A stretch of 64,000 nucleotides of DNA from positions 682,001 to 746,000 of the forward strand of contig NC_015577.1 in assembly GCF_000214355.1 (NCBI RefSeq). The letters are read 5' to 3'. This DNA is from Leadbettera azotonutricia ZAS-9. Lineage in GTDB: Bacteria > Spirochaetota > Spirochaetia > Treponematales > Breznakiellaceae. The notes beneath the pieces are model-generated. The model was not told the origin of the DNA and did not search any database. It saw only the letters and a program-made list of their open reading frames with translations. The translations under genes and the position numbers were made by a program. Positions 1-64,000 of this stretch are shown here, in pieces (positions within the stretch are counted from its first letter, which is position 1; each line of letters opens with the position of its first letter).

Positions 1-269
1 ATCTGGAAAAAGTCTCCCTGGGCTCGGGCAAGAAACTCTTTGGGGGAAAGCCTGTGATTGGGGGCTTTGACAATACTCCTGCGGGGGTGTTGTATAAAGG
101 AAGCAAAGCCGAGATTGAAGCCGAGACGGATCGCCTCATAAATGAAGCTAAAAATCAGGGCGCAGTAAAAGGCTTGGCCCTTGGCGCAGACTGCACCCTT
201 CCAAGGGACATAAACGTGGAACGCTTAAAATGGGTAAGGGACAGGGCAGCTATTAAACAGCATGAATAA
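1..269 (+). CDS. Uroporphyrinogen-decarboxylase (URO-D) family protein, C-terminal part
   Basis: The reading frame is open from the left edge (first full codon at base 3) to the TAA at 267-269, so only about the last 88 residues are here. The remaining segment has the FDNTPAGVLY-G-E-E-E pattern followed by a GLALGADCTLP motif, which I recognise from the C-terminal strand and helix of URO-D-fold proteins of the methyltransferase-like branch rather than true HemE. Members of that branch bind methylated substrates or corrinoids in anaerobes. The substrate cannot be told from this fragment. Two further URO-D-like genes lie in the window (35103-36317 and 41724-42788). A GTG at 54 is internal to the domain and is not a credible start. 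Confidence 0.7.
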   Translation, partial: LEKVSLGSGKKLFGGKPVIGGFDNTPAGVLYKGSKAEIEAETDRLINEAKNQGAVKGLALGADCTLPRDINVERLKWVRDRAAIKQHE

Positions 270-331
270 TTGGGATGCTGGAACACTGGAACTCATAACC
301 GGACACCACCGCATCGAAGCGGCCCGGCCAG

Positions 332-463
332 TCAATAGTATACGATATTTTTAATTTCAGGTTCGGATTCGGTCCACATGACAGAGCAATCCTGCATCAT
401 GTCCCTGGCAGCGTCGAACTTGAGCTGCTCGTTTGCATCGCTGGCACTTAAAAAACCAGCGTT
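332..463 (-). pseudogene. Possible gene remnant, 43 codons with protein-like composition
   Basis: The gap between the URO-D end and the next gene (270-622) has no intact gene. On the minus strand a frame running from a stop at 464-466 to a TGA at 332-334 encodes an acidic, protein-like stretch (for example FDAARDMMQDC and MWTESEPEIKN) with no upstream start codon. It looks like the last 40 or so residues of a decayed gene, but I do not recognise the family. The rest of the gap is AT-rich near 540-600, where the promoter of the following operon would be expected. I could not pick a convincing -35/-10 pair. Confidence 0.3.
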
Positions 464-622
464 TTAATCTGATACATCAGTGCCTCTCTAAAACTCTGTT
501 TCAATACAGAATAGCCTGCTTGTCTTTTCTGCTTAATATCGATTGCTTACTATGAATAACATAAGGTATACTGTATATAGGAATTGTCTTTCCATGGCGG
601 AAAAAACAAAGGACATTCATGA

Positions 623-2758
623 ATGGACGAGAGGAATATAATGATCACAGTAACGCTAATCAGCCAAATCGCTATCGCATTGATCCTTTTTGGAGGCTTT
701 TTTTACTTTCTTTATAAGCCGGGAAAAGGTGTTTCAAAAGAGGTTCCACGGATAGTATTTTTTTCTATGGTTTTCTTTGCAGGACTTATACTTAACTGGT
801 TGGGGAATAGCCGCATCTATAACGAAGGCCATAATCCAAGAGAAATCATAAAGGTCGGTTCAGCAGTTATCACCACTTTACAAATGTTTGTTCTTAATGC
901 GGGAATGGATAAAATTGAATCTCTGTCCATGGAAAATACTTTTTACGGTATTGCCTTCATTATTTGTTATATCGCCGCAGTGATATGTACCGTGGTATTT
1001 GCGGTGCATATATTTTTTAAAAGCTTTTGGAATGTCATATCTTTATTCTTCGTTAAGCTCTTATCAAAGAAAATATGGATCATTGTCGGGAAAGGTATTC
1101 ATCAAGAAACACTCCTCAAAAGTCTTACTGCAGAGCAAAAAGGTAATACTATCATTATTCAAAATGAGAATAATGTAGAAGGGAAAAAGAAGTTAATGGA
1201 TCAAGGTTTTCTTGCTATCAATGGGGAATTTAGCATAGGAATTCTTAAAAAACCAAGATTCGTTAAGTCAAAAGAAATAACCCTTATCGCTATTTCCGAT
1301 GACGATGTTGAAAATCTTGAAATAGCAAGAATTATAACAGAAAGTTTATCAGTGTTTTCTGGCAGTAATCCTAAAAAATTGAAGTTTTCTGCCCACATTA
1401 TGTATACCAATATTGAAAGGGTGGAGCATTTTAAATTAAGTGATAATGCAGATGGAAAAATACAGTTTTTTAATCCCTATGAAATAACTGTGCGTTCCTT
1501 TTTATTTGATAACCCTATTACAAAATTTATTCCTCGTGAATATATAGATACTGAAAATGCCTGTTTAAAAAGAAAATTTGATTTTCTGCATGTATTTATA
1601 GGCTTTGGTAAGATAAATCGTGAATTTCTTAAACAAAGCATTGCTGCAAACCAGGTTTTAGGTATGGATTATCAAGCCCTGGTGATTGACAAGGATATAC
1701 AAGATAGTCAAAGTGCCTTTATGAACTATTCCCGTGGAGTTTTCGCAAAAGAAGGAGAATGGAGCAGTAAAAAGTATTTTTCGATGCCGCAGGAAAAATA
1801 CAGAATTGATTTTGTAGAACGTAACGCTCTTTCAAAAGAAATGTATGATTTGGTTATAGAACGAATTAAGAAGGTTGACGCCTCAGTGGTGATTGTTGCT
1901 TTAGGGGATGTTCAGTTAAGTGCGGAAACCGCCATGGAGTTTCGTCAGCAGTGCAACAGAGAGAATGTAAAGAAAGGCATAAACATTTTTGTCCATGCAA
2001 AAAGGTCTTCGCCTATTGTTAATGAGAAAGTACTCAATGCTGATGCTGAAATTAAAATAAAACCTTTCGGTTTTGAAAATGCAATTCTTACACTTGATCA
2101 CATTGAGAATAGGAATATGGACATCCTTGCAAAACATATTGCAGTAAGCTACGCAAGCGCAAGCATTAAAGGACAGCCTGAAGAAATGGAGGAGCTTATA
2201 AACCAGACATGGTGTCAAATTGGCAGCTTTGAACGAGAATCAAACCTTTCTGCTGCTCTTTCAATCCGCATAAAACTGAATATGATTGGTTTTGACCTTG
2301 TTGATAACAGTACGAAAACTGAAGATGCAAAAGAAGAATTTAAAGAAGTTTATAAGTTTGAAGAGGCTCAAAAGCTGCTAGAGGCAAAAGAAATAGAGCA
2401 CTACAAGAATGGGAAGATAGCAAATACCATCCGTAATAATCTTGCCCGGCTTGAACATCAGCGTTGGAATACCTTCCATTTAGTAAAAGGTTGGACTCCG
2501 ATGCAAAAGAAAATGGTAAGTGTGGACCTTCGGAAAAATAAAGCCACAAAAGAGCATGCGTGCATTACTACTTTTGAAGGATTGGACGAATTAGCCAAAT
2601 TACAGGCAAAACTTAAATGCAAAAAAGATCCTAATTTGGATTTTCAAGCCGCCTTTAAAGAAAGCGATATTATGTTTTATGATTGCCAACAAATGGATTG
2701 TCTTGAAGGTAATCTTAGAGACACTAATTACAAAATTGTGAAGTGGGATGGGCTTTAG
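623..2758 (+). CDS. Membrane protein with tandem TrkA-N-like Rossmann domains and a C-terminal RyR domain
   Basis: The protein starts with three to four hydrophobic segments (about residues 10-30, 48-66, 84-100, 110-140), placing the rest in the cytoplasm. Two Rossmann-like nucleotide-binding segments follow: IIVGKGIHQETLL near residue 153 and HVFIGFGKINREFL near 326, both of the TrkA-N/K+ channel RCK type. Near residue 610 a stretch with LARLEHQRWNTFHLVKGW matches the bacterial RyR (ryanodine-receptor) domain. A second start at 641 has a better-spaced GAGAGG, so the N-terminus could be six residues shorter. The gene is followed after 42 bp by the NACHT/SecA fusion, which suggests one operon. 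Membrane plus RyR architectures occur in predicted conflict systems; a channel-like or nucleotide-sensing effector role is inference. Confidence 0.7.
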   Translation: MDERNIMITVTLISQIAIALILFGGFFYFLYKPGKGVSKEVPRIVFFSMVFFAGLILNWLGNSRIYNEGHNPREIIKVGSAVITTLQMFVLNAGMDKIESLSMENTFYGIAFIICYIAAVICTVVFAVHIFFKSFWNVISLFFVKLLSKKIWIIVGKGIHQETLLKSLTAEQKGNTIIIQNENNVEGKKKLMDQGFLAINGEFSIGILKKPRFVKSKEITLIAISDDDVENLEIARIITESLSVFSGSNPKKLKFSAHIMYTNIERVEHFKLSDNADGKIQFFNPYEITVRSFLFDNPITKFIPREYIDTENACLKRKFDFLHVFIGFGKINREFLKQSIAANQVLGMDYQALVIDKDIQDSQSAFMNYSRGVFAKEGEWSSKKYFSMPQEKYRIDFVERNALSKEMYDLVIERIKKVDASVVIVALGDVQLSAETAMEFRQQCNRENVKKGINIFVHAKRSSPIVNEKVLNADAEIKIKPFGFENAILTLDHIENRNMDILAKHIAVSYASASIKGQPEEMEELINQTWCQIGSFERESNLSAALSIRIKLNMIGFDLVDNSTKTEDAKEEFKEVYKFEEAQKLLEAKEIEHYKNGKIANTIRNNLARLEHQRWNTFHLVKGWTPMQKKMVSVDLRKNKATKEHACITTFEGLDELAKLQAKLKCKKDPNLDFQAAFKESDIMFYDCQQMDCLEGNLRDTNYKIVKWDGL

Positions 2759-2800
2759 AGATATTGGCGAATTATGGAGAAAGTTAAGGGATGGTGATAT

Positions 2801-5800
2801 ATGAACACAGCTCTAATTGAAAACCGGCAGATACGCGTTTTTATCTCATCGACCTTTAAGGATATGAGCGCCGAGCGGGATTATCTGGTAAGCCGCGTTT
2901 TTCCTTCCCTGCGCCGTTATTGCGAGGAGCGGGATGTCAATTTTTTTGAATTGGACTTGCGTTGGGGTATCAGCGAGGAAGATTCAAAACAGGGAAAGGT
3001 TGTGGAAACTTGCCTCCTGGAAATACAGAAATCAAGTCCTTTTTTTATCGGACTTTTGGGTGAACGTTATGGCTGGGTACCTTCTGAAAAAGACCGGAAG
3101 AAGATTGCAAAAAAAACAAATGTTCTGAAAGACTATCCCTGGATAAGGAAGGAATTAAAAAATAGTACCAGTATTACTGAAATTGAAATTCAGGAAGGAG
3201 TACTCCGGGAAAAGGAAATGGTGAATGCGTATTTTTATTTTCGCTCACCTGCTATAAATATACCGGCAAATTTCAGGGAAAGACGTAAAAGCCGCGCTGT
3301 TTTAAAGCTGAAACATCTTAAACAACAGATCCGTGAGCAGGATAAATATCCCGTGGAAGAATATCATTCTATTAAAGAATTGGGCGGATTTGTGGAACGC
3401 GACTTTAAAGCCCTTGTGGACAGGTTGTTCCCGGGTAAGTTGATTTCTGAATTTGAAAAGGAGCGGTTGGAACAGCGGGTTTTTCTGAAAAGCCGTATTG
3501 GAGTGTTTATACCCCGACCCGAAATAGAAGAAAAACTTGATGCCTTTGTAAGTGGTAGCGAACAAGTTCTTGTCTTTAGCGGTGAGACGGGAATTGGCAA
3601 AAGCGCCTTTCTTGCCCATTGGAGTCAGAAACATCAAGATGATCCTTTAATTAAGGTTATATGCTATTTTGCCGGAGCTTCCCAATCCGAAGGAGATTAT
3701 CGCGAAATATGCAAATACCTTGTCAGCGAGATTATCCGGCTTTGTGGTGTTAAACCGCCTATTAAGAATGGAGGCTTGTTGAATTGGATTTCCATGCATC
3801 AAATTGACTATGAATTGCAGGATGTTTTAAAGAAAGTCGTGGAAAAAGAAAAAGAATCGAAAAACAAGCGCCTTGTCTTTGTTCTTGATGGAATAGATAG
3901 AATTCCTTATTTTACCAACATAAACCTCTTCAATTGGATTGATTCTATTTTGAATGTAAAGTTTGTATTTTCTGTGCGGGAAAATCGTGAGGTAGCAGAT
4001 TTTTTTAACCGAAAACAGTACCTCCGATGCAGAATTGAACCCCTGCAGAAGGAAAGTCGCAAAAAGCTGATAGAAGATTATCTTTTATCCTTTGGGAAAA
4101 AACTATTACCAGCTCAAATTGAACGTATCGTCTCTGACAAGGAGAGTGAAAACACTTTAACGCTCAGAGTACTTCTTGATGAACTGCGGGTTTTTGGAGT
4201 GTACGAGCGGATTAACGCGGAAATTAAAAAATACCTGGACGCATCGGATTTGGAGAGCTTTTATGCCCTTGTTCTTGAACGCATAGAAAGGACCTTCAAT
4301 TCACTGGCCGGGGATATCCTTGCCTTAATCGCCTGCTCAACTGCCGGGTTAAGCGAAGATGAAATTCTCGCTATAAGCCATGCAACGCCTCTCCAATGGT
4401 CACAATTATCAAACAATATAGCAGGGCATATAACAAAGAGAAACGGCCTTGTGGTATTTGATAATGTTTATACAAAAGAAGCGGTGATAAAGCGCTATTT
4501 GCAGGATAGCGGCCGGAAATACCGGAGCCAAATTGCCGATTATATGGAAAAGTCTTATGCGAAAGGATACGCATCTGTTCCGTTCTACCGTATGTGTGAT
4601 GAGCGTTTCAGTTGCTATACCACATTAAAGGAGTGGGATAAGCTGTATAGGTTTTTGCTTAATTTTCAAGTGTTTAATTATTTTTATACAAAAGATCAAT
4701 TTGAGTTAGGGCATTTTTGGCGTGTTCTGCATGATGAAAACAGGGATGGCTATAGCCTTTTAAATTTTCTTAATCTTGATACAAAAAATTTAAGCCACGG
4801 AGAATTATTAAGGGTTGTATACTCGCAGCTTGGGTTTTTTACATCTGAATTATTGATTGATTATAATTTATCTCTTAAGTTTCATTTAAGGGCCCTGGAA
4901 ATATTGGAAATTGATACTATGACGCCGAAGGATCTTTATACAGCAGCTTACCTTAACAATATAGGCGATGCGTATTGTAGTTTGGGAGAATATCTAGAGG
5001 CGCTTGATTATTACCATAAGGCTCTGGGAATTAAGGACGCTGATAACCGTGGAAACGAGGATGCCGCTGCTTACTCTTACAGGAAGTCCGGCCTTATATA
5101 TTACATGCTGGGGGAATATCAAAAAGCCCTGGGCTATCATCAAAAGGCGCTGGAAAATTATGAAACCCATGTTGGGAGAAAAATTCCTGATGCCGCTGAT
5201 TCTTATTACGATATAGGCAGTGTATATAACAAAATGGGAGAATACCAAAAAGCCCTCGAATATAACCATGAGGGGCTGGAAATTTGGCAGGCTGTCTTAA
5301 AAAGAGAGAACTATCCTGAGATCGCTTCTCCTTATCACGCCCCCTGTATTATTCGTTCTAATTTAGCAAATTTTTCTGATAGACCCAGTTCTGATAAGGT
5401 TACTTGTTACCACAATATCGGTGTTGGATATGCCTTTATGGGTGAGTACCAAAAGGCCCTCGAATATTATCAAAAAGCCTTGGGAATTCGAGAGTCGTTT
5501 TTGGGAAAGGACCATCCTGAAACCGCCGCTTCTTATCTAAACATCGGCGCTGTATATGCCGATATAGGCGAATATCAAAAAGCCCTCGAATATTGCCAAA
5601 AAGGCCTAAATATACGGGAAACTATTTTGGGAAAGGACCATCCTGAAATCGCCGCTTCTTATAACGATACTGCCGCTGTATACGCTGGTATGGAGGAATA
5701 TCCAATAGCCTTTGACTATTACCAAAAGGCGCTCAAGATAAAAGATAAACTATTGTGGGGATGCCATTGTTGCAAAAACATCATGGAACCAATAGTGACG

Positions 5801-8800
5801 CCTTCACTTGAGGGGCATAAGATAAAGCGAACAACCATACCGGCAAAAATCGTGAAAGCGCTTTTTGCCTCCCGGCGTGAGCGGGAATTTAAAGCTCTTC
5901 TTCCCATATTGCATGAGGTTAACGAAAAAGAAATCTGGGCCACAGATCTCAAGGCGGAGGATTTCCCCCAATTGACGGCAAAATTCCGGGAGCGTTATGC
6001 CGGAGGCGAAAGCCTTGACAGCATTTTGCCCGAAGCCTTTGCCCTGGTACGTGAAGCCGCCCGGCGTTGCTTAGGGGAACGTCCCCGGGATGTGCAGATA
6101 CTGGGTTCCATCGCGCTCCACAAGGGTAAGATCGCGGAGCTTAAAAACGGTGAAGGGAAGACCCTCATGGCAGCGGTAGCGGCTTACCTCAATGCCATAT
6201 CCGGTCGGGGCGTTCATGTGGTCACGTTGAACGATTACTTTGCAGAGCAGGACGCCGGCTGGATGGGGCCTGTGTTTTTATACCTGGGTGTGACAGTCGG
6301 TCTTGTTCTGGCTAAGACGGGCCATGAGGGGCGTAAGGCGAACTACGCCTGCGATATTACCTACGGCGCCGGCAGTGAGTTTGGTTTTGATTACCTCAGG
6401 GACAATATGTGCCGCGATCCGGAAAGCCGGGTCCAGCGGGGCCTCAATTACTGCATCATTGACGAAATCGACGCCATACTCATTGATCAAGTTTGGAACA
6501 GCCTCAAAATATCCGGCGCTGCTGAAGAAGATGCCAGGTTGTTCCGGGAACTTGACCATCTCCTAAGTCCGGATAAAATGGAAGGGAGCCTCCGGAAGCA
6601 GGGCTTCATAAAAGGATCAATTGCGGATGAAGAAAATAGTAAAAATATCCCTTGCTTTATCAATTCCCTCAAAGTCAAAAAGCTTTTTGGCATTAACGTA
6701 GACAATGTGATCCGGAACGGGCAGGTACAGATAATTGATGAGTTTAGCGGCCGCATACTCCACGGTCGGCGCTATTCCAGGGAGCCTCTCCAGCCCATTG
6801 AAGCAAAGGAACTCATAAAAATTACCCGGCGTAACCGAACTTTGGCATCTATAAGCTTTCAAAATTTTTTCAAATCCTATATAAAAATATCCGGCTGTTC
6901 AGGTACCGCAAATACTGCCGCAGAGGAATTTTCCAAAATCTACAATCTTGATGTGGTGGTGATCCCCACAAACGAGCCGATTGCCAGGATAGATGAAAAT
7001 GATGAAATATACATGAACGAAAAAGACAAATACGAAGCCCTGGTAGAAGATATAGCTGCGGCCCATGAAAAAGGCCAACCCGTTCTGGCAGGCGTCATAT
7101 CCATCGAAAAATCCGAAGCCCTATCCAGCCGACTCACCCAGAGGGGCATACGCCATGAAGTCATGAACGGCAAAAACCTGGCCCGGGAAGCGGCTGTCGT
7201 TGCCGAGGCCGGGGCCAAAGGATCTGTCACCATCGTTATAAACACGGCGGGCCGGGGCGCAGACATCAAGCTCGGAGGCAGCCCGGAACACCGGGCCAGG
7301 GAGCAGGTTGGTATAAACGCTGAGCCTCGGGTCTATGCCGAAGCTTACAAAGAAAAATACGAAAAATGGGAAAAGGAGTATGAAGAAGTCAAAGCCCTGG
7401 GGGGGCTCTACGTCATCGGTACGGAACGTAATAAGTGCCGGCGTCTTGACGATCAGCTCAGGAGTTTTTCAGGCATTCGCGGAGACCCTGGACGTTCAAA
7501 GTTTTTTATCTCCTTTGATGATAATCTTATGCGCCTCTTTAACGCCGAAAAAATGAAAAATCTTATGTATAGAATAGGGATGAAAGATGGAGAACCTATC
7601 TGCCATCCATGGCTGAACAAGAGCATAGAGAAAGCGCAGAAAAAGCTGGAAGAGCGGGACTTTGAATTCCACAGGTACCTTTTGGAATACGACGACGCGC
7701 TCAAAGCTCAGCGCAAGTTTATATATGAACAGCGGGACGCTATACTTTTTGATACGGATATGAAAAAACGGGTGAAGGACGCCCTTGATGAGGGTATCAG
7801 TGGAGACCTCGTCCGGGAGTTGGATGAAAAAGAAAAAAAACTCGGGCAGGATTTTCTTAACTTTATTATTCGGCAGCGTTACATCTCCGTGACGGATCGC
7901 AATTGGCTGGATCATATTGAAAACACAGAAGTCCTGCTGGAAGCTGTTCTGGGGAGAAACTATCCGGATGTGGCAAATTCCTATACAACTATTGGGTATA
8001 TATATTACAATATGGGTGAATATCAAAAAGCTCTCGAATATTTTCAAAAAGCGCTTAGAATACAGGAAATTGTTCTTGGTGAATCACATTCTGACACAAT
8101 AAATTCTTATACTGCCGTTGGGAATGTATATTTAAATTTGGGCGAATATCAAAGGTCGCTTGGATATTGCCAAAAGGTTTTAGAAATACGGGAAACTGTT
8201 CTTGGAAAAATCCATCCTGGCTTAATAAATTCTTATAAAAATATAGGGAATAGATATTACCAAATAGGTAAAAATAAAGAATCCTTCGAATATTATCAAA
8301 AGGCTCTGGAAATAGAGCTTGCTGTCTCTGCGGGAAATGAGCCTGACACCGCTATCCGTTATAATGACTTTGGTATTGCATGTTCCAAGCTGCATGAATA
8401 TCAAAAGGCCCTCGAATATCACCAAAAGGCCCTTGAAATTCGGGAAGCTATTTTTGGCCTAAGTCATCCTGATACCGCCGCTTCGTATAACAATTTAGGC
8501 AGTGCATGGTCTGATCTAGGTGAATATCAACAGGCTCTCGACTATTATAAAAAAGCTCTTGAAATTCGGGAAACTATTTTGGGGAAATATCAACCTGATA
8601 CAGCTGTTTCGTATAATAATGTTGGTCTTGCATATTGGAAGCTAAAAGAATATCAAAAAGCCCTCGAATATCATCAAAATGCGCTGGAAATACGGGAGTC
8701 TGTTCTGGGGAGAAAAAATCCTGATACCGCTGTTTCTTATATTAATATTGGTATAATATACGATTATATGGGCGATTATCAAAAAGCCCTTGAATACCGC

Positions 8801-9094
8801 ATAAAAGCATTGGAAATACAGGAAACAGTGCTGGAAAAAAACAATCTTGATACCGCGGCATCTTGCCACTTCATTGGTTTCTATTATATGGAATTGCATG
8901 AATATCAAAAAGCGCTTTATTATTCCTTAAAGGCGCTGGAAATTAAGGAAGCCGTTCTTGGAAAAGAAGATTTCGATACCGCCGATACTTGTCGTAATAT
9001 CGGCAGTATATATGAATTTTTGGGAGACACTCAAAAGGCGCAAGAGTATAAACAAAAAGGTACATTAACGGTTGCGCCGTATCAATATCTATGA
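2801..9094 (+). CDS. Giant DUF4062-NACHT-TPR-SecA-like-TPR fusion protein
   Basis: A 2097-residue multidomain protein. Residues ~8-100 are DUF4062 (RVFISSTFKDMSAERDYL, then ELDLRWGIS and LGERYGWVP), a TIR-like-fold N-terminal domain of NACHT/TPR proteins. A NACHT-type P-loop NTPase follows, with Walker A GETGIGKS at 261-268 and Walker B LVFVLDGIDR near 358-367, then helical STAND-like linkers to about 700. Six 42-residue kinesin-light-chain-type TPRs occupy about 712-985. A SecA-like motor follows: Walker A GEGKT 1117-1121, DEID 1221-1224, a shortened preprotein-crosslinking region, NTAGRGADIKLGG 1481-1493, and a degenerate motif VI QLRSFSGIRGDPG 1552-1564. It runs to a truncated helical scaffold near 1700. 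Nine more TPRs end the protein. No SecA zinc-binding tail is present. The next gene overlaps by 4 bp. Role inferred: STAND-type sensor/effector, not general secretion. Confidence 0.85.
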   Translation: MNTALIENRQIRVFISSTFKDMSAERDYLVSRVFPSLRRYCEERDVNFFELDLRWGISEEDSKQGKVVETCLLEIQKSSPFFIGLLGERYGWVPSEKDRKKIAKKTNVLKDYPWIRKELKNSTSITEIEIQEGVLREKEMVNAYFYFRSPAINIPANFRERRKSRAVLKLKHLKQQIREQDKYPVEEYHSIKELGGFVERDFKALVDRLFPGKLISEFEKERLEQRVFLKSRIGVFIPRPEIEEKLDAFVSGSEQVLVFSGETGIGKSAFLAHWSQKHQDDPLIKVICYFAGASQSEGDYREICKYLVSEIIRLCGVKPPIKNGGLLNWISMHQIDYELQDVLKKVVEKEKESKNKRLVFVLDGIDRIPYFTNINLFNWIDSILNVKFVFSVRENREVADFFNRKQYLRCRIEPLQKESRKKLIEDYLLSFGKKLLPAQIERIVSDKESENTLTLRVLLDELRVFGVYERINAEIKKYLDASDLESFYALVLERIERTFNSLAGDILALIACSTAGLSEDEILAISHATPLQWSQLSNNIAGHITKRNGLVVFDNVYTKEAVIKRYLQDSGRKYRSQIADYMEKSYAKGYASVPFYRMCDERFSCYTTLKEWDKLYRFLLNFQVFNYFYTKDQFELGHFWRVLHDENRDGYSLLNFLNLDTKNLSHGELLRVVYSQLGFFTSELLIDYNLSLKFHLRALEILEIDTMTPKDLYTAAYLNNIGDAYCSLGEYLEALDYYHKALGIKDADNRGNEDAAAYSYRKSGLIYYMLGEYQKALGYHQKALENYETHVGRKIPDAADSYYDIGSVYNKMGEYQKALEYNHEGLEIWQAVLKRENYPEIASPYHAPCIIRSNLANFSDRPSSDKVTCYHNIGVGYAFMGEYQKALEYYQKALGIRESFLGKDHPETAASYLNIGAVYADIGEYQKALEYCQKGLNIRETILGKDHPEIAASYNDTAAVYAGMEEYPIAFDYYQKALKIKDKLLWGCHCCKNIMEPIVTPSLEGHKIKRTTIPAKIVKALFASRREREFKALLPILHEVNEKEIWATDLKAEDFPQLTAKFRERYAGGESLDSILPEAFALVREAARRCLGERPRDVQILGSIALHKGKIAELKNGEGKTLMAAVAAYLNAISGRGVHVVTLNDYFAEQDAGWMGPVFLYLGVTVGLVLAKTGHEGRKANYACDITYGAGSEFGFDYLRDNMCRDPESRVQRGLNYCIIDEIDAILIDQVWNSLKISGAAEEDARLFRELDHLLSPDKMEGSLRKQGFIKGSIADEENSKNIPCFINSLKVKKLFGINVDNVIRNGQVQIIDEFSGRILHGRRYSREPLQPIEAKELIKITRRNRTLASISFQNFFKSYIKISGCSGTANTAAEEFSKIYNLDVVVIPTNEPIARIDENDEIYMNEKDKYEALVEDIAAAHEKGQPVLAGVISIEKSEALSSRLTQRGIRHEVMNGKNLAREAAVVAEAGAKGSVTIVINTAGRGADIKLGGSPEHRAREQVGINAEPRVYAEAYKEKYEKWEKEYEEVKALGGLYVIGTERNKCRRLDDQLRSFSGIRGDPGRSKFFISFDDNLMRLFNAEKMKNLMYRIGMKDGEPICHPWLNKSIEKAQKKLEERDFEFHRYLLEYDDALKAQRKFIYEQRDAILFDTDMKKRVKDALDEGISGDLVRELDEKEKKLGQDFLNFIIRQRYISVTDRNWLDHIENTEVLLEAVLGRNYPDVANSYTTIGYIYYNMGEYQKALEYFQKALRIQEIVLGESHSDTINSYTAVGNVYLNLGEYQRSLGYCQKVLEIRETVLGKIHPGLINSYKNIGNRYYQIGKNKESFEYYQKALEIELAVSAGNEPDTAIRYNDFGIACSKLHEYQKALEYHQKALEIREAIFGLSHPDTAASYNNLGSAWSDLGEYQQALDYYKKALEIRETILGKYQPDTAVSYNNVGLAYWKLKEYQKALEYHQNALEIRESVLGRKNPDTAVSYINIGIIYDYMGDYQKALEYRIKALEIQETVLEKNNLDTAASCHFIGFYYMELHEYQKALYYSLKALEIKEAVLGKEDFDTADTCRNIGSIYEFLGDTQKAQEYKQKGTLTVAPYQYL

Positions 9095-12000
9095 GGATGC
9101 ACAATATGTCCAAAAGCCGCCAAATCAGAGATTTTAACTCGTCGACCGGCTCCTTCCCCGAATCCGAAAGGGAACGCTTTGAACAGCAGACGTTTCTGCA
9201 AAACAGGGCTTCCATATATTTACCTCTACCAAAAGTTGAAGAAAAACTGGATGCTTTTGTACGCGCCAGCGGGAGGACTTTTGTCATTACCGGGGATCAG
9301 GTCATGGGGAAAAGCGCTCTGCTGGCAGGCTGGATTCAGAAAAAACAAAACGATTCCGGTGTAAAAATTGTTTACTATTTTATTGGCGCTTCCCAATCCA
9401 ACGATGATTACCATAAAATATGTGAATACCTTGTCGATGAAATAATCAGAGTCTGCTGCCTTCCTCGAATGTCTAAAACAGCTGCAATTGAAGAAACGCC
9501 GAAAAACCCTCATAGGTTTGATAAAACGCTCACCCAGAAATTGCAGAATGTGTTATGGGAAGCCGCCAGAGAGAAGCGCCTTATTCTTGTTCTTGACGGC
9601 ATGGACAGAATTTTTAATAGGGATAACGCAAAGCTACTTAACTGGTTGCCCGCATTTCCCCTGAATGTACGAGTAATATTTTCAACACAGGAAAGCGACG
9701 AGACAATGAAAGTATTTATCCGTAACCAGTACCCATGGGTCAAAATTGAAAATCTGCCGGAACAGAATCTTGAAATAAAGGAATATTATAAAGCACCTGA
9801 ATTTTATCAAAAGACGCCTAAAATGCAGGAAGCTGTTCCTGGAATAAACTATCTTGATACAGCAGCATTATATGACAATATTTGCGCTGAATTTACCAGC
9901 CTGGGAAAATACCAGGAAGCCCTTGAGCATTATCAAAAGTCTCTGGAGATCCGGAAAGATATTCTGGGGTTATACCATCCTGATATAGCGGTATCTTATA
10001 ACAATATTGGAGACGCATATTCCAATCTGGGAGATTTTCATAAAGCGATCCCCTATTATCAAAAAGCGCTGGATATTCGTGAATTTATTTTTGGTATGTA
10101 CCATCTTGATACTGCAGAGTCGTATAATACCGTTGGGAGCGCATGTTCAAGGATAGATAGCGGCGAGTCCGCATATAAAGAAGCGCTCCAATATCGCCTA
10201 AAGGCACTGGAAATTCTCGAAACTCTTCTGGGTAAAAAACACCCTGATACGGCAATGTCTTACAATAATATTGGCACTGTATATAGATATATGGGCGAAT
10301 ATCAAAACGCGATTGAATACCATCAAAGGGCGCTAACAATTCAAGAAGTTATCCTGGGCACAGATAATCTTATTACCGCAGCTTCCTATAATAATATGGG
10401 GAGTGCATATTCCGGCAAGGGCGAATATAAAAAGGCAATTGAATACCATCAAAAAGCCCTAGAAATCCGGGAAGCTAATCTTGGCAGAAACCATCGTGAT
10501 ACTGCGGAGTCTTATAAAAACATAGGAGATGCATATTCCGTTAAGGGCGAATATCAAAAGGCATTTAAATATTATCAAACGGGGCTGGAAATAGAGGAAG
10601 CTATTCATGGAAAAAATCATCCCGATACTGCAGCTTCCTATAACAATTTGGGTGATCTGTATTCCAATATGGGGAAATATCAAAATGCGGCTGATTGTTA
10701 CCAAAAAGGGCTTGAAATACGCGAAGCTATTCCGGGAACAACAGATGATGATACCAGATCATTTTATAACAATTTAGGCAGTGCATATTCCAATCTGGGC
10801 GAATATGAAAAAGCCATCGAATATTTCCAAAAATCAATAGGTTCAAAAGCTTTTTACATAAATTACCGAAATCACGCTGCTTCATATAATAATATTGGGT
10901 TAGTATATTTATATATGGGTGAATATCAAAAAGCAGCAGAATATTGTAAAAACGCGCTGGAATTTTTGGAAAAATTTCAGATTATACACCATCCTGATAT
11001 GGCAAAAGCGTTATCCATTCGCGCCGAAGCATATCGTAATCTTGGCGATTATGCTAAAGCATTAACGGATTATGACGAATCAATAAAAATCTTGCCGAAC
11101 AATCCTGATGTATTAAATGGCCGGGGGCAGACATATTATTTAATTGGAGACTATCCAAAAGCTCTTGCAGATTTTGACGAAGCGCTGCAATGTGAATTGG
11201 GATATTCCACCGGGGGCAAAAGCCGGTATTTCCTTCCGAATAATATGACCATTCAGGAATGCCGCCAAAAAGCGCTGGAAATGCAGAAAGCTGTTTTGGA
11301 AAAAAATCATGGGGATGTGGCGAGTTCTTATTGCGATATTGGTGCTGCATATCAAAAATTAGAAGAATATCAAAAGGCGCTTGAGTATTACCAAAAAGCC
11401 CTTAAAATTCGTGAGGCTTCTTTAGGGAAAAACCATGCTGATACCGCAAATTCCAATAATAGTATAGGATCTGCGTATCATAATTTAAGAGAATACCAAA
11501 AAGCGCTTGAGTATTATCAGACGGCACTGGAAATACAAGAAGCGATACAAGGAAAAAACCATGCTGATACCGCAAGGTCTTATAGCAATATTGGGGCTAT
11601 ATACTACGATATAGGAGAATATCAAAAAGCGCTTGAACATTACCAAAAAGCTCTAGGAATTCGAAAAGCCGTTCTGGGGAAGAACCATGCTGATACTGCG
11701 TCATCTTATGGCAATATCGGAAACGTATATTACGATCTTAAGGAATATCAAAAAGCATTTGAATATCAGCTGGCGGCGGTGGAAATAAGGGAAGCCGTTT
11801 TGGGCAAGAACCATATCGATACCGCGTCATCTTATAGCAATATCGGAATTGTATGTTACGCTATTGAGGAATATCAAAAAGCGCTTGAATACCATCTTGC
11901 GGCGCTGGAAATACGGGAAGCCGTTCCGGGCAAAAATCATGCTGATATCGCAGACACCTATAACAATCTTGGGGATGTATATTGCAAACAGGGCGATCAA

Positions 12001-13242
12001 GAAAAAGCTCTCGACTATTACAAAAAAGCTCTGGAAACACGGGAAGCTATTCTGGGGGTAGAACATTATACTTCCTCAGGTTATCTTAGAGAAAAGAATT
12101 ACCACGATATACTCGAAAATCATCAAAAAGCACGGGAAATAAAAGAGTTTGTCCTGGAAAAAAACTATGCTGATACCGCAACCACTTATAACAACCTTGG
12201 GAACGTATATTACAAACAAGGCGAGTACAGAATGGCGATTGATTATTATCTACCGGCACTGTATATACGAAGAGTTGTTTTGGGCGAGGATAATCTTGAT
12301 ACTGCAATTACATATAACAATCTTGGGGATGTATATTGCAAACAGGACGAGTACGAAATAGCACTTGATCGTTATCAAAAGGCTTTGGAAATACGGAAAT
12401 CTGTTCTGGGGAAAAATAATCCAGATACTGCGATAACCTATACCAAGCTTGGGGATGTTTACAATAAACAGGGAGAGTACCAAGAAGCTCTTGAACACCA
12501 TCAGGCGGCCCTGGAAATTCGGAAAGTGGTTCTGGGGAGAAATAATCCTGACACAGCAGCTTCATATTTCAATATGGCGGGCACTTATTATAATTTGAGT
12601 GAGTACCAAAAATCGCTGGAACATCACCTGGCGGCCCTGGAGATTCGGGAAGCTGTTCTGGGGAGAAACAACGTTGATACTGCAAGTTCGTATAACAATA
12701 CTGGGGTTGCATATTACAGGCTGGGGGATTACCAAAAAGAAATTGAATATATGGAAAATGCTCTGGAAATACGGGAAGCTACGCTTGGGACAAATCACGC
12801 CGATACCGCAACTACCTATAACAACATTGGGAATATATATATTAGGCAGAAAGAATATCAAAAAGCGCTTGGATATTATAATAAGGCTCTGGTAATACGG
12901 GAAACTGTTCTGGGGCAAAACAATATTGATACAGCAGTTTCTTATGAAAATGTCGGGAATGCATACTATTATTTGAAGGAATATAAAGAATCGCTGGAAT
13001 TTTACCATAATGCACTGAAGATTCGGGAAGATATTTTGGGAACAAACCATGCTGATACCGGAATGTCTTCTAACACGATTGGAGTTGTATATTTCATGCT
13101 GGGTGATTACCAAAAAGCGCTCGGATATTATAATAAGGCCCTGGTAATACGGGAAACTGTTCTTGGTCTTGAGCATCCTGATACCATAAGGACAATTCAA
13201 AATATAGCCGAACTGCATGAACTAATGGGAGAAAAGCAATGA
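9091..13242 (+). CDS. NACHT-like P-loop protein with about 26 kinesin-light-chain-type TPR repeats
   Basis: A paralogue of the preceding fusion. The P-loop module (Walker A GDQVMGKS at 68-75, Walker B LILVLDGMD at 164-172) matches the upstream protein almost segment by segment (EEKLDAFV, YYF-GASQS, YLV-EIIR). The helical STAND region after the P-loop is missing, and a 42-residue TPR array starts near residue 255 and runs to the end. I count about 26 units, one degenerate (around 12062-12180) and two of ordinary 34-residue type near 640-710. ATGA overlap (start at 9091, stop of the previous gene 9092-9094) indicates translational coupling. A start at 9106 with GAGGA upstream is equally good. 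That N-terminus still carries RQIRDFNSST, a relic of DUF4062. Probably a sensor partner of the upstream protein. Confidence 0.8.
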   Translation: MRMHNMSKSRQIRDFNSSTGSFPESERERFEQQTFLQNRASIYLPLPKVEEKLDAFVRASGRTFVITGDQVMGKSALLAGWIQKKQNDSGVKIVYYFIGASQSNDDYHKICEYLVDEIIRVCCLPRMSKTAAIEETPKNPHRFDKTLTQKLQNVLWEAAREKRLILVLDGMDRIFNRDNAKLLNWLPAFPLNVRVIFSTQESDETMKVFIRNQYPWVKIENLPEQNLEIKEYYKAPEFYQKTPKMQEAVPGINYLDTAALYDNICAEFTSLGKYQEALEHYQKSLEIRKDILGLYHPDIAVSYNNIGDAYSNLGDFHKAIPYYQKALDIREFIFGMYHLDTAESYNTVGSACSRIDSGESAYKEALQYRLKALEILETLLGKKHPDTAMSYNNIGTVYRYMGEYQNAIEYHQRALTIQEVILGTDNLITAASYNNMGSAYSGKGEYKKAIEYHQKALEIREANLGRNHRDTAESYKNIGDAYSVKGEYQKAFKYYQTGLEIEEAIHGKNHPDTAASYNNLGDLYSNMGKYQNAADCYQKGLEIREAIPGTTDDDTRSFYNNLGSAYSNLGEYEKAIEYFQKSIGSKAFYINYRNHAASYNNIGLVYLYMGEYQKAAEYCKNALEFLEKFQIIHHPDMAKALSIRAEAYRNLGDYAKALTDYDESIKILPNNPDVLNGRGQTYYLIGDYPKALADFDEALQCELGYSTGGKSRYFLPNNMTIQECRQKALEMQKAVLEKNHGDVASSYCDIGAAYQKLEEYQKALEYYQKALKIREASLGKNHADTANSNNSIGSAYHNLREYQKALEYYQTALEIQEAIQGKNHADTARSYSNIGAIYYDIGEYQKALEHYQKALGIRKAVLGKNHADTASSYGNIGNVYYDLKEYQKAFEYQLAAVEIREAVLGKNHIDTASSYSNIGIVCYAIEEYQKALEYHLAALEIREAVPGKNHADIADTYNNLGDVYCKQGDQEKALDYYKKALETREAILGVEHYTSSGYLREKNYHDILENHQKAREIKEFVLEKNYADTATTYNNLGNVYYKQGEYRMAIDYYLPALYIRRVVLGEDNLDTAITYNNLGDVYCKQDEYEIALDRYQKALEIRKSVLGKNNPDTAITYTKLGDVYNKQGEYQEALEHHQAALEIRKVVLGRNNPDTAASYFNMAGTYYNLSEYQKSLEHHLAALEIREAVLGRNNVDTASSYNNTGVAYYRLGDYQKEIEYMENALEIREATLGTNHADTATTYNNIGNIYIRQKEYQKALGYYNKALVIRETVLGQNNIDTAVSYENVGNAYYYLKEYKESLEFYHNALKIREDILGTNHADTGMSSNTIGVVYFMLGDYQKALGYYNKALVIRETVLGLEHPDTIRTIQNIAELHELMGEKQ
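10000..13200 (+). repeat. Tandem 126-bp coding repeats (TPR array)
   Basis: The DNA repeats with a period of about 126 bp (42 codons), the core of each unit coding GEYQKALEYYQKALEIRE and ending in a VLGKNH-type loop. Some copies are nearly identical at the DNA level: the stretch around 12869-12920 recurs around 13124-13175 with only a few changes. Such arrays can gain or lose units by recombination and are hard to assemble, so unit number here may vary between isolates. Similar arrays lie in the upstream gene at about 4937-5755 and 7970-9080. Confidence 0.8.
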
Positions 13243-13353
13243 TTGCAGTAACTCTGAAAAGCCCGTAACCACTATCCCCACAGTGATTTGATTAATGCAC
13301 GATAAGCGCACGATGCCGCACAACTTATTGCTTCAGCTAAAAGACGTTTTTGC

Positions 13354-13378
13354 TAATTCCTTACAATACAAGGAATTA
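13354..13378. repeat. Perfect 9-bp inverted repeat beside the tRNA-Leu 3' end
   Basis: TAATTCCTT at 13354-13362 and AAGGAATTA at 13370-13378 are exact complements around a 7-base loop. The hairpin sits five bases beyond the 3' end of the minus-strand tRNA. No T-run follows in either direction, so it is not a textbook rho-independent terminator. It may be a processing or transcript-end structure for the tRNA. The remainder of 13243-13383 shows no gene. Confidence 0.45.
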
Positions 13379-13383
13379 CAAAT

Positions 13384-13466
13384 TACCGGCGAAGAGACTT
13401 GAACTCTTACACACTCGCGTGCAATAGATTTTGAGTCTATCGTGTCTACCGTTCCACCACGCCGGC
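13384..13466 (-). tRNA. tRNA-Leu, anticodon CAA
   Basis: The minus strand folds as a class II tRNA: acceptor GCCGGCG pairs with CGCCGGT (a G-U at the first pair), the anticodon stem ATAGA/TCTAT encloses the loop CTCAAAA giving anticodon CAA (reads UUG), a long variable arm follows, and the T-arm is AAGAG/CTCTT around TTCAAGT. The discriminator is A, which fits leucine. The CCA tail is not encoded. The 3' end faces the accessory NACHT/TPR locus, a common arrangement for islands integrated at tRNA genes. Confidence 0.93.
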
Positions 13467-13519
13467 TTATTATGGCACTAGTTAACCATATTTTTTAAGC
13501 TTTTTCAAGGGAAAAGCGC

Positions 13520-14794
13520 CTAACCAAATAGTTTCCTGCACTCCAGGTAAAAGCGTTTTTCCCGAGCTTCCCCCATGGAAAAGCTCTTCCTCGGTAAGGG
13601 GCCGTTTTTCGCCACTGTCTGGAAGAGACCGTTCTTCCGGATGGGCGGGAGCTCTATGCAAATTGCAGGCCGGCTGGCATCGGCGGCAAGGCGGCGCAGT
13701 TCTTCTTTGCCATGAATGTAGTCAATGGCCGCTCCTGTGGGCTTCGCCAGTTCATCCAGCAGGGGCTGAAGGGTCACTGTGGCAAGTTCCGCAGTGTCCG
13801 CTTCCAGGGCAAAATAGCGTTCGCCTTTTTTGCTGTACCTGAAGCCGGGAAGCTTTTTGAGGGCAGCCTCGATCGCCGAAGCTTCAGTATCAAAAAGAAC
13901 CCGGTGTATGGGCTCAAAACTGATGCCCGGATCATAAAGGTTTTCCAGCTCTACCAAAGCCCAGCGGCAGGGGTGGTTTTCGTATCCCTGTTCATGTTTG
14001 TGCAGGGCCTTATACTCTTCCCAAATCCCCTTTGCCGTGGCAAGCGAATGGTTCCCGTCACCCACTGCATAAAGGAAGGGGGCAGAGTCCTGTACCCCAT
14101 AACGCAAGTTGGCTTTGCCGCCCAGCTTCTCCAGGCCCTCCGCCAGTTTTGTCCAGGCTTTTTCGTTGTCCAATGGCCATCCTTTGACAGAACCTGAATC
14201 CATCATCAGGGGGGTATCGTAGAGGGGGGCCGGACTGCCGGCGTTTTTTGCCAATTCCCCCAGGCTGGGGAGGAGGGTGTCTTCCTCGTCATCAATAAGC
14301 AGAAGGATGTGGGGCGTCTCCAGGGGCGCCCCGCGGCGTATGTCCATGCGGGGGGGGAGCCTTTCCTTGATGGTCCCTTCGGTGGAGCGTATGAGGGGGC
14401 GGCTGTCAGGCGCCCAGTCGTATTGGTCGAGATCGACTGCCAGCACCAGGCCCCTGCGGCAGGGGTGGAAGGGGGTCGCCCTCTCGATATAGACGCAGTT
14501 TAGCCGGGGAGGGGCAAAAATTCCCTCATTCATGTAGGAGGCCATGGCCCTATGGATGCTTTGTATGCGGGAATCAGGGCGGCCATCTCCAAGATAAGCT
14601 TCGGGGAAGATGAGGTTGAGGCAGGAGGGGGCATCCCTGGCTATGGCCCGGGCTTTTTCCCAATAATGCAAATCCTGGGTGAATTGATCGCAGGCTATGA
14701 CCGCCCACTTTTCAAGCTCTGCCCCAGGTTTGGGGAGGAGTATCTCAGGTATTTTGAGCCCCAGGGCTGCCAATCTTTTGTGTATATCGCCCAT
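13520..14794 (-). CDS. DUF1015 family protein
   Basis: A 424-residue protein of full family length. The early WAVIACDQFTQDLHYWE segment and the VGDGNHSLATAK motif about 240 residues in are the family signatures. DUF1015 proteins are widespread in anaerobes and have no settled function; some are annotated as putative kinases or SpoOJ/ParB-associated, which the sequence does not establish. The start ATG (14792-14794) has GAGAGG eight bases upstream and lies only 25 bp from the divergent rpoN start, so the two genes share an extremely short regulatory space. Confidence 0.8.
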   Translation of the reverse strand: MGDIHKRLAALGLKIPEILLPKPGAELEKWAVIACDQFTQDLHYWEKARAIARDAPSCLNLIFPEAYLGDGRPDSRIQSIHRAMASYMNEGIFAPPRLNCVYIERATPFHPCRRGLVLAVDLDQYDWAPDSRPLIRSTEGTIKERLPPRMDIRRGAPLETPHILLLIDDEEDTLLPSLGELAKNAGSPAPLYDTPLMMDSGSVKGWPLDNEKAWTKLAEGLEKLGGKANLRYGVQDSAPFLYAVGDGNHSLATAKGIWEEYKALHKHEQGYENHPCRWALVELENLYDPGISFEPIHRVLFDTEASAIEAALKKLPGFRYSKKGERYFALEADTAELATVTLQPLLDELAKPTGAAIDYIHGKEELRRLAADASRPAICIELPPIRKNGLFQTVAKNGPLPRKSFSMGEAREKRFYLECRKLFG

Positions 14795-14819
14795 ATCAAC
14801 CTCTCAAGGGCTTATCATA

Positions 14820-16238
14820 ATGGAAAAAAACGACCTGTCAAGCGAGCTTGACAAAGCTGCGGAGTGGAATGATAGTTTTAGTATGCAAATGCAGCGTCCA
14901 GCAATCAACTTGGTACAGGGTCTCACAATGAACGCCCAGCTCCTCCAGTCTATCAAGCTGATGGAGCTTCCCATTGTGGATCTCAGGGAAAGGATAGAGG
15001 AAGAGATTGAGAAGAACCCCGCCCTGGAGATAACGGAAGACCGCTCAACTGTGTCCATAGACGATACCGCAAAACACCGCAAGGAAGAATTCGACTATTT
15101 TGAGGCTACTTCGGACTCGGGCTTTGTGAGCCGGGGGGGAGAGGAGGCTGCCGACGAGCAGCACCGCTTCATCGAAGGGTCGCTTTCTCGTTCCGAAACC
15201 CTCCAGGAGCATCTGCTCTGGCAGCTCAGGCTCGCGCCGGTGGATGCTGAAATACGCCGCATCGGGGAGAGGATCGTTCAAAACCTGAACGAAGACGGCT
15301 TCCACAAAGAGCCTTTGGACTTGCTCCTTAAAACTGAAAATCCCAAAAAGATAAGCCGTGCTCTCAAGCTGGTGCAGTCCCTTGATCCCCAGGGCTGCGC
15401 TGTTTGCAATTATCAGGAATCCCTCAGGGTGCAGATTGGTTTGCTCCCGGACCAGCCTGAGGGCATCATCGAAGCCCTGGATCACCTTGAAATCCTTGAG
15501 CGGGGCAAGATAGCCGAGGCGGCGAAAATACTGAACCGCACCGAGGACGAGGTCAAAAACATTTTTGAGCGCATCAAGGATCTGTCGCCTTTTCCCGGCA
15601 GGGGCTTTTCCTCCGCCGATACCCGTTACGTGGTTCCCGATGTGAGGGTGATCAAAAAGGACGAAGAGTTTGATATCATCATCAACGAGGAAGAGATCCC
15701 CGTGCTGGGCATCAATCCTTTCTTTATGAAGATCTCCGGCACAAAGGACTCGAGGGAGACCAGGGATTTTGCCCGGGAGAATATCAGGGAAGCCCGCTGG
15801 TTCATCCAGTCAATCAACGACAGGAATCATACTCTCCTCAAGGTCACCAGGGCCATTGTGGTATTCCAGCGGGATTTTTTCGTCAACGGCCCTCGGCACA
15901 TTGCGCCCCTTACCCAGCGGGACATAGCCCGGGAACTGGGGCTCAACGAGTCCACCATTTCCCGCACGGCCAACGGCAAGTATGTCGAGACCGAGTGGGG
16001 CATTTTCGAGCTGAGGCATTTTTTCACCAATTCCATCAGCGGGGTCGGTTCCGGGGGTTCCAAACATTCCAAGGCAGGGGTGATGGAGCTTATCCGCGAA
16101 ATGGTTCAGGGCGAGGGCAAGGGCTTTTCTGATCAGGAGCTGGCGGATCTTCTTGCCAGGCGGGGCATACCCCTGGCAAGGCGAACAGTCGCCAAATACC
16201 GCAAGGAGCTTGATTTAGGATCATCTTACACCCGTTAG
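14820..16238 (+). CDS. rpoN: RNA polymerase sigma-54 factor
   Basis: A 472-residue sigma-54. The glutamine-rich region I begins near residue 28 (LVQGLTMNAQLLQSIKLMELP), which binds enhancer-activated partners. The central core-binding and DNA-binding regions follow (RDIARELGLNESTISRTANGKYV). The C-terminal RpoN box ARRTVAKYRKEL closes the protein and contacts the -24 promoter element. The ATG at 14820 is chosen because upstream sequence in the same frame overlaps the divergent DUF1015 gene and has no sigma-54 character. hpf follows 27 bp downstream, the same order as in many bacteria. No sigma-54 activator (bEBP) gene is present in the window. Confidence 0.95.
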   Translation: MEKNDLSSELDKAAEWNDSFSMQMQRPAINLVQGLTMNAQLLQSIKLMELPIVDLRERIEEEIEKNPALEITEDRSTVSIDDTAKHRKEEFDYFEATSDSGFVSRGGEEAADEQHRFIEGSLSRSETLQEHLLWQLRLAPVDAEIRRIGERIVQNLNEDGFHKEPLDLLLKTENPKKISRALKLVQSLDPQGCAVCNYQESLRVQIGLLPDQPEGIIEALDHLEILERGKIAEAAKILNRTEDEVKNIFERIKDLSPFPGRGFSSADTRYVVPDVRVIKKDEEFDIIINEEEIPVLGINPFFMKISGTKDSRETRDFARENIREARWFIQSINDRNHTLLKVTRAIVVFQRDFFVNGPRHIAPLTQRDIARELGLNESTISRTANGKYVETEWGIFELRHFFTNSISGVGSGGSKHSKAGVMELIREMVQGEGKGFSDQELADLLARRGIPLARRTVAKYRKELDLGSSYTR

Positions 16239-16265
16239 GGCGTAAATAATTAATAGGGGGTTATT

Positions 16266-16556
16266 ATGAATACTGAGATCAAGGCTGTGCATTTTTCATT
16301 GAGGGACGAAACCAAAGAATACCTGGACAAAAAAATCGCCCGCATCCATAATGCCGAAAACATGATCGTGGATCTTCTCTTTACCCTGACCAAGGATAAG
16401 GAATTTTCTGCCGAAGTAACGGTGAATTTCCGCTGGGGCGTTTCCATCCACCAGAAAGAAACCGAGTTTGAGCTTAACGCAGCCATCGACAAGCTGATGG
16501 ACAAATTGGATCAGAAGATTATTAAGGAGAAGGAAAAGGTTAAGGACAAGAGATAA
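16266..16556 (+). CDS. hpf: Ribosome hibernation promoting factor / RaiA-type protein (short form)
   Basis: A 96-residue protein of the short HPF/YfiA class, which binds the 30S decoding region in stationary phase and promotes dimerisation or inactivation of ribosomes. The fold signature is seen in the first strand and helix (HFSLRDETKEYLDKKIARI) and in the NVTVNFRWGVSIHQKE-like second half with a lysine-rich tail. There is no C-terminal dimerisation domain of the long form. It follows rpoN with AGGGGGTT ahead of its ATG, suggesting co-transcription. Convergent with the glutathione peroxidase gene, whose stop is 17 bp away. Confidence 0.88.
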   Translation: MNTEIKAVHFSLRDETKEYLDKKIARIHNAENMIVDLLFTLTKDKEFSAEVTVNFRWGVSIHQKETEFELNAAIDKLMDKLDQKIIKEKEKVKDKR

Positions 16557-16573
16557 GACGCCTCCCTTAAAAA

Positions 16574-17104
16574 TTAGAGTAATCGTTCAATTACAGACGA
16601 CAATTTTTCGGGGTTATATGTCGGAAAAAACCATGCTTCCACTTTGCCGTCCCGGTTGACAAGAAATTTGGAAAAATTCCATTTAATGTCCTTTGCTCCG
16701 GTGAAAGAAGAAAATCCTTTGAGCCGTTCTTTGAGAGCCGCTGCCCCTTCATCTTCGGTTTCTTCAGCCTGATTTTTGAGATACACAAAAAGAGGCGCGG
16801 CTTTGTCACCATTTACATCAATCTTGGCAAACTGCGGGAAAGTAGTGTGAAAATTTATTGTACAAAATTCTGCAATTTCCTCTGCGCTGCCCGGAGCCTG
16901 TCCGCCAAATTGATTGCAGGGAAAATCCAAGATTTCAAAACCTTTGGCGTGATGGGTTTCGTATAGTTTTTGCAAACCCTCATATTGCGGCGTCAGTCCG
17001 CATTTGGTGGCGGTATTCACAATCAAAAGCACTTTTCCCTTATAGTCGGCAAGAGAAATCGGTTTTCCTTCGCGGTCTGCTACCGTAAAATCATATAAAT
17101 TCAT
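16574..17104 (-). CDS. Glutathione peroxidase family thiol peroxidase (cysteine type)
   Basis: A 176-residue protein reducing peroxides. The peroxidatic residue is Cys35 in NTATKCGLTPQY (an in-frame TGC, so not selenocysteine). The FPCNQFGGQ motif near 61-69 provides the conserved glutamine and a second Cys, and KWNFSKFLV near 140 provides the conserved Trp-Asn. Bacterial cysteine forms usually take electrons from thioredoxin rather than glutathione. It is divergent from a MarR regulator across a 67-bp gap containing two perfect inverted repeats, suggesting redox-controlled expression together with that regulator. Confidence 0.9.
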   Translation of the reverse strand: MNLYDFTVADREGKPISLADYKGKVLLIVNTATKCGLTPQYEGLQKLYETHHAKGFEILDFPCNQFGGQAPGSAEEIAEFCTINFHTTFPQFAKIDVNGDKAAPLFVYLKNQAEETEDEGAAALKERLKGFSSFTGAKDIKWNFSKFLVNRDGKVEAWFFPTYNPEKLSSVIERLL

Positions 17105-17118
17105 ATTTTTTCCTCCAT

Positions 17119-17137
17119 ATTGACAGTTACTGTCAAT
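17119..17137. promoter_or_regulatory. 19-bp perfect palindrome, candidate MarR operator 1
   Basis: ATTGACAG and CTGTCAAT flank a 3-base centre (TTA). It starts 15 bp upstream of the peroxidase ATG, so a bound dimer would block that promoter or its leader. Position and symmetry fit a MarR-family site; identity of the regulator is inference from adjacency. Confidence 0.6.
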
Positions 17138-17143
17138 TAGTTT

Positions 17144-17163
17144 ATTGTTAACATATTAACAAT
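17144..17163. promoter_or_regulatory. 20-bp perfect palindrome, candidate MarR operator 2
   Basis: ATTGTTAA and TTAACAAT flank CATA, immediately ahead of the marR start at 17172. The half-site TTGTTAA shares TTG and a central AT-rich core with operator 1 but is not the same sequence. The AT-rich core overlaps where the marR -10 would lie, consistent with autoregulation. Confidence 0.6.
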
Positions 17164-17171
17164 TTGAAAGA

Positions 17172-17675
17172 ATGTCAAGCGAATTTATGATGCATTCAGG
17201 GGGAAAAGTGGAACAGGATCTTTTAAATCAGATGATTCATTCTGTTTTCCGGTTTAAGCAAATTGAGACAGCTTTTCGGGCTTTCTGTCCGAACTCCAGG
17301 GAGAATGTCTCCATAGTGGAAGTTTTCGTATTGAAGGGTATAAAGGACCATGCTTTCGATTCCGGAGAGCTTACAATTCCTGATATGCTCTGCATCAGCC
17401 GGGCTGCGGTTTCACAGATGCTGGGGGTCATGGAACAAAAAGGCTTTATCACACGGGATATAAACAAAGCCAATCGAAGAAAACGGCTGCTTGCGCTTAC
17501 GCCAAAAGGTAATGCGGTTGTTGAAGAACAGGAACAAAAGGTTATGGAATTGCTATCGGGGATTGTTGACCAGTTTGGTGAAACAAAAACAAAACAGTTC
17601 ATAAAGCTTTCCAACCACTTTATGGACATACTCGAAAAACAAAAATGGAAGTGTAGAAGCGCGGCAGGGAGCTAA
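17172..17675 (+). CDS. MarR family transcriptional regulator
   Basis: A 167-residue winged-helix protein. The recognition region reads LTIPDMLCISRAAVSQMLGVMEQKGFITRDINKANRRKRLLALTPKG in successive short motifs, with the typical D-x-R-x-R-x wing (about residues 70-115) and dimerisation helices at both ends. MarR proteins repress until a phenolic ligand or oxidant disables them. Divergent from a peroxidase and followed after 67 bp by a nitroreductase, both plausible targets. A start at 17190 (ATGATG) is also possible. Confidence 0.88.
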   Translation: MSSEFMMHSGGKVEQDLLNQMIHSVFRFKQIETAFRAFCPNSRENVSIVEVFVLKGIKDHAFDSGELTIPDMLCISRAAVSQMLGVMEQKGFITRDINKANRRKRLLALTPKGNAVVEEQEQKVMELLSGIVDQFGETKTKQFIKLSNHFMDILEKQKWKCRSAAGS

Positions 17676-17742
17676 GCGCCGAAATTTCCATTTGGGGACA
17701 ACATTTTTGTCGGCCCTTATATTATGCACACGAGGTGAAATT

Positions 17743-18279
17743 ATGGATGCACTAAAGGCGATTGAAACCAGAAAAAGTGTCCGGGGCTACACCGGAAAAA
17801 AAGTTGAACAGGAAAAGCTGGAAGCCCTGGTAAAAGCCGGGACCGGAGCGCCGAAATTCGGGAATTTTCATATTTCAGTAATTACAAAAGCTGAACTGCT
17901 GAAAGAAATTGATGAAAAAGCCCTGGCCAACATGAGGGCTATGGGGGGCTTTGCCAAAGAACGGGCCGAGATTGAGGGCTATCATGCCCTTTACGGCGCT
18001 CCTGTCCTGTTTCTGATTTCCGGCCCGGCATCTCCCTATAGCGGAGTAAATGCAGCCTGCGCCGCCGCGAATATCACTGTGGCTGCCACCGCTTTGGATC
18101 TCGCTTCCTGCTATATTGGGTCCGCCGCCGTGGCCTTTAAGGATAACCCGCCGCTGGCCAAAAAAGCCGGAATACCGGAAGGGTTTTCCCCTGTCTGCGG
18201 AGTACTGATTGGCTATGCGGGGGAGGACAAGTTTTCCCAAGCCCCGGCTTTTTCGGTAGGCGTAGGTTATGTTCAATGA
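17743..18279 (+). CDS. Nitroreductase family protein
   Basis: A 178-residue FMN-dependent nitroreductase-fold protein. The N-terminal ALKAIETRKSVRGYTGKKV motif supplies the conserved Arg-x-Ser-x-Arg phosphate contacts, and CYIGSAA with GYAGED near the end are the other FMN-binding stretches. The ATG at 17743 follows GAGGTGA at a good distance. An earlier in-frame start at 17692 would add 17 residues with no family match. It lies downstream of marR in the same direction and probably belongs to its regulon, reducing quinones or nitro compounds; the substrate is unknown. Confidence 0.85.
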   Translation: MDALKAIETRKSVRGYTGKKVEQEKLEALVKAGTGAPKFGNFHISVITKAELLKEIDEKALANMRAMGGFAKERAEIEGYHALYGAPVLFLISGPASPYSGVNAACAAANITVAATALDLASCYIGSAAVAFKDNPPLAKKAGIPEGFSPVCGVLIGYAGEDKFSQAPAFSVGVGYVQ

Positions 18280-18312
18280 GTACCTGTCATCACGCGATAG
18301 ATGCAAGGGCGG

Positions 18313-20328
18313 CTATCCCTCTTTCCCATACTCCGGCGCTTCCTCGGCGGCGAAGGCTTCTTCCGCCAGGGAGGCTGCGCTGTTTTTGACGCTGCCCGCT
18401 TTGCCGTAACCGGCTTTGCCTCGGGATGTCGGCGCCTTGCCTGGTGCGAGGCGTTTTTTGGCGGCCTTCTGATCTTGCAGGGCCAGTTTTGCGGAAGCCC
18501 TCACCGCCCTGGCGGGGGTTTCGGGGATACTGCACTTTTCGGCGATTTCTTCGGGGCTGGCTGCCGCTATGCGTTCGAGGCTGCCGAATACTTTCATGAT
18601 AGCGGCGGCGCGTTTGGGGCCTATGCCTTCCACTGTTTCCAGTGCGGGCAGGAATAGATCTTTTGAGCGGAGTTTCTGGTTTAAGCCTGTGGCAAAACGG
18701 TGGGTCTCGTCGCGGACGAATTGAAGCACCTTGAGGGCTTCGGATCGCTTTGAGAGGCGTATGGGTTCTTTTGCATGGGGGAGCCAGATTTCCTCGTCCC
18801 GTTTTGCAAGGCCCGCCACATCGCATTCCATGCCCAGCTCGTCCATTACGCCACGGGCAGCGTTCACCTGGCCTATGCCGCCGTCGATGAGCACCAGGTC
18901 GGGCAGCTCGGTTGAGCCGGAATCAGAGCCTTCCTTGAGAAGCCGGGAGTAGCGGCGGTGCACTGCTTCCCGCATGGCGGCGAAATCATCCACTATGCCC
19001 ACCACGGTGCGGAGCTTGAAGTAACGGTAGTTCTTGCGATCCGGGACGCCGTTCTTAAACGAGATGAGGGAGGCCACGGGGTGTTTGCCGTCCAGCTGGG
19101 CTATGTCAAAACCCTCGATGCGTTCGGGCCGGCTATGCAGACCCAGAGCCTGGCGCAGTTCATCCAGGGCAGGGCCTGCGCCGCGCTCCTTGAGCCGCCG
19201 CCTCAGCTCTTCCTGGGCGTTCTGGCGGGCCATGGCAAGGGCGGCGCTGTGATGCCGCGACCGCTGTTCATCATCATCCGGGATGAGGAGTTCAGGCTCA
19301 TAGCCGAACTGCTCTTTAAACCAGGAAGAAAGCTCCACAGGCTTAATCTTTTCGCCATTCTCCTGGCTAAGGGATTGGAGGAAAATTTTCGGAGGCGGTG
19401 TCCTGCCGGGGCTGTAATAAGTGATTAAAAAAGTTTCCAGGGCCTCGTTTTCTTCGGCGGCGGAGCGGGAGCTGAAAAGATCCCTTCCGGTCATGCGGCC
19501 TTCCCTCATGGAAAAAACCGAGAAGGTGGTAAAGATGCCTTCGGCTGCCCAGGCAATGTAGTCCCTGGCATCGGGATCGTGATCCTCAACGGAGCTGGGT
19601 TCGGACAGATCTTCCACTGCCCTGACAGCGTTCCTCAATCTGGCAGCCTCTTCGAATTTAAGGGATGCAGCTGCGTCCTTCATCCTGGCAGTCAGGTCGG
19701 CTGTAAGGGCCTCGGTTTCCCCCGCAAGGAGTTTGCGCACCCGTTCGACCTGAATCCTGTAATCCTCTTCGCTGATCTTCCCGCAGCAGGGGGCCATGCA
19801 GCGGTCTATGTGGTAGTACATGCAGGGGCTGCTTCGCTTTTTGAGAGACCTGCATTTTCGCAGAGGGAAGAGTTTTTCTACTAGATCCAAAAGTTTGTCT
19901 ACAGCTTGAATGTTGGAGTAAGGGCCGAAGTAGAGGCTGCCGTCGTCCACGATGTGGCGGGTGCGGAATATGCGGGGGTAAGCTTCGGCAGTGATCCGTA
20001 TCACCGGGTAGGTCTTGCCGTCTTTGAGGTTGATGTTGTATTTGGGGCTGTGCTGCTTGATGAGGGTGTTTTCCAGGAGCAGGGCCTCGTACTCGCTGGA
20101 GACGATAATGGTCTCTATGGATTTTGCGTGGCGTATGAGGTGGGTGGTTTTGACATCCTTACCCCCTGCGAAGTATGAACTCAGCCGGTTTCGCAGGGAC
20201 TTGGCTTTGCCCACGTAGATAATGCGGCTTTCTTCATCCCTCCAGATATAGACCCCCGGCTCCTGGGGAGCTGCCCTGGCTGCCGCTTTGAGACTGTCAA
20301 AAATTTCCTGCGTTCCTGTACTGCTCAT
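18313..20328 (-). CDS. uvrC: UvrABC excinuclease subunit C
   Basis: A 671-residue UvrC, the nuclease that cuts both sides of a lesion held by UvrB. The N-terminal GIY-YIG domain is seen (PGVYIWRDEESRIIYVGKAKSLRNRL in consecutive motifs), then the Cys-containing KCRSLKKRSSPCMYYHIDRCMAPC region, a UVR motif near residue 210, the RNase H-like domain (GFDIAQLDGKHPVASL, DLVLIDGGIGQVNAA), and tandem HhH (LETVEGIGPKRAAAIMKVFGS). An Ala/Lys-rich tail of about 50 residues extends beyond the usual ~610-residue end. The ATG at 20328 is preferred over a TTG at 20340. It is divergent from the next gene by 29 bp. Confidence 0.95.
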   Translation of the reverse strand: MSSTGTQEIFDSLKAAARAAPQEPGVYIWRDEESRIIYVGKAKSLRNRLSSYFAGGKDVKTTHLIRHAKSIETIIVSSEYEALLLENTLIKQHSPKYNINLKDGKTYPVIRITAEAYPRIFRTRHIVDDGSLYFGPYSNIQAVDKLLDLVEKLFPLRKCRSLKKRSSPCMYYHIDRCMAPCCGKISEEDYRIQVERVRKLLAGETEALTADLTARMKDAAASLKFEEAARLRNAVRAVEDLSEPSSVEDHDPDARDYIAWAAEGIFTTFSVFSMREGRMTGRDLFSSRSAAEENEALETFLITYYSPGRTPPPKIFLQSLSQENGEKIKPVELSSWFKEQFGYEPELLIPDDDEQRSRHHSAALAMARQNAQEELRRRLKERGAGPALDELRQALGLHSRPERIEGFDIAQLDGKHPVASLISFKNGVPDRKNYRYFKLRTVVGIVDDFAAMREAVHRRYSRLLKEGSDSGSTELPDLVLIDGGIGQVNAARGVMDELGMECDVAGLAKRDEEIWLPHAKEPIRLSKRSEALKVLQFVRDETHRFATGLNQKLRSKDLFLPALETVEGIGPKRAAAIMKVFGSLERIAAASPEEIAEKCSIPETPARAVRASAKLALQDQKAAKKRLAPGKAPTSRGKAGYGKAGSVKNSAASLAEEAFAAEEAPEYGKEG

Positions 20329-20357
20329 AGCCTTACCCAAAAATAGTTTATATAATT

Positions 20358-20885
20358 ATGAGCATGAAGGAACAGTTTGAGGAAGCCCTCCGGGGCAAAG
20401 CCTGGGAATGGGGCGTGGTTTCCACAGGGGATCTTATTTTTTCCCCTGAGCTTCATAAAGCCTGCGAGCAGAATGTCTGCGGCAATTACAACAAGAACTG
20501 GGGCTGCCCTCCGGGGAACGGCACTTTGGAAGAACTGAAGGCAAAGATCCTGGCATTCCCCAAGGCCATGGTATTCACCACCAAATACGACCTGGAGGAT
20601 TCTTTCGATTTTGAAGGTATGGAAGTTGCCGGAGAAGCCCACCGCAAGCTCACCGTGGAGATGATGGAGCGTTTCGGCAAAACCAACCCTGTCTATGGCG
20701 CGGGCTGCTGTACCGTCTGCAAAGAATGTTCCTACCCCGAGCCCTGCCGATTTCCGGGCAAGGCGGTTTCGGCGGTGGAAGCCGCGGGTATCAGCGTGGG
20801 GGATCTCAGCCGAACCGCAGGGGTCAAGTACAACAACGGGGAGTCCACGGTCACCTACTTCTCCATGCTCCTCTTCAACGAATAG
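20358..20885 (+). CDS. DUF2284 cysteine-rich metal-binding protein
   Basis: A 175-residue protein with conserved cysteines in the DUF2284 pattern: CGNYNKNWGCPPG, then CCTVCKECSYPEPCRFP in the second half. The family is predicted to bind a metal or Fe-S cluster and commonly accompanies corrinoid methyltransferase genes in anaerobes, which is also the context here (a corrinoid protein follows). No Shine-Dalgarno is visible. TATAAT at 20351-20356 sits directly before the ATGs at 20358 and 20364, so the message may be leaderless. A 143-bp AT-rich gap with a TATAAT at 20961-20966 separates it from the next gene. Confidence 0.8.
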   Translation: MSMKEQFEEALRGKAWEWGVVSTGDLIFSPELHKACEQNVCGNYNKNWGCPPGNGTLEELKAKILAFPKAMVFTTKYDLEDSFDFEGMEVAGEAHRKLTVEMMERFGKTNPVYGAGCCTVCKECSYPEPCRFPGKAVSAVEAAGISVGDLSRTAGVKYNNGESTVTYFSMLLFNE

Positions 20886-21028
20886 GAAAAGCTGGTGCGA
20901 TGTGGCAAAAAATTACCGATTTAGAGCAAATAAATCAATGCATAATTTCCAGATACCTGATATAATTGTAGTAAATTAGTGTAATTACAGGATATTTGGA
21001 TTTAAATTTTATGAGCTAAGGAGTTTTT

Positions 21029-21664
21029 ATGAGCGACGCAGTATTTGAAGAGATTTCCGGTCTGCTGCAGAAGGGAAAAGCCAAAGACATTGTCGTAGCG
21101 GTTCAGAAAGCCCTGGACGACGGGGTTCCCGCAGGGGACATCCTGGAAAAGGGCCTCATCTCCGGCATGGGCATCATTGGCGGCAAGTTCAAGAATGGCG
21201 AAGTGTTCGTTCCTGAAGTCCTGGTAGCTGCCCGCGCCATGAACCATGCCTCGGTAGTGCTCAAGCCTGCCCTTGCAAAAGCCGGCGTTCAGCCTGTAGG
21301 CAAAGCCATCATCTGCACCGTGAAGGGCGACCTCCACGACATCGGCAAGAACCTGGTCAAAATGATGATCGAAGGCAACGGCATCGAAGCCGTGGACCTC
21401 GGCGTGGACATTGCCCCCGACAAGGTCGTGGAAGCGGTGAAGACCTCCGGCGCAAAGGTGCTCTGTCTTTCGGCCCTGCTCACCACCACCATGCTGGCCC
21501 AGAAAGATGTCATTGACGCCCTCAAAACTGCCGGCCTCAGGGACAAGGTGAAGATCATGGTTGGCGGCGCCCCCGTTACCCAGAGCTATGCCGACGAAAT
21601 CGGCGCGGACGCCTATTGCCCCGACGCTGCCAGCGCCGCAGAAGTCTGCCGCTCTTTTTATTGA
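21029..21664 (+). CDS. Corrinoid (B12-binding) protein of a methyltransferase system
   Basis: A 211-residue two-domain protein like MtaC/MtbC/MttC. An N-terminal four-helix cap (about 1-88, with GLISGMGIIGGKFKNGEVFVPEVL) precedes the Rossmann B12-binding domain, whose DLHDIGKN at 101-108 supplies His103 as the lower cobalt ligand. LCLSALLTTTM and MVGGAPVTQSYADEIGADAYCPDAA are the other B12-loop motifs. It shuttles a methyl group on cobalt between a substrate methyltransferase and an acceptor methyltransferase. AAGGAG precedes the ATG. No substrate-specific methyltransferase gene is adjacent; two activator genes follow instead. Confidence 0.92.
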   Translation: MSDAVFEEISGLLQKGKAKDIVVAVQKALDDGVPAGDILEKGLISGMGIIGGKFKNGEVFVPEVLVAARAMNHASVVLKPALAKAGVQPVGKAIICTVKGDLHDIGKNLVKMMIEGNGIEAVDLGVDIAPDKVVEAVKTSGAKVLCLSALLTTTMLAQKDVIDALKTAGLRDKVKIMVGGAPVTQSYADEIGADAYCPDAASAAEVCRSFY

Positions 21665-21724
21665 GATTGTTTTAGCCTTTTACGATTCAGATCGTAATAC
21701 CTCCTCTTAAGCCTCGGAACCGGC

Positions 21725-23215
21725 ATGAAAATTTGTATCTATAATAGTGATTTGGTTTTCGAGGCTCTGGAGGGGGAAACCATTCTTTCCGCCTTTGGGA
21801 AGAACGGCTTCTCCATTGCGGCCCCTTGCGGCGGCCGTCATATCTGCGGCAAGTGCAAGGTCAGGATCATATCGGGCAGCGTCCTGGGCGATGTTCCCGA
21901 TATGGAAGGGTTGGTTCTGGCCTGCCAGGCCGTCCCCGAAACCGATTTGACCATAGCCCTCCTGCACGAAGCCAATACCTACGACGGCGGGGCTTATCAG
22001 GATCTTGCATCCAATCCAAGCACAACGGAAACTGTTTCCATAAAACGCGCCGGCGTGGCCCTGGACATAGGGACGACCACGGTCTCCGCCCGGCTTGTGG
22101 ATTTGGACACGGGTTCGGAGCTGGATACCTATTCTGCCCTGAACGCGCAAAAAGTTTTCGGCGCTGATGTGATGAGCCGTATAGGCGCTGCCCGCTCGGG
22201 CAAGACCGCCGAACTCTTCAATGTGATCAACCGCCAAACCCAGGAAATACTTTCGGGCTTTATCAGTAAATTCTCCCTCCCTAAAATTGAAACTTTAACG
22301 GTGGCGGCCAACACGACCATGCTCCACCTGTTTGCGAATACCGATCCTTCTTCCATGGGGGAAGTTCCTTTTACGCCGGTGTTCCTGGAAGAAAAAATCT
22401 ACGCCGGAAAGGATCTTGCTCTTTCGGCGGATAAGGTGATACTCCTCCCCTCGATTTCCTCCTTCATAGGAGGCGATATTGTTTCGGGCCTTGGAGAGAT
22501 AGATATACTCAAGGCACAAGAAACCACTTTTTTTATTGATATCGGCACCAATGGCGAAATGGCGCTTTTTCACCAGGGAAAGATTTACTGCGCCTCGGCA
22601 GCTGCGGGCCCTGCCCTTGAAGGGGCGGAAATTTCCTGCGGTACCGGGAGCATCAGGGGCGCCATCAATAAAGTCGAATGGACTGAGGGCAAGCTGAGCT
22701 TCACCACCATAGGCGGCGCGGCGCCTGTGGGCCTTTGCGGCTGCGGCCTCATTGACGCCATGGCGCTTATGCTGGATCGGGAAATTATCGACGAGACCGG
22801 CGCTTTTTCTGATGACGATAGGGAAGAATTTCAAATTGCCGGCAGCATTGCGCTTGTCAACAGGGATGTGCGGCAATATCAGCTTGCAAAGAGCGCCATA
22901 CTTTCAGCCATAAAAATACTTTTCAACCATGCGGGCCTTGAGCTTTCGGAAATCAAGAATGTGTTTGTCGCAGGGGGCCTGGGCTTTTATATCGATCAAA
23001 AAACCGCAGTCAGGACCGGGCTTCTGCCTGACGAATTTTTAAACCATATTACAGTCTCCGGGAATACCAGCCTCAGGGGGGCGGTTAAGGCCCTCCTTGA
23101 TCCGCGCTTTATGGATTACTGCCAAAAAATCATTGCAATTTCCAGCACCTTAGACCTGGCTTCCGACCCGGCCTTTATGGACGCATTCGCGGAGAACATG
23201 CTTTTTCCCATGTAG
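21725..23215 (+). CDS. Ferredoxin-ASKHA corrinoid activation protein (short form)
   Basis: A 496-residue reductive activator of corrinoid proteins (DUF4445 family). The [2Fe-2S] domain has Cys35, Cys41, Cys44 and Cys67 (CGGRHICGKC, then LACQ). The ASKHA ATPase domain starts near residue 115 with GVALDIGTTTVSARLVD (phosphate 1) and includes IDIGTNGEMAL and FVAGGLG. ATP hydrolysis drives low-potential electron transfer to Co(II) so that the corrinoid regains Co(I). It lacks the long middle linker of the second activator downstream. The start at 21725 follows the corrinoid gene by 60 bp, and that protein is its likely partner. Confidence 0.88.
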   Translation: MKICIYNSDLVFEALEGETILSAFGKNGFSIAAPCGGRHICGKCKVRIISGSVLGDVPDMEGLVLACQAVPETDLTIALLHEANTYDGGAYQDLASNPSTTETVSIKRAGVALDIGTTTVSARLVDLDTGSELDTYSALNAQKVFGADVMSRIGAARSGKTAELFNVINRQTQEILSGFISKFSLPKIETLTVAANTTMLHLFANTDPSSMGEVPFTPVFLEEKIYAGKDLALSADKVILLPSISSFIGGDIVSGLGEIDILKAQETTFFIDIGTNGEMALFHQGKIYCASAAAGPALEGAEISCGTGSIRGAINKVEWTEGKLSFTTIGGAAPVGLCGCGLIDAMALMLDREIIDETGAFSDDDREEFQIAGSIALVNRDVRQYQLAKSAILSAIKILFNHAGLELSEIKNVFVAGGLGFYIDQKTAVRTGLLPDEFLNHITVSGNTSLRGAVKALLDPRFMDYCQKIIAISSTLDLASDPAFMDAFAENMLFPM

Positions 23216-23229
23216 GGAAGGGGGTACTT

Positions 23230-24000
23230 ATGACATACTGCATCGCTTTGGCCGGCAAGGGTGGAACCGGCAAGACCACGGTTTCGGGCCTTTTTATTGA
23301 TCACCTGGTAAAAGCCGGAAAAGGGCCGATACTTGCGGTGGACGCCGATGCCAATTCCAATCTTAACGAAGTGCTGGGCATAAAAAAAGAAGTCAGCCTT
23401 GGGGATATACGCGAAGAAATCGCCAAAGGCGAATGGGCCGAAAAAAATCCTATACCCACAGGTATGTCCAAATCGGAATACGCTGACTTTCGTTTCAATT
23501 CCGCTGTTGTTGAAGAGGACGATTTTGACATGCTCGTCATGGGCCGCACCCAGGGCAAGGGCTGTTACTGTTATGTAAACGATTTGCTGCGGGATCAAAT
23601 CCAGCGTTATTACAAAAACTACAAATACATGATAGTCGATAACGAGGCGGGCCTTGAGCACATAAGCAGGGGCATTTTGCCTCCCGTGGATTTAATACTA
23701 TTGGTGAGCGATTGTTCCCGCCGGGGCATACAGGCTGCGGGCCGCATTGCCGAGATGATAGGCGAGCTGGATATGCAGGTAAAGAACGTCCACCTCATCG
23801 TGAACCGCGCCCCGCAAGGCAAGCTTGAGCCGGGCATACTCGAAGAGATAGAAGCCCAGAAGCTTTCGCTCATCGGGGTCATGCCCCAGGACGATTTGGT
23901 GTATCAGTACGATGCGGCAGGCAAGCCTCTCATCACCCTGCCCGAAGATTCTCCCATAAAAGCGGCTTTGGGAGAAATAATCGCAAAACTGAATATCTGA
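23230..24000 (+). CDS. CooC-type nickel/metallocentre maturation ATPase (paralogue)
   Basis: A 256-residue MinD/ParA-fold P-loop ATPase. Deviant Walker A GKGGTGKTT begins at residue 9, and a Cys-x-Cys pair (Cys112-Tyr-Cys114) matches the position where CooC dimers hold a metal. The switch segment MIVDNEAGLEHISRG is as in CooC. A second CooC is encoded in the acs operon (46574-47356), so this copy may serve another metal centre or ACS itself (AcsF-like). It is sandwiched between two corrinoid activators with a 14-bp gap before and a 1-bp overlap after, an unusual placement suggesting a role in corrinoid or ACS activation. Confidence 0.82.
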   Translation: MTYCIALAGKGGTGKTTVSGLFIDHLVKAGKGPILAVDADANSNLNEVLGIKKEVSLGDIREEIAKGEWAEKNPIPTGMSKSEYADFRFNSAVVEEDDFDMLVMGRTQGKGCYCYVNDLLRDQIQRYYKNYKYMIVDNEAGLEHISRGILPPVDLILLVSDCSRRGIQAAGRIAEMIGELDMQVKNVHLIVNRAPQGKLEPGILEEIEAQKLSLIGVMPQDDLVYQYDAAGKPLITLPEDSPIKAALGEIIAKLNI

Positions 24001-25988
24001 TGAGCGAATCGCAGACTTTTTCAATCACCTTTAAAATATCCGGGGGGAGTTCTGCTGAAATTGACAGCGCCCCCGGGGAGATTCATTTTCAGGCCCCCAA
24101 AGGCATCCCGCTTTTAGAGGCAGCCAAGCAGGCCAATGTAGCCATTGACGCCCCCTGCTCGGGAAACGGCAGCTGCGGCAAATGCCTGGTACGTATACTT
24201 TCGGGCAGGGCTGAGTCCGAAAAATCCCGTCACATTTCTCCTGAAAGTTATGAAGAAGGTTGGCGTCTTGCCTGCCAGACCAAAGTTTTGGGGGATCTCA
24301 CCGTATTGGTTCCCGGCTCAGCCGGAGCTTTCAAAAGCCGCATGAAAATTGCGGACTTTGGCGATTCCCGTGAACGGGGCATATTTGATGCGCTTAAAGC
24401 CGAACTCGATAATTTGGGTTATACCGGTAACAGCGGACTTGAATTGGCAGTATTGCACTTAAAAACCCCCGAAATAGACGACCCCATGGCAGACCGGGAA
24501 CGTCTGCTTCACGGACTGGCGGAAAAATTCGGCCTTGATGAATCCGGCGTGAATATCAGCCTTTTTGCTCTCAGAAAACTTCCCGCTGTGCTCAGGGAAG
24601 GCGATTTTTCCTGTACTTGCGTTATCAGAAGGGAAGGGGAAAAGGCCAGTCCTGAGATTTCTATTCTGGATATTTATACTCCAAATTCAGGTCCCAAAAA
24701 TACAGCCGGAGAACCCATCCTTCCCGCCCTGGCTATTGATATAGGCACTACCACGGTAGCAATGGTGCTAACCGATCTGTTAAGCGGAGAACTGCTCGCC
24801 ATGGGTTCGGAAGGCAACGGCCAGATACGTTACGGCGCTGATGTAATAAGCCGAATCATCGAAAGCACCCGCAGCGGCGGCCTTGAACGGCTGCGCCGGG
24901 CTGTTCTTGACGACTGTATGCTGCCTCTTATCCGGGAACTTGCGTCAAAAGCAGGGATCGAAACTTCACAAATCTACCGTGTTGCTTTGGCAGCCAATAC
25001 TACCATGACCCATCTTTTTGCCGGGGTAAGCCCCGAATTTTTAAGGCTGGAACCCTATGTGCCGGCTTTTTTCCATAGCGGGAAATTCCGCGCTGTTGAC
25101 CTGGGCCTCCCGGCTCATCCAAACGCAGAATTACTGTTGGCGCCTTCGGTTGGAAGTTACGTGGGCGGTGATATAAGCGCCGGAGTTTTCGCTTCCATGC
25201 TGTTTATGAAGGAAAAATGTTCCCTCTTTATTGATCTTGGCACCAATGGCGAACTGGTTTTTGGCAATGGCGAATTCCTCATGACCTGCGCCTGTTCAGC
25301 CGGGCCTGCCTTTGAAGGCGGCGATATAAGCTGCGGCATGAGAGCTACCGACGGCGCCATAGAGGCCTGCCGCATTGATGGCAGTACCATGACCCCAAGT
25401 CTGACCATTATAGGCGGGGGCAAGGCTGCGGGAGTCTGCGGTTCAGGGCTCATCGATCTGGTGGGTGAACTTTTCGCGGCAGGCATCATCAATCCCAAGG
25501 GCAAGTTCATACGCCAGAGTGACAGGGTGTGCTGTGACGAATGGGGTATGTCAAGTTTTGTAATCGTGCATGGAAAAGATACCGAGAGCGGCAATGATCT
25601 TCTTTTGACCGAAGGGGACATAGACAATTTTATACGTGCAAAGGGCGCCATCTTCTCGGCCATACGCACCATGATTGCCATGCTGGATCTGAATATGGAC
25701 GCCATAGACGAAGTGTACATAGCAGGAGGCATAGGTTCGGGTATCAACGTGGAACGGGCCGTGCGTATCGGCATGCTCCCCTCCATTCCCCTTGAGCGTT
25801 ATCATTATATAGGCAACACCTCTCTTTCAGGCGCCTGGGCCATGGTACAATCCCAAAAGGCCGCAGAAAAAGTTGACGAAATTGCCCGGGGTATGACCTA
25901 CCTTGAGCTTTCGGCTCACCCCTCGTACATGGACGAATTTATTGCGGCCTGCTTTCTTCCCCATACCAACGGAGATTTGTTTCCATGA
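24000..25988 (+). CDS. Ferredoxin-ASKHA corrinoid activator, long RACo-like form
   Basis: A 662-residue protein with a [2Fe-2S] domain (Cys53, Cys59, Cys62 and a later LACQ), a linker and middle domain of about 140 residues, and an ASKHA domain starting near 242 (LAIDIGTTTVAMVLTD) with LFIDLGTNGELVF and VYIAGGIGSG. The size and order match RACo/AcsV, the activator that uses ATP to return Co(II) to Co(I) in the corrinoid iron-sulfur protein of the Wood-Ljungdahl pathway. RACo genes are usually within acs operons; here it is about 19 kb upstream of acsA. Overlaps the previous stop by one base (TGATG) and the next gene by 4 bp. Confidence 0.88.
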   Translation: MSESQTFSITFKISGGSSAEIDSAPGEIHFQAPKGIPLLEAAKQANVAIDAPCSGNGSCGKCLVRILSGRAESEKSRHISPESYEEGWRLACQTKVLGDLTVLVPGSAGAFKSRMKIADFGDSRERGIFDALKAELDNLGYTGNSGLELAVLHLKTPEIDDPMADRERLLHGLAEKFGLDESGVNISLFALRKLPAVLREGDFSCTCVIRREGEKASPEISILDIYTPNSGPKNTAGEPILPALAIDIGTTTVAMVLTDLLSGELLAMGSEGNGQIRYGADVISRIIESTRSGGLERLRRAVLDDCMLPLIRELASKAGIETSQIYRVALAANTTMTHLFAGVSPEFLRLEPYVPAFFHSGKFRAVDLGLPAHPNAELLLAPSVGSYVGGDISAGVFASMLFMKEKCSLFIDLGTNGELVFGNGEFLMTCACSAGPAFEGGDISCGMRATDGAIEACRIDGSTMTPSLTIIGGGKAAGVCGSGLIDLVGELFAAGIINPKGKFIRQSDRVCCDEWGMSSFVIVHGKDTESGNDLLLTEGDIDNFIRAKGAIFSAIRTMIAMLDLNMDAIDEVYIAGGIGSGINVERAVRIGMLPSIPLERYHYIGNTSLSGAWAMVQSQKAAEKVDEIARGMTYLELSAHPSYMDEFIAACFLPHTNGDLFP

Positions 25989-26626
25989 TTGAACCAGTCG
26001 AACCGGGCGAGACCCTTACCCACGAGCAGCGTTCCCTCGATCATTTTTTGCAGATTTACAAGGCCCTTGATCCTTTGGAAATTTCCCGCCGCTGCAATCT
26101 TCAATTTGACAGTAATGCATTTAATATGCGCATCATGGGAACCGAATACAAAGCAGCCTTCCCCGATTTTTCACTTGAGGATTTACAGGGAAACATAGTC
26201 CAACGGGGTTACGAGAATATACTTTTCCTGCGTTACCTTTGCGAAGGGAAGTATGCGGTTTCAACAGGAAAACAGCTTTCCTATCGTGAAATACCCTGGG
26301 GGGAAGTATACTTTAAAAATTTTGAAGGCCGTTGCCTTAAACGTTTTGCTCATGCCTTTAGCAGTGATATTGAGGGCCTCAAAAAAGCCCTTGCAGACAT
26401 GGGCGCTGAAAAACTCAACAAAGGCGATGCGGGTTACCGCTTTGAATTTTGCAGCGGTCTTTACATGAGCGCCCTCATCTGGGCGGCGGATGATGAATTT
26501 CCTCCTTCGGCCCAAATGCTCTTTGACGACAATTTCGCGTCCGCCTTCACCGTCGAGGATATAGCGGTGGTTGGCGGGGTGGTGATAGACAGGCTAAAGG
26601 AGATGACGGCAAAGCATTGCCAATAA
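25985..26626 (+). CDS. DUF3786 family protein
   Basis: A 213-residue protein recognised as DUF3786 by the central LRYLCEGK, WGEVYFKNFEGRCLKRFAHAF and FPPSAQMLFDDNFASAFTVED motifs. The family occurs next to corrinoid proteins and CODH/ACS genes in anaerobes and has no assigned biochemical role. It may act as a metal-centre or corrinoid accessory. ATGA overlap with the activator upstream indicates coupling and makes it the last gene of this corrinoid operon. No strong terminator follows. The 242-bp gap before vapB contains a short hairpin at 26768-26789 (AGGGCCG/CGGCCCT) without a T-run. Confidence 0.75.
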   Translation: MIEPVEPGETLTHEQRSLDHFLQIYKALDPLEISRRCNLQFDSNAFNMRIMGTEYKAAFPDFSLEDLQGNIVQRGYENILFLRYLCEGKYAVSTGKQLSYREIPWGEVYFKNFEGRCLKRFAHAFSSDIEGLKKALADMGAEKLNKGDAGYRFEFCSGLYMSALIWAADDEFPPSAQMLFDDNFASAFTVEDIAVVGGVVIDRLKEMTAKHCQ

Positions 26627-26821
26627 TCTATCGTATGCTTAATTCCTGTGCGGGTTTAGTATCCGGCGCCAATAGTTTCTTGTACAAAAGAAATAATCTC
26701 CATAATTCATAATAGTTTCTTTTATTCCTTGTTAGATGCCATTAAAACCAGAAATTTAATAAGAGGCAGGGCCGTATCCGTGCGGCCCTCAAAGAAATAT
26801 CAAAAATATGCCTAAAAACAC

Positions 26822-26863
26822 TTGACAAAGCATACTTTTTACCGATAATATGTGCATAGGAGG
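26822..26863 (+). promoter_or_regulatory. vapBC promoter and Shine-Dalgarno
   Basis: TTGACA at 26822-26827 and GATAAT at 26844-26849 (16-bp spacing; TAATAT two bases later gives 18) form a near-consensus promoter. AGGAGG at 26858-26863 stands 6 bases before the vapB ATG at 26870. The leader is very short, so transcription probably starts within a few bases of the ribosome site. Confidence 0.7.
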
Positions 26864-26869
26864 ACATTT

Positions 26870-27061
26870 ATGAGAACTACCTTAGATTTACCTGAAACAT
26901 TAGTATCAGAGGCCATGGAAATAACTAATATTTCCACAAAAAAAGAAGTCGTTATAACGGCATTGGAAAATTTAATCCGTGCAGAAAAAATTAAGGGAAT
27001 TAAGGATTATGCTGGAAAAATCGATCTTGGAATTGACATTGAAAAAATGAGGAAAAGATGA
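26870..27061 (+). CDS. vapB: VapB-type antitoxin
   Basis: A 63-residue protein beginning MRTTLDLPETLVSEAMEI, the ribbon-helix-helix start of the DUF2191 VapB family, followed by KKEVVITALENLIRAEKI and a basic, disordered toxin-binding tail. It binds and neutralises the PIN ribonuclease and represses its own promoter. The ATG at 26870 is chosen over 26852 because of the AGGAGG. The stop overlaps the toxin start (ATGA), the classic antitoxin-first arrangement. The pair is more AT-rich than the neighbouring corrinoid genes, a sign of mobility. Confidence 0.88.
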   Translation: MRTTLDLPETLVSEAMEITNISTKKEVVITALENLIRAEKIKGIKDYAGKIDLGIDIEKMRKR

Positions 27062-27441
27062 ATACTATACTAGTGGATTCATCGGCATGGATAGAATATT
27101 TCAAGACCTATGAAGATTACGCCTTTATTGACGATCTTATAGACAATAATTCAATATGTACCAATGATCTAATCTTAACAGAGTTATTACCGTCAATGAT
27201 TCATAGAAAGGAAAACCATTTAATAGCATTACTTAACAGTGTAGTAAAATACGAAGTAGAAATTAACTGGAAAGAATTACAGAACATTCAAGTTATGAAT
27301 TATAAACATGGATACAATGACATAGGGATAACGGATTTAATAATTGCACAAAATTGTTTGCAAAATAATCTATCATTAGTTGCACGGGATAAACATTTTA
27401 ACGAAATGGCAGAATATTTACCTTTAAAAATGTATAAATAA
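27058..27441 (+). CDS. vapC: VapC-type PIN-domain ribonuclease toxin
   Basis: A 127-residue PIN-domain protein. The acidic active-site residues are visible at Asp7 (VDSSAW), Glu42 (LTELL), Asp93 (GITDLIIA) and Asp111 (ARDKHF), so the toxin looks intact. VapC enzymes cleave tRNA or rRNA in a Mg-dependent manner when free of antitoxin. Overlaps vapB by 4 bp. The 249 bp after it (27442-27690) hold no gene I can support, only a 27-codon minus-strand frame starting MGYNVLIVEAEERS around 27530-27611 that may be a remnant. Confidence 0.88.
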   Translation: MNTILVDSSAWIEYFKTYEDYAFIDDLIDNNSICTNDLILTELLPSMIHRKENHLIALLNSVVKYEVEINWKELQNIQVMNYKHGYNDIGITDLIIAQNCLQNNLSLVARDKHFNEMAEYLPLKMYK

Positions 27442-27690
27442 ATTGACTAAAATGAAAGTACGCCAGGAACCCGCTTGCGCGGGGGAGGTCCATGGCGGAC
27501 TTTGCCGTTGTGGGTTTTAACAGCATCTAACAAAATTGTATACGCTTTTCTTCCTTGCGGAAGACCGGGCTGCGCTCCTCGGCCTCCACAATCAGGACGT
27601 TATAGCCCATTAAATTTTCTCTCGTCCCTCCCGGAGGAAGAAAATTAGCCGCCCCCGTATGGAGCGGCGTAAAATTAGTGCCAGGTACTG

Positions 27691-29722
27691 TTAATTTGCA
27701 GCCAGTTTACCGATATTCGTGCCTGAGTTCTCAATATGGTAGCCCGTTATGGGAACGCTGGTGTAAGGATTATTGGAATATTGAAAGTTCCCCAGGGTGA
27801 ATTTGTTCACAAGGGCTGTTGTCAGGTCTCCCTCCAATACAGCCCTAGAGCTGGTGACATAGGGGCTTGCGGCAAGAGTGGATTGTTCAGCCGTCAGGTC
27901 AACAACTGCGGAACCGGTAAAGTTTGCTTTTACCTGGATATCGCCATTTAATTTAAGAAATATGGTGTTGCGGGTCTGGTTCTGGGCTGTGTCTGTACCG
28001 GTTCCCGGTTCAATGATCGCAGTACCGCCTATGAGGAAGGTCCCATCATTGCAGACCCCGGCGCCCTCTGCCTCTGCCTGGGAAACCGATCCGGCTACTT
28101 TTGCCCTATTGTTGCGGATTATCCCGCCGTTCATAAGAAACCTTCCCCTGTAGTTAAATACACCGCCGCCATAGGCAGAGCCATTGTTTCCGCCAGTCTC
28201 AGCAAAATTATCGGATATTTCACCGCCGTTCATGGTAAAGGTAGCAGAATATTCCACCATGACACCGCCGCCTTCCGCATCTGCATACGATCCTGTTGAT
28301 TTATTGTGGTTTCCGCTGATTTTTGCCCCGCTTTCCATCTGGAGTACGCCATAATTTTGTACCACTACCAATGCGCTGTTATTATTATTCTTGCCCAGCA
28401 GGGTAATATTATTACCCAGGCTCAGGTTTGGCTTGTAGTTGTAGGGGCCCACTGCAGGATCATAGGGGAAGGAGTAACGATTGGAAAAGTTGATGGTAAA
28501 GAGTGCCCCGTTTCCCGAAAGGCTTATTTTCCGCTCGGCTCCTGAACCTTCCAGTTTGATGATGACCTCTGTCTTGTTGTTCACGGCAGCAGCGTTCAGG
28601 GTTGTGGGGGCCAAGACTGCGTCAGCGGTCAGTTTGATGGTATAAACAGTATCGTTCACAGCATTCGACTTAATATAGGTCAACGCTTCTGTCAGGGTGG
28701 AGATGTCCGCCACTGCAGTTGTAGCCTCTCCTATGTAGAGTTCGGCGTTTGTCACCACCGGCAGCGTTACGGTAACCACAGCGCTTCCCGACTTTGTTGT
28801 ATTCACGGTGGATGTTGCTGTCACCGTTAAGGTTCCTGTGCTTTGGCCCGCAGCTACCGTGAGAAGTCCGTTGCTGCTAATACTGGTACCCGTTATACCG
28901 CCTGCTACTGTCCAGGTTACGGTTTGGGCGGGACTGTTGGTTCCGTTTACAGCGGCGCTAAATTGCTGGGTTCCGCCCTGTTCCACGTTTATTGTATTGG
29001 GGGTAACGGTAACGCTGGAAACTGTGGGCGGCACCGTTACGGTAACAACAGCGCTTCCCGACTTTGTGGTGTCCACGGTAGAAGTAGCTGTCACCGTTAA
29101 GGTTCCGGTGCCTTGACCTCCAGCTACCGTGAGGAGGCCGCTATTATTAATACTGGTACCCGTTCCGCCGCCTGTTACTGTCCAGGTTACAGTTTGGGCA
29201 GGGCTGTTGGTTCCCGCAACAGCGGCGCTAAACTGCTGGGTTCCGCCTTGTCCCACGCTCGCCGGATTGGGGGTAACGGTAACACTGGAAACTGTGGGCG
29301 GTGCCGTTACGGTAACCGTAGCGGTTCCCGACTTTGTGGTGTCCACGGTAGAAGTAGCTGTCACCGTAAGAGTTGTTGAAACGGCCTCACTCACAACCAC
29401 GGTAAGCAGGCCGCCATCACTAATACTGGTACCCGTTCCGCCGCCTGTTACTGTCCAGGTTACGGTTTGGGCGGGACTGTTGGTTCCGGTAACGGCGGCG
29501 CTAAACTGCTGGGTTCTGCCCTGCCCTACGTTTACCGGATTGGGGGTAACGGTAACGCTTAAAACCGTGGGTGTGGAACCGCCGCCTGGGCCGCCTTCCG
29601 CATCACCGCAGCCGACAAGAAAGGCGGCCAGGATAAGAAGCAAGGGGAAAAGAGTTAGGAAGTGGCTAAACCTCGGGGGGGGGTACGGTATTACCCCTTA
29701 CCTTGTCAAGAGCTTTTTGCAT
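27691..29722 (-). pseudogene. Ig-like (BIG2) repeat lipoprotein, signal peptide frame broken at a poly-C tract
   Basis: The body (from 29643 down) is a surface lipoprotein: lipobox LVGC, three Ig-like repeats of about 95 residues (SVTVTPNP-V-QGGTQQFSA, QTVTWTVTGG), then a Gly/Asn-rich beta-helix-like part (FTMNGGEISDN, FLMNGGIIRNN). No ATG starts that frame. An ATG at 29722 with AAAAGGAG upstream enters a different frame and meets TAG after a run of nine C (29675-29683 on the minus strand). With eight C the reading continues as PPPRFSHFLTLFPLLLILAAFLVGC in consecutive pieces, a perfect lipoprotein signal of a 676-residue protein. Either phase variation (OFF here) or a sequencing error in the homopolymer explains this. 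It is listed as disrupted for that reason. Confidence 0.75.
29675..29683 (-). repeat. Nine-base homopolymer (poly-C on coding strand), candidate phase-variation tract
   Basis: Nine G on the plus strand lie between the start codon at 29722 and the hydrophobic core of the signal peptide. Changing the length to eight or eleven joins the two frames; nine gives a stop nine bases later. Position in the first 20 codons of a surface protein gene is typical of slipped-strand contingency loci. Confidence 0.6.
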
Positions 29723-29828
29723 AGGATTCTCCTTTTGCGTTTAATGTCCGCCGACAATAGTTGTCTTAGTATAAGGGGGGAAATAAAGGCTTGTAGTGAG
29801 AGAAAACTCACAGTTTTATGATTTTTTT
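29723..29828 (-). promoter_or_regulatory. Duplicated upstream region, copy A
   Basis: From the AAAAGGAG at 29729-29736 outward for about 100 bases this matches the region upstream of the second lipoprotein gene (30470-30570) with only around a dozen differences. It contains a -10-like TATACT (minus strand, 29770s), the TGTC-CGCC-GACA dyad and a perfect 6-bp inverted repeat AAAACT-CAC-AGTTTT at 29803-29817. The dyad is about 80 bp from the start codon in both copies. Confidence 0.65.
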
Positions 29829-30041
29829 TTAAAAGTGGAGGCTTTCTCCGGATCAGAGCCGGAATTTTGGAAATTTGGCGCCCTGCGAAGTGGGGACTTT
29901 CCCCTTGTTTACTGGACGCGGTCAAGAAAAGTCATGGGCACCCCAGAGAAAAGCCATAATAAGTACACAAAGTAATAAATCTCTTCCAGGGATACAGACA
30001 GGAATTTAATCGCGAACGATACGGAAAGAAATTTTAAATCA
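29829..30041. other. Intergenic stretch without a recognisable gene
   Basis: Between the copy A upstream region and the hairpin near 30042 I see no reading frame with protein-like composition, no RNA gene and no repeat. The stretch is mixed in composition and may be what is left of an older gene or simply spacer between the two lipoprotein units. Confidence 0.4.
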
Positions 30042-30070
30042 AAATGCTCTGCCATAATGACAGAGCATTT
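30042..30070. terminator. Ten-base-pair hairpin after the small lipoprotein gene
   Basis: AAATGCTCTG (30042-30051) and CAGAGCATTT (30061-30070) are exact complements around a 9-base loop, followed on the plus strand by ATTGTTTTTTT. The lipoprotein gene on the minus strand stops 27 bp before it, and on that strand the tail is only moderately T-rich. Probably the terminator of that gene, possibly working in both directions. Confidence 0.65.
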
Positions 30071-30096
30071 ATTGTTTTTTTAAATTATTATTCTAT

Positions 30097-30462
30097 TCAG
30101 TCAAAACTTCCGGTGCTTCTTAAAATGACAGTTACGACACCATCACCGCCAAGATTTACATAAGAATTTGTTTTAGTGCTTCCGTTAACGGTTATCTCAA
30201 CAACAAAAACCCAGTCATCATTGCCAAATGAAAAAGTTTTTTCATTATCTTGGGCTATGGTAACATCTTGATCAAAACGAACAGTACCTCCTTCGTACAG
30301 ACTGATTTTAACATGAGTTATGGAGGCAGCATTCTCATTTTTGATTGTTATTTGATGTCCGCCACCGCCGCTGGTTGAATCATTGTCACAGCCAACAAAC
30401 ATCAGCCCGAATGTCAGAACCATTCCCAACATCCCCAAAAGAAATAATTTGTTTTTCTTCAT
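30097..30462 (-). CDS. Small putative lipoprotein
   Basis: A 121-residue protein whose first 25 residues are a clear lipoprotein signal (MKKNKLFLLGMLGMVLTF, then FVGC with Cys25 as lipid site). After a Ser/Gly-rich linker the mature part looks like a small all-beta domain (HQITIKNENAASITHVKISLY and VFVVEITVNGSTKT). I do not recognise the family; similar short lipoproteins with an ITIKNE beta start are common in termite-gut treponemes. The ATG at 30462 has AAAAGGAG at the same distance as the gene at 29722. A longer frame to 30552 is only the translated duplicated leader. Confidence 0.7.
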   Translation of the reverse strand: MKKNKLFLLGMLGMVLTFGLMFVGCDNDSTSGGGGHQITIKNENAASITHVKISLYEGGTVRFDQDVTIAQDNEKTFSFGNDDWVFVVEITVNGSTKTNSYVNLGGDGVVTVILRSTGSFD

Positions 30463-30570
30463 GGAAAAACTCCTTTTGCGTTTAATGTCCGCCGACAATA
30501 TTGGTCTTAGTATAAAGGGTAAAATAAAGGTCTGTATTGAGAGAAAACTCACAGTTTTGCGTTTTTTTGG
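30463..30570 (-). promoter_or_regulatory. Duplicated upstream region, copy B
   Basis: Matches copy A (29723-29828) over about 100 bases, including the AAAACT-CAC-AGTTTT inverted repeat at 30544-30558, the -10-like TATACT and the TGTC-CGCC-GACA dyad. It ends about 20 bp before the stop of the response-regulator gene, so the lipoprotein promoter abuts that gene. The shared parts probably give the two lipoproteins common control, perhaps by the adjacent response regulator (inference). Confidence 0.65.
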
Positions 30571-30589
30571 AAAAATAGAACGATTTTTT

Positions 30590-31216
30590 CTATAATTTGA
30601 CCAGATCGCCCCGGGTGGTCGTGCCGGTTTTGTCGTAAATGCGGCTCAGGTAGTTTTCTATGGTACGCTGTTCTACCTTAAGCTCCCGGGCGATGCGGCT
30701 GTTGCTGTAATTTTTCTGCACCAGGGCAAGAATTTCCCGTTCCCGCCGGGTAAGCCGGGAATAGAAATCGGGAAGGCTCGTCATTTTTTTTGCAAGGTGT
30801 TTATCAATGTAGGACTTTCCTGCTATCACCGCATCCAGGGCCGCCTCAATTTCGCCTTCGTCCGCTGATTTTGAGATATAGCCTCGGGCGCCCATGCGCA
30901 GACTGGACTGCACCCGATAGGGATCCTCAAAGACTGAGTACACCAGTACCGCCGGAACAGGTTTGTTTTCGCTGGTATATTTTTTTTCGAGCCAGGGGAT
31001 AAGTTCAAGGCCGTTCTCTTCACCCAATTCTATATCCAGAAGAACAAGATGGGGCGGGCCGGGAAGCTTTTCAAACAGGGCGTAAGCGTCTTTAAGAGAC
31101 CCGGCTTCTCCCAGCAGGGCAAAACGGTTTGTCTCGGTAAGATAGATCCCAAAGCCCTTGCGGATCATCCGGTGATCGTCAATTAAAACCAGCGTAGGCT
31201 TTTCTGCTTTATTCAT
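30590..31216 (-). CDS. NarL/LuxR-type response regulator
   Basis: A 208-residue two-domain regulator. The receiver (about 1-125) has LVLIDDHRMIRKG, the phosphoacceptor in LVLLDIELGEENG, and the KSADEG lysine. The C-terminal LuxR helix-turn-helix reads LTRREREILALVQKNYSNSRIARELKVEQRTIENYLSRIYDKTG in consecutive motifs. It is encoded with the membrane protein upstream (start overlaps its stop by 8 bp) and divergent from a DegS/NarX-type histidine kinase 660 bp away, its likely phosphate donor. The two lipoprotein genes downstream are the nearest candidate targets. Confidence 0.9.
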   Translation of the reverse strand: MNKAEKPTLVLIDDHRMIRKGFGIYLTETNRFALLGEAGSLKDAYALFEKLPGPPHLVLLDIELGEENGLELIPWLEKKYTSENKPVPAVLVYSVFEDPYRVQSSLRMGARGYISKSADEGEIEAALDAVIAGKSYIDKHLAKKMTSLPDFYSRLTRREREILALVQKNYSNSRIARELKVEQRTIENYLSRIYDKTGTTTRGDLVKL

Positions 31217-31838
31217 ATTTCAATTTCCGTATAAGCAGGGCAAGGCCGTATCCGCCAAATACAGACAAAAGGCGGTCAAAAATATTTATGGGAAGCCGGG
31301 ATATTATCTCCGCAGCAAGAACAGGCATATTATTTATCAAAAGTCCAAGTTTAAAATAGTTTTCGGGCGAAACGGTATACCCGGGTATTGGAACCAGTGC
31401 AGGAATAAGCGCGGCGATACATCCGCCCATGATGCTCATTTGCAGGCACAGTACGACCGAGAGCAATAGCAATGCGGTAAACGTACCGAATCCGGAATCT
31501 GCATCTGCCGGGGCGCTCTGTGTCGCAGTAAGCCTGAGCTTGTAGCTGCGGCAAAAAACCTCGGTCAGCGCAACCCCTGTAATGCTGCACAGGACATACA
31601 GGCTGTATATCGGCATATACGGAGGCAGCAGAAACGTACCCACTGCAGAGGTCAGGATGGCGCTTATGATTCCAAAGACCGGGCCTGAGAGAAAAGTAAC
31701 GGTCAGCGTAAAAAGGGTGTCGAGGAAGAGGGGCAGACCAAGGATCCTGTTTACCAGAATATTGAGCAGGCAATTTCCTCCGCTCAAAAGAACACAGAGG
31801 AACAGGTTTTTTAGCCAATATTTGGACGTTCCTGCCAT
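31209..31838 (-). CDS. Polytopic membrane protein, ECF S-component-like
   Basis: A 209-residue protein with about five or six hydrophobic segments. LFLDTLFTLTVTFLSGPVFG with IISAILTSAVGTFL resembles the substrate-binding half of ECF-transporter S components or related small-molecule sensor membrane modules. No ECF ATPase is nearby. Its tight coupling to a response regulator and a divergent kinase suggests a sensory or co-sensor role in the inner membrane rather than transport. GAAGGA precedes the ATG at 31838. Only 38 bp separate it from the kinase start, so the two promoters overlap. Confidence 0.6.
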   Translation of the reverse strand: MAGTSKYWLKNLFLCVLLSGGNCLLNILVNRILGLPLFLDTLFTLTVTFLSGPVFGIISAILTSAVGTFLLPPYMPIYSLYVLCSITGVALTEVFCRSYKLRLTATQSAPADADSGFGTFTALLLLSVVLCLQMSIMGGCIAALIPALVPIPGYTVSPENYFKLGLLINNMPVLAAEIISRLPINIFDRLLSVFGGYGLALLIRKLKYE

Positions 31839-31876
31839 ATATTCCTTCTGTAGTAAAAACTATATATCATGGTAAC

Positions 31877-33127
31877 ATGATTTTATATCCTCAAGTCAAC
31901 AGACATAAGGCACTGGTGATGTTGATGCTGCTTATTCCCTCATGGCTTTGGGCGCTCTCCCCTGCGGAGGAGGCAGTGATAGATGATCCGGTAACGGCTT
32001 ACGCTATTTTGGAAAAATGGATCGATGCGGAAGCAGAACTTGCCGTATGGTACAATACGGACGGTTCAGCCGAAGCTTCCGATGCAGTTCTCGCAACTCT
32101 TGATGATTTTGGCGCCGTGCTGAACCACTTTGCGGGGGAAGCCCGGTATCAGGCCTACTTTATGACATCCTTTTCCCATGAATCTATTGTGAATAACATA
32201 CTGGACCTCTGTGAATCCCTTGCCGCCGCTGTTCGTTTGGGACAGTCCGGCAACGCACGGGAACAGGCGCTGGCTGTGCGCGGGGCGATTGTCGCATGGC
32301 AGCGCTACGATGAAGAATTGCTTAACCGAATACAGCTTGGTTATTTTTATCACCTTATCGGCTTTAGCGCTTTTATTATGATAATGGTATTCGTGCTCTG
32401 GCGTATGTCACGGGTTTTGTGGCATTCCCGGGAGAAGGAACGGCAGTCCGCTGCTTTTTCCCGCGAGATAGTCCTTGCCCAGGAACGGGAACGATCCCGT
32501 ATTTCGCGGGAACTGCATGATACCATTGTCCAGGATCTGCGGTACCAGGGACTGAGGCTTGCCGGTATTAGCCGAAAATCCGATGCTGAGGATACTCAAA
32601 AAATATGCCGGGAAATAATCGCGGACCAGAAAAATATCATTGCCCGGCTTAAAGATCTCTGCTACGGCCTTCTGCCGCCTGACTTGCATCAGCTGGGTCT
32701 GCCGGATGTTCTGCGCCGTTTGGTTACCGAGTTTAACAAACAAACAGGAATTGAATGCCGGGTGAGCGTTCAGGAAGACCTTATCATTCAGCCCCTTACC
32801 GAAGAAATGCAGCTTCAATGTTTCAGGCTTGTTCAAGAGTCCCTTACCAATATTGGGAAACACGCTCATGCCAGTGAAGCGGTGCTTGTTCTGCGAAACG
32901 CCTTTCTTGCCGGACATGATGATAAACCAACGCTGCTTATCTATGTGTCCGACGATGGCCGGGGTTTTGAAAAAGCTCCTTCCCCCCTGGGATCTGAATC
33001 GGGCTTGGGTATCCGGGGTATGTACGAGCGTATCGCCATTCTCGGCGGCAGCCTGTCTTTTATAACCGCCCCCGGCGAAGGCGCTATGGTCAGGATTGAA
33101 ATCCCCCTGAGCGGTTCTATTCCCTAA
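31877..33127 (+). CDS. Sensor histidine kinase, HisKA_3 (NarX/DegS) type
   Basis: A 416-residue membrane kinase. A signal/TM segment (about 12-27), an extracytoplasmic helical sensor of about 125 residues, a second TM near 155-173 (YHLIGFSAFIMIMVFVLW), then the dimerisation helix with phosphoacceptor His214 in RISRELHDTIVQDLRYQG. The HATPase domain has the N box in ESLTNIGKHAHAS, the G1 box YVSDDGRGF and the G2 box GLGIRGMYERIAILGG. It should phosphorylate the divergently encoded response regulator. The 3' end overlaps the convergent oxidoreductase gene by 11 bp. Confidence 0.9.
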   Translation: MILYPQVNRHKALVMLMLLIPSWLWALSPAEEAVIDDPVTAYAILEKWIDAEAELAVWYNTDGSAEASDAVLATLDDFGAVLNHFAGEARYQAYFMTSFSHESIVNNILDLCESLAAAVRLGQSGNAREQALAVRGAIVAWQRYDEELLNRIQLGYFYHLIGFSAFIMIMVFVLWRMSRVLWHSREKERQSAAFSREIVLAQERERSRISRELHDTIVQDLRYQGLRLAGISRKSDAEDTQKICREIIADQKNIIARLKDLCYGLLPPDLHQLGLPDVLRRLVTEFNKQTGIECRVSVQEDLIIQPLTEEMQLQCFRLVQESLTNIGKHAHASEAVLVLRNAFLAGHDDKPTLLIYVSDDGRGFEKAPSPLGSESGLGIRGMYERIAILGGSLSFITAPGEGAMVRIEIPLSGSIP

Positions 33128-34265
33128 TCGAAACCCAGCCGCGGCGGCGATGGCTTTCTACACAGGCCTCGGTAAGCTTAACAATGCGGGCGGCTTCTTC
33201 CAGGGTTGCAAAGTCCCCTTTGCCTTTTTTACCGCCGGCTATGTGCCGGTAGAAACTGCGTATGTTGCCGGTAAAGGCGTCGTTCCAGCCTTCGGGGTGT
33301 CCCTTGGCAAGGCTGGTATGTTCCAGCGCTTCAGGCGACAAGCAGGCAGGGTCACGGATAAGCAGGCTGTTTTCGGCATTTCTCCTGCCTATCCAGAGGC
33401 GGTCGTTCTGTTCCTGATTCCACATCAGCGAGTTTTTGGCGCCGTTGATTTCAACTTGAAAATAACAGCCATGGCCCGCGCTGACTTCGGACACAGTAAA
33501 GACTCCGGCGGCCCCGTTGGAAAGATGGAAAAGAACAGAGCCGTAATCTTCGTTGCGCACATCCACCAGCTCGTAGGCCTTTTCCCTGTTTGTTGAAAAA
33601 GTTTCCGACTGGGTAAGGGGCTTTTTACGTTTTGGAAACACTGTGCGGAGATCGGCCATTACTTCTGTTATGGTCAAGCCGGTTACATGCTGTACCAGGT
33701 CCATCCAGTGGGAACCGATGTCCGCGATGCAGCAGGAAGGTCCCGCGATTTCGGGTTCCAGGCGCCAGCTGTAATCGGTATCGTAGAGAAGCCAGTCCTG
33801 CAGATAACATCCTGAAACGGCGAGCACATCGCCTGTATCGCCTTTCGCGATGCGTCGGCGCATTTCCTGCACCATGGGATTCATGCGGTAATTGAAATTA
33901 ACCGCAGCGAGGGAAGCGGGATTTTTTTGGCTGTGTTCAAGCAGATCTTTGGCCTCATTGTAATTGAGAGCCAGGGGCTTCTCGGATAAAAGGTGTTTGC
34001 CTGAACTGATAATTGCCTTGTTCACCGCCGTATGCAGGTTGTTGGGCGTACAGTTATGCACCACCTCAATATCGGGATCAGCGAGGAGGGTCTCGATAGA
34101 ATCGTAACAGCGGGGCACGCCGTAGAGCTTGGCCTTTTTTTGGGCAAGCTCCCTGTTGGCATCAGCCACCGCGTAGAGTTCGCATTCGGCAATGCGGCGG
34201 ACAGCATCGATATGGCTTACGCCGATATAGCCCATACCGATAATTGCGGTTTTAAGTTTTTTCAT
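33117..34265 (-). CDS. Gfo/Idh/MocA family oxidoreductase
   Basis: A 382-residue NAD(P)-dependent sugar or polyol dehydrogenase. The Rossmann fingerprint is AIIGMGYIGVSHIDA at the N-terminus, the EKPLALN lysine motif lies near residue 95, and the C-terminal domain includes GSHWMDLVQHVTG. The substrate cannot be read from sequence. The ATG at 34265 overlaps the stop of the upstream epimerase gene by 4 bp, and an alternative start 15 bp further out lacks family match. Last gene of the leftward sugar operon (LacI, URO-D-like, epimerase, oxidoreductase). Confidence 0.88.
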   Translation of the reverse strand: MKKLKTAIIGMGYIGVSHIDAVRRIAECELYAVADANRELAQKKAKLYGVPRCYDSIETLLADPDIEVVHNCTPNNLHTAVNKAIISSGKHLLSEKPLALNYNEAKDLLEHSQKNPASLAAVNFNYRMNPMVQEMRRRIAKGDTGDVLAVSGCYLQDWLLYDTDYSWRLEPEIAGPSCCIADIGSHWMDLVQHVTGLTITEVMADLRTVFPKRKKPLTQSETFSTNREKAYELVDVRNEDYGSVLFHLSNGAAGVFTVSEVSAGHGCYFQVEINGAKNSLMWNQEQNDRLWIGRRNAENSLLIRDPACLSPEALEHTSLAKGHPEGWNDAFTGNIRSFYRHIAGGKKGKGDFATLEEAARIVKLTEACVESHRRRGWVSIRE

Positions 34266-35086
34266 ATATCCGCGCCCCAATGCTTTTTCATGTAGTCAAG
34301 GTTTTTGCGGGCACTCTCGATATTGCTTGCCGGAGCTTTATCCAGCTCCACGCAGAGGTATCCGCCGTAATTGACGCTTTTCAATACCTTGAACACCCCG
34401 TCCAGATCCACATCACCCGTACCAAGCTCAAGGAAGTCCGAGTAGACTTCCACCCCTTCCTGCATACCCGTGGAGGTCAATGTCCCTTTTACATCTTTGA
34501 TATGGGTAAAGGAAATACGATCCTTGTACCTTTCGCAAATGGCCACAGGATCGCATTTTCCCACTTTGAGGTGAGCGGTATCAGGGGCAAACCCAACCAG
34601 AGCCGGATCGGTGTTCTGCATGATGAAATCGACTTCGTCTTCAAACATGATCGCCGTATTGGCATGGGGGTGCACGCTGGGGAGTATGCCGTGATCCTTG
34701 CAGATCCTGCCGTACTCGTTGACCAGGCTCAAGACGGACTTGAGGGTCGCGTCATCGGACTTTTCTGTTTTTCCGGCCTTATAAACACCCTGAACGCAGA
34801 TCGTTTTGATGCCGAAATAAGACACAAAATCAATCTTTGATTTTAATTCCTTAAGATCCTCGGCATTGTCTCCGGAAAAATGGAAATAGAAGCTGATGGG
34901 CCGCAAATCGTATTCATCGATAATCGACTTAAAGCCCTGACGATCATTTTGAAAGGTATTGATAAAATTTTTAACGCTTTCAAAATACTTGTACCCCAGG
35001 GACGACAGTTCCTTGCAGGAAGCAACGAATTGCTCCTTCGTTTCAACCCCCCAGGGCCACTGTGCGTATGCTAATTTTGCTGGCAT
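34262..35086 (-). CDS. Sugar phosphate isomerase/epimerase-like TIM barrel
   Basis: A 274-residue AP-endonuclease-2/xylose-isomerase-like barrel. Metal-binding acidic and His positions are seen in VHPHANTAI, GFAPDTAHLKVGKCD, SFTHIKDVKG and the closing YLCVELDKAP. Such enzymes interconvert or dehydrate keto sugars and inositols. It overlaps the Gfo/Idh/MocA gene, its probable pathway partner. A second protein of the same fold (40863-41699) is encoded on the rightward arm of the locus; they share the fold but are clearly different in sequence. Confidence 0.82.
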   Translation of the reverse strand: MPAKLAYAQWPWGVETKEQFVASCKELSSLGYKYFESVKNFINTFQNDRQGFKSIIDEYDLRPISFYFHFSGDNAEDLKELKSKIDFVSYFGIKTICVQGVYKAGKTEKSDDATLKSVLSLVNEYGRICKDHGILPSVHPHANTAIMFEDEVDFIMQNTDPALVGFAPDTAHLKVGKCDPVAICERYKDRISFTHIKDVKGTLTSTGMQEGVEVYSDFLELGTGDVDLDGVFKVLKSVNYGGYLCVELDKAPASNIESARKNLDYMKKHWGADI

Positions 35087-35102
35087 AAAACCCTCCTTAA
35101 AT

Positions 35103-36317
35103 CTACCGTGCGCTTAATTCTTTTGCAAGTTTTACTGTTTTCTCTACCCGCTCAATTTTTCCGTCCAGGGGCAACATGTCGCCTATCCCGAGGATTATCT
35201 TGTAATCGTCCCTGAAACAGTGTATCACTTTACGTATATAAGTTTCAAACTGCTCTTCGCTGAACCAGGGCGTGAATATCGACTGGGGGATTATCCCCTC
35301 AATTACGATATCATTTCCGGCTATATCGCGCAGTTCTTCAGGCAATATATCCCCTACAGGAGCGCAGGTTACGCCGTTTACAATGTCTACGCCTGCGTCC
35401 TTAAGCTTCCCAAAAAGGGGCTTTAATGTCCCGTCATGGTGGATATTAAGCTTCTTGCCCTTTTGGTGCAGTATATCCGCAAGCCCTTTAAGCTGGGGTT
35501 TAAGAAAGGCGTCCCAGTAGCCGCCTGAATTTTCAGCGGAAAGGTTTTCGCAGGTCCCCGCTCCGGGCGAACGCGAATCCGCAATAAGTTGATAGATTTG
35601 GGTATCCAGGGAATAGATTTTGTCCATTACGTTTTCTACTTTCTCGGGATAATCAGCCATAAGGAATGACAGATTTTCTACACCTGCCAGTTCCACTATC
35701 AATGCCTGGACCGGTGTTTTGGGAGCTTGAATCCAGCCGATTTCGCGATCTTTATAACCCGGCAGGGCTTCAACTTCGGCATTCTCAAATATATATGCAA
35801 GAATATCCAGGTCCTCTGCCTCTTTTACCGGGTACTCCCTGATGCCAAAGGTGTAGGAAACATACTGCTCCTTTGCCCGCAGAGTCCCCCGGGGAGTAAT
35901 GATCTCCAGTGTATGAAGCCTGCCGGGATAGCCCCCGTTTTTATAGACAACCTTTTCCCCTTCCCAATGATCCCTGAATTCAATGCCGCTGTCAGGATCA
36001 AAATTGACACGATAAATTCCTTCCTGGGGGGCAGGACGTTTGGGCAGGCCAAGACAATCCAGGTCTATGCCTTTGGTTGCCTCATCCAGGGTGCCTGCAT
36101 GGTAATGCTCAGCAAACCACCACCTGAGATCCGCGCTAAATGGCAGGAACGGGGTCTTTTCCCCCCTCGATGCCCAAGCTGTGTGTTCACTGTGTTCTTG
36201 CCGCGCTTTTTCGCTTGCTCTTTCGCCGCAGATGTAAATGCCCTCGCTGTCTATGCAGCGGCCAGTAAGGACCAGGAGATCCAGAAACGTAGGGGCCATA
36301 AAACCGGAATTTATCAT
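35103..36317 (-). CDS. URO-D-fold protein (methyltransferase-like)
   Basis: A 404-residue member of the uroporphyrinogen-decarboxylase superfamily. The core is recognisable in LSFLMADYPEKVENVMDKI, the KLNIHHDGTLKPLF strand and DIVNGVTCAPVGD. True HemE residues are absent, and the zinc His-x-Cys of MtaA/MtbA corrinoid methyltransferases is replaced by His-His-Asp-Gly. The catalytic role is therefore uncertain: demethylase, decarboxylase or a sugar-acid enzyme are all possible. It stands between LacI and the epimerase in a compact leftward operon (1-bp gap to the LacI gene, 16 bp to the epimerase). Confidence 0.7.
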   Translation of the reverse strand: MINSGFMAPTFLDLLVLTGRCIDSEGIYICGERASEKARQEHSEHTAWASRGEKTPFLPFSADLRWWFAEHYHAGTLDEATKGIDLDCLGLPKRPAPQEGIYRVNFDPDSGIEFRDHWEGEKVVYKNGGYPGRLHTLEIITPRGTLRAKEQYVSYTFGIREYPVKEAEDLDILAYIFENAEVEALPGYKDREIGWIQAPKTPVQALIVELAGVENLSFLMADYPEKVENVMDKIYSLDTQIYQLIADSRSPGAGTCENLSAENSGGYWDAFLKPQLKGLADILHQKGKKLNIHHDGTLKPLFGKLKDAGVDIVNGVTCAPVGDILPEELRDIAGNDIVIEGIIPQSIFTPWFSEEQFETYIRKVIHCFRDDYKIILGIGDMLPLDGKIERVEKTVKLAKELSAR

Positions 36318-36318
36318 A

Positions 36319-37380
36319 TTATCCCCTTGAAACTTTATTGGAGCTTCGCCCCTTTGATTTTCTCAGATCCAATACCGAGCCCCGATCCAGAAGATAGGGG
36401 CTAAGCTGAATGGTTTTGTCAAAGTTGCGGTTCTGCTCCCGCCTTTCCAGGAAAAGAGATATGGCAACCGAACCGATCTCGTCATAGGGCAGAGCTACAG
36501 AAGTTATGGGAGGGCTACAAAGGGTTGAAAGAGTATTATCGTATCCGATAATCGAAATATCTTCAGGAACCCGGAGCCTCGCATCATAAAGATACTGCAA
36601 TGCGCCGCATACCAAGGTATCGGATGCGATTAAGCAGGCTGTGGGCTTTTTCCTGCCGCTTCTTCTTATTATTTGCTTCATAGCATCGTAGCCGTTTTCG
36701 ACAGTATAATTATTAACTAAAACAGTAAGTTTTTCATCAACTAAAACACCATTTTTTTCAAGGGCATGTTTGTATCCGCTAAACCGATTAATTTCCACGG
36801 AATTAGATCTGAGTTCTTTTCCAATAAAGCCAATAGCCTTATGCCCAAATTCCAGAAATTTTTCGGTAGCTGCGATGGAGCCGGAAAAATCATCTAAAAG
36901 TACCTTGTCTACCCCATTCATTTTCAGGGGGCGCTCGATCATAATAACAGGTATTTGTTTGTTAAGGACTTCGCTTATCGCTTTTGGGCTGGATTGTATA
37001 TCAGCCGTAAAGATGATTCCCTCGGCCATGCGGCTGATAGCTTCCTGAAGCAGCCTGTCTTCCAGTTTTTTATCTTGTTCATGATACATGGGAAGTATCT
37101 GATAATCGTACTTTAAGGCAGCGTTTTTTAGGGAAACGGCTATTTTCGAGAAAAATGGATTATCAAGAGACAGGGGGAGTACATTTCCTATAATGCCGGT
37201 GCGTCTGCTTTTTAAGGCACTTGCCATCCGGTTGGGAATATATTCAAGAATTTCAATGGATTTTAAAACCTTTTTCCGGGTTTTTTCAGCTACATAGCCC
37301 TTATTGTTTACTACACGGGTTATGGTTGCTTCAGAGACCCCAGCATGCTTTGCCACATCCTTGATTCGGACATTCGGCAT
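36319..37380 (-). CDS. LacI family transcriptional regulator
   Basis: A 353-residue repressor. The helix-turn-helix and hinge (RIKDVAKHAGVSEATITRVVNNKGYV, then PNRMASALKSRRTG) occupy residues 4-65, followed by a periplasmic-binding-protein-like sensor domain (GIIGNVLPL, SIIGYDNT, DEIGSVAISL). It is divergent from the ABC transporter genes. Two matching 16-bp sites lie in the 308-bp gap, one near its own start (37465-37480) and one at the transporter promoter (37645-37660), so control of both arms and of itself is likely. The inducer is presumably the transported sugar or a derivative. Confidence 0.9.
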   Translation of the reverse strand: MPNVRIKDVAKHAGVSEATITRVVNNKGYVAEKTRKKVLKSIEILEYIPNRMASALKSRRTGIIGNVLPLSLDNPFFSKIAVSLKNAALKYDYQILPMYHEQDKKLEDRLLQEAISRMAEGIIFTADIQSSPKAISEVLNKQIPVIMIERPLKMNGVDKVLLDDFSGSIAATEKFLEFGHKAIGFIGKELRSNSVEINRFSGYKHALEKNGVLVDEKLTVLVNNYTVENGYDAMKQIIRRSGRKKPTACLIASDTLVCGALQYLYDARLRVPEDISIIGYDNTLSTLCSPPITSVALPYDEIGSVAISLFLERREQNRNFDKTIQLSPYLLDRGSVLDLRKSKGRSSNKVSRG

Positions 37381-37464
37381 TTATTACTCCCACTTTCAAT
37401 TTTTCAACTCTGCATTATTATATACATGCCTAAGGATGAAAAGCAATAGCAGAATGCGGATTTT

Positions 37465-37480
37465 ATGTTACCGATACCAT
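37465..37480. promoter_or_regulatory. LacI-family operator O2
   Basis: ATGTTACCGATACCAT is a near-palindrome around a central CG step and matches the GntR/LacI-class operator pattern (ATG-n3-CCGAT-n2-CAT) shared with the site at 37645. It is 85 bp upstream of the lacI start, where it could mediate autoregulation. Confidence 0.65.
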
Positions 37481-37609
37481 AATAGGGTTCTTTATTTTTC
37501 CGCTTTATTCCCTGGTATTCACCAACTAAAGTAATTAACTCTTTATAATATAATGAATTACAAAATTTACAATTTTGTAGATTTAATGATAAAAAAATGA
37601 ATTTATTTG

Positions 37610-37665
37610 TTGACAGGAAATATAAAGCAGGTGTATAATAATTTATGAAACCGATTACATGTTTC
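37610..37665 (+). promoter_or_regulatory. ABC transporter promoter with overlapping LacI operator O1
   Basis: TTGACA at 37610-37615 and TATAAT at 37634-37639 are consensus hexamers with an 18-bp spacer. The operator ATGAAACCGATTACAT (37645-37660, 12 of 16 positions symmetric) covers the predicted transcription start, the classical position for repression. A longer GAAAC/GTTTC dyad (37647-37651 and 37661-37665) overlaps it. GGGGGAG precedes the first permease ATG at 37689. Confidence 0.8.
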
Positions 37666-37688
37666 GGGTTATACATGAAGGGGGGAGC

Positions 37689-38609
37689 ATGATCAAAAAA
37701 GGTGGATTAAATTTCTTTGATCACTTTGCGCCTTTTCTGATGGTTATTCCTGCGCTTGTCTGTATTTTGGCTGTTCATATCTATCCCAGTGTGCGTTCAG
37801 TTTTTATGGCTTTCTTTGATATCAATCTGACGCGTGTAGCCCGTCCTTTTATCGGGTTTGGGAATTTTACCGAAGCTCTCAAAAATCCGGTGGTATTACG
37901 GGTATTGTTCAATACTTTCCTTTGGGCAGTGTTGTCTGTTTTCTTTGGCGGCTTTTTTGCGCTTTTCGTTGCTCAGCAACTCAATAAATCCTTTCGTGGC
38001 CGTGCGTTGTTTCGGACTCTCTTTTTGGCACCATGGGTAACCCCGCCTATCGTAGTGAGTATGGTATGGCGGCAGATCTTTAGCAGGGATTTCAGCCCTG
38101 TTTCCGGGTTGCTCATGCGGATAGGCTTGATCTCAAAGCCAATCAATTTTCTTGGTGATACCAACATGTACCTGGGGCTCATATCGATTCCCATGATTTT
38201 TCTCATTGTGATTAATATTTGGTCTATGTTTCCCTTTTGCATGGTAATGTTTTTGGCAGCTATTCAGACGGTTCCTCTGGAAATGTATGAAGCGGCTCGG
38301 GTAGATGGGGCGTCAAAATTGCAAGTCTTTTGGAAGATCACTTTCCCCATGTTGATACCGGTTATTCAAACTACGGTGTTAATGCAGTCTATTTGGCAGT
38401 TTAATAGTTTTAACCTAAGCTATCTGGTTACCCATGGGGGCCCTCTCAATTCTACCGAGCTCCTTTCTGTTACTGTATATAACGCCGCCTATTCAGGGTT
38501 CCGTTATGGCTATGCTGCTGCGCTTAGCGTTATCATGCTCTGTATTGTCGCTATTCCTGCGGCTTACAGTATTATCAATTCCCTTCGCGGCGAAAAAAAG
38601 TCCGTGTAG
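37689..38609 (+). CDS. ABC sugar transporter permease (MalF/UgpA type)
   Basis: A 306-residue inner-membrane protein with about six TM helices. The EAA loop that contacts the ATPase is EAARVDGASKLQVFWKITFP, in the second half. The ATG at 37689, behind GGGGGAG, is preferred over 37659, which lies inside the operator. It pairs with the permease 15 bp downstream and the binding lipoprotein after that. No ATPase gene is in the operon, so a shared MsmK/UgpC-type ATPase encoded elsewhere must energise it. Confidence 0.93.
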   Translation: MIKKGGLNFFDHFAPFLMVIPALVCILAVHIYPSVRSVFMAFFDINLTRVARPFIGFGNFTEALKNPVVLRVLFNTFLWAVLSVFFGGFFALFVAQQLNKSFRGRALFRTLFLAPWVTPPIVVSMVWRQIFSRDFSPVSGLLMRIGLISKPINFLGDTNMYLGLISIPMIFLIVINIWSMFPFCMVMFLAAIQTVPLEMYEAARVDGASKLQVFWKITFPMLIPVIQTTVLMQSIWQFNSFNLSYLVTHGGPLNSTELLSVTVYNAAYSGFRYGYAAALSVIMLCIVAIPAAYSIINSLRGEKKSV

Positions 38610-38624
38610 GAAAGGGGCGCAGTC

Positions 38625-39485
38625 ATGGCGATGGGCATAAAAAAGAAAACCATAACAATTGCTAATACCACGGGGCATTACCTCATTATGATAGGGATTG
38701 CGATTTTTGTACTCTTTCCCTATTACTGGCTTATCATCAGTTCTCTAAAGCCGCCTCATCAGCAAACTCTTTCTCCTACCGTGTGGATACCGGAATATCT
38801 GGATTTTTCTAATTATACGGAGGTTTGGAAAACTATACCCATGCTCCGGTATATGCTCAATTCTTTGTTTGTTTCTGCTTGCACTGTAGCTATGTGCTTG
38901 GTATTTTCGGTTACTGCTGCGTATAGTCTTTCCCGGTTCGCCTTCAAGGGTAAGCATGGGGTCATAGGCACTATTCTGTTTTCCCAGCTTATCCCCGGTA
39001 TGTTGCCTTTTGTATCCTTCTATTTTATGATGTTTAATTTGCATCTTACCAATAACTATGCAGGGCTGATTATCGCTTATGCTATTTGGGGCATACCTTT
39101 TTCCACTTTGATGATGCGCAGTTATTTTACTGCAGCCCTGCCAAAGGAGCTGGAAGAAAGTGCTATTATAGATGGTTGTACCCGCTGGGGAGTGTTTTTG
39201 CGCATAGCTGTACCTTTGGCGGTTCCCGGTATTATTGCCACTGCGATTTTTGCCTTTATCCTTTCCTGGAATGAATTTATGTGGGCCAGCGTCATGATGA
39301 CCAATAACGCGATAAAGACGGTGGCAGTGGGAATATACGACTATATAGGGCAATACGGCGGGAATGTGCGGATTGCAATGACCATGGCAACTGCAGTGCT
39401 GACTACGCTGCCGGCAATGTTGATTTTTTGTTTCTTGCAAAAATACCTTATTAGCGGCCTCACTTCAGGGGCTGTCAAGGGGTAA
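38625..39485 (+). CDS. ABC sugar transporter permease (MalG/UgpE type)
   Basis: A 286-residue polytopic permease with the EAA-type loop EESAIIDGCTRWGVFLRIAVPLAVP (in two pieces) and the usual six TM helices beginning near residue 15. It forms a heterodimer with the preceding permease. The binding-protein gene follows after 64 bp, a gap with a weak TATCTTTTCC-rich stretch and GTGGAGGAG before the next ATG. Confidence 0.93.
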   Translation: MAMGIKKKTITIANTTGHYLIMIGIAIFVLFPYYWLIISSLKPPHQQTLSPTVWIPEYLDFSNYTEVWKTIPMLRYMLNSLFVSACTVAMCLVFSVTAAYSLSRFAFKGKHGVIGTILFSQLIPGMLPFVSFYFMMFNLHLTNNYAGLIIAYAIWGIPFSTLMMRSYFTAALPKELEESAIIDGCTRWGVFLRIAVPLAVPGIIATAIFAFILSWNEFMWASVMMTNNAIKTVAVGIYDYIGQYGGNVRIAMTMATAVLTTLPAMLIFCFLQKYLISGLTSGAVKG

Positions 39486-39549
39486 TTCATTTGGTATCTT
39501 TTCCGTCATAGGGCGGATAGAAATATTTTTATTAAGTGGAGGAGTTTTT

Positions 39550-40845
39550 ATGAAGGCCATACGAACAGTATTGGTATTGGCGGCGGTTCTGGTAATCGGA
39601 TTCACCTTTGGTGCATGCAAAGGTGGTTCATCGAAAGGTGAGACGATTAATTTCTGGATGCAACAGTACGGTGGCAACCCTCAGGGGCAGCAGGATTTTA
39701 TCAACGGCATTGCTGCAAAATTTAAAGAAGAAACCGGTATTACTGTAAATGTAACTTATGTTGACTGGGGCCAGGCTCATACCAAATATACCCTGGCAGC
39801 AACAGGTGGCGAAGCTCCTGATGTAGCCGATACCTTTTTCCCCTATTCATGGGTAAAAATCGGTGGTGAAAAATATGGGCTTTTGCAGATCGATGATGTT
39901 ATTGCCGAAGTGGGCTCTGATGGATTTTATGATGTAGCCCGGCCAGAGTGTTACATTAATGGTCATTGGTATGGTCTGCCCTGGCGCGGTGATACCCGTG
40001 CTGCTGTCTACAACCAGCAGCTTTTCGATGAATTCGGTATTACCGAATTTCCCAAAACCTATGCTGAACTCCTTGATATCGGGAAGAAACTGACTACTTA
40101 TAATGCTGATGGTTCTGTAGATCGTGCAGGCTTTCTTTTCAGTGTAAGTCAGGCCCGGTTTGACCAGACTTGGTTTGCCTTGTTGGCTGGACATGGCGGA
40201 AAGGTGATGAATGATTCCTATACTGAATTTACCTTTAACAGCCCTGCCGGTGTAGAATCCCTCAAATTTATGTATGATGCGGTTTTTACCCATCACATTG
40301 TACCCCAGGCTGTAATCGATCCTTCTTATGATAGTGCCCAGGTGTTTATGGCTGGCAAAGCCGCTATCGTTTTGGGGGTAGCGCCGGATTTCTTTACCAA
40401 TGTAAAATTGAATGCTCCTCAAATCGTTCCTTATGTACGTTCTGCAATTATCCCCTCTAAAACCGGTACAGGTCCTTCATCTATAGCTTTTGCAGCACCT
40501 GTAAGCATTTTTAAAACCACCAAACATCCGGAAGCTGCAAAAAAATGGCTCAAATACTTCTGTTCAAAAGATGTACAGCTTGAAGCCATGAAGGTATTGG
40601 GTCTTGTAAATAGCTGGCTGGATGTTATGAATGATTCCTATTTCCAGACCGATCCTATCTATAAGAATTTTACCCTCCAGACCCTGCGGACAAATCCCGG
40701 GGATATGCCTATTGCCGAATTCAGCGAGATTGACGCGTTCCCCTCAGGGCCACTTAATACCATGTGTACCCAGGTTATGGCAGGCGGTGACCCCCAGACT
40801 GCTATCAATGAATGCATGACCAAAATCAATGCTATTTTTAAATAG
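39550..40845 (+). CDS. ABC transporter sugar-binding lipoprotein (family 1)
   Basis: A 431-residue extracellular solute-binding protein. The signal peptide ends in the lipobox FGAC with Cys23 as lipid anchor. The mature part has the family-1 pattern INFWMQQYGGNP, GEAPDVADTFFPYSWV, YGLPWRGDTRAAVYNQQLFDEFGI in consecutive motifs, and a closing VMAGGDPQTAINEC. It captures an oligosaccharide or polyol for the two permeases. The specific ligand is unknown; family members bind maltose-like, glycerol-phosphate or plant-derived sugars. Confidence 0.93.
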   Translation: MKAIRTVLVLAAVLVIGFTFGACKGGSSKGETINFWMQQYGGNPQGQQDFINGIAAKFKEETGITVNVTYVDWGQAHTKYTLAATGGEAPDVADTFFPYSWVKIGGEKYGLLQIDDVIAEVGSDGFYDVARPECYINGHWYGLPWRGDTRAAVYNQQLFDEFGITEFPKTYAELLDIGKKLTTYNADGSVDRAGFLFSVSQARFDQTWFALLAGHGGKVMNDSYTEFTFNSPAGVESLKFMYDAVFTHHIVPQAVIDPSYDSAQVFMAGKAAIVLGVAPDFFTNVKLNAPQIVPYVRSAIIPSKTGTGPSSIAFAAPVSIFKTTKHPEAAKKWLKYFCSKDVQLEAMKVLGLVNSWLDVMNDSYFQTDPIYKNFTLQTLRTNPGDMPIAEFSEIDAFPSGPLNTMCTQVMAGGDPQTAINECMTKINAIFK

Positions 40846-40862
40846 CTAAAACAGGAGATGCT

Positions 40863-41699
40863 ATGAAGATTATTCCCAGTGTGCTTAATTGGAGTTATCA
40901 TCATATTTTCAAAAACCACTGGGCCAGTGACCTTGATTTGTATCTCAACAAGGCTATCGCTATTAAGGAAAAATACCAGATTGATACCTTGGGTATTGAT
41001 CTGGGCCTTTGTGGTGACCAGGATGTCCTAACACATCATGATAAAAAAAATATCCTGGAACTAAAAGCAAAACTTGATAATGCAGGTTTAATTTCTATTC
41101 CAAATGTTGGAACCCTAGAAATACATCCTGAACCTGAAGTAACTGAAGAATCACTTAATGGTATTGCAAGAACAATGGAAGATGCTGTGGTATTGGGAGC
41201 TGATCATGTAGTTTTTCATCATAACCTCCATGGACGTATGACCCATGAAAAGGGAGTACGTGTTTTTTATGAAGCTGCTCGAAAGCTCAATAAAATTGCG
41301 CAAGACCGGGGACTCATCTGCGCTACAGAGGAATACTGCAGTTTTTCCGGGGATGAATTATATCTGGCCCTGCGGGATACCCCCGCAGTAGGATTACTAA
41401 ATGATACCGGGAATTGGCTTATTATGGGAGAAGACCCCATTGCAGCAATAAAAAAACTCATGGGGATTACCCGCCATGTACACCTCAAGGATTATATTTT
41501 TGAAGACGGTATTTGGCAAAGCGTTCCTCTTGGGAGAGGTATTGTTGATGTAAAACGGGCTCTTGATATTTTTTCGGATGCCCCAGTGGATAAAATTCTC
41601 TTTGCATCCATCGAGACTGATCTTGACTTTAACGGCGAAGATGAAGCAATGGATAAGAGTTTTGCCTATTTTGCAGATTGGCAAAGAAATCATCGGTGA
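40863..41699 (+). CDS. Sugar phosphate isomerase/epimerase-like TIM barrel
   Basis: A 278-residue barrel of the xylose-isomerase-like group. Metal-site signatures are GADHVVFHHNLHG, ICATEEYCSF, VGLLNDTGNWLI and HVHLKDYIFED. It starts 17 bp after the binding protein and is probably co-transcribed, acting on the imported sugar. It duplicates the fold but not the sequence of the protein at 34262-35086, suggesting two steps of one pathway or two related substrates. Confidence 0.82.
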   Translation: MKIIPSVLNWSYHHIFKNHWASDLDLYLNKAIAIKEKYQIDTLGIDLGLCGDQDVLTHHDKKNILELKAKLDNAGLISIPNVGTLEIHPEPEVTEESLNGIARTMEDAVVLGADHVVFHHNLHGRMTHEKGVRVFYEAARKLNKIAQDRGLICATEEYCSFSGDELYLALRDTPAVGLLNDTGNWLIMGEDPIAAIKKLMGITRHVHLKDYIFEDGIWQSVPLGRGIVDVKRALDIFSDAPVDKILFASIETDLDFNGEDEAMDKSFAYFADWQRNHR

Positions 41700-41723
41700 T
41701 ATCCCTGGTATGAAGGTATTAAC

Positions 41724-42788
41724 GTGACTTCCCGCGAACGCGTTCTGGCTGCACTGCGGCATGAAGAAAGCGACAAGATTCCATTCTCGTTGGGCTTTGG
41801 GGTAAACGAATATGCCCGCAAGCAGCTAGCCGAATATCTCGGCAAAACGATGAATGAAATTGATGCCATGCTTCTTGCCGCAACCGATCTGCGCTGGGTG
41901 TCTCCCCGGTATATCGGGCCTTCGTACCGCAGCCCCAAGGGCGATGCGGAGAAGCCTGATGTCTGGGGAGTCAGCCATAAAGCGGTATTCAACGGATTCG
42001 ATTCCTACTATGAGATCAGTAATTACCCCCTGAAGGGATTGGGGGAAACCATGAAGCTTGAAGATCATGTGTTTCCCTCACCTGACTGGTTCGATTACAG
42101 TTTTCTTAAATCTGATATTGAAAAAGCAGATCATGACGGCGAACATGCAATAGTTATGGGCAATGGAAATATCTTTGAGTCCAGCTGGTATATGCTCGGT
42201 TTTGAAGATATGTTCGCCCTTCTCCTGACTGATCCTGATCTTGCCTGGAAGCTGCTTGAAAAGGTTACGGATTTTTTCTGCGCTTATTTTGAGCGGGCCT
42301 TGACTGCAGCCGGAGGACGCATTGATATTGCCTTTACAGCTGACGATATAGGCCAGCAGAGCGGGCTCCTCATGTCTCTCCCCTTATGGGAGGAGATACT
42401 AAAGCCTCATCATGTGCGGCTTAACAAGCTGCTTCACAGTTTTGGCGTAAAAGTGATGTACCATACTGACGGCGCAGTGATGGATGCCATTGACGGCCTT
42501 ATCGATATGGGTATAGATGTTTTTGAGGCGATACAGTTTGATGCCAAGGGCATGGATCCGGTATTGCTAAAAAACAACTGGAGGCATAAACTATGCTTTC
42601 ATGGGGGAGTGAGTGTGCAATCCACTCTTCCTTTCGGCAGTACTGACGATGTGCGGAAAGAAGTACAGGAGCGAATAAAGATTATGGGAAAAAACGGCGG
42701 TTATATTCTGGCGCCTTCTCATGCAATACAGGGCGGTACGCCGCCTCAAAATATTATAGCTTTCCTTGAGGAAGCGGGACGCTGGTAA
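41724..42788 (+). CDS. URO-D-fold protein (methyltransferase-like)
   Basis: A 354-residue protein with the N-terminal MTSRERVLAALRHEESDKIPFSLG of the URO-D superfamily (GTG start at 41724 with GAAGG upstream) and the C-terminal FHGGVSVQSTLPFGS and GGYILAPSHAIQGGTPPQNI. The metal position is KVMYHTDGA, so the His-x-Cys zinc site of corrinoid methyltransferases is absent, as in 35103-36317. These proteins accompany sugar transporters in many spirochaetes and Firmicutes; the reaction is not established. Confidence 0.75.
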   Translation: MTSRERVLAALRHEESDKIPFSLGFGVNEYARKQLAEYLGKTMNEIDAMLLAATDLRWVSPRYIGPSYRSPKGDAEKPDVWGVSHKAVFNGFDSYYEISNYPLKGLGETMKLEDHVFPSPDWFDYSFLKSDIEKADHDGEHAIVMGNGNIFESSWYMLGFEDMFALLLTDPDLAWKLLEKVTDFFCAYFERALTAAGGRIDIAFTADDIGQQSGLLMSLPLWEEILKPHHVRLNKLLHSFGVKVMYHTDGAVMDAIDGLIDMGIDVFEAIQFDAKGMDPVLLKNNWRHKLCFHGGVSVQSTLPFGSTDDVRKEVQERIKIMGKNGGYILAPSHAIQGGTPPQNIIAFLEEAGRW

Positions 42789-42819
42789 TAGTATCCCATT
42801 ATTTATGGAGGATAATGTC

Positions 42820-43662
42820 ATGGCATTTCCCAGAACTACGGTGGCAGGGGTTTCCCTGCCGAGAATGTTGATCGGATCCAACTGGATGTTCGGCTGGAGC
42901 CACACAGGGCACGCGGCGGATGTTACGATTAAGGAACACCACGCAACAGTTGAGGCAACCCTTAAGGTGCTGGAAGCTTTCCTGGGGTACGGCATTGACG
43001 CCTGGATGGCGCCTTTCTCGTCAGCCCCTGACTGCTTGGATAAAATCAAGCGTGTCCAGGACAAAATCGGGAAGAAGATCATCCTCATTGATACGCCCAT
43101 CTTCAATATGGATGACAATGCGGCCGCCCGCAAAGAGACCGAGAATATCATCAAGGTGAGCAAGGAAATCGGTTCCGCCTTCTGCCTGCTTCACCATTCT
43201 TCGGTTGAACAGCTGGTGAACAAGAACAAAAAGACCATGGACAGGCTGCCCGATTATACCGACATGATACGCCAGAACGGCCTCATCCCCGGCCTCAGCG
43301 CCCACATGCCCGAGATCATCCAGTATACGGATCTCAACGGCTATGATGTGGAAACCTATATCCAGATTTTTAACTGCCTGGGATTTTTGATGCAGATAGA
43401 AATAGAATCGGTGATACGCATTATCCATGACGCAAAGAAGCCGGTTATGACCATTAAGCCCTTTGCCGCCGGCCGCACCACCCCCTACGTGGGGCTTACC
43501 TTCAACTGGAACGTTATCAGGCAGCAGGACATGATTACGGTAGGCTGCATCAACGAGCACGAGGTTCACGAGAACGTGGAAATTTCCCTGGCTGCTTTTG
43601 AAAAGCGGCTGCCCAACCTCGAAGGCCGGAGCAGCCCCGGTAAGACCAGTATTATCCGCTAA
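42820..43662 (+). CDS. TIM-barrel protein, aldo/keto reductase-like
   Basis: A 280-residue protein starting at the ATG behind GGAGG; an earlier start at 42766 would overlap the previous gene. Barrel-like alternation is seen (GYGIDAWMAPFSS, FCLLHHSSVEQLV, GLIPGLSAHMPEII, PVMTIKPFAAGRTTP). The IKPFAAGR segment near 215 resembles the aldo/keto reductase C-terminal half, but the catalytic Tyr-Lys-His set is not clear to me. The function is open. Codon use is more GC-rich than in the transporter genes upstream. It is convergent with the pterin-binding gene (stops overlap by 4 bp). Confidence 0.5.
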   Translation: MAFPRTTVAGVSLPRMLIGSNWMFGWSHTGHAADVTIKEHHATVEATLKVLEAFLGYGIDAWMAPFSSAPDCLDKIKRVQDKIGKKIILIDTPIFNMDDNAAARKETENIIKVSKEIGSAFCLLHHSSVEQLVNKNKKTMDRLPDYTDMIRQNGLIPGLSAHMPEIIQYTDLNGYDVETYIQIFNCLGFLMQIEIESVIRIIHDAKKPVMTIKPFAAGRTTPYVGLTFNWNVIRQQDMITVGCINEHEVHENVEISLAAFEKRLPNLEGRSSPGKTSIIR

Positions 43663-44465
43663 GCCTTCACTTCGCCAAAGAGGCCGTCCCGGTAGGCACC
43701 GATGTACTCCATGCACATCTCGTCCTTGCCCAGGAGGGCTTCGGTGGCGAAAATCAGGGCCAGCATGTCCTCGTTGGCGGGGTCTATGATGGCGCTATCC
43801 ATGCCGGCGCTCATGCAGAGTATGATGAAGGCGCGGTTGATGAACTTCCTCATGGGGAGGTTGTAGGAGATATTGCTGGCCCCTGAGGTGATATGCACGG
43901 GGGGACAGATTTTCTTTACTTCCCTGATGGTCTCGGTGACAGTGGCGATGCCGTCTTCGGATGTGCAGAGCATTTCGACCACCGGGTCAATGAAGAGGCG
44001 GCTGGGGTCTATCTTGTGTGATTCGGCCTTTTTCAAAATTTCTTTAAAAATCAAGACCCGTTGGGCTGCGGACTGGGGTATGCCTGAGTTGTCGCAGAGG
44101 AGGGCTACGCAGTTCCAGCCGGTTTCGGCTATGACCGGGAAAACCTGATCGATTTTGTCGCCTTCCATAGAGACCGAATTGATAAGGCCGGGCTTTTTAC
44201 AGAATTTTATAGCGTCTTTGAAGATGTTGGCGTTGGGGCTGTCGAGGCTGATGGGGACTTCGGATTCGGCCTGAACCAGGTCTACGAGCCACTTGATAGT
44301 TTCGAGTTCCTTTTCAGGGGAGACCGAGGCGCAGACATCAATATAGCTGGCCCTGGCTGCGGACTGTTTTTTGGCAAGGTTGCGGATAAATGTTTCGTTC
44401 TTTTCCGCTATGGCGGTTGCGGTTTTGGGAATGGAGCCGTTGATCTTTTCACCGATAATAATCAT
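43659..44465 (-). CDS. Pterin-binding (AcsE/MtvA-like) methyltetrahydrofolate methyltransferase
   Basis: A 268-residue DHP-synthase-fold barrel. GEKINGS at the start, YIDVCAS, PISLDSPN, LFIDPVVEML and HITSGASNISYNLP are the methyl-THF:corrinoid methyltransferase motifs. It is similar to, but distinct from, AcsE in the acs operon (51929-52714). In O-demethylase or methylamine systems such enzymes move methyl from a corrinoid protein to tetrahydrofolate. It is encoded alone, opposite to the acs operon, which makes it a candidate acceptor enzyme for the corrinoid protein at 21029. Confidence 0.85.
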   Translation of the reverse strand: MIIIGEKINGSIPKTATAIAEKNETFIRNLAKKQSAARASYIDVCASVSPEKELETIKWLVDLVQAESEVPISLDSPNANIFKDAIKFCKKPGLINSVSMEGDKIDQVFPVIAETGWNCVALLCDNSGIPQSAAQRVLIFKEILKKAESHKIDPSRLFIDPVVEMLCTSEDGIATVTETIREVKKICPPVHITSGASNISYNLPMRKFINRAFIILCMSAGMDSAIIDPANEDMLALIFATEALLGKDEMCMEYIGAYRDGLFGEVKA

Positions 44466-44566
44466 TGAAATACCTCATGGAAATTTAGTAGAATGGGCCG
44501 AAACAGGCCATAGTTTATACTTGATCCCTTTTTTTATCCTGTCAATCTAAAAGATTCTCCAAAATC

Positions 44567-44592
44567 AAAACTCGACAATTTAGTCTTGTTTT
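44567..44592. repeat. Imperfect dyad upstream of the acs operon
   Basis: AAAAC and GAC on the left pair with GTC and GTTTT on the right around AATTTA, with two mismatched positions between the blocks. It lies about 90 bp before the acsA start in an AT-rich leader. It may be a regulator site or an RNA stem. Confidence 0.35.
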
Positions 44593-44637
44593 AGAGCTAA
44601 AAAATCAAGGTAAAAATTCGATTATTATCGATATAAT

Positions 44638-44646
44638 TGGTATACT
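44638..44646 (+). promoter_or_regulatory. Candidate extended -10 of the acs operon
   Basis: TGGTATACT carries the TG-n-TATAxT extended -10 pattern 36 bp before the TTG start of acsA. No good -35 lies 17 bp upstream, which fits an extended -10 promoter. AAGGAGAT follows ahead of the start codon. Confidence 0.45.
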
Positions 44647-44681
44647 AATATAGAGAGAATTGAAGGCGAAGGAGATAAATT

Positions 44682-46577
44682 TTGAAACCCCCTGAGAATA
44701 TAACCACTATAGAGCAGATGGAGGCGGATAACGCCATGCTGAAGCAAAATGCCTGTGCGGTCTGTGCTGAAACCTATGACGACAGGGTCAAAGCCCAGAG
44801 TCCCCACTGCAAGTTCGGCGAGGGGGGCATCTGCTGCAAAAACTGTTCCATGGGGCCCTGCCGCATCACCGCCAAAGCCCCCCGGGGCATCTGCGGCGCC
44901 GACGCCCATGCCATTGCTGCCAGGAATTACCTCCGTTCTGTTGCGGCAGGCACTTCTTCCCACTCTGATCACGCCCGGGAGATACTCCACGTCCTGCGCA
45001 ATGCCAGCCCCGAGGGGAATTATAAAATCCGGGACGAACAGAAGCTCTTAAGCCTTGCCAAAGAGTGGGAAGTTCCCACCGAGGGCAGGGATATTTATGA
45101 TATTGCCCGCGACGTGGCTGACATAGGCCTCATGGAATTCGGGAAGCCCGAGGGTACCCAGCGTTTCGTGTCCAGGGCTACCCCCGAACGCCAGAAGGTC
45201 TGGGCGGAGCAGGGCATACTGCCCAGGGCTATTGACCGCGAAGTGGTCACAGCCATGCACATGACCCACATGGGCAACACTGCGGACGCCGAATTTTTGG
45301 TGCGTCAGGGCCTTCGTACCTCCATTGCCAACGGCTGGGGCGGCTCCATGCTGGGAACTGAAGTTACGGACATACTGTTCGGCACTCCCACGGTACGCAC
45401 CACCGAAGGCAACCTCGGGGTTCTCGAAAAGGACATGGTCAACATCGTGGTCCACGGCCACGACCCTGTTTTTTCTGAGATGGTGGTTACTGCCGCAGAA
45501 GTAAAAGAGCTGACCGACTATGCCAAGACCAAGGGCGCCAAGGGCATCAACATTGTTGGCCTCTGCTGTACCGCCAACGAGGTTGCAATGAGGCATGGGG
45601 TCAGAATGGCGGGCAACTTCCTTCAGCAAGAAAACGCCATACTCACCGGTGTGGTGGAAATGATGTGCGTGGATATTCAGTGTATCTTCCCGGCCCTGCC
45701 GCAGCTTGCGGAATGTTTCCATACCAAGTTTGTCACTTCTTCTCCCATAGCCCGCATTCCTGGGGCAACCCACATTGAGTTTAAGCCCGAGACTGCGTTC
45801 CAGCAGGCCAAAGACATTGTGAAGATGGCTGTCGATAATTACCAGAACAGGGAAGCGTCCAAGGTTTGCATTCCCCCTTCCAAGAAGAACGCCGTGGTGG
45901 GCTATCCTACAGAACAGATTATTAAACACCTCGACGGTGTTACCAACAGCCACGTCGATGAATTGGGTTCCTACAAGCCCGCCATTGACGCCATCAAGGC
46001 CGGTGTGCTCCGGGGCGCGGTCGCCATTGTAGGCTGTAACAATCCCCGTGTAAGGCCCGACTATTCCCACTTTGAGATAATGAAGGAACTTCTCCAAAAC
46101 GACATACTCATCGTTGCAACCGGCTGCGCCGCGCAAGTCGCCACCAAGGCGGGGCTTCTCAATTACGATGCAAAGTATTACTGCGGAGCGGGCCTGCGCC
46201 GGGTTTGCGAACTGGTACATATTCCGCCCATACTCCACATGGGCGCCTGCGTTGACATCAGCCGCATGATGCTGCTTGCTACGGGCATCGCCAAGGACTG
46301 GGGTGTGGATACTACCCAGATTCCGGTTGTGGGCTGCGCCCCCGAGTGGATGAGCGAAAAGGCCGTGTCTATTGCCAACTACGTAGTCTCCACCGGCCTC
46401 GACGTGTACCTCGGTATTGAACCGCAAGTTTCAGGCAGCGCCCAGATGATGGAACTTATCACCGAAGGCACCCGGAAGATCACCGGGGCAGGTTACATCA
46501 TCAACACTGATCCTCATGAACTGGTAAAGAACATACTTGCAGGAATTGAAGCAAAGCGGACGGCTCTGGGTATATGA
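44682..46577 (+). CDS. acsA: Carbon monoxide dehydrogenase catalytic subunit (Ni-Fe-S)
   Basis: A 631-residue CODH, which reduces CO2 to CO for acetyl-CoA synthase. The N-terminal Cys set CAVCAETY, then GGICCKNCSMGPCRI, holds the B and D clusters. C-cluster residues are in VGLCCTANEVAMRHG, the GCNNPRVRPDYSH, GCAAQVATKAG and MGACVDISRM segments, all present. A TTG start at 44682 with AAGGAG seven bases upstream is the best choice; there is no ATG before residue 9. It heads the operon and overlaps cooC by 4 bp. The length is the usual one for CooS/AcsA. Confidence 0.95.
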   Translation: MKPPENITTIEQMEADNAMLKQNACAVCAETYDDRVKAQSPHCKFGEGGICCKNCSMGPCRITAKAPRGICGADAHAIAARNYLRSVAAGTSSHSDHAREILHVLRNASPEGNYKIRDEQKLLSLAKEWEVPTEGRDIYDIARDVADIGLMEFGKPEGTQRFVSRATPERQKVWAEQGILPRAIDREVVTAMHMTHMGNTADAEFLVRQGLRTSIANGWGGSMLGTEVTDILFGTPTVRTTEGNLGVLEKDMVNIVVHGHDPVFSEMVVTAAEVKELTDYAKTKGAKGINIVGLCCTANEVAMRHGVRMAGNFLQQENAILTGVVEMMCVDIQCIFPALPQLAECFHTKFVTSSPIARIPGATHIEFKPETAFQQAKDIVKMAVDNYQNREASKVCIPPSKKNAVVGYPTEQIIKHLDGVTNSHVDELGSYKPAIDAIKAGVLRGAVAIVGCNNPRVRPDYSHFEIMKELLQNDILIVATGCAAQVATKAGLLNYDAKYYCGAGLRRVCELVHIPPILHMGACVDISRMMLLATGIAKDWGVDTTQIPVVGCAPEWMSEKAVSIANYVVSTGLDVYLGIEPQVSGSAQMMELITEGTRKITGAGYIINTDPHELVKNILAGIEAKRTALGI

Positions 46578-47356
46578 AAATCGCGGTTACCGGAAAGGGC
46601 GGGGTGGGGAAGACCACCTTTGCGGCGGTGCTTGCCCGTCTCTACGCATCGGAGGGGAGAAAAGTCCTCGCCGTTGACGCAGACCCTGATGCCAACTTGG
46701 GTTCGGCCCTGGGCTTCACACCCAAAGAGCTTGAGGACATTATGCCCATTTCTAAAATGGAAGCCCTCATTGCCGAACGTACGGGTTCCAATAAAGACAC
46801 TTACGGTAAATTTTTCAAAATCAACCCGAGGGTAGACGATATACCCGATCGCTTTTCTCTGGAAAAAAACGCAGTAAAACTGTTACTCATGGGAACTGTT
46901 GAAACAGGCGGCGGCGGCTGTGTCTGCCCTGAACACATCATGCTCAAGCGGGTGATTTCCCACCTGGTGATTGCCCGTGACGAAGTGGTCATCATGGACA
47001 TGGAAGCGGGTCTCGAACATTTGGGCAGGGGCACTGCGGAGATGATGGATCGCTTCATCGTGGTCATTGAACCCGGAGAGCGGAGCATTCAGACTCTGGC
47101 GAAACTTAAACCCCTTGCCGCAGACCTCGGCATAAAAAAAGTGAGCGTTGTTGCAAATAAAGTGCGCGGGCCTGAGGATGAGGAATTTTTGAAAAAGCGC
47201 ATAAGCGCAGAAGAACTGTTGGGCTTTGTTCATTATAACGATGAAGTTGCAGGCGCCGACAGGCAGGGAATTTCTCCTTTTGATACCAGCGCTGCAGCGG
47301 TGGCGGAGATAAGGAAAATTAAAGAACGCATTGATGCTGAGCATCAACACGAATAA
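46574..47356 (+). CDS. cooC: CODH nickel-insertion ATPase CooC
   Basis: A 260-residue MinD-like ATPase inserting nickel into the CODH C-cluster. Walker A is GKGGVGKTT near residue 7, the metal-holding Cys116-Val-Cys118 is in GGGGCVCPEH, and the switch is VVIMDMEAGLEHLGRGT. ATGA overlap with acsA shows translational coupling. A paralogue with Cys-Tyr-Cys lies at 23230-24000. Confidence 0.93.
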   Translation: MKIAVTGKGGVGKTTFAAVLARLYASEGRKVLAVDADPDANLGSALGFTPKELEDIMPISKMEALIAERTGSNKDTYGKFFKINPRVDDIPDRFSLEKNAVKLLLMGTVETGGGGCVCPEHIMLKRVISHLVIARDEVVIMDMEAGLEHLGRGTAEMMDRFIVVIEPGERSIQTLAKLKPLAADLGIKKVSVVANKVRGPEDEEFLKKRISAEELLGFVHYNDEVAGADRQGISPFDTSAAAVAEIRKIKERIDAEHQHE

Positions 47357-47391
47357 AAGAGTCTTCATGAAGAAGAAGGAGTTATAAGCAA

Positions 47392-49521
47392 ATGAAGTTG
47401 CTTTTTGACCGGGCTTTTGACGGCGTCGATGAAATGTACGCCATGGCTGAAAAAACTTTGAATGAGACCATTGCGGAACTCGGTGAAGCCGCCCCCATGG
47501 CCATGCCGAACACGGGGTACTACCTCGCAAATCATCTGGCCTATCTGGGGAAGAAGATCACCACCCTGGGCCAGTTTAAAGAAACCATGCCTGTAATCAA
47601 GGAATGGATCACCCGCGGCCCCAGGCTGGACAATGTGTTCAAGGCCGGTTTTGGTACCTTCCTTGCGGCTGAGATTATCGAGGCCTGCAAGTACGCCAAA
47701 AACCCCCAGCCTTACGGCGAGGAATACCATGGCCATCTTTCGGACGCTGAAGCCCGCGAACTGGGCGTGCCCCTTGTTACAGGGGATCTTCCCGGCTTCG
47801 TGGTCATCATAGGGCCTGCCCCTTCCGACGAGGAAGCGGTGGAACTCATCAAGGGCTATCAGTCCCGGGCAATTTTTGTGTTCCTCATAGGCGGCATTAT
47901 CGATCAGGCTAAACGTATGAAGGTCAATATGGGCTTTCCGGTGCGCGTGGTTGCGGTGGGGCCGGATATTTGGGCAGTGGCCCACATCATCTCCTTTGTA
48001 AACAGGGCCGCCATGATATTCGGGGCGGTTCAGCCCGGCGACCGCGAGGAACTTGACGATTACACCTTCCACCGCATCAGGGCCTTTGTTAACGCCTTTG
48101 ATCCGGTCGGCGATATTGTGATCGGCGCAGGAGCCGGGGCAATCGCCATGGGTTTCCCGGTTATTACCAATGATACTAAAGATATGTGGAAGGTTCCCAA
48201 GAGCCTCATCATTCAGGAAAACACTAAAGATTTTATTGAGACTTCCCTCGAAGCGCGGGACATTAAACTCAAAATCACCAAAATTGATATTCCTGTTTCG
48301 TTCTCCACTGCCTTTGAGGGCGAGATCATACGCCGCGCAGATATGCAGGTGGATATGGACGGTTCGCGCCTCGACTGTTTTGAACTGGTGCGTACCAAAG
48401 ATTCCAGCGAGATTGAAGATCACAACATAGAAATCATAGGCCCGGACATTGACAGTGTTGAAGTCGGGAGCCGCTTCCCCATCGGCTATGTTGTGGAAGT
48501 TGCGGGCAAGAACATGCAGAGCGACTTTGAGCCGGTTTTCGAGCGCCGTTTCCATAATTTTATCAACTGCGCCGAAGGGGTGATGCATACGGGCCAGCGG
48601 GATCTTATCCGCATACGGGTGAGCAAGGTTGCCTTTGATGCGGGTTTCAGGGCAAAGCACATCGGCGAAATACTCTACGCCAAAGTCAAAAGCGAATATG
48701 ACAGCGTGGTGGATAAATGTCAGGTCAAGATTTACACTAATCCTGATGATTTAAAAAGACTTCGGGCCGAGGCCAATGAGATTTACAACAAACGTGACGA
48801 CCGCCTCAAGTCCCTTACGGACGAGACTGTGCCGGTGTTTTACAACTGCATACTCTGCCAGTCATTTTCGCCCGCCCATGTGTGCATAGTCAGCCCCGAA
48901 AGGCTGGGCCTCTGCGGGGCCGTGTCCTGGCTTGACGCCAAGGCTACCAACGAACTCGACCCCAACGGCCCCTGTCAGGTGGTTACCAAGGAACGGGTGG
49001 TCGACGAAAACCTCGGCATTTGGGAAGATGTAAACGAAAATGTGCAGCAGGCCTCCCACGGTTCCCTCCAGCAGGTAACGCTTTATTCCATCATGCAGGA
49101 CCCCATGACAAGCTGCGGCTGTTTTGAGTGCATCTGCGGCATAGAACCCATGAGCAACGGCGTGGTTATCGTAAACCGTGAACATACCGGTATGACTCCT
49201 CTGGGCATGACCTTTTCGGAAATGGCTTCCATGACAGGCGGCGGCGTTCAGACCCCGGGTTTCATGGGCCACGGCAAGCACTTTATCGCTTCCAAAAAGT
49301 TCATGAAGGCCGACGGCGGTTCGAGGCGTATTGTGTGGATGCCCAAGGCGCTGAAGGATCTGGTGGGTTCACGGCTCAACAAAACCGTGCAGGAACTCTG
49401 GGGTGTTGAAGATTTTACCGAAAAAGTCGGCGATGAAACTGTAGCCGAAGATGTGGAAGGGCTTGCAACTTTCCTCGCCGAAAAGGGACACCCGGTTCTG
49501 GAAATGGAACCTCTATTATAA
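47392..49521 (+). CDS. acsB: Acetyl-CoA synthase (CODH/ACS alpha subunit)
   Basis: A 709-residue bacterial ACS that joins CO, a methyl group from the corrinoid protein and CoA. The A-cluster ligands are intact: Cys486, Cys489, Cys498 and Cys508 (CILCQSF, HVCIVS, LGLCGA) for the [4Fe-4S], and Cys575-Gly-Cys577 for the distal nickel. From memory these sit exactly 20 residues earlier than the Moorella residues 506-597. The N-terminal CODH-contacting domain is present, as expected for a bacterial form. AAGGAG precedes the ATG, 35 bp after cooC. Confidence 0.96.
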   Translation: MKLLFDRAFDGVDEMYAMAEKTLNETIAELGEAAPMAMPNTGYYLANHLAYLGKKITTLGQFKETMPVIKEWITRGPRLDNVFKAGFGTFLAAEIIEACKYAKNPQPYGEEYHGHLSDAEARELGVPLVTGDLPGFVVIIGPAPSDEEAVELIKGYQSRAIFVFLIGGIIDQAKRMKVNMGFPVRVVAVGPDIWAVAHIISFVNRAAMIFGAVQPGDREELDDYTFHRIRAFVNAFDPVGDIVIGAGAGAIAMGFPVITNDTKDMWKVPKSLIIQENTKDFIETSLEARDIKLKITKIDIPVSFSTAFEGEIIRRADMQVDMDGSRLDCFELVRTKDSSEIEDHNIEIIGPDIDSVEVGSRFPIGYVVEVAGKNMQSDFEPVFERRFHNFINCAEGVMHTGQRDLIRIRVSKVAFDAGFRAKHIGEILYAKVKSEYDSVVDKCQVKIYTNPDDLKRLRAEANEIYNKRDDRLKSLTDETVPVFYNCILCQSFSPAHVCIVSPERLGLCGAVSWLDAKATNELDPNGPCQVVTKERVVDENLGIWEDVNENVQQASHGSLQQVTLYSIMQDPMTSCGCFECICGIEPMSNGVVIVNREHTGMTPLGMTFSEMASMTGGGVQTPGFMGHGKHFIASKKFMKADGGSRRIVWMPKALKDLVGSRLNKTVQELWGVEDFTEKVGDETVAEDVEGLATFLAEKGHPVLEMEPLL

Positions 49522-49563
49522 TTTCAGTATTACTGTTACTATTTTATTTACAGAAGGAGATAC

Positions 49564-50508
49564 GTGATGCCATTTAAACCTACTCCCCAAAAATTCAACG
49601 CTTCCATAAAGGAAGTGGTAATCGGGACGGGAGACAAGGCCCTCACCCTTGGGGGCGAACAGGTGCTTCCCCTCTACAGCTTTGACGGCGAGATTAAGAA
49701 TCCTCCCAAAGTGGGAGTGGAGATCACCGACAATGGGCCGGACAAAAACATTCCCGGCATTGCCGCTTTTTATGCCGGCGCAGACACAGTGCCCGATGCA
49801 GCCGCCAAAGCCTGCTCCATGCCCGGCGTAAGTTTTATAAGCCTCGCCCTTGAAGGGGCCGATCCCAACGGGGCCAACAAATCCGTGGACGATTGCGTGG
49901 CCCTCTGTAAAGCAGTGTCCGACAAAGTTACCCTTCCCTTGGTAATTCAGGGCAGTGGTAATATGGAAAAGGACAAGGAACTCTTCCCCAAGATCGCAGA
50001 AGCCCTGCAGGGGAAAAATGTGCTCCTCCTTTCCGCCAAAGAAGAAAACTACAAGCCCATCGCAGTCGCGGCGGTTCAGGCCTACGGCCAGAAAATCGGC
50101 GCAGAATCTTCGGTGGATATCAACCTTGCAAAACAGCTCAACGTGCTGGTGTCCCAGATGGGCATTACCGCCAATTCGGTGGTGATGAACGTGGGCTGCG
50201 CAGTCGCAGGTTATGGTTTTGAATATGTGGCCTCCACCATGGAACGCATCAAAGGCGCGGCCCTTGTGCAGAACGACACCATGCTCCAGATGCCCATCAT
50301 CACCCCCCTGGGAACCGACGCCTGGTCGGTAAAAGAAACCGTCGTAAGCGAAGAAGATTTTCCTGAGTGGGGCCCCCTCGAAGCGAGAGGCGTCAACATG
50401 GAAGTTTCCACCGCAGTAGCAGTACTGGCAGCAGGTTCAAACGCAGTAATACTGCGTCACCCCGAATCCATTGCCACGATCTCGAAATTTATTTCGGATC
50501 TGATGTAA
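49564..50508 (+). CDS. acsD: Corrinoid iron-sulfur protein, small subunit
   Basis: A 314-residue TIM barrel that pairs with AcsC and supports its corrinoid. The FNASIKEVVIGTGDKALTLGGEQVLPLYSFDGE opening (in short motifs) and MNVGCAVAGYGFEYV are diagnostic of AcsD/CdhD. A GTG at 49564 and an ATG at 49567 both lie behind AGAAGGAGA; the ATG is as likely. acsC follows after 21 bp. Confidence 0.94.
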   Translation: MMPFKPTPQKFNASIKEVVIGTGDKALTLGGEQVLPLYSFDGEIKNPPKVGVEITDNGPDKNIPGIAAFYAGADTVPDAAAKACSMPGVSFISLALEGADPNGANKSVDDCVALCKAVSDKVTLPLVIQGSGNMEKDKELFPKIAEALQGKNVLLLSAKEENYKPIAVAAVQAYGQKIGAESSVDINLAKQLNVLVSQMGITANSVVMNVGCAVAGYGFEYVASTMERIKGAALVQNDTMLQMPIITPLGTDAWSVKETVVSEEDFPEWGPLEARGVNMEVSTAVAVLAAGSNAVILRHPESIATISKFISDLM

Positions 50509-50529
50509 GCGTAAGGTAAGGAGAAAAAG

Positions 50530-51861
50530 ATGGCCCTCAAAGGATTGGATATATTCAAATTGACCCCCAAGACCAACTGCAAAGAATGCGGGACCCCTAC
50601 CTGTATGGCCTTTGCCATGAAAGTTGCCCAGGGCGCATTGACCCTGGACAAATGCCCCCACATGAGCCCCGAAGCCCTCGCCCAGTTAGGCGAAGCCACC
50701 GCCCCGCCCATGAAGGCAATTACCATAGGCGCAGGCGACAAGGCCTACACCCTGGGAGGCGAAACCGTCCTCTTCAGGCACGACAAAACCTTTGTTTCCA
50801 AAAGCCTCTATGCCGTTTCGGTTTGTTCCGACTGTGTAGACAAGAAACTTCCCGAAATTGCCAAAATCGATTACGAGCGTATCAGTGAGCGTATGTTTGT
50901 TGAGCTTGTCAGCGTGGAGTACAAGGGCGACAAAGCCGCCTTTGTCGAAACCGTGAAGAAAGCCCAGGCCGCAAACCGCACCCTCATTCTTGACGTAAAA
51001 GATCTTGACGCGGCAAAAGCGGCCCTCGAAATTGTCAAAGCCGGAAAGCCCGTGCTCAATGGCGCAAATGAATCCAACTACAAAGAGATGAGCGCCCTTG
51101 CCATCGAAGCGGGCGTTGCCCTCGGCGTGGGCGGCGCAAACCTCGACGCCATTTACGACACCGTAAAGGCCCTTGAAACTCTGGGGAACAAAAACCTCAT
51201 CATCGATGTTGGTACTGTTTCTGTCAAAGCCGCCTTTGCCAATGCCGTGCAGATAAGGCGGGCCGCCCTTAAAGACGGAGACCGGAGTTTTGGCTATCCT
51301 TCCCTCGTGAATATCGCCAAACTGGCTTCCGGCAATGCTGCCATGCAGACCGCCCTTGCTTCGCTCTTTACCGTGAAGTACGGCTCGATTGTCGTTCTGG
51401 AAAGCATGAACTATGCCCAGGCCCTGCCCCTCTACGGCCTCCGCCAGAACATCTATACCGACCCCCAGAAGCCCATGAAGGTAGAACCCGGGATTTATCC
51501 CATCAACGGCGCCGACGAGAACGCCCTCTGCGCCACCACCGTGGACTTTGCCCTTACCTACTTCATTGTGTCCGGCGAAATTGAACGTTCCGGCATCCCC
51601 GTAAATCTTCTTATTTCGGACGCCGGCGGTTATTCGGTGCTCACCGCCTGGGCGGCAGGAAAACTGTCGGCCTCCTCAATGGCAAAGTTCATCAAGGAAC
51701 AGGGCGTGGAAGACAAGATAAAGAGCCGTTCCCTCATCATTCCCGGCAAAGTCGCAGTTCTCAAGGGCGAGCTTGAAGAAAGCCTCCCCGGCTGGAAGAT
51801 TATTGTAGCCCCAGGCGAAGCTGTGGGCGTAGTAAAATTCCTTAAGGAATTGACGGCGTAA
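50530..51861 (+). CDS. acsC: Corrinoid iron-sulfur protein, large subunit
   Basis: A 443-residue protein carrying the methyl group between AcsE and AcsB. The N-terminal [4Fe-4S] domain has Cys17, Cys20, Cys25 and Cys42 (CKECGTPTCMAF, then LDKCP), the cluster that helps reduce cobalt. A TIM barrel follows, and a C-terminal B12-binding domain near 320-443 includes LISDAGGYSVLTAWAAGK. No His-on cobalt motif is present, as expected for the base-off form. Reactivation needs a RACo-type protein, encoded at 24000-25988. Confidence 0.95.
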   Translation: MALKGLDIFKLTPKTNCKECGTPTCMAFAMKVAQGALTLDKCPHMSPEALAQLGEATAPPMKAITIGAGDKAYTLGGETVLFRHDKTFVSKSLYAVSVCSDCVDKKLPEIAKIDYERISERMFVELVSVEYKGDKAAFVETVKKAQAANRTLILDVKDLDAAKAALEIVKAGKPVLNGANESNYKEMSALAIEAGVALGVGGANLDAIYDTVKALETLGNKNLIIDVGTVSVKAAFANAVQIRRAALKDGDRSFGYPSLVNIAKLASGNAAMQTALASLFTVKYGSIVVLESMNYAQALPLYGLRQNIYTDPQKPMKVEPGIYPINGADENALCATTVDFALTYFIVSGEIERSGIPVNLLISDAGGYSVLTAWAAGKLSASSMAKFIKEQGVEDKIKSRSLIIPGKVAVLKGELEESLPGWKIIVAPGEAVGVVKFLKELTA

Positions 51862-51928
51862 TAGTGTTAACAGTAATAGTACTAGCGTTAGCAGTAAAAG
51901 TACTAATTTTATTTTGGAGGAAATTTGA

Positions 51929-52714
51929 ATGGGAAAGTTTATCGTTGTAGGTGAAAGGATACATTGTATCTCTCCGGCGATTCGTGCTGCTATGGAAAAA
52001 ATGGATCCCGCTCCGATTATTCAGCGGGCCAAGGATCAGATCGCGGGCGGCGCATCCTATCTTGATGTGAATATCGGGCCTGCCGAAAAGAACGGCGAAG
52101 AGCTTATGAAGTGGGCGGTAAAACTGATACAGGAAAACTGCGACAACATCCCCCTCTGCCTCGACACGGCCAACAAGAAAGCCATCGAGGCGGGCATCTC
52201 GGTGTATAACCGCACCCACGGTAAGCCCATTGTCAACTCTGCCGACGCGGGCGATCGCATTTCCAACATCGACCTGGCGGCCGCCAACGATGCCATCGTC
52301 ATCACCCTCTGTTCCAAGCACGGCGTCCCTGCCAACAACGAGGAGCGCATGACCTTCTGCCAGGAAATGCTGGAACATGGTCTTGCCCTGGGCATGGACG
52401 CCCTGGACATGTGGTTCGACCCCCTGACCCTGGTCATCAAGGGCATGCAGGAAAAGCAGCCTGAATACCTCGAGTTCATACGTCAGCTTAAAGATATGGG
52501 CCTCAATTCCACAGCTGGCCTTTCCAACGCCAGCAACGGCATGCCCAAGGAACTGCGCCCTGTGGTGGACTCAGTCCTCACCGCCATGGCCATTGAATGC
52601 GGTCTCACCTCCGCCATCATGAACCCCTGCGACAAGAGGCTTATGGATACGGTGAAAACTTGTGCGGTTATTTTGAACCAGACTTTGTACGCGGATTCTT
52701 ATTTGGAACTGTAA
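51929..52714 (+). CDS. acsE: 5-methyltetrahydrofolate:corrinoid iron-sulfur protein methyltransferase
   Basis: A 261-residue DHP-synthase-fold enzyme transferring methyl from methyl-THF to AcsC. VGERIHCISPAIR, ASYLDVNIGPAEKNG, PLCLDTANKKA, IVNSADAGDR and AGLSNASNGMP are the family motifs with the pterin-binding Asp and Asn residues. GGAGG precedes the ATG. The 67-bp gap after acsC contains two similar direct repeats (CAGTAATAGTACTA and CAGTAAAAGTACTA). Confidence 0.95.
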   Translation: MGKFIVVGERIHCISPAIRAAMEKMDPAPIIQRAKDQIAGGASYLDVNIGPAEKNGEELMKWAVKLIQENCDNIPLCLDTANKKAIEAGISVYNRTHGKPIVNSADAGDRISNIDLAAANDAIVITLCSKHGVPANNEERMTFCQEMLEHGLALGMDALDMWFDPLTLVIKGMQEKQPEYLEFIRQLKDMGLNSTAGLSNASNGMPKELRPVVDSVLTAMAIECGLTSAIMNPCDKRLMDTVKTCAVILNQTLYADSYLEL

Positions 52715-52725
52715 AGGAAATTTAT

Positions 52726-52995
52726 ATGCACGACGATCACGGCAAACCCCACGACCATCACGATCATGAGCATCACGGGGATGCCGGGGGTCAGGCAAAG
52801 ACGCTTCCGCTGCTCCAGTACATGATCGAACACAACAAGAGCCACGCCCAGGAACTTGCCGAGCTGGCCCACACGCTTCATCATGCCGGCAGCGATGGAG
52901 CGGCAGAACTCATCGGCAAGGGCGTCAAAGATTTTGAAGCCGGGAATGCCAAGCTTGAAGAAGCCCTTAAGCTTTTGGACACGGGGAAAGCCTAA
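52726..52995 (+). CDS. Histidine-rich small protein (DUF8180-like), probable nickel binder
   Basis: An 89-residue protein starting MHDDHGKPHDHHDHEHHGD, with nine His in the first eighteen residues, followed by a helical domain (LPLLQYMIEHNKSHAQEL, LEEALKLLDTGK). Similar short His-headed proteins, sometimes labelled cobalt transporter, sit beside acs or coo genes in acetogens; no TM segment is present here. Storage or delivery of nickel to CODH/ACS is inferred from the His cluster and position between acsE and cooT. AAGGA precedes the ATG at 52726. Confidence 0.72.
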   Translation: MHDDHGKPHDHHDHEHHGDAGGQAKTLPLLQYMIEHNKSHAQELAELAHTLHHAGSDGAAELIGKGVKDFEAGNAKLEEALKLLDTGKA

Positions 52996-53198
52996 TGTGC
53001 CTTTCTACTGTGTATGAACTGGGGGAGGGGCAGACGCCCAGGAAACTCTGCGAACATGTCTGCACTGTCTCGGTTTCAGGAGATCGCCTTGTTTTTACCG
53101 ACATCATAGGGGTCGAGGTGGAATTTGCGGGCTTGATTAAAAATATCGACCTTACGAGGAATACTATAAATGTGAGCAGGTGTGAGCAGCGGCAGTGA
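52995..53198 (+). CDS. cooT: CooT-family nickel-binding protein
   Basis: A 67-residue all-beta protein with the conserved Cys2 (MCLSTVYEL) and the LVFTDIIGVEVEFAG-like second half ending in an IDLTRNTINV strand, as in CooT, a nickel carrier for CO dehydrogenase. The start shares one base with the previous stop (TAATG). It closes the acs operon. An extra Cys pattern (CEHVC, RCEQ) goes beyond the single Cys of the prototype. Confidence 0.82.
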   Translation: MCLSTVYELGEGQTPRKLCEHVCTVSVSGDRLVFTDIIGVEVEFAGLIKNIDLTRNTINVSRCEQRQ

Positions 53199-53250
53199 TT
53201 ATTTGTTTTCAGGCTATTTGGAAGAAATCAAAAAATAGAAAAGAGTGATG

Positions 53251-53545
53251 CTAATCCTTTGCTAAAAAATCGGTATCGTTTATGGCCTGTATAAACCTGA
53301 TGACATAAATGGTTTTTTCATTACTCATGTTTTTAAGCAGTTCAACGGTTTTCTCTGAGGGTAAGTTTTTCACAGCCCGGATCGGTGGTAGAATGCCTTA
53401 TGAGAACAACATACCTCGTCCGCTCTGCAGCGAGATTGTTGATTTTTTCTATCATTTCAGGGGATAAACCAGTTTGACTCTCAAGATCAATGCCATGTTT
53501 TTCTATATTAATCCGTTTTTTTTCAGAGTACCACTCAAATTTAAT
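53251..53545 (-). pseudogene. Decayed BrnT-BrnA toxin-antitoxin remnant
   Basis: On the minus strand a frame from 53545 reads IKFEWYSEKKRINIEKHGID, the typical start of BrnT (DUF497), but the start codon is ATT right after a stop, and the frame loses similarity before its TGA at 53342-53344. In another frame, MSNEKTIYVIRFIQAINDTD just before a TAG at 53251 resembles the first residues of BrnA. The pair would sit in toxin-antitoxin order, so I read it as an inactivated module with frame changes. The rest of 53199-53684 has no gene. Confidence 0.45.
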
Positions 53546-53649
53546 CTATGCTTTCATTAAGTATGCCACATTATCAACCTATAGGCAAATGAGAATGCCC
53601 GGAAACCGACCCCTTTCCCTATTCTTAAAGGCTCCTCCCCCCTAAATCC

Positions 53650-53680
53650 TCCCCCGAATTCTTCCGATAAGAAAGGGGGA
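53650..53680 (+). promoter_or_regulatory. Hairpin that covers the Shine-Dalgarno of the next gene
   Basis: TCCCCC (53650-53655) pairs with GGGGGA (53675-53680), continued by TTCTT/AAGAA (59-63 with 69-73) around the loop CCGAT. The right arm is the ribosome-binding site, four bases before the ATG at 53685. A second C-run (53635-53642) could compete as an alternative partner. Folded, the leader would hide the start site, suggesting translational control. Confidence 0.5.
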
Positions 53681-53684
53681 ACCC

Positions 53685-55284
53685 ATGAAAAGAACACTTT
53701 TTTCTATAATAATAGCGTGCGTGATGGCCGGCTCGGGCCTTTTTGCGGTGGGGGAGAAGACTTTCACCATTGGGGCGGGTTTTGGCTGGGAGGCTATGGA
53801 GAGGCGGGCTGGGGTGGCTGAGATTGCCCTGGCGAGGCCCAATACGGTGCTGGCTTTGTCGAGTTTGGGAGATGGGGGGATGGCTGAGCCTGGGGCTGAC
53901 CTTTACCTTTCCTTTGACGAGGGGAGCGCGGAGCGTTTCGCGGATTCCGGCGGGCATTGGCAAGTGGCGGTTACGCCTGCCCTGGGTACGGCGGGGCAGC
54001 CTTGGGCCAGGGCCGGGAATGGGGCGGCTCAGTTTACGGGGCAGAAGGGAGGCAGGGACGAAGGGCCTCTGGTTTTGCGGCCCGGGAGAGGGGCGGTTTT
54101 TGCGCCTGGGGCCCGGGTGGGGGATTTTTCCATCGAGTTTTGGCTCCTGCCCCTAAACCTTGAAAACGGGGAGCAGGTTTTAAGCTGGTCGTCTTCGCGG
54201 TCTGACGGGCGGGGGGGCTATATTGTTCAGCGTATCCAGTGCATTGCATACGAAAAACAGGCTGCAATGGACTTTTTCGGACTTTTTTTCCGACCCTGCC
54301 GAAGGACAGAGGATTTCCCTGGTTCTTGCTGGCGCGCCGGTGCTGCCAAAAGCCTGGGCTCATCATCTTCTCCGCTTTGATGCGGATTTGGGGCTCCTTG
54401 AGTACCTGGTGGATGGGAGGCTGGCTGCGCTTGAGTATGCTACTTCCACGGGCAGGGAAGAGGGAGAGGTCTATACCCCTATAATTGGAGAGGATGGCAG
54501 TATGGTGCTTGGAGGGAGGTTCTCGGGGCTGATGGATGAGTTCCGGCTTTACGGGCATTATATGGCTTCCCCTGTTTTGGCGCGATATCCCCGGGAGGGC
54601 AGGGCTGAGACGAGGACTATCGATCTTGGGCAGGCCAACAGCAGGGTGCTTAAAATCGAGGCTTTTGGGGGGCGCAGCATCAACCTTGCGGGGGGCATGA
54701 GGAATTCCTATGCGGGGAACGGGAATTTGAGTTTTTCCGATTACTCTGAACTGCGCTTTTTTGCAAGGGCCAATGATACGCCTTACCGGTGGAACGATGT
54801 GCCCTGGGTCCCGGTAGCTGCCGGGGCTGATTTGGGCGAGGTGCTTGCGGGGCGTTACATACAGGTAGCGGCGGATTTCTACCCTTCGGGGAATGGAGAG
54901 GCTACGCCGTATCTGGACGAACTGCGCATTGTGTATCAGGCCAATGAGCCGCCGCCGCCGCCTGCCTTAGTAACCGCCATCGCAAGGGATGGGGCAGTGG
55001 AACTTTCGTGGCGGGCGGTTCCTTCGCAGGATTTGGGAGGCTACCTTGTCTATTACGGCACATCCAGTGGCGAATACTTTGGAGAACATGCTATACTCGA
55101 AGGCAGGGAGCTTAAGTCTCCCGTAAATGCGGGGCTGAGGAATTCGGTGCGTATAGAGGGGCTCAAGAACGGGACCCTCTACTACTTCGCTGTTGCGGCT
55201 TATGATAAAACCCTGAAGGAAGCGGGGATGTTTTCGAGGGAGGCTGCGGCCCGGCCTTTGCGGCAGCCCGCGCAAGGCCTTTAA
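53685..55284 (+). pseudogene. Secreted LamG/fibronectin-III protein, interrupted by a one-base frameshift
   Basis: Two overlapping frames make one 532-residue protein if one A is removed from the A5 run at 54253-54257. The first frame has a signal peptide (RTLFSIIIACVMAGSGLFA) and the beginning of a LamG/concanavalin-like sandwich (DLYLSFDEGS, DFSIEFWLLPLN). The second resumes with LQWTFSDFFSDPAEGQ and FSGLMDEFRLYGH, then a Pro-run and an FnIII domain (AVELSWRAVPSQDLGGYLVYYG). It is a carbohydrate- or matrix-binding envelope protein by fold. The break is either a genuine disruption or a sequencing error; the slip site is not a classical programmed one. Confidence 0.72.
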
Positions 55285-55298
55285 GCTTAAGGATTGGT

Positions 55299-57896
55299 AT
55301 GAGCCCTATTGATATACAGGATGTGCTTGAACGCGCCAGGGGATCGGCCCGGGTGGGGGATCATGAGGAAGCTGAACGGCTCCTCAAAAGTTACCTTGCC
55401 AAAAAGCCCGACAGCCGGGAGGCCCATCTTCTTTTGGGGGCAACCCTTGCCCGTGAGGCGAAGCTCACCGAGGCTGCGGACGAGTTCACCACCCTTTTAG
55501 CGAAGAATCCCCAGGACATCGAAGCCCTGAACAATATCGCGGTCATCTACCGGAGGCAGGGTAAGCTTCAGGATGCCCTCGGGGCCCTTGTCGAAGCTAT
55601 CGACCTGGAGCCTACCAAGGCTGAGTTCCATTACAATATCGGGAATATCCACAAGCAGATGGGGAACCTCAAGGCTGCTTCCATGGCTTACGCCAAGGTG
55701 ATAGAGCTCGATCCCAACTATGTGTCTGCCTACAACAACCTGGGCACTATCTACGATCAATTAAAAGAGTATGACAAAGCCTATGGGATTTTTCACAAGG
55801 GCCTCAATCTGGATCGCAATAATCCTACCCTTCACTTTAATTACGGCGTGGCCCTCGAAGCCAACGGCCGCCTTGAGGATGCTGCCAACGAATACCGGGC
55901 TGCTCTGAGATCCAAGCCAGGCTGGCTTGAGCCCATGAACAATCTTGGTATTATCCACTTTAAGCAGGGCCGCCACGACAAGGCCCTGGATGTCTTTAAC
56001 CGCATCATCGATTCGGATCCTTCCAACGCAGAAGCCCGTAACAATATGGGAGTGATTCAGGCCGACCAGGGTAAGAACAAGGAAGCGGTGCAGAATTACC
56101 GCCGCGCCATCGAAGCTGATCCACGGTACACAAAAGCCGTGGTCAACCTTGAACGTACTCTGGAAGAATCGGGCGACTTCGCCAATGCAGTGCTGGAGCT
56201 TGAAAAGCTGGTAAAGCTTACCCCGGACAGCGCCGATCTGCGGGATCGCCTTTCGGGTCTCTACCTCAAAATGGAGCGCTACCCCGAAGCCCTGGAGCAA
56301 GCCAAGGCTGCCCTGGAATGGGCGCCTGAAGATACCCAGGCCCTCCGGGTACTGGGGGCAGTGCAGCGCATTACAGGAAATGATGAGGAAGCCAAAGCTG
56401 CCTTCGAAAAAATGCTCGCCATAGATCCGGGGAACTATTCCTTTCATCTTGATTTAGCAGATATACACTTTAAGCGTAAAGAGTATAAAGAGGCCGAAGA
56501 CTGCATCATGGCTTATCTTGCAAGACGTCCCAATGATCGTACGGCAAAATTGTTGTTGGGCAAACTCTACGCCGAGATGGGGAACAAGGCCCATGCGGTT
56601 CAGGTTTTTGAAGAACTCTCTAAAATCGATCCCAATGACACTGAAGCCCTTGCCGCAACAGCAGAACTGTACAAAGAATCAGGTTCTGTTGAAAAAGCCC
56701 TGCGTACTGCGGACGCCCTGGTCAACCTTCAGGGCAAGCGGGCAACTTCTGATGATTTATCTGAGCTTAACAAGTCCCTGGATTTTTATGAAAATGCGGT
56801 GAATACCTATTCTTCATCGGTAAAAGAAATGTGGGACAGGAACATGAAGATCCTTGGCGGCGGTGAAGAGCACCCCGACGAAGAAAGCGACCTGTCCCTG
56901 CTTCTTGGTTCTGCCGGAATTTCACAAGCTGTAGACGAAGAAACCGAGGCCCTCTTTATCGAAGATGACGAGGTCTTCGCCGAGGATGAAATGCCGGTCG
57001 ATGATTTTGCATTCAGCGCTGAGCCTTTCATGGATCTGGACGAGGAAGGGGACGATATACCACAGCCCAAAGATCCTTTCGATTCCCTGGTCGATCCTTC
57101 CGATGCCCGCCCGCCCCAGCAGCCATCTCCCCAGCAGCCTGCGCCGCTGCGGTCTGCGCCATTGCAGCCTGTGCCGCCCGCACCGCAGCCAAAAGCCCCC
57201 CTCCCTTCTGCGCCACCTGAGCCGGAAATTGAAGCTGAGGAAGATGCTGAGCTGGAAATTGATCCCGAACTTCCTCCTTTGGAAGAATCCCTCGAGGGCG
57301 AGGGGGAAGAGGAGGAAGCTGTTATTGGTGAAGAGAGCCCCGAAGATTTAAGCGAACCTGAACCAGAGGACAGTTTCCTGGATTTGGCGCCTGACGAAGA
57401 AGCGCCTGAGCTTCACGAGGAATCACCTGGAATGGAAATTCCTGTTGAAAAAGAACCTCCTGCGGCAGAATCAGCGGAATCAATCGAAGAATTGAATATA
57501 GATGAAGCCCCTGCCGAAGAAAATATCGAAGTCAAGGCTATGCTGGACTTGTTGAAAAACCTTAAAAGTTTGGTTGACTCCCTTCCTGAGAAAAACAAAT
57601 CAGATTTCCTTGCAAGCGATTGGCGACTGGGTCTGGAATTCATCATTGATGTTTTCGAGGGGCGCAAGGGGCTCTTTAGGGACATTGAGGAACGCAAGGG
57701 TGAATCTGTTGAGGAGATCGAGGTTTTGGATGGGCCTGATCCTGATGAAGCTGCGGAAACTCTGGGGTATCTGGAAGGGCTGGCGACAGAGCTGCCTGAC
57801 CCGGAACTTTCGGCTGCCATTGCCCGCAAGGCCGAGCCTGTTATAACTGGATTGAAAGAGTCCGCAGCGAAAAGCAGGGAGGCCCATGAAGCCTGA
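55299..57896 (+). CDS. TPR protein with acidic, proline-rich C-terminal half
   Basis: An 865-residue cytoplasmic-looking protein. About 13 canonical 34-residue TPRs fill residues 1-470 (GNIHKQMGNLKAASMAYAKV, NNLGIIHFKQGRHDKALDV), a linker follows, and residues ~530-750 are strongly acidic with Pro/Gln blocks (PQQPSPQQPAPL). A short helical tail ends it. Probably a scaffold. Starts 14 bp after the LamG protein gene, overlaps the HDOD gene by 11 bp. I do not assign a specific role; spirochaetes have conserved TPR proteins of this layout. Confidence 0.75.
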   Translation: MSPIDIQDVLERARGSARVGDHEEAERLLKSYLAKKPDSREAHLLLGATLAREAKLTEAADEFTTLLAKNPQDIEALNNIAVIYRRQGKLQDALGALVEAIDLEPTKAEFHYNIGNIHKQMGNLKAASMAYAKVIELDPNYVSAYNNLGTIYDQLKEYDKAYGIFHKGLNLDRNNPTLHFNYGVALEANGRLEDAANEYRAALRSKPGWLEPMNNLGIIHFKQGRHDKALDVFNRIIDSDPSNAEARNNMGVIQADQGKNKEAVQNYRRAIEADPRYTKAVVNLERTLEESGDFANAVLELEKLVKLTPDSADLRDRLSGLYLKMERYPEALEQAKAALEWAPEDTQALRVLGAVQRITGNDEEAKAAFEKMLAIDPGNYSFHLDLADIHFKRKEYKEAEDCIMAYLARRPNDRTAKLLLGKLYAEMGNKAHAVQVFEELSKIDPNDTEALAATAELYKESGSVEKALRTADALVNLQGKRATSDDLSELNKSLDFYENAVNTYSSSVKEMWDRNMKILGGGEEHPDEESDLSLLLGSAGISQAVDEETEALFIEDDEVFAEDEMPVDDFAFSAEPFMDLDEEGDDIPQPKDPFDSLVDPSDARPPQQPSPQQPAPLRSAPLQPVPPAPQPKAPLPSAPPEPEIEAEEDAELEIDPELPPLEESLEGEGEEEEAVIGEESPEDLSEPEPEDSFLDLAPDEEAPELHEESPGMEIPVEKEPPAAESAESIEELNIDEAPAEENIEVKAMLDLLKNLKSLVDSLPEKNKSDFLASDWRLGLEFIIDVFEGRKGLFRDIEERKGESVEEIEVLDGPDPDEAAETLGYLEGLATELPDPELSAAIARKAEPVITGLKESAAKSREAHEA

Positions 57897-58746
57897 ACTC
57901 AGCGAAAAAATCGATGAATATATAAAGAACATGCCCAGCCTTCCAACTTCGGTAGCAAAAGTGCTGGAAGTGTGCAATAATCCCCAGACAAGCCCTGCGG
58001 ATCTCAACCATGTTATTTCCCTCGATCCGGTGCTGGTAGGGCGGGTGCTCAAGCTTATCAATTCTGCGTATTATGGTTTGAGCAGCCATGTCACAAACCT
58101 TGTCAGGGCTATCATCATGCTGGGCATTAATACAGTTAAAAATCTTGCGCTCTCCACAGCGGTCATGGGGAATCTGGCAGGGAAAAAAGATCCCCTTGGT
58201 TTGGATATGGAAGGTTTTTGGAGACATTCGCTCTGCGTGGGTGTCGCAGCAAAACTGTTGGCCAAAAAACGGGGTATTGATCCGAAATTAGCTGAAGAAT
58301 ATTTTACCGCCGGACTTCTCCATGACATAGGAAAAATCCCGCTCAATACAGTGCTGTCAAAAGAATATATGCTCACCCTGCATGAAGCTGACATGGAGAG
58401 AATTTCCCTGCATAAGGGAGAAGAAAAGACCCTGGGGTTGGATCACTGTGCCGCGGGGGCTATGGTGGTAAAAGCCTGGAAGCTTGAAGGCGCTGTGGGG
58501 GATGCTATTATTTTTCATCATAGCAGCGAAGCGTATGCGGGCAACAGCGTTGATGTGCTTTACAGTGTTATCGCTGCAAATCGGTTTGCGTCCCTTGGGG
58601 ACATAGGCTTTGCGGGGGATCGTTATCCTGATAAAATAGAGAAATCTGTATGGGATGCCCTGGGGATTACCCAGGAGGCCTTTGCCGAGCTTGAGCCCAT
58701 GGTGAATAGCGAAATCGAAAAGGCTAAAATATTTTTAAAGATTTAA
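57886..58746 (+). CDS. HDOD domain protein
   Basis: A 286-residue HDOD protein: LPTSVAKVLEVCNNPQTSPADLN, VGRVLKLINSAYYG, then FTAGLLHDIGKIPLN with the HD-like His-Asp and HHSSEAYAGNS. HDOD domains are regulatory partners in signalling and chemotaxis operons; the His-Asp pair here suggests some members retain metal-binding capacity. Overlaps the TPR gene and is followed after 10 bp by the MBL-fold gene. Confidence 0.85.
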   Translation: MKPELSEKIDEYIKNMPSLPTSVAKVLEVCNNPQTSPADLNHVISLDPVLVGRVLKLINSAYYGLSSHVTNLVRAIIMLGINTVKNLALSTAVMGNLAGKKDPLGLDMEGFWRHSLCVGVAAKLLAKKRGIDPKLAEEYFTAGLLHDIGKIPLNTVLSKEYMLTLHEADMERISLHKGEEKTLGLDHCAAGAMVVKAWKLEGAVGDAIIFHHSSEAYAGNSVDVLYSVIAANRFASLGDIGFAGDRYPDKIEKSVWDALGITQEAFAELEPMVNSEIEKAKIFLKI

Positions 58747-58756
58747 TGAGGTTTTT

Positions 58757-59668
58757 ATGCTGTCTGTACGTTTTTGGGGTGTCCGTGGTTCAATACCCTG
58801 TCCCGGTTCAGCAACGGTAGTTTATGGTGGGAATACTGCCTGCCTTGAAATACGGGCAGATGACAGGCTTGTAATCCTCGATTTAGGCACAGGGGTGAAA
58901 CCCCTGGGCGACTGGCTCATGGCGGAAGAACTTAAAAAAGGCCCCATAGATACCGACATTTTCATCAGCCATACCCACTGGGATCATATTATGGGCTTTC
59001 CGATGTTCACGCCCCTCTTTATACCATCAACAAAACTGCGCATACGGGGGCCTGTCCCCTTTGAGGACGACACCCTCGAATCCATAATCGGGGCCCAGCT
59101 TTCGTACCGGTATTGGCCAGTGCGCCAGACCGAGCTTGCGGCAAAGATTGTGTATGATCAGATACGTGAAACTGTTTTGGATCTTGGGGATGGCCTAAAA
59201 GTAACAACCAAGTTTTTAAATCATCCTATCTCCTGTCTGGGCTACCGTTTTGAGTATCAGGGTAAATCCATTGTTACTTGTTATGATCATGAACCTTTCC
59301 GCAACCTTTTCCCCACTGATCCCGGCCTTCCGGGTTATGATGAATACGCTGCCCTCGAAGGTGAGCAAGCGGCAAAAGATGAGAATGCAAAGGTAATTAA
59401 TTTCTTTAAGGGCGCCGATGTGCTTATCCGCGACACCCAATACACGGCTGCCGAATACAATGAGCATTTGGGCTGGGGGCATTCAAGTTATGAGGATAGC
59501 CTCGCTTCCGCTTCTGCCGCAGGCATAAAGAAATTAATTTTCTTCCACCATGATCCCAACCGTACCGATGCCCAGCTTGTGGAGCTTGAAAAGGTTTATT
59601 GCGCCAGGGCAGCTCATGCGGGGGTGGAAGCCATGATGGCCAGAGAAGGTCTTATTATAGAGGCATAA
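58757..59668 (+). CDS. MBL-fold metal-dependent hydrolase
   Basis: A 303-residue metallo-beta-lactamase-fold protein. VRFWGVRGSIPCPG and GGNTACLEI open the domain, the metal site HTHWDH is at 72-77, and TCYDHEPF, DTQYTAAEY and HHDPNRTD provide further ligands. It resembles the class of predicted cyclic-nucleotide phosphodiesterase or PhnP-like MBL enzymes encoded beside response regulators in spirochaetes. The substrate is unknown. It lies in one operon with HDOD, hybrid kinase and response-regulator genes, with a gap of only 8 bp to the kinase start. Confidence 0.85.
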   Translation: MLSVRFWGVRGSIPCPGSATVVYGGNTACLEIRADDRLVILDLGTGVKPLGDWLMAEELKKGPIDTDIFISHTHWDHIMGFPMFTPLFIPSTKLRIRGPVPFEDDTLESIIGAQLSYRYWPVRQTELAAKIVYDQIRETVLDLGDGLKVTTKFLNHPISCLGYRFEYQGKSIVTCYDHEPFRNLFPTDPGLPGYDEYAALEGEQAAKDENAKVINFFKGADVLIRDTQYTAAEYNEHLGWGHSSYEDSLASASAAGIKKLIFFHHDPNRTDAQLVELEKVYCARAAHAGVEAMMAREGLIIEA

Positions 59669-59676
59669 GCACAAAC

Positions 59677-61947
59677 ATGGAAATGGAAGAAGATAAAAAA
59701 AATGGCCTGCCCATAGTAATGATGGTGGACGATACTGTAGCCAACCTCACGCACGCCAGAAGCATATTAAAAGGGCATTATCAGGTTTTTACGGTCGCCT
59801 CGGGGGAAAAATTTTTCAGCGTTTTGGAAAGAGTCAACCCTGACCTCATACTTCTGGATGTGGATCTGCCCGTGATGGATGGCTTTGAAATTTTAAAAAA
59901 GCTAAAAGCTGATGAGAAAAATTTGGATATTCCGGTAATTTTTCTTACTTCCCGTTCTGACGCCGAAAGTGAACTCGAAGGCCTTTCCCTGGGAGCCATT
60001 GATTATATCTATAAACCATTTTCAGAGGCACTGCTCCTTAAACGTATTGAAAACCACCTCCTTATGGCTTCCCAAACCAGGAAGCTTAAAAGCTTCAACG
60101 AAGAACTGATAAAGGCGAAAAAACTGGCAGAGGATGCTAATCGGGCCAAGAGCAGCTTTTTGGCATCCATCAGCCACGATATCAGGACGCCCATGAACGC
60201 CATTATTGGCATGAGCGATCTTATGCGCACCGATAATCTTGATTTTGTGCAGCAGGGGTATTTTCTGGATATAAAAAAAACCTCCAAAGCCCTGCTTCAG
60301 TTGATTAACGATCTTCTGGATTTTTCTAAAATTGAAGCAGGCAGGATGGAAGTTATCCCGGTTCATTTCAGGCTTAGGGATGTGTATGATCAAGTTTGTT
60401 CCATAAATCGGTTTCTTGCGGTAAACAAGGAGCTGGAATTTATCAGCGTTATGGATTCTAATATACCCGAGGCTGTTTTTGGCGATGATCTTCGTATACG
60501 CCAGATAATTTCCAATCTTCTGAGCAATGCGGTGAAATATACCCATGCGGGCCATGTGAGCCTGTCGATTAAGCTCAGTGAGCGGGACGGTAAAGAGTAT
60601 ATTGCCGCAATTGTTGAAGATACCGGCATAGGCATTAAGCAGGAGGATTATGAGAAAATCTTCAATAATTTCGAGCAGCTTGATAAGGAAAAGAACCGTC
60701 TTATACAGGGGACAGGCCTTGGGCTTTCCATTGCCAGGGCCCTTCTTGAAATGATGGGCGGGGCCTTGGAACTGGAAAGTGTTTACGGCAAAGGATCGAC
60801 ATTCTCCGCGTGGATTCCCTTGATTCCGGGGGATATTGAAAAAGTGGAAAAGCCTGTCATCGTAGAAAAAGTCTATGCAAAGGAGCAGATACCTGTCCTT
60901 GTGGTGGACGATAATTCGGTGAACCTTACGGTTGCCCTGGGTTTTTTGGCCACCCATAGCATATGGGCCGATAAGGCATTAAGCGGCACTGAAGCTTTGG
61001 AAATGATTTCCCGGAAAAAGTACGCTCTTGTTTTTATGGATCATATGATGCCTGGCATGGACGGGATAGAGACGGTTCAGCATATACGCAACCGCGGGGA
61101 TGAATGGAGCAGAACAATGCCTATTGTCGCCTTAAGCGCCAATGCGGTTTTGGGAATGGACAAGATTTTTAAAGATGCAGAAATGAGCGATTTTATATCC
61201 AAGCCAATTGACAGTAATGCACTTAACCGCATTTTAAGCCAATGGCTTCCCGCAGAAAAGCTCACTTTTCATGCGGAAGAAGCATATCACGCAGAAACCC
61301 TGTCAGGTTCTGCCGCAATAAAAGATGTTCCCCTTTCCGAATTCCTCCTTGAAGAGCTTTCAAAAATCCGGAGCCTTGACGTGAGGGAAGGTCTTTCCCA
61401 TATCGGGGAAAACCGTGACGGGTACTTCCGCGCTTTGAGGCAATTCTGCGATGGGGCCGATGAATATGCTGCGAATCTCAAGTATTTTCTTATGGAAGAA
61501 AATTGGGCCGAATATGCGATCCGGGCCCATGCAGTTAAGGGTGTTTTTGCCGCAGTGGGGAACAAGGGGCTTGCTGAATGGGCTTTCAAATTGGAGAAGG
61601 CTGCAAAGCAAGGGGAGGCTGGAATTTGCATAGCGGAGAACGATTCCTTTCTTGGGGCTATGGCCGAGTTCCGCCAGGCCCTATTAGGTACTTCCCTGAT
61701 AAATTCCGGGGAAGAAAAAAAGGCCAAAGCCGAAGCGGGGGCTTTAAAGGAATTATTGGAGCGTCTCAATTCCGCCTGTGCCAATGCATCAGGGGATGAG
61801 GCCGATGCTGCTGCTGCGGAACTGGCAAAACTGTGCTATAATAAAGAAGCGGATATTTTAATCGGTGAAATATGCCGTTTAATTTCATCCTATGATTATG
61901 AGGAAGCATCTTCAAAAATCAGGGATCTTTTAAAAATTATAAAATGA
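59677..61947 (+). CDS. Hybrid sensor kinase: receiver-HisKA-HATPase-receiver-HPt
   Basis: A 756-residue soluble signalling protein with no TM segment. The N-terminal receiver has phosphoacceptor Asp61 (LLDVDLPVMDG). The HisKA helix has His167 in ASISHDIRTPMNAIIG. The HATPase has VEDTGIGIKQEDYEKIF and GTGLGLSIARALLEMMGG. A second receiver has Asp455 in FMDHMMPGMDG, and an HPt domain has His618 in RAHAVKG. Such an internal phosphorelay takes its cue from another kinase or a ligand through the first receiver. ATG at 59677; a longer frame begins inside the MBL gene and has no match. Confidence 0.92.
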   Translation: MEMEEDKKNGLPIVMMVDDTVANLTHARSILKGHYQVFTVASGEKFFSVLERVNPDLILLDVDLPVMDGFEILKKLKADEKNLDIPVIFLTSRSDAESELEGLSLGAIDYIYKPFSEALLLKRIENHLLMASQTRKLKSFNEELIKAKKLAEDANRAKSSFLASISHDIRTPMNAIIGMSDLMRTDNLDFVQQGYFLDIKKTSKALLQLINDLLDFSKIEAGRMEVIPVHFRLRDVYDQVCSINRFLAVNKELEFISVMDSNIPEAVFGDDLRIRQIISNLLSNAVKYTHAGHVSLSIKLSERDGKEYIAAIVEDTGIGIKQEDYEKIFNNFEQLDKEKNRLIQGTGLGLSIARALLEMMGGALELESVYGKGSTFSAWIPLIPGDIEKVEKPVIVEKVYAKEQIPVLVVDDNSVNLTVALGFLATHSIWADKALSGTEALEMISRKKYALVFMDHMMPGMDGIETVQHIRNRGDEWSRTMPIVALSANAVLGMDKIFKDAEMSDFISKPIDSNALNRILSQWLPAEKLTFHAEEAYHAETLSGSAAIKDVPLSEFLLEELSKIRSLDVREGLSHIGENRDGYFRALRQFCDGADEYAANLKYFLMEENWAEYAIRAHAVKGVFAAVGNKGLAEWAFKLEKAAKQGEAGICIAENDSFLGAMAEFRQALLGTSLINSGEEKKAKAEAGALKELLERLNSACANASGDEADAAAAELAKLCYNKEADILIGEICRLISSYDYEEASSKIRDLLKIIK

Positions 61948-61965
61948 AACAAAAAGAGGCAAAAA

Positions 61966-62580
61966 ATGGCTGAGAGAAGAATCGTTCTTACTGTGGATGA
62001 CATGCCTGAAAATCTTACGACAATACGCAGCATACTTCAGGGTTATTTTGATGTCCGCCTTGCAAAATCAGCAAAGCTTGCATTAGGCCTTTTGGATAAC
62101 ATCATGCCTGAGCTCATACTCCTTGATATTGAAATGCCCGGTATGTCGGGTTTTGATTTCTTGGGGCAGATGCGTCGAGACCATCCTGAGAGCAAAAAAA
62201 TACCGGTTATTTTTGTTACTTCCCATGCATCTGCGGATTTTATAACCAAGGCTATAAATGCAGGAGCAGTGGATTATATTGTAAAGCCCGTCAAGGCTGA
62301 ATTGCTGCTTAAAAAGATAGATGCCATTATAGGGCTGCCTGAAACAAAGTCCGCCCATAATCCCCTGGAGGATAAACTCAGGAACCTTTTGATGATAATC
62401 GCTTCGGGGGATGTTTCCAGAGCTGAACTTTTGATACGGGAAATGAGGAATATCGCTTCAAGCCAGAATGTGCATATACGCCGTTTCACCGATGAAATCG
62501 GGGTTCTTGTGGATTCTTTTGACTATGAGAAGGCCAAGGGCAAAATCAAGGAATTTCTGGTGTACCTGTCAATCTCTTAA
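61966..62580 (+). CDS. Response regulator with short C-terminal helical region
   Basis: A 204-residue protein with a receiver domain (VDDMPENLTTIRSIL, Asp54 in LLDIEMPGMSG, VTSHAS, the KPVKAE lysine) and about 80 helical residues that match no DNA-binding or GGDEF domain I recognise. The tail of the hybrid kinase has a similar alpha-helical end (ISSYDYEEASSKIRDLLKI versus DSFDYEKAKGKIKEFLV), so the two proteins share a C-terminal module. It starts 18 bp after the kinase and is the likely output partner. Confidence 0.85.
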   Translation: MAERRIVLTVDDMPENLTTIRSILQGYFDVRLAKSAKLALGLLDNIMPELILLDIEMPGMSGFDFLGQMRRDHPESKKIPVIFVTSHASADFITKAINAGAVDYIVKPVKAELLLKKIDAIIGLPETKSAHNPLEDKLRNLLMIIASGDVSRAELLIREMRNIASSQNVHIRRFTDEIGVLVDSFDYEKAKGKIKEFLVYLSIS

Positions 62581-62609
62581 AAGAGGGAAACATCAGATTC
62601 AGTTTGCAG

Positions 62610-63635
62610 CTATTCTGCGGGCAATTCTTCCAGTTTAAAGAGATTCTGTCTCAGGGGTATGTCCCCGCCTTCCTCCGGGCTTTCATAAAATGAGATAAAT
62701 GCATTGCTGTTTACCACAGCCAGCGCGTCTGCCGCAGCATTAACCGCAATGCGGTTCTGTTCAGCAGGAGTAAAAGCCCGGCAGCTGGGGCAGGAGCACC
62801 ATGACTTTTCCCCGCCCTTGTCCGGCCAGAGGTGGAAAACCTTTACATTTTTTGAAAGGCGGAAATACTTTTCAGCTTCAGTCCTGATAATTTTAATTGT
62901 TTCGTGATTGGTGGGGCAAAAATTGATTCTTTTCTGCCGTTTTCCTTCCTCCATGCGGAAAAGCTCTTTGTGGAAGAGAAAGAGCTTCCTCGGGAGAAGC
63001 AGCGAAAGCTCCCTGCCGCCCCCTTCAATAAGCAAGGCATAGTCGTCGGCAAGTTTTGGCGCTTTGTCAAGACATTCGAGGGGGAATACCAGAGCATCGT
63101 ATTTATTTCTTGCGGCCCAGGCAACGAAGGCTTCACGTTTTTTGGAAGATTTCAGCGAAGTTTTTTTTGTTTTAACCACAAAACGGTGCCATGGCGCTTT
63201 TTTCAGATCTTCGCCTTCAAATTTTGATGGTTGATATGCGCCGTTTGTTTTGAAGGGGTATATATCATTTTCAGCAGGGGAGGGGAGTACCTCTTTTCCG
63301 GGTTCAGGCCAGCTTATTCCCAATGAAAGCAGAAAATCATAGACGCCCTTGCAGAGCCCCCTGGGGGATTCGCCGAAGATTTCCACCCTTGCGGCGCCTG
63401 CCCTCCAGGTAAAACCGTTCCGCTCAGGCCCGGCATTTTCACTATTGAGAACGATGACGGGAACGCTTTCAGGGGGAGCATCTCCCGAAGCGTCAAGAAG
63501 CGCAGGGGCGTCCTGCCCCTTGTCTTTGCGCAGCAGGGCTATGCACCGGGAAATATCTTCAGCCCCTTTTTTTGCAGCGGCCGAGTTTGGAGGGACTAAA
63601 ATGGCCCATTCTTTGGAAACATCAAAACCTGCCAT
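62610..63635 (-). CDS. DUF4838-like (glycoside-hydrolase-associated) protein
   Basis: A 341-residue protein. The N-terminal half is like the alpha-glucuronidase N-domain (FGESPRGLCKGVYDFLLSLGISWPEPG), and the C-terminal part has the NFCPTNHETIKII and WPDKGGEKSWCSCPSCRAF motifs of DUF4838, a family found with carbohydrate-active enzymes. It lacks a signal peptide and is shorter than most family members, so it may be an intracellular or truncated form. It is 15 bp downstream of the Ldh-type gene in the same direction, probably one operon. Confidence 0.65.
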   Translation of the reverse strand: MAGFDVSKEWAILVPPNSAAAKKGAEDISRCIALLRKDKGQDAPALLDASGDAPPESVPVIVLNSENAGPERNGFTWRAGAARVEIFGESPRGLCKGVYDFLLSLGISWPEPGKEVLPSPAENDIYPFKTNGAYQPSKFEGEDLKKAPWHRFVVKTKKTSLKSSKKREAFVAWAARNKYDALVFPLECLDKAPKLADDYALLIEGGGRELSLLLPRKLFLFHKELFRMEEGKRQKRINFCPTNHETIKIIRTEAEKYFRLSKNVKVFHLWPDKGGEKSWCSCPSCRAFTPAEQNRIAVNAAADALAVVNSNAFISFYESPEEGGDIPLRQNLFKLEELPAE

Positions 63636-63650
63636 GTTCGGTGGTGTGCC

Positions 63651-64000
63651 TTATTTCTCCCAGGAGAATGTGAACTTCACCTTCCACTCATCCCTGGCAG
63701 CTTCAAGGGAAGTACGGACCGCGGGGTTGAGGGGGATGCCCTTCTTGCTCCTGTCCAAATATGCAATATATTCCTTTTCACCTGCTGTGTAGATACGGCT
63801 TTGGCCTTCCGCTTTTTTGGAAGCCCGAAGTTCCCGCAGTATATCGCCTGAAGTTTTTTTGAAAGCCCCAGGGTCGGTAAATGCCTCTATTTTGATCGCA
63901 ATGAACCAATGCCCCAGGTGGTAAGGTCTGTGGCTGCCATCGGCATTGATACCGGTGAGGGTCTTGAGGAAGGAACCGCCCTGGAGGGCAGCTGACAGTA
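63651..64000 (-). CDS. Malate/L-lactate dehydrogenase family (Ldh/YlbC-type) oxidoreductase, C-terminal part
   Basis: The frame is open to the right edge and ends at TAA (63651-63653), giving about 115 C-terminal residues. SFLKTLTGINADGSHRPY, HLGHWFIAIKIEAFTD, GDILRELRASKK and the IYTAGEKEY loop are hallmarks of the Ldh_2 NAD(P)-dependent 2-oxo/2-hydroxy acid dehydrogenases (malate, lactate, 2,3-diketogulonate types). The catalytic and cofactor half lies outside the window, so the substrate is undetermined. Followed by the DUF4838-like gene. Confidence 0.82.
   Translation of the reverse strand, partial: LSAALQGGSFLKTLTGINADGSHRPYHLGHWFIAIKIEAFTDPGAFKKTSGDILRELRASKKAEGQSRIYTAGEKEYIAYLDRSKKGIPLNPAVRTSLEAARDEWKVKFTFSWEK

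Follow-up and report, generated by a model that had tools for sequence, protein, structure and literature searches.

Switching of surface proteins by poly-G or poly-C contingency loci is already well known. Among the closest described examples are those of Treponema pallidum, for which 17 poly-G tracts chosen at a length of at least 8 nt have been reported, 76% of them variable in length; the tract at tprL runs from 7 to 11 (PMC7864442, from the portion of the article available). The same portion records that length varies in vivo and that some of the listed tracts lie inside open reading frames, and it places the well-studied tracts in the promoter, upstream of the start of transcription. In Neisseria meningitidis, a homopolymer in the coding sequence of the surface protein NalP/MspA turns its expression ON or OFF through the reading frame (PMC3723659, available excerpt). 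Campylobacter carries intragenic and intergenic G/C tracts that bring about phase variation genome-wide (PMC8355987, available excerpt).

Phase variation has been studied mostly in pathogens facing an immune system. Leadbettera azotonutricia is a harmless spirochaete that is available in culture and lives as a symbiont in the termite gut. Our search of a literature lying mostly outside subscription journals turned up no description of poly-C tracts or of phase variation for treponemes of the termite gut, and PMC13067680 contains no wording on homopolymers, phase variation or poly-C. Poly-C switches of surface proteins in such a lineage of gut symbionts, if they rest on a common leader and frame gate, would show phase variation operating in a mutualism, and in a model that can be cultured and tested.

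The locus described here lies in a 64,000-nucleotide stretch (the window) of the one-contig genome of L. azotonutricia ZAS-9 (3,855,671 bases; G000). An initial annotation of the window held that nine C's between a good start codon and a signal core put an Ig-repeat lipoprotein out of frame, and it interpreted this as phase variation of a Treponema surface protein, captured OFF. The first of these statements is borne out by reading the minus strand, on which all of the gene lies. An ATG (29722-29720) is preceded by the Shine-Dalgarno sequence AAAAGGAG (29729..29736), which is conserved in the second lipoprotein gene of the window; the spacing from AAGGAG to the ATG is 6. From the ATG, a leader of 13 codons, MQKALDKVRGNTV (29684..29722), runs up to a tract of nine C's (29675..29683; G9 on the plus strand), the only tract of length 9 in the genome. 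The tract begins 39 nt past the A of the ATG. As read, the ATG frame encodes MQKALDKVRGNTVPPPEV and terminates at a TAG (29666..29668).

What lies beyond the tract depends on the frame. One frame stops after two codons and another after five; the third is open to 27691 and uninterrupted over 660 codons. This open frame (27691..29673) contains the signal core FLTLFPLLLILAAFLVGC, the lipobox LVGC with its Cys codon at 29610-29608, and three Ig-like repeats of 270 bp (28759-29571). The Ig part matches Big_2 (PF02368, E 4.3e-14). By pattern the product is a lipoprotein, with a signal core followed by a lipobox Cys, in a frame different from that of the leader ATG and unjoined to it as read. The homopolymer sits between the start codon and the gene body, and its length sets the frame: translation would read through in one register of three and meet an early stop in the other two. 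The C-terminal region of the protein matched no family, and NCBIfam gave none for the protein as a whole. Nor did a search of genome_contigs for close orthologues inform us about the tract, the best matches being pieces of only 26-50% identity.

Is the ATG at 29722 the true start? We searched 195 genomes of the family with a 27-base leader pattern, CTTGACANGNNNNNNGGTAATACNGTA. With at most one mismatch it was found in two of them, once in L. azotonutricia, at the window site, and three times in a second genome, G037 (4,059,867 bases). All four of these matches have an ATG 12 nt upstream of the pattern; the seven other matches each have two mismatches and lack such context. In the three G037 leaders, AAGGAG stands 7-8 nt ahead of the ATG, and the window leader is identical to them at 31/39, 31/39 and 29/39 nucleotides. 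A profile built from these three leaders recovers the window site with an E-value of 2.9e-5 in 230 kb, the next match having an E-value of 1.

Two of the three G037 genes are intact. L284:3366-5537 encodes a lipoprotein of 723 amino acids (MKITLDKLMGNTVPGLPPVGLPGYKKP...LTACGD) with C5 at the tract site; it is a homologue of the window protein, with 51% identity over 288 amino acids of the Ig part. L285:2950-4011 also encodes an intact lipoprotein and has C7. In this second species a gene of the same kind is thus intact in both leader and body, which favours ATG 29722 as the real start and the lipoprotein frame as what follows it. The remaining locus (L203/L233), with C19, reads out of frame, and its open frame carries an additional TAG, a sign, from the sequence, that such loci can decay. 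Homologous tract sites are thus found in both registers, with C5 and C7 in frame and C9 and C19 out of frame, a comparison across paralogues and species and not within a strain. This would be the pattern expected of a contingency locus seen across relatives. Counting against it, the short runs of the intact relatives (C5 and C7) may be stable.

The reading that best fits these observations is that the window site is a frame-type contingency locus, giving ON/OFF phase variation and captured in the OFF register; we put its probability at about 0.6. Translation would begin at ATG 29722, pass through the short leader, whose sequence is conserved among related lipoprotein genes, and go on into the C's, which are read as proline codons. 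Slippage during replication would alter the number of C's. Only one register of three would carry the leader on into the signal peptide and yield the lipoprotein; either of the others would bring the ribosome to an early stop codon, and no product would reach the membrane. The assembly would represent an OFF register. The leader, the tract, the frames and the homologous genes with their tract lengths are observed in sequence; we infer that tract length changes within living populations and that the ON register yields the protein. Switching is realistic at nine C's, given that T. pallidum tracts of at least 8 nt mostly vary and that tprL ranges from 7 to 11 (PMC7864442, available portion).

The T. 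pallidum tracts at tprE/G/J/L and tp0126 resemble this locus in that they are G/C homopolymers of about 7-11 at surface-protein genes in the same order of bacteria (PMC7864442, available portion). Unlike the promoter tracts, the window tract lies inside a translated leader and would act through the reading frame. A promoter-type switch of the T. pallidum kind does not appear to fit, since a start codon with a Shine-Dalgarno sequence lies 39 nt ahead of the tract. The NalP/MspA switch resembles this locus in having its homopolymer in the coding sequence of a surface protein and in acting by frame. The proteins are unrelated, however, and here a leader is common to several different genes, and many tracts of the lineage have in common a 21-nt core in which two frames are closed. 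We know of no shared leader or core in Campylobacter. As far as the literature search tells, what is new is the use of such loci in termite-gut treponemes and the combination of a shared leader with a frame gate. The name Treponema, used in the initial annotation for this surface protein, is right in the old sense; the organism is now placed in the family Breznakiellaceae and is no pathogen.

Is a run of nine C's itself beyond chance? Exact counts of C/G runs over the whole genome gave 35 eights, a single nine, nothing from 10 to 12, and six longer runs (13, 15, 16, 17, 17 and 45). Trained on the window, a Markov model of order 5 predicts 48 of length 8, about 7 of length 9, about 4 of 10-12 and none of 13 or more. 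The six long runs are far above chance. C9, by length alone, is background: with one observed and about 7 expected, it does not exceed that of the genome. To exceed background is no strict requirement for a contingency locus, yet the failure to do so bars us from filing the locus as one with confidence. Judged by its position and homology (leader profile, E 2.9e-5), the site is beyond chance. The claim of an ON/OFF switch captured OFF stands in part: it gains from intact genes whose homologous leaders end in tracts of different length, and loses by the length of the tract.

The background count also bears on a plainer account, in which a single slip of the tract left the gene silent or in decay, with no useful switching. 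A run of nine belongs to the background tail of the length distribution, the core that follows the window tract is degenerate, and the sister locus L203 has gained a further stop. We nevertheless regard a plain frameshift as unlikely. The frame downstream is clean for 660 codons, a shift in a homopolymer is reversible by nature, and both registers are represented among several such genes of two genomes.

A second alternative is an error of sequencing or assembly, such that the true count differs from nine and the gene is simply ON. A miscount by one base is the easiest error to make in a homopolymer, and an N beside the C15 tract of L051 indicates that such tracts are hard to read. Short runs appear to have been read soundly, however: in a sample of 23 of the genome's 35 tracts of length 8, 22 lie within open reading frames (of at least 80 amino acids), one of which encodes what we take to be SAM synthetase. 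Even if there were an error, the run would fall within the range of lengths that vary in T. pallidum (PMC7864442, available portion). We consider this account improbable. The same 22 of 23 are consistent with stability at length 8.

If the switch captured OFF is the right reading, might the long tracts elsewhere in the genome be of the same kind? Four of the six (C16, C15, C45 and C13) lie upstream of lipoprotein genes, with the C's on the sense strand. One C17 tract directly follows the ATG of a gene for a LuxR-type response regulator (L055) and, as sequenced, shifts that gene out of frame; the sixth tract falls in GC-rich sequence that fits no clear category. The regulator gene, L055:4984-5642, corresponds to about 3205083-3205741 of the chromosome (G000:C1). 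Its locus is paralogous to positions 30590-33127 of the window, with a histidine kinase 39%, a regulator 45% and a membrane protein 38% identical, and small lipoproteins adjoin the genes in both places. The L055 product is a possible phase-variable regulator.

We scored the association with lipoproteins by a pattern test for a lipobox within 450 nt of the tract, a test that misses the FFGC of the C45 gene. On the C-sense strand, a lipobox was found near 4/7 of the L. azotonutricia tracts of at least 9, near 2/23 of its tracts of exactly 8, and near 6/19 of the G037 tracts of at least 10; on the opposite (G-sense) strand there was none near tracts of either genome. For tracts of at least 12 in the two genomes together, the count is 9/20 C-sense versus 0/20 G-sense (Fisher p 0.0012), and the comparison of 9/20 with the 2/23 of exactly 8 gives p 0.012. 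The same test on other genomes of the family gave 0/9 for G027 and G014 (1 skipped), 1/4 for G028 (4 skipped) and 3/17 for five others (16 further tracts near ends skipped). The link between tracts and lipoproteins is weak or absent in these other family genomes.

As sequenced, several genes with long tracts read out of frame: L197 (an outer-membrane-type protein, C15), L201 (C16, a lipoprotein), L243 (C20, a lipoprotein in a third genome) and L055 (C17, the response regulator). L200 (C18) is in frame. Related leaders in G082 have C18 (L247), C12 (L251) and C12 (L253). The C16 of L201 (2978-2993, in G037) lies about 48 codons into a lipoprotein gene with an ordinary signal peptide; from its sequence we would call this out-of-frame gene a textbook contingency locus by anatomy. 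Very long C runs also occur in one-contig genomes, namely C45 in L. azotonutricia (L053:7026-7070) and C61 in G037 (L190:3060-3120).

The out-of-frame loci allow a third alternative to be weighed, that the protein is made despite C9. Translation might start at the TTG at 29643 (29641..29643), the first standard start in the signal frame and the sole one left there ahead of the signal core; it opens the whole core and gives an ORF of 650 amino acids (27691-29643). Otherwise the ribosome might shift frame on CCC or RNA polymerase might slip on the run; both processes are established, the former where proline codons follow one another. The TTG, however, lacks a Shine-Dalgarno sequence, and the homologues start at the leader ATG. 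The shift needed as read, moreover, is from frame 0 to 1 at the window locus and L197, from 2 to 1 at L243, from 0 to 2 at L201 and from 1 to 0 at L055, and such differences between loci are ill-suited to one programmed direction. We think it improbable that the protein is made in any of these ways. On the preferred reading, a switch at the leader ATG, automated gene calling in these genomes may overlook lipoproteins of this kind or assign them a wrong start.

Directly after many of the family's tracts comes a 21-nt core, GATAGGTTTACTAGGATATAA or a close variant of it. A degenerate pattern for the core has 15 matches in 8/195 genomes, one of which (in G290) looks like chance, and a profile of 13 cores also recovers three diverged copies in G037 (L193, L196 and L202). 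Read from the tract, the core has stops in two frames and is open in the third (IGLLGY...). Regardless of where the core came from, it gates the frame. At L243, L197 and L237 the open frame of the core runs on into a signal peptide. Elsewhere the leader is separate. At L050 (C16, L. azotonutricia) it spans 38 codons as read and reaches a lipoprotein gene at its Shine-Dalgarno sequence; at L053 (C45, with a different following sequence) it spans 27 codons to a TGA overlapping the GTG of a lipoprotein gene. This arrangement suggests translational coupling.

At the window locus the core is at most a remnant. Its counterpart, GAGGTTTA, is only partly recognisable, and the search with the core profile did not report the site; two frames still close at once. 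With a phage origin in mind we searched viral_contigs for the core and found no exact match. A reading of the core, with TATAAT-like words upstream of some tracts, as parts of a promoter was rejected as the main one, because the core lies in the leader frame at L050, L197, L203, L237 and L243 and has stops in just two frames. The nucleotides of the core are near identical between genera, and a nucleic-acid element would also fit.

We tentatively propose, as a conjecture somewhat less likely than not to hold in full, that termite-gut treponemes possess a portable 5' cassette made up of a start codon, a short leader peptide, a proline-coding poly-C tract and a 21-nt frame gate, closed by stops in two frames and open in a conserved third. 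The cassette would stand ahead of many different surface-protein genes; one response regulator likewise has poly-C at the corresponding place after its start codon. Some genes would have the cassette fused directly to their signal peptide. Elsewhere it would form a separate upstream ORF, which in one register runs as far as the lipoprotein gene's start or ribosome-binding site, and there slippage would also tune translation through coupling. The window locus would be a short, partly worn copy.

The upstream region of the window gene, which holds its promoter and ribosome-binding region (29729..29827, minus strand), is 89% identical over 99 bp to 30470-30568. The latter belongs to the neighbouring gene for a small lipoprotein of 121 amino acids (30097..30462, minus strand), which has the same upstream region, an ordinary signal peptide and no tract. 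An inverted repeat, GTGAG-N6-CTCAC (29796..29811, minus strand), recurs in near-identical form at 30537-30552 and is a possible regulator site. One might guess, from position, that the LuxR-type response regulator encoded at 30590..31216 (minus strand), whose paralogue at 3.2 Mb begins with the C17 tract, or the adjacent two-component system controls the shared upstream region. An Rfam scan of 26500-33500 matched no RNA element at an E-value of 1. Downstream of the lipoprotein gene, a VapB antitoxin and a PIN-domain protein (26852-27441, plus strand) form an ordinary type II toxin-antitoxin pair.

C/G runs of 12 or more are found in 106/118 family genomes and runs of exactly 12 in 24/149 genomes of the phylum, two different patterns whose counts are not comparable; we claim no excess of poly-C tracts in Breznakiellaceae over other families. 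The most tract-rich examples are G116, with 174 tracts, and G010, with 135, each tract being counted once. Those of this type that we looked at lie mostly away from lipoproteins, and some, at contig ends, may be artefacts. In G028, C8-C10 and G8-G10 runs are paired around a short loop (L182, L220, L221, L224 and L227; for example, CCCCCCCCCGCAAGGGGGGGGG), and these hairpin-like pairs are repeated within that genome.
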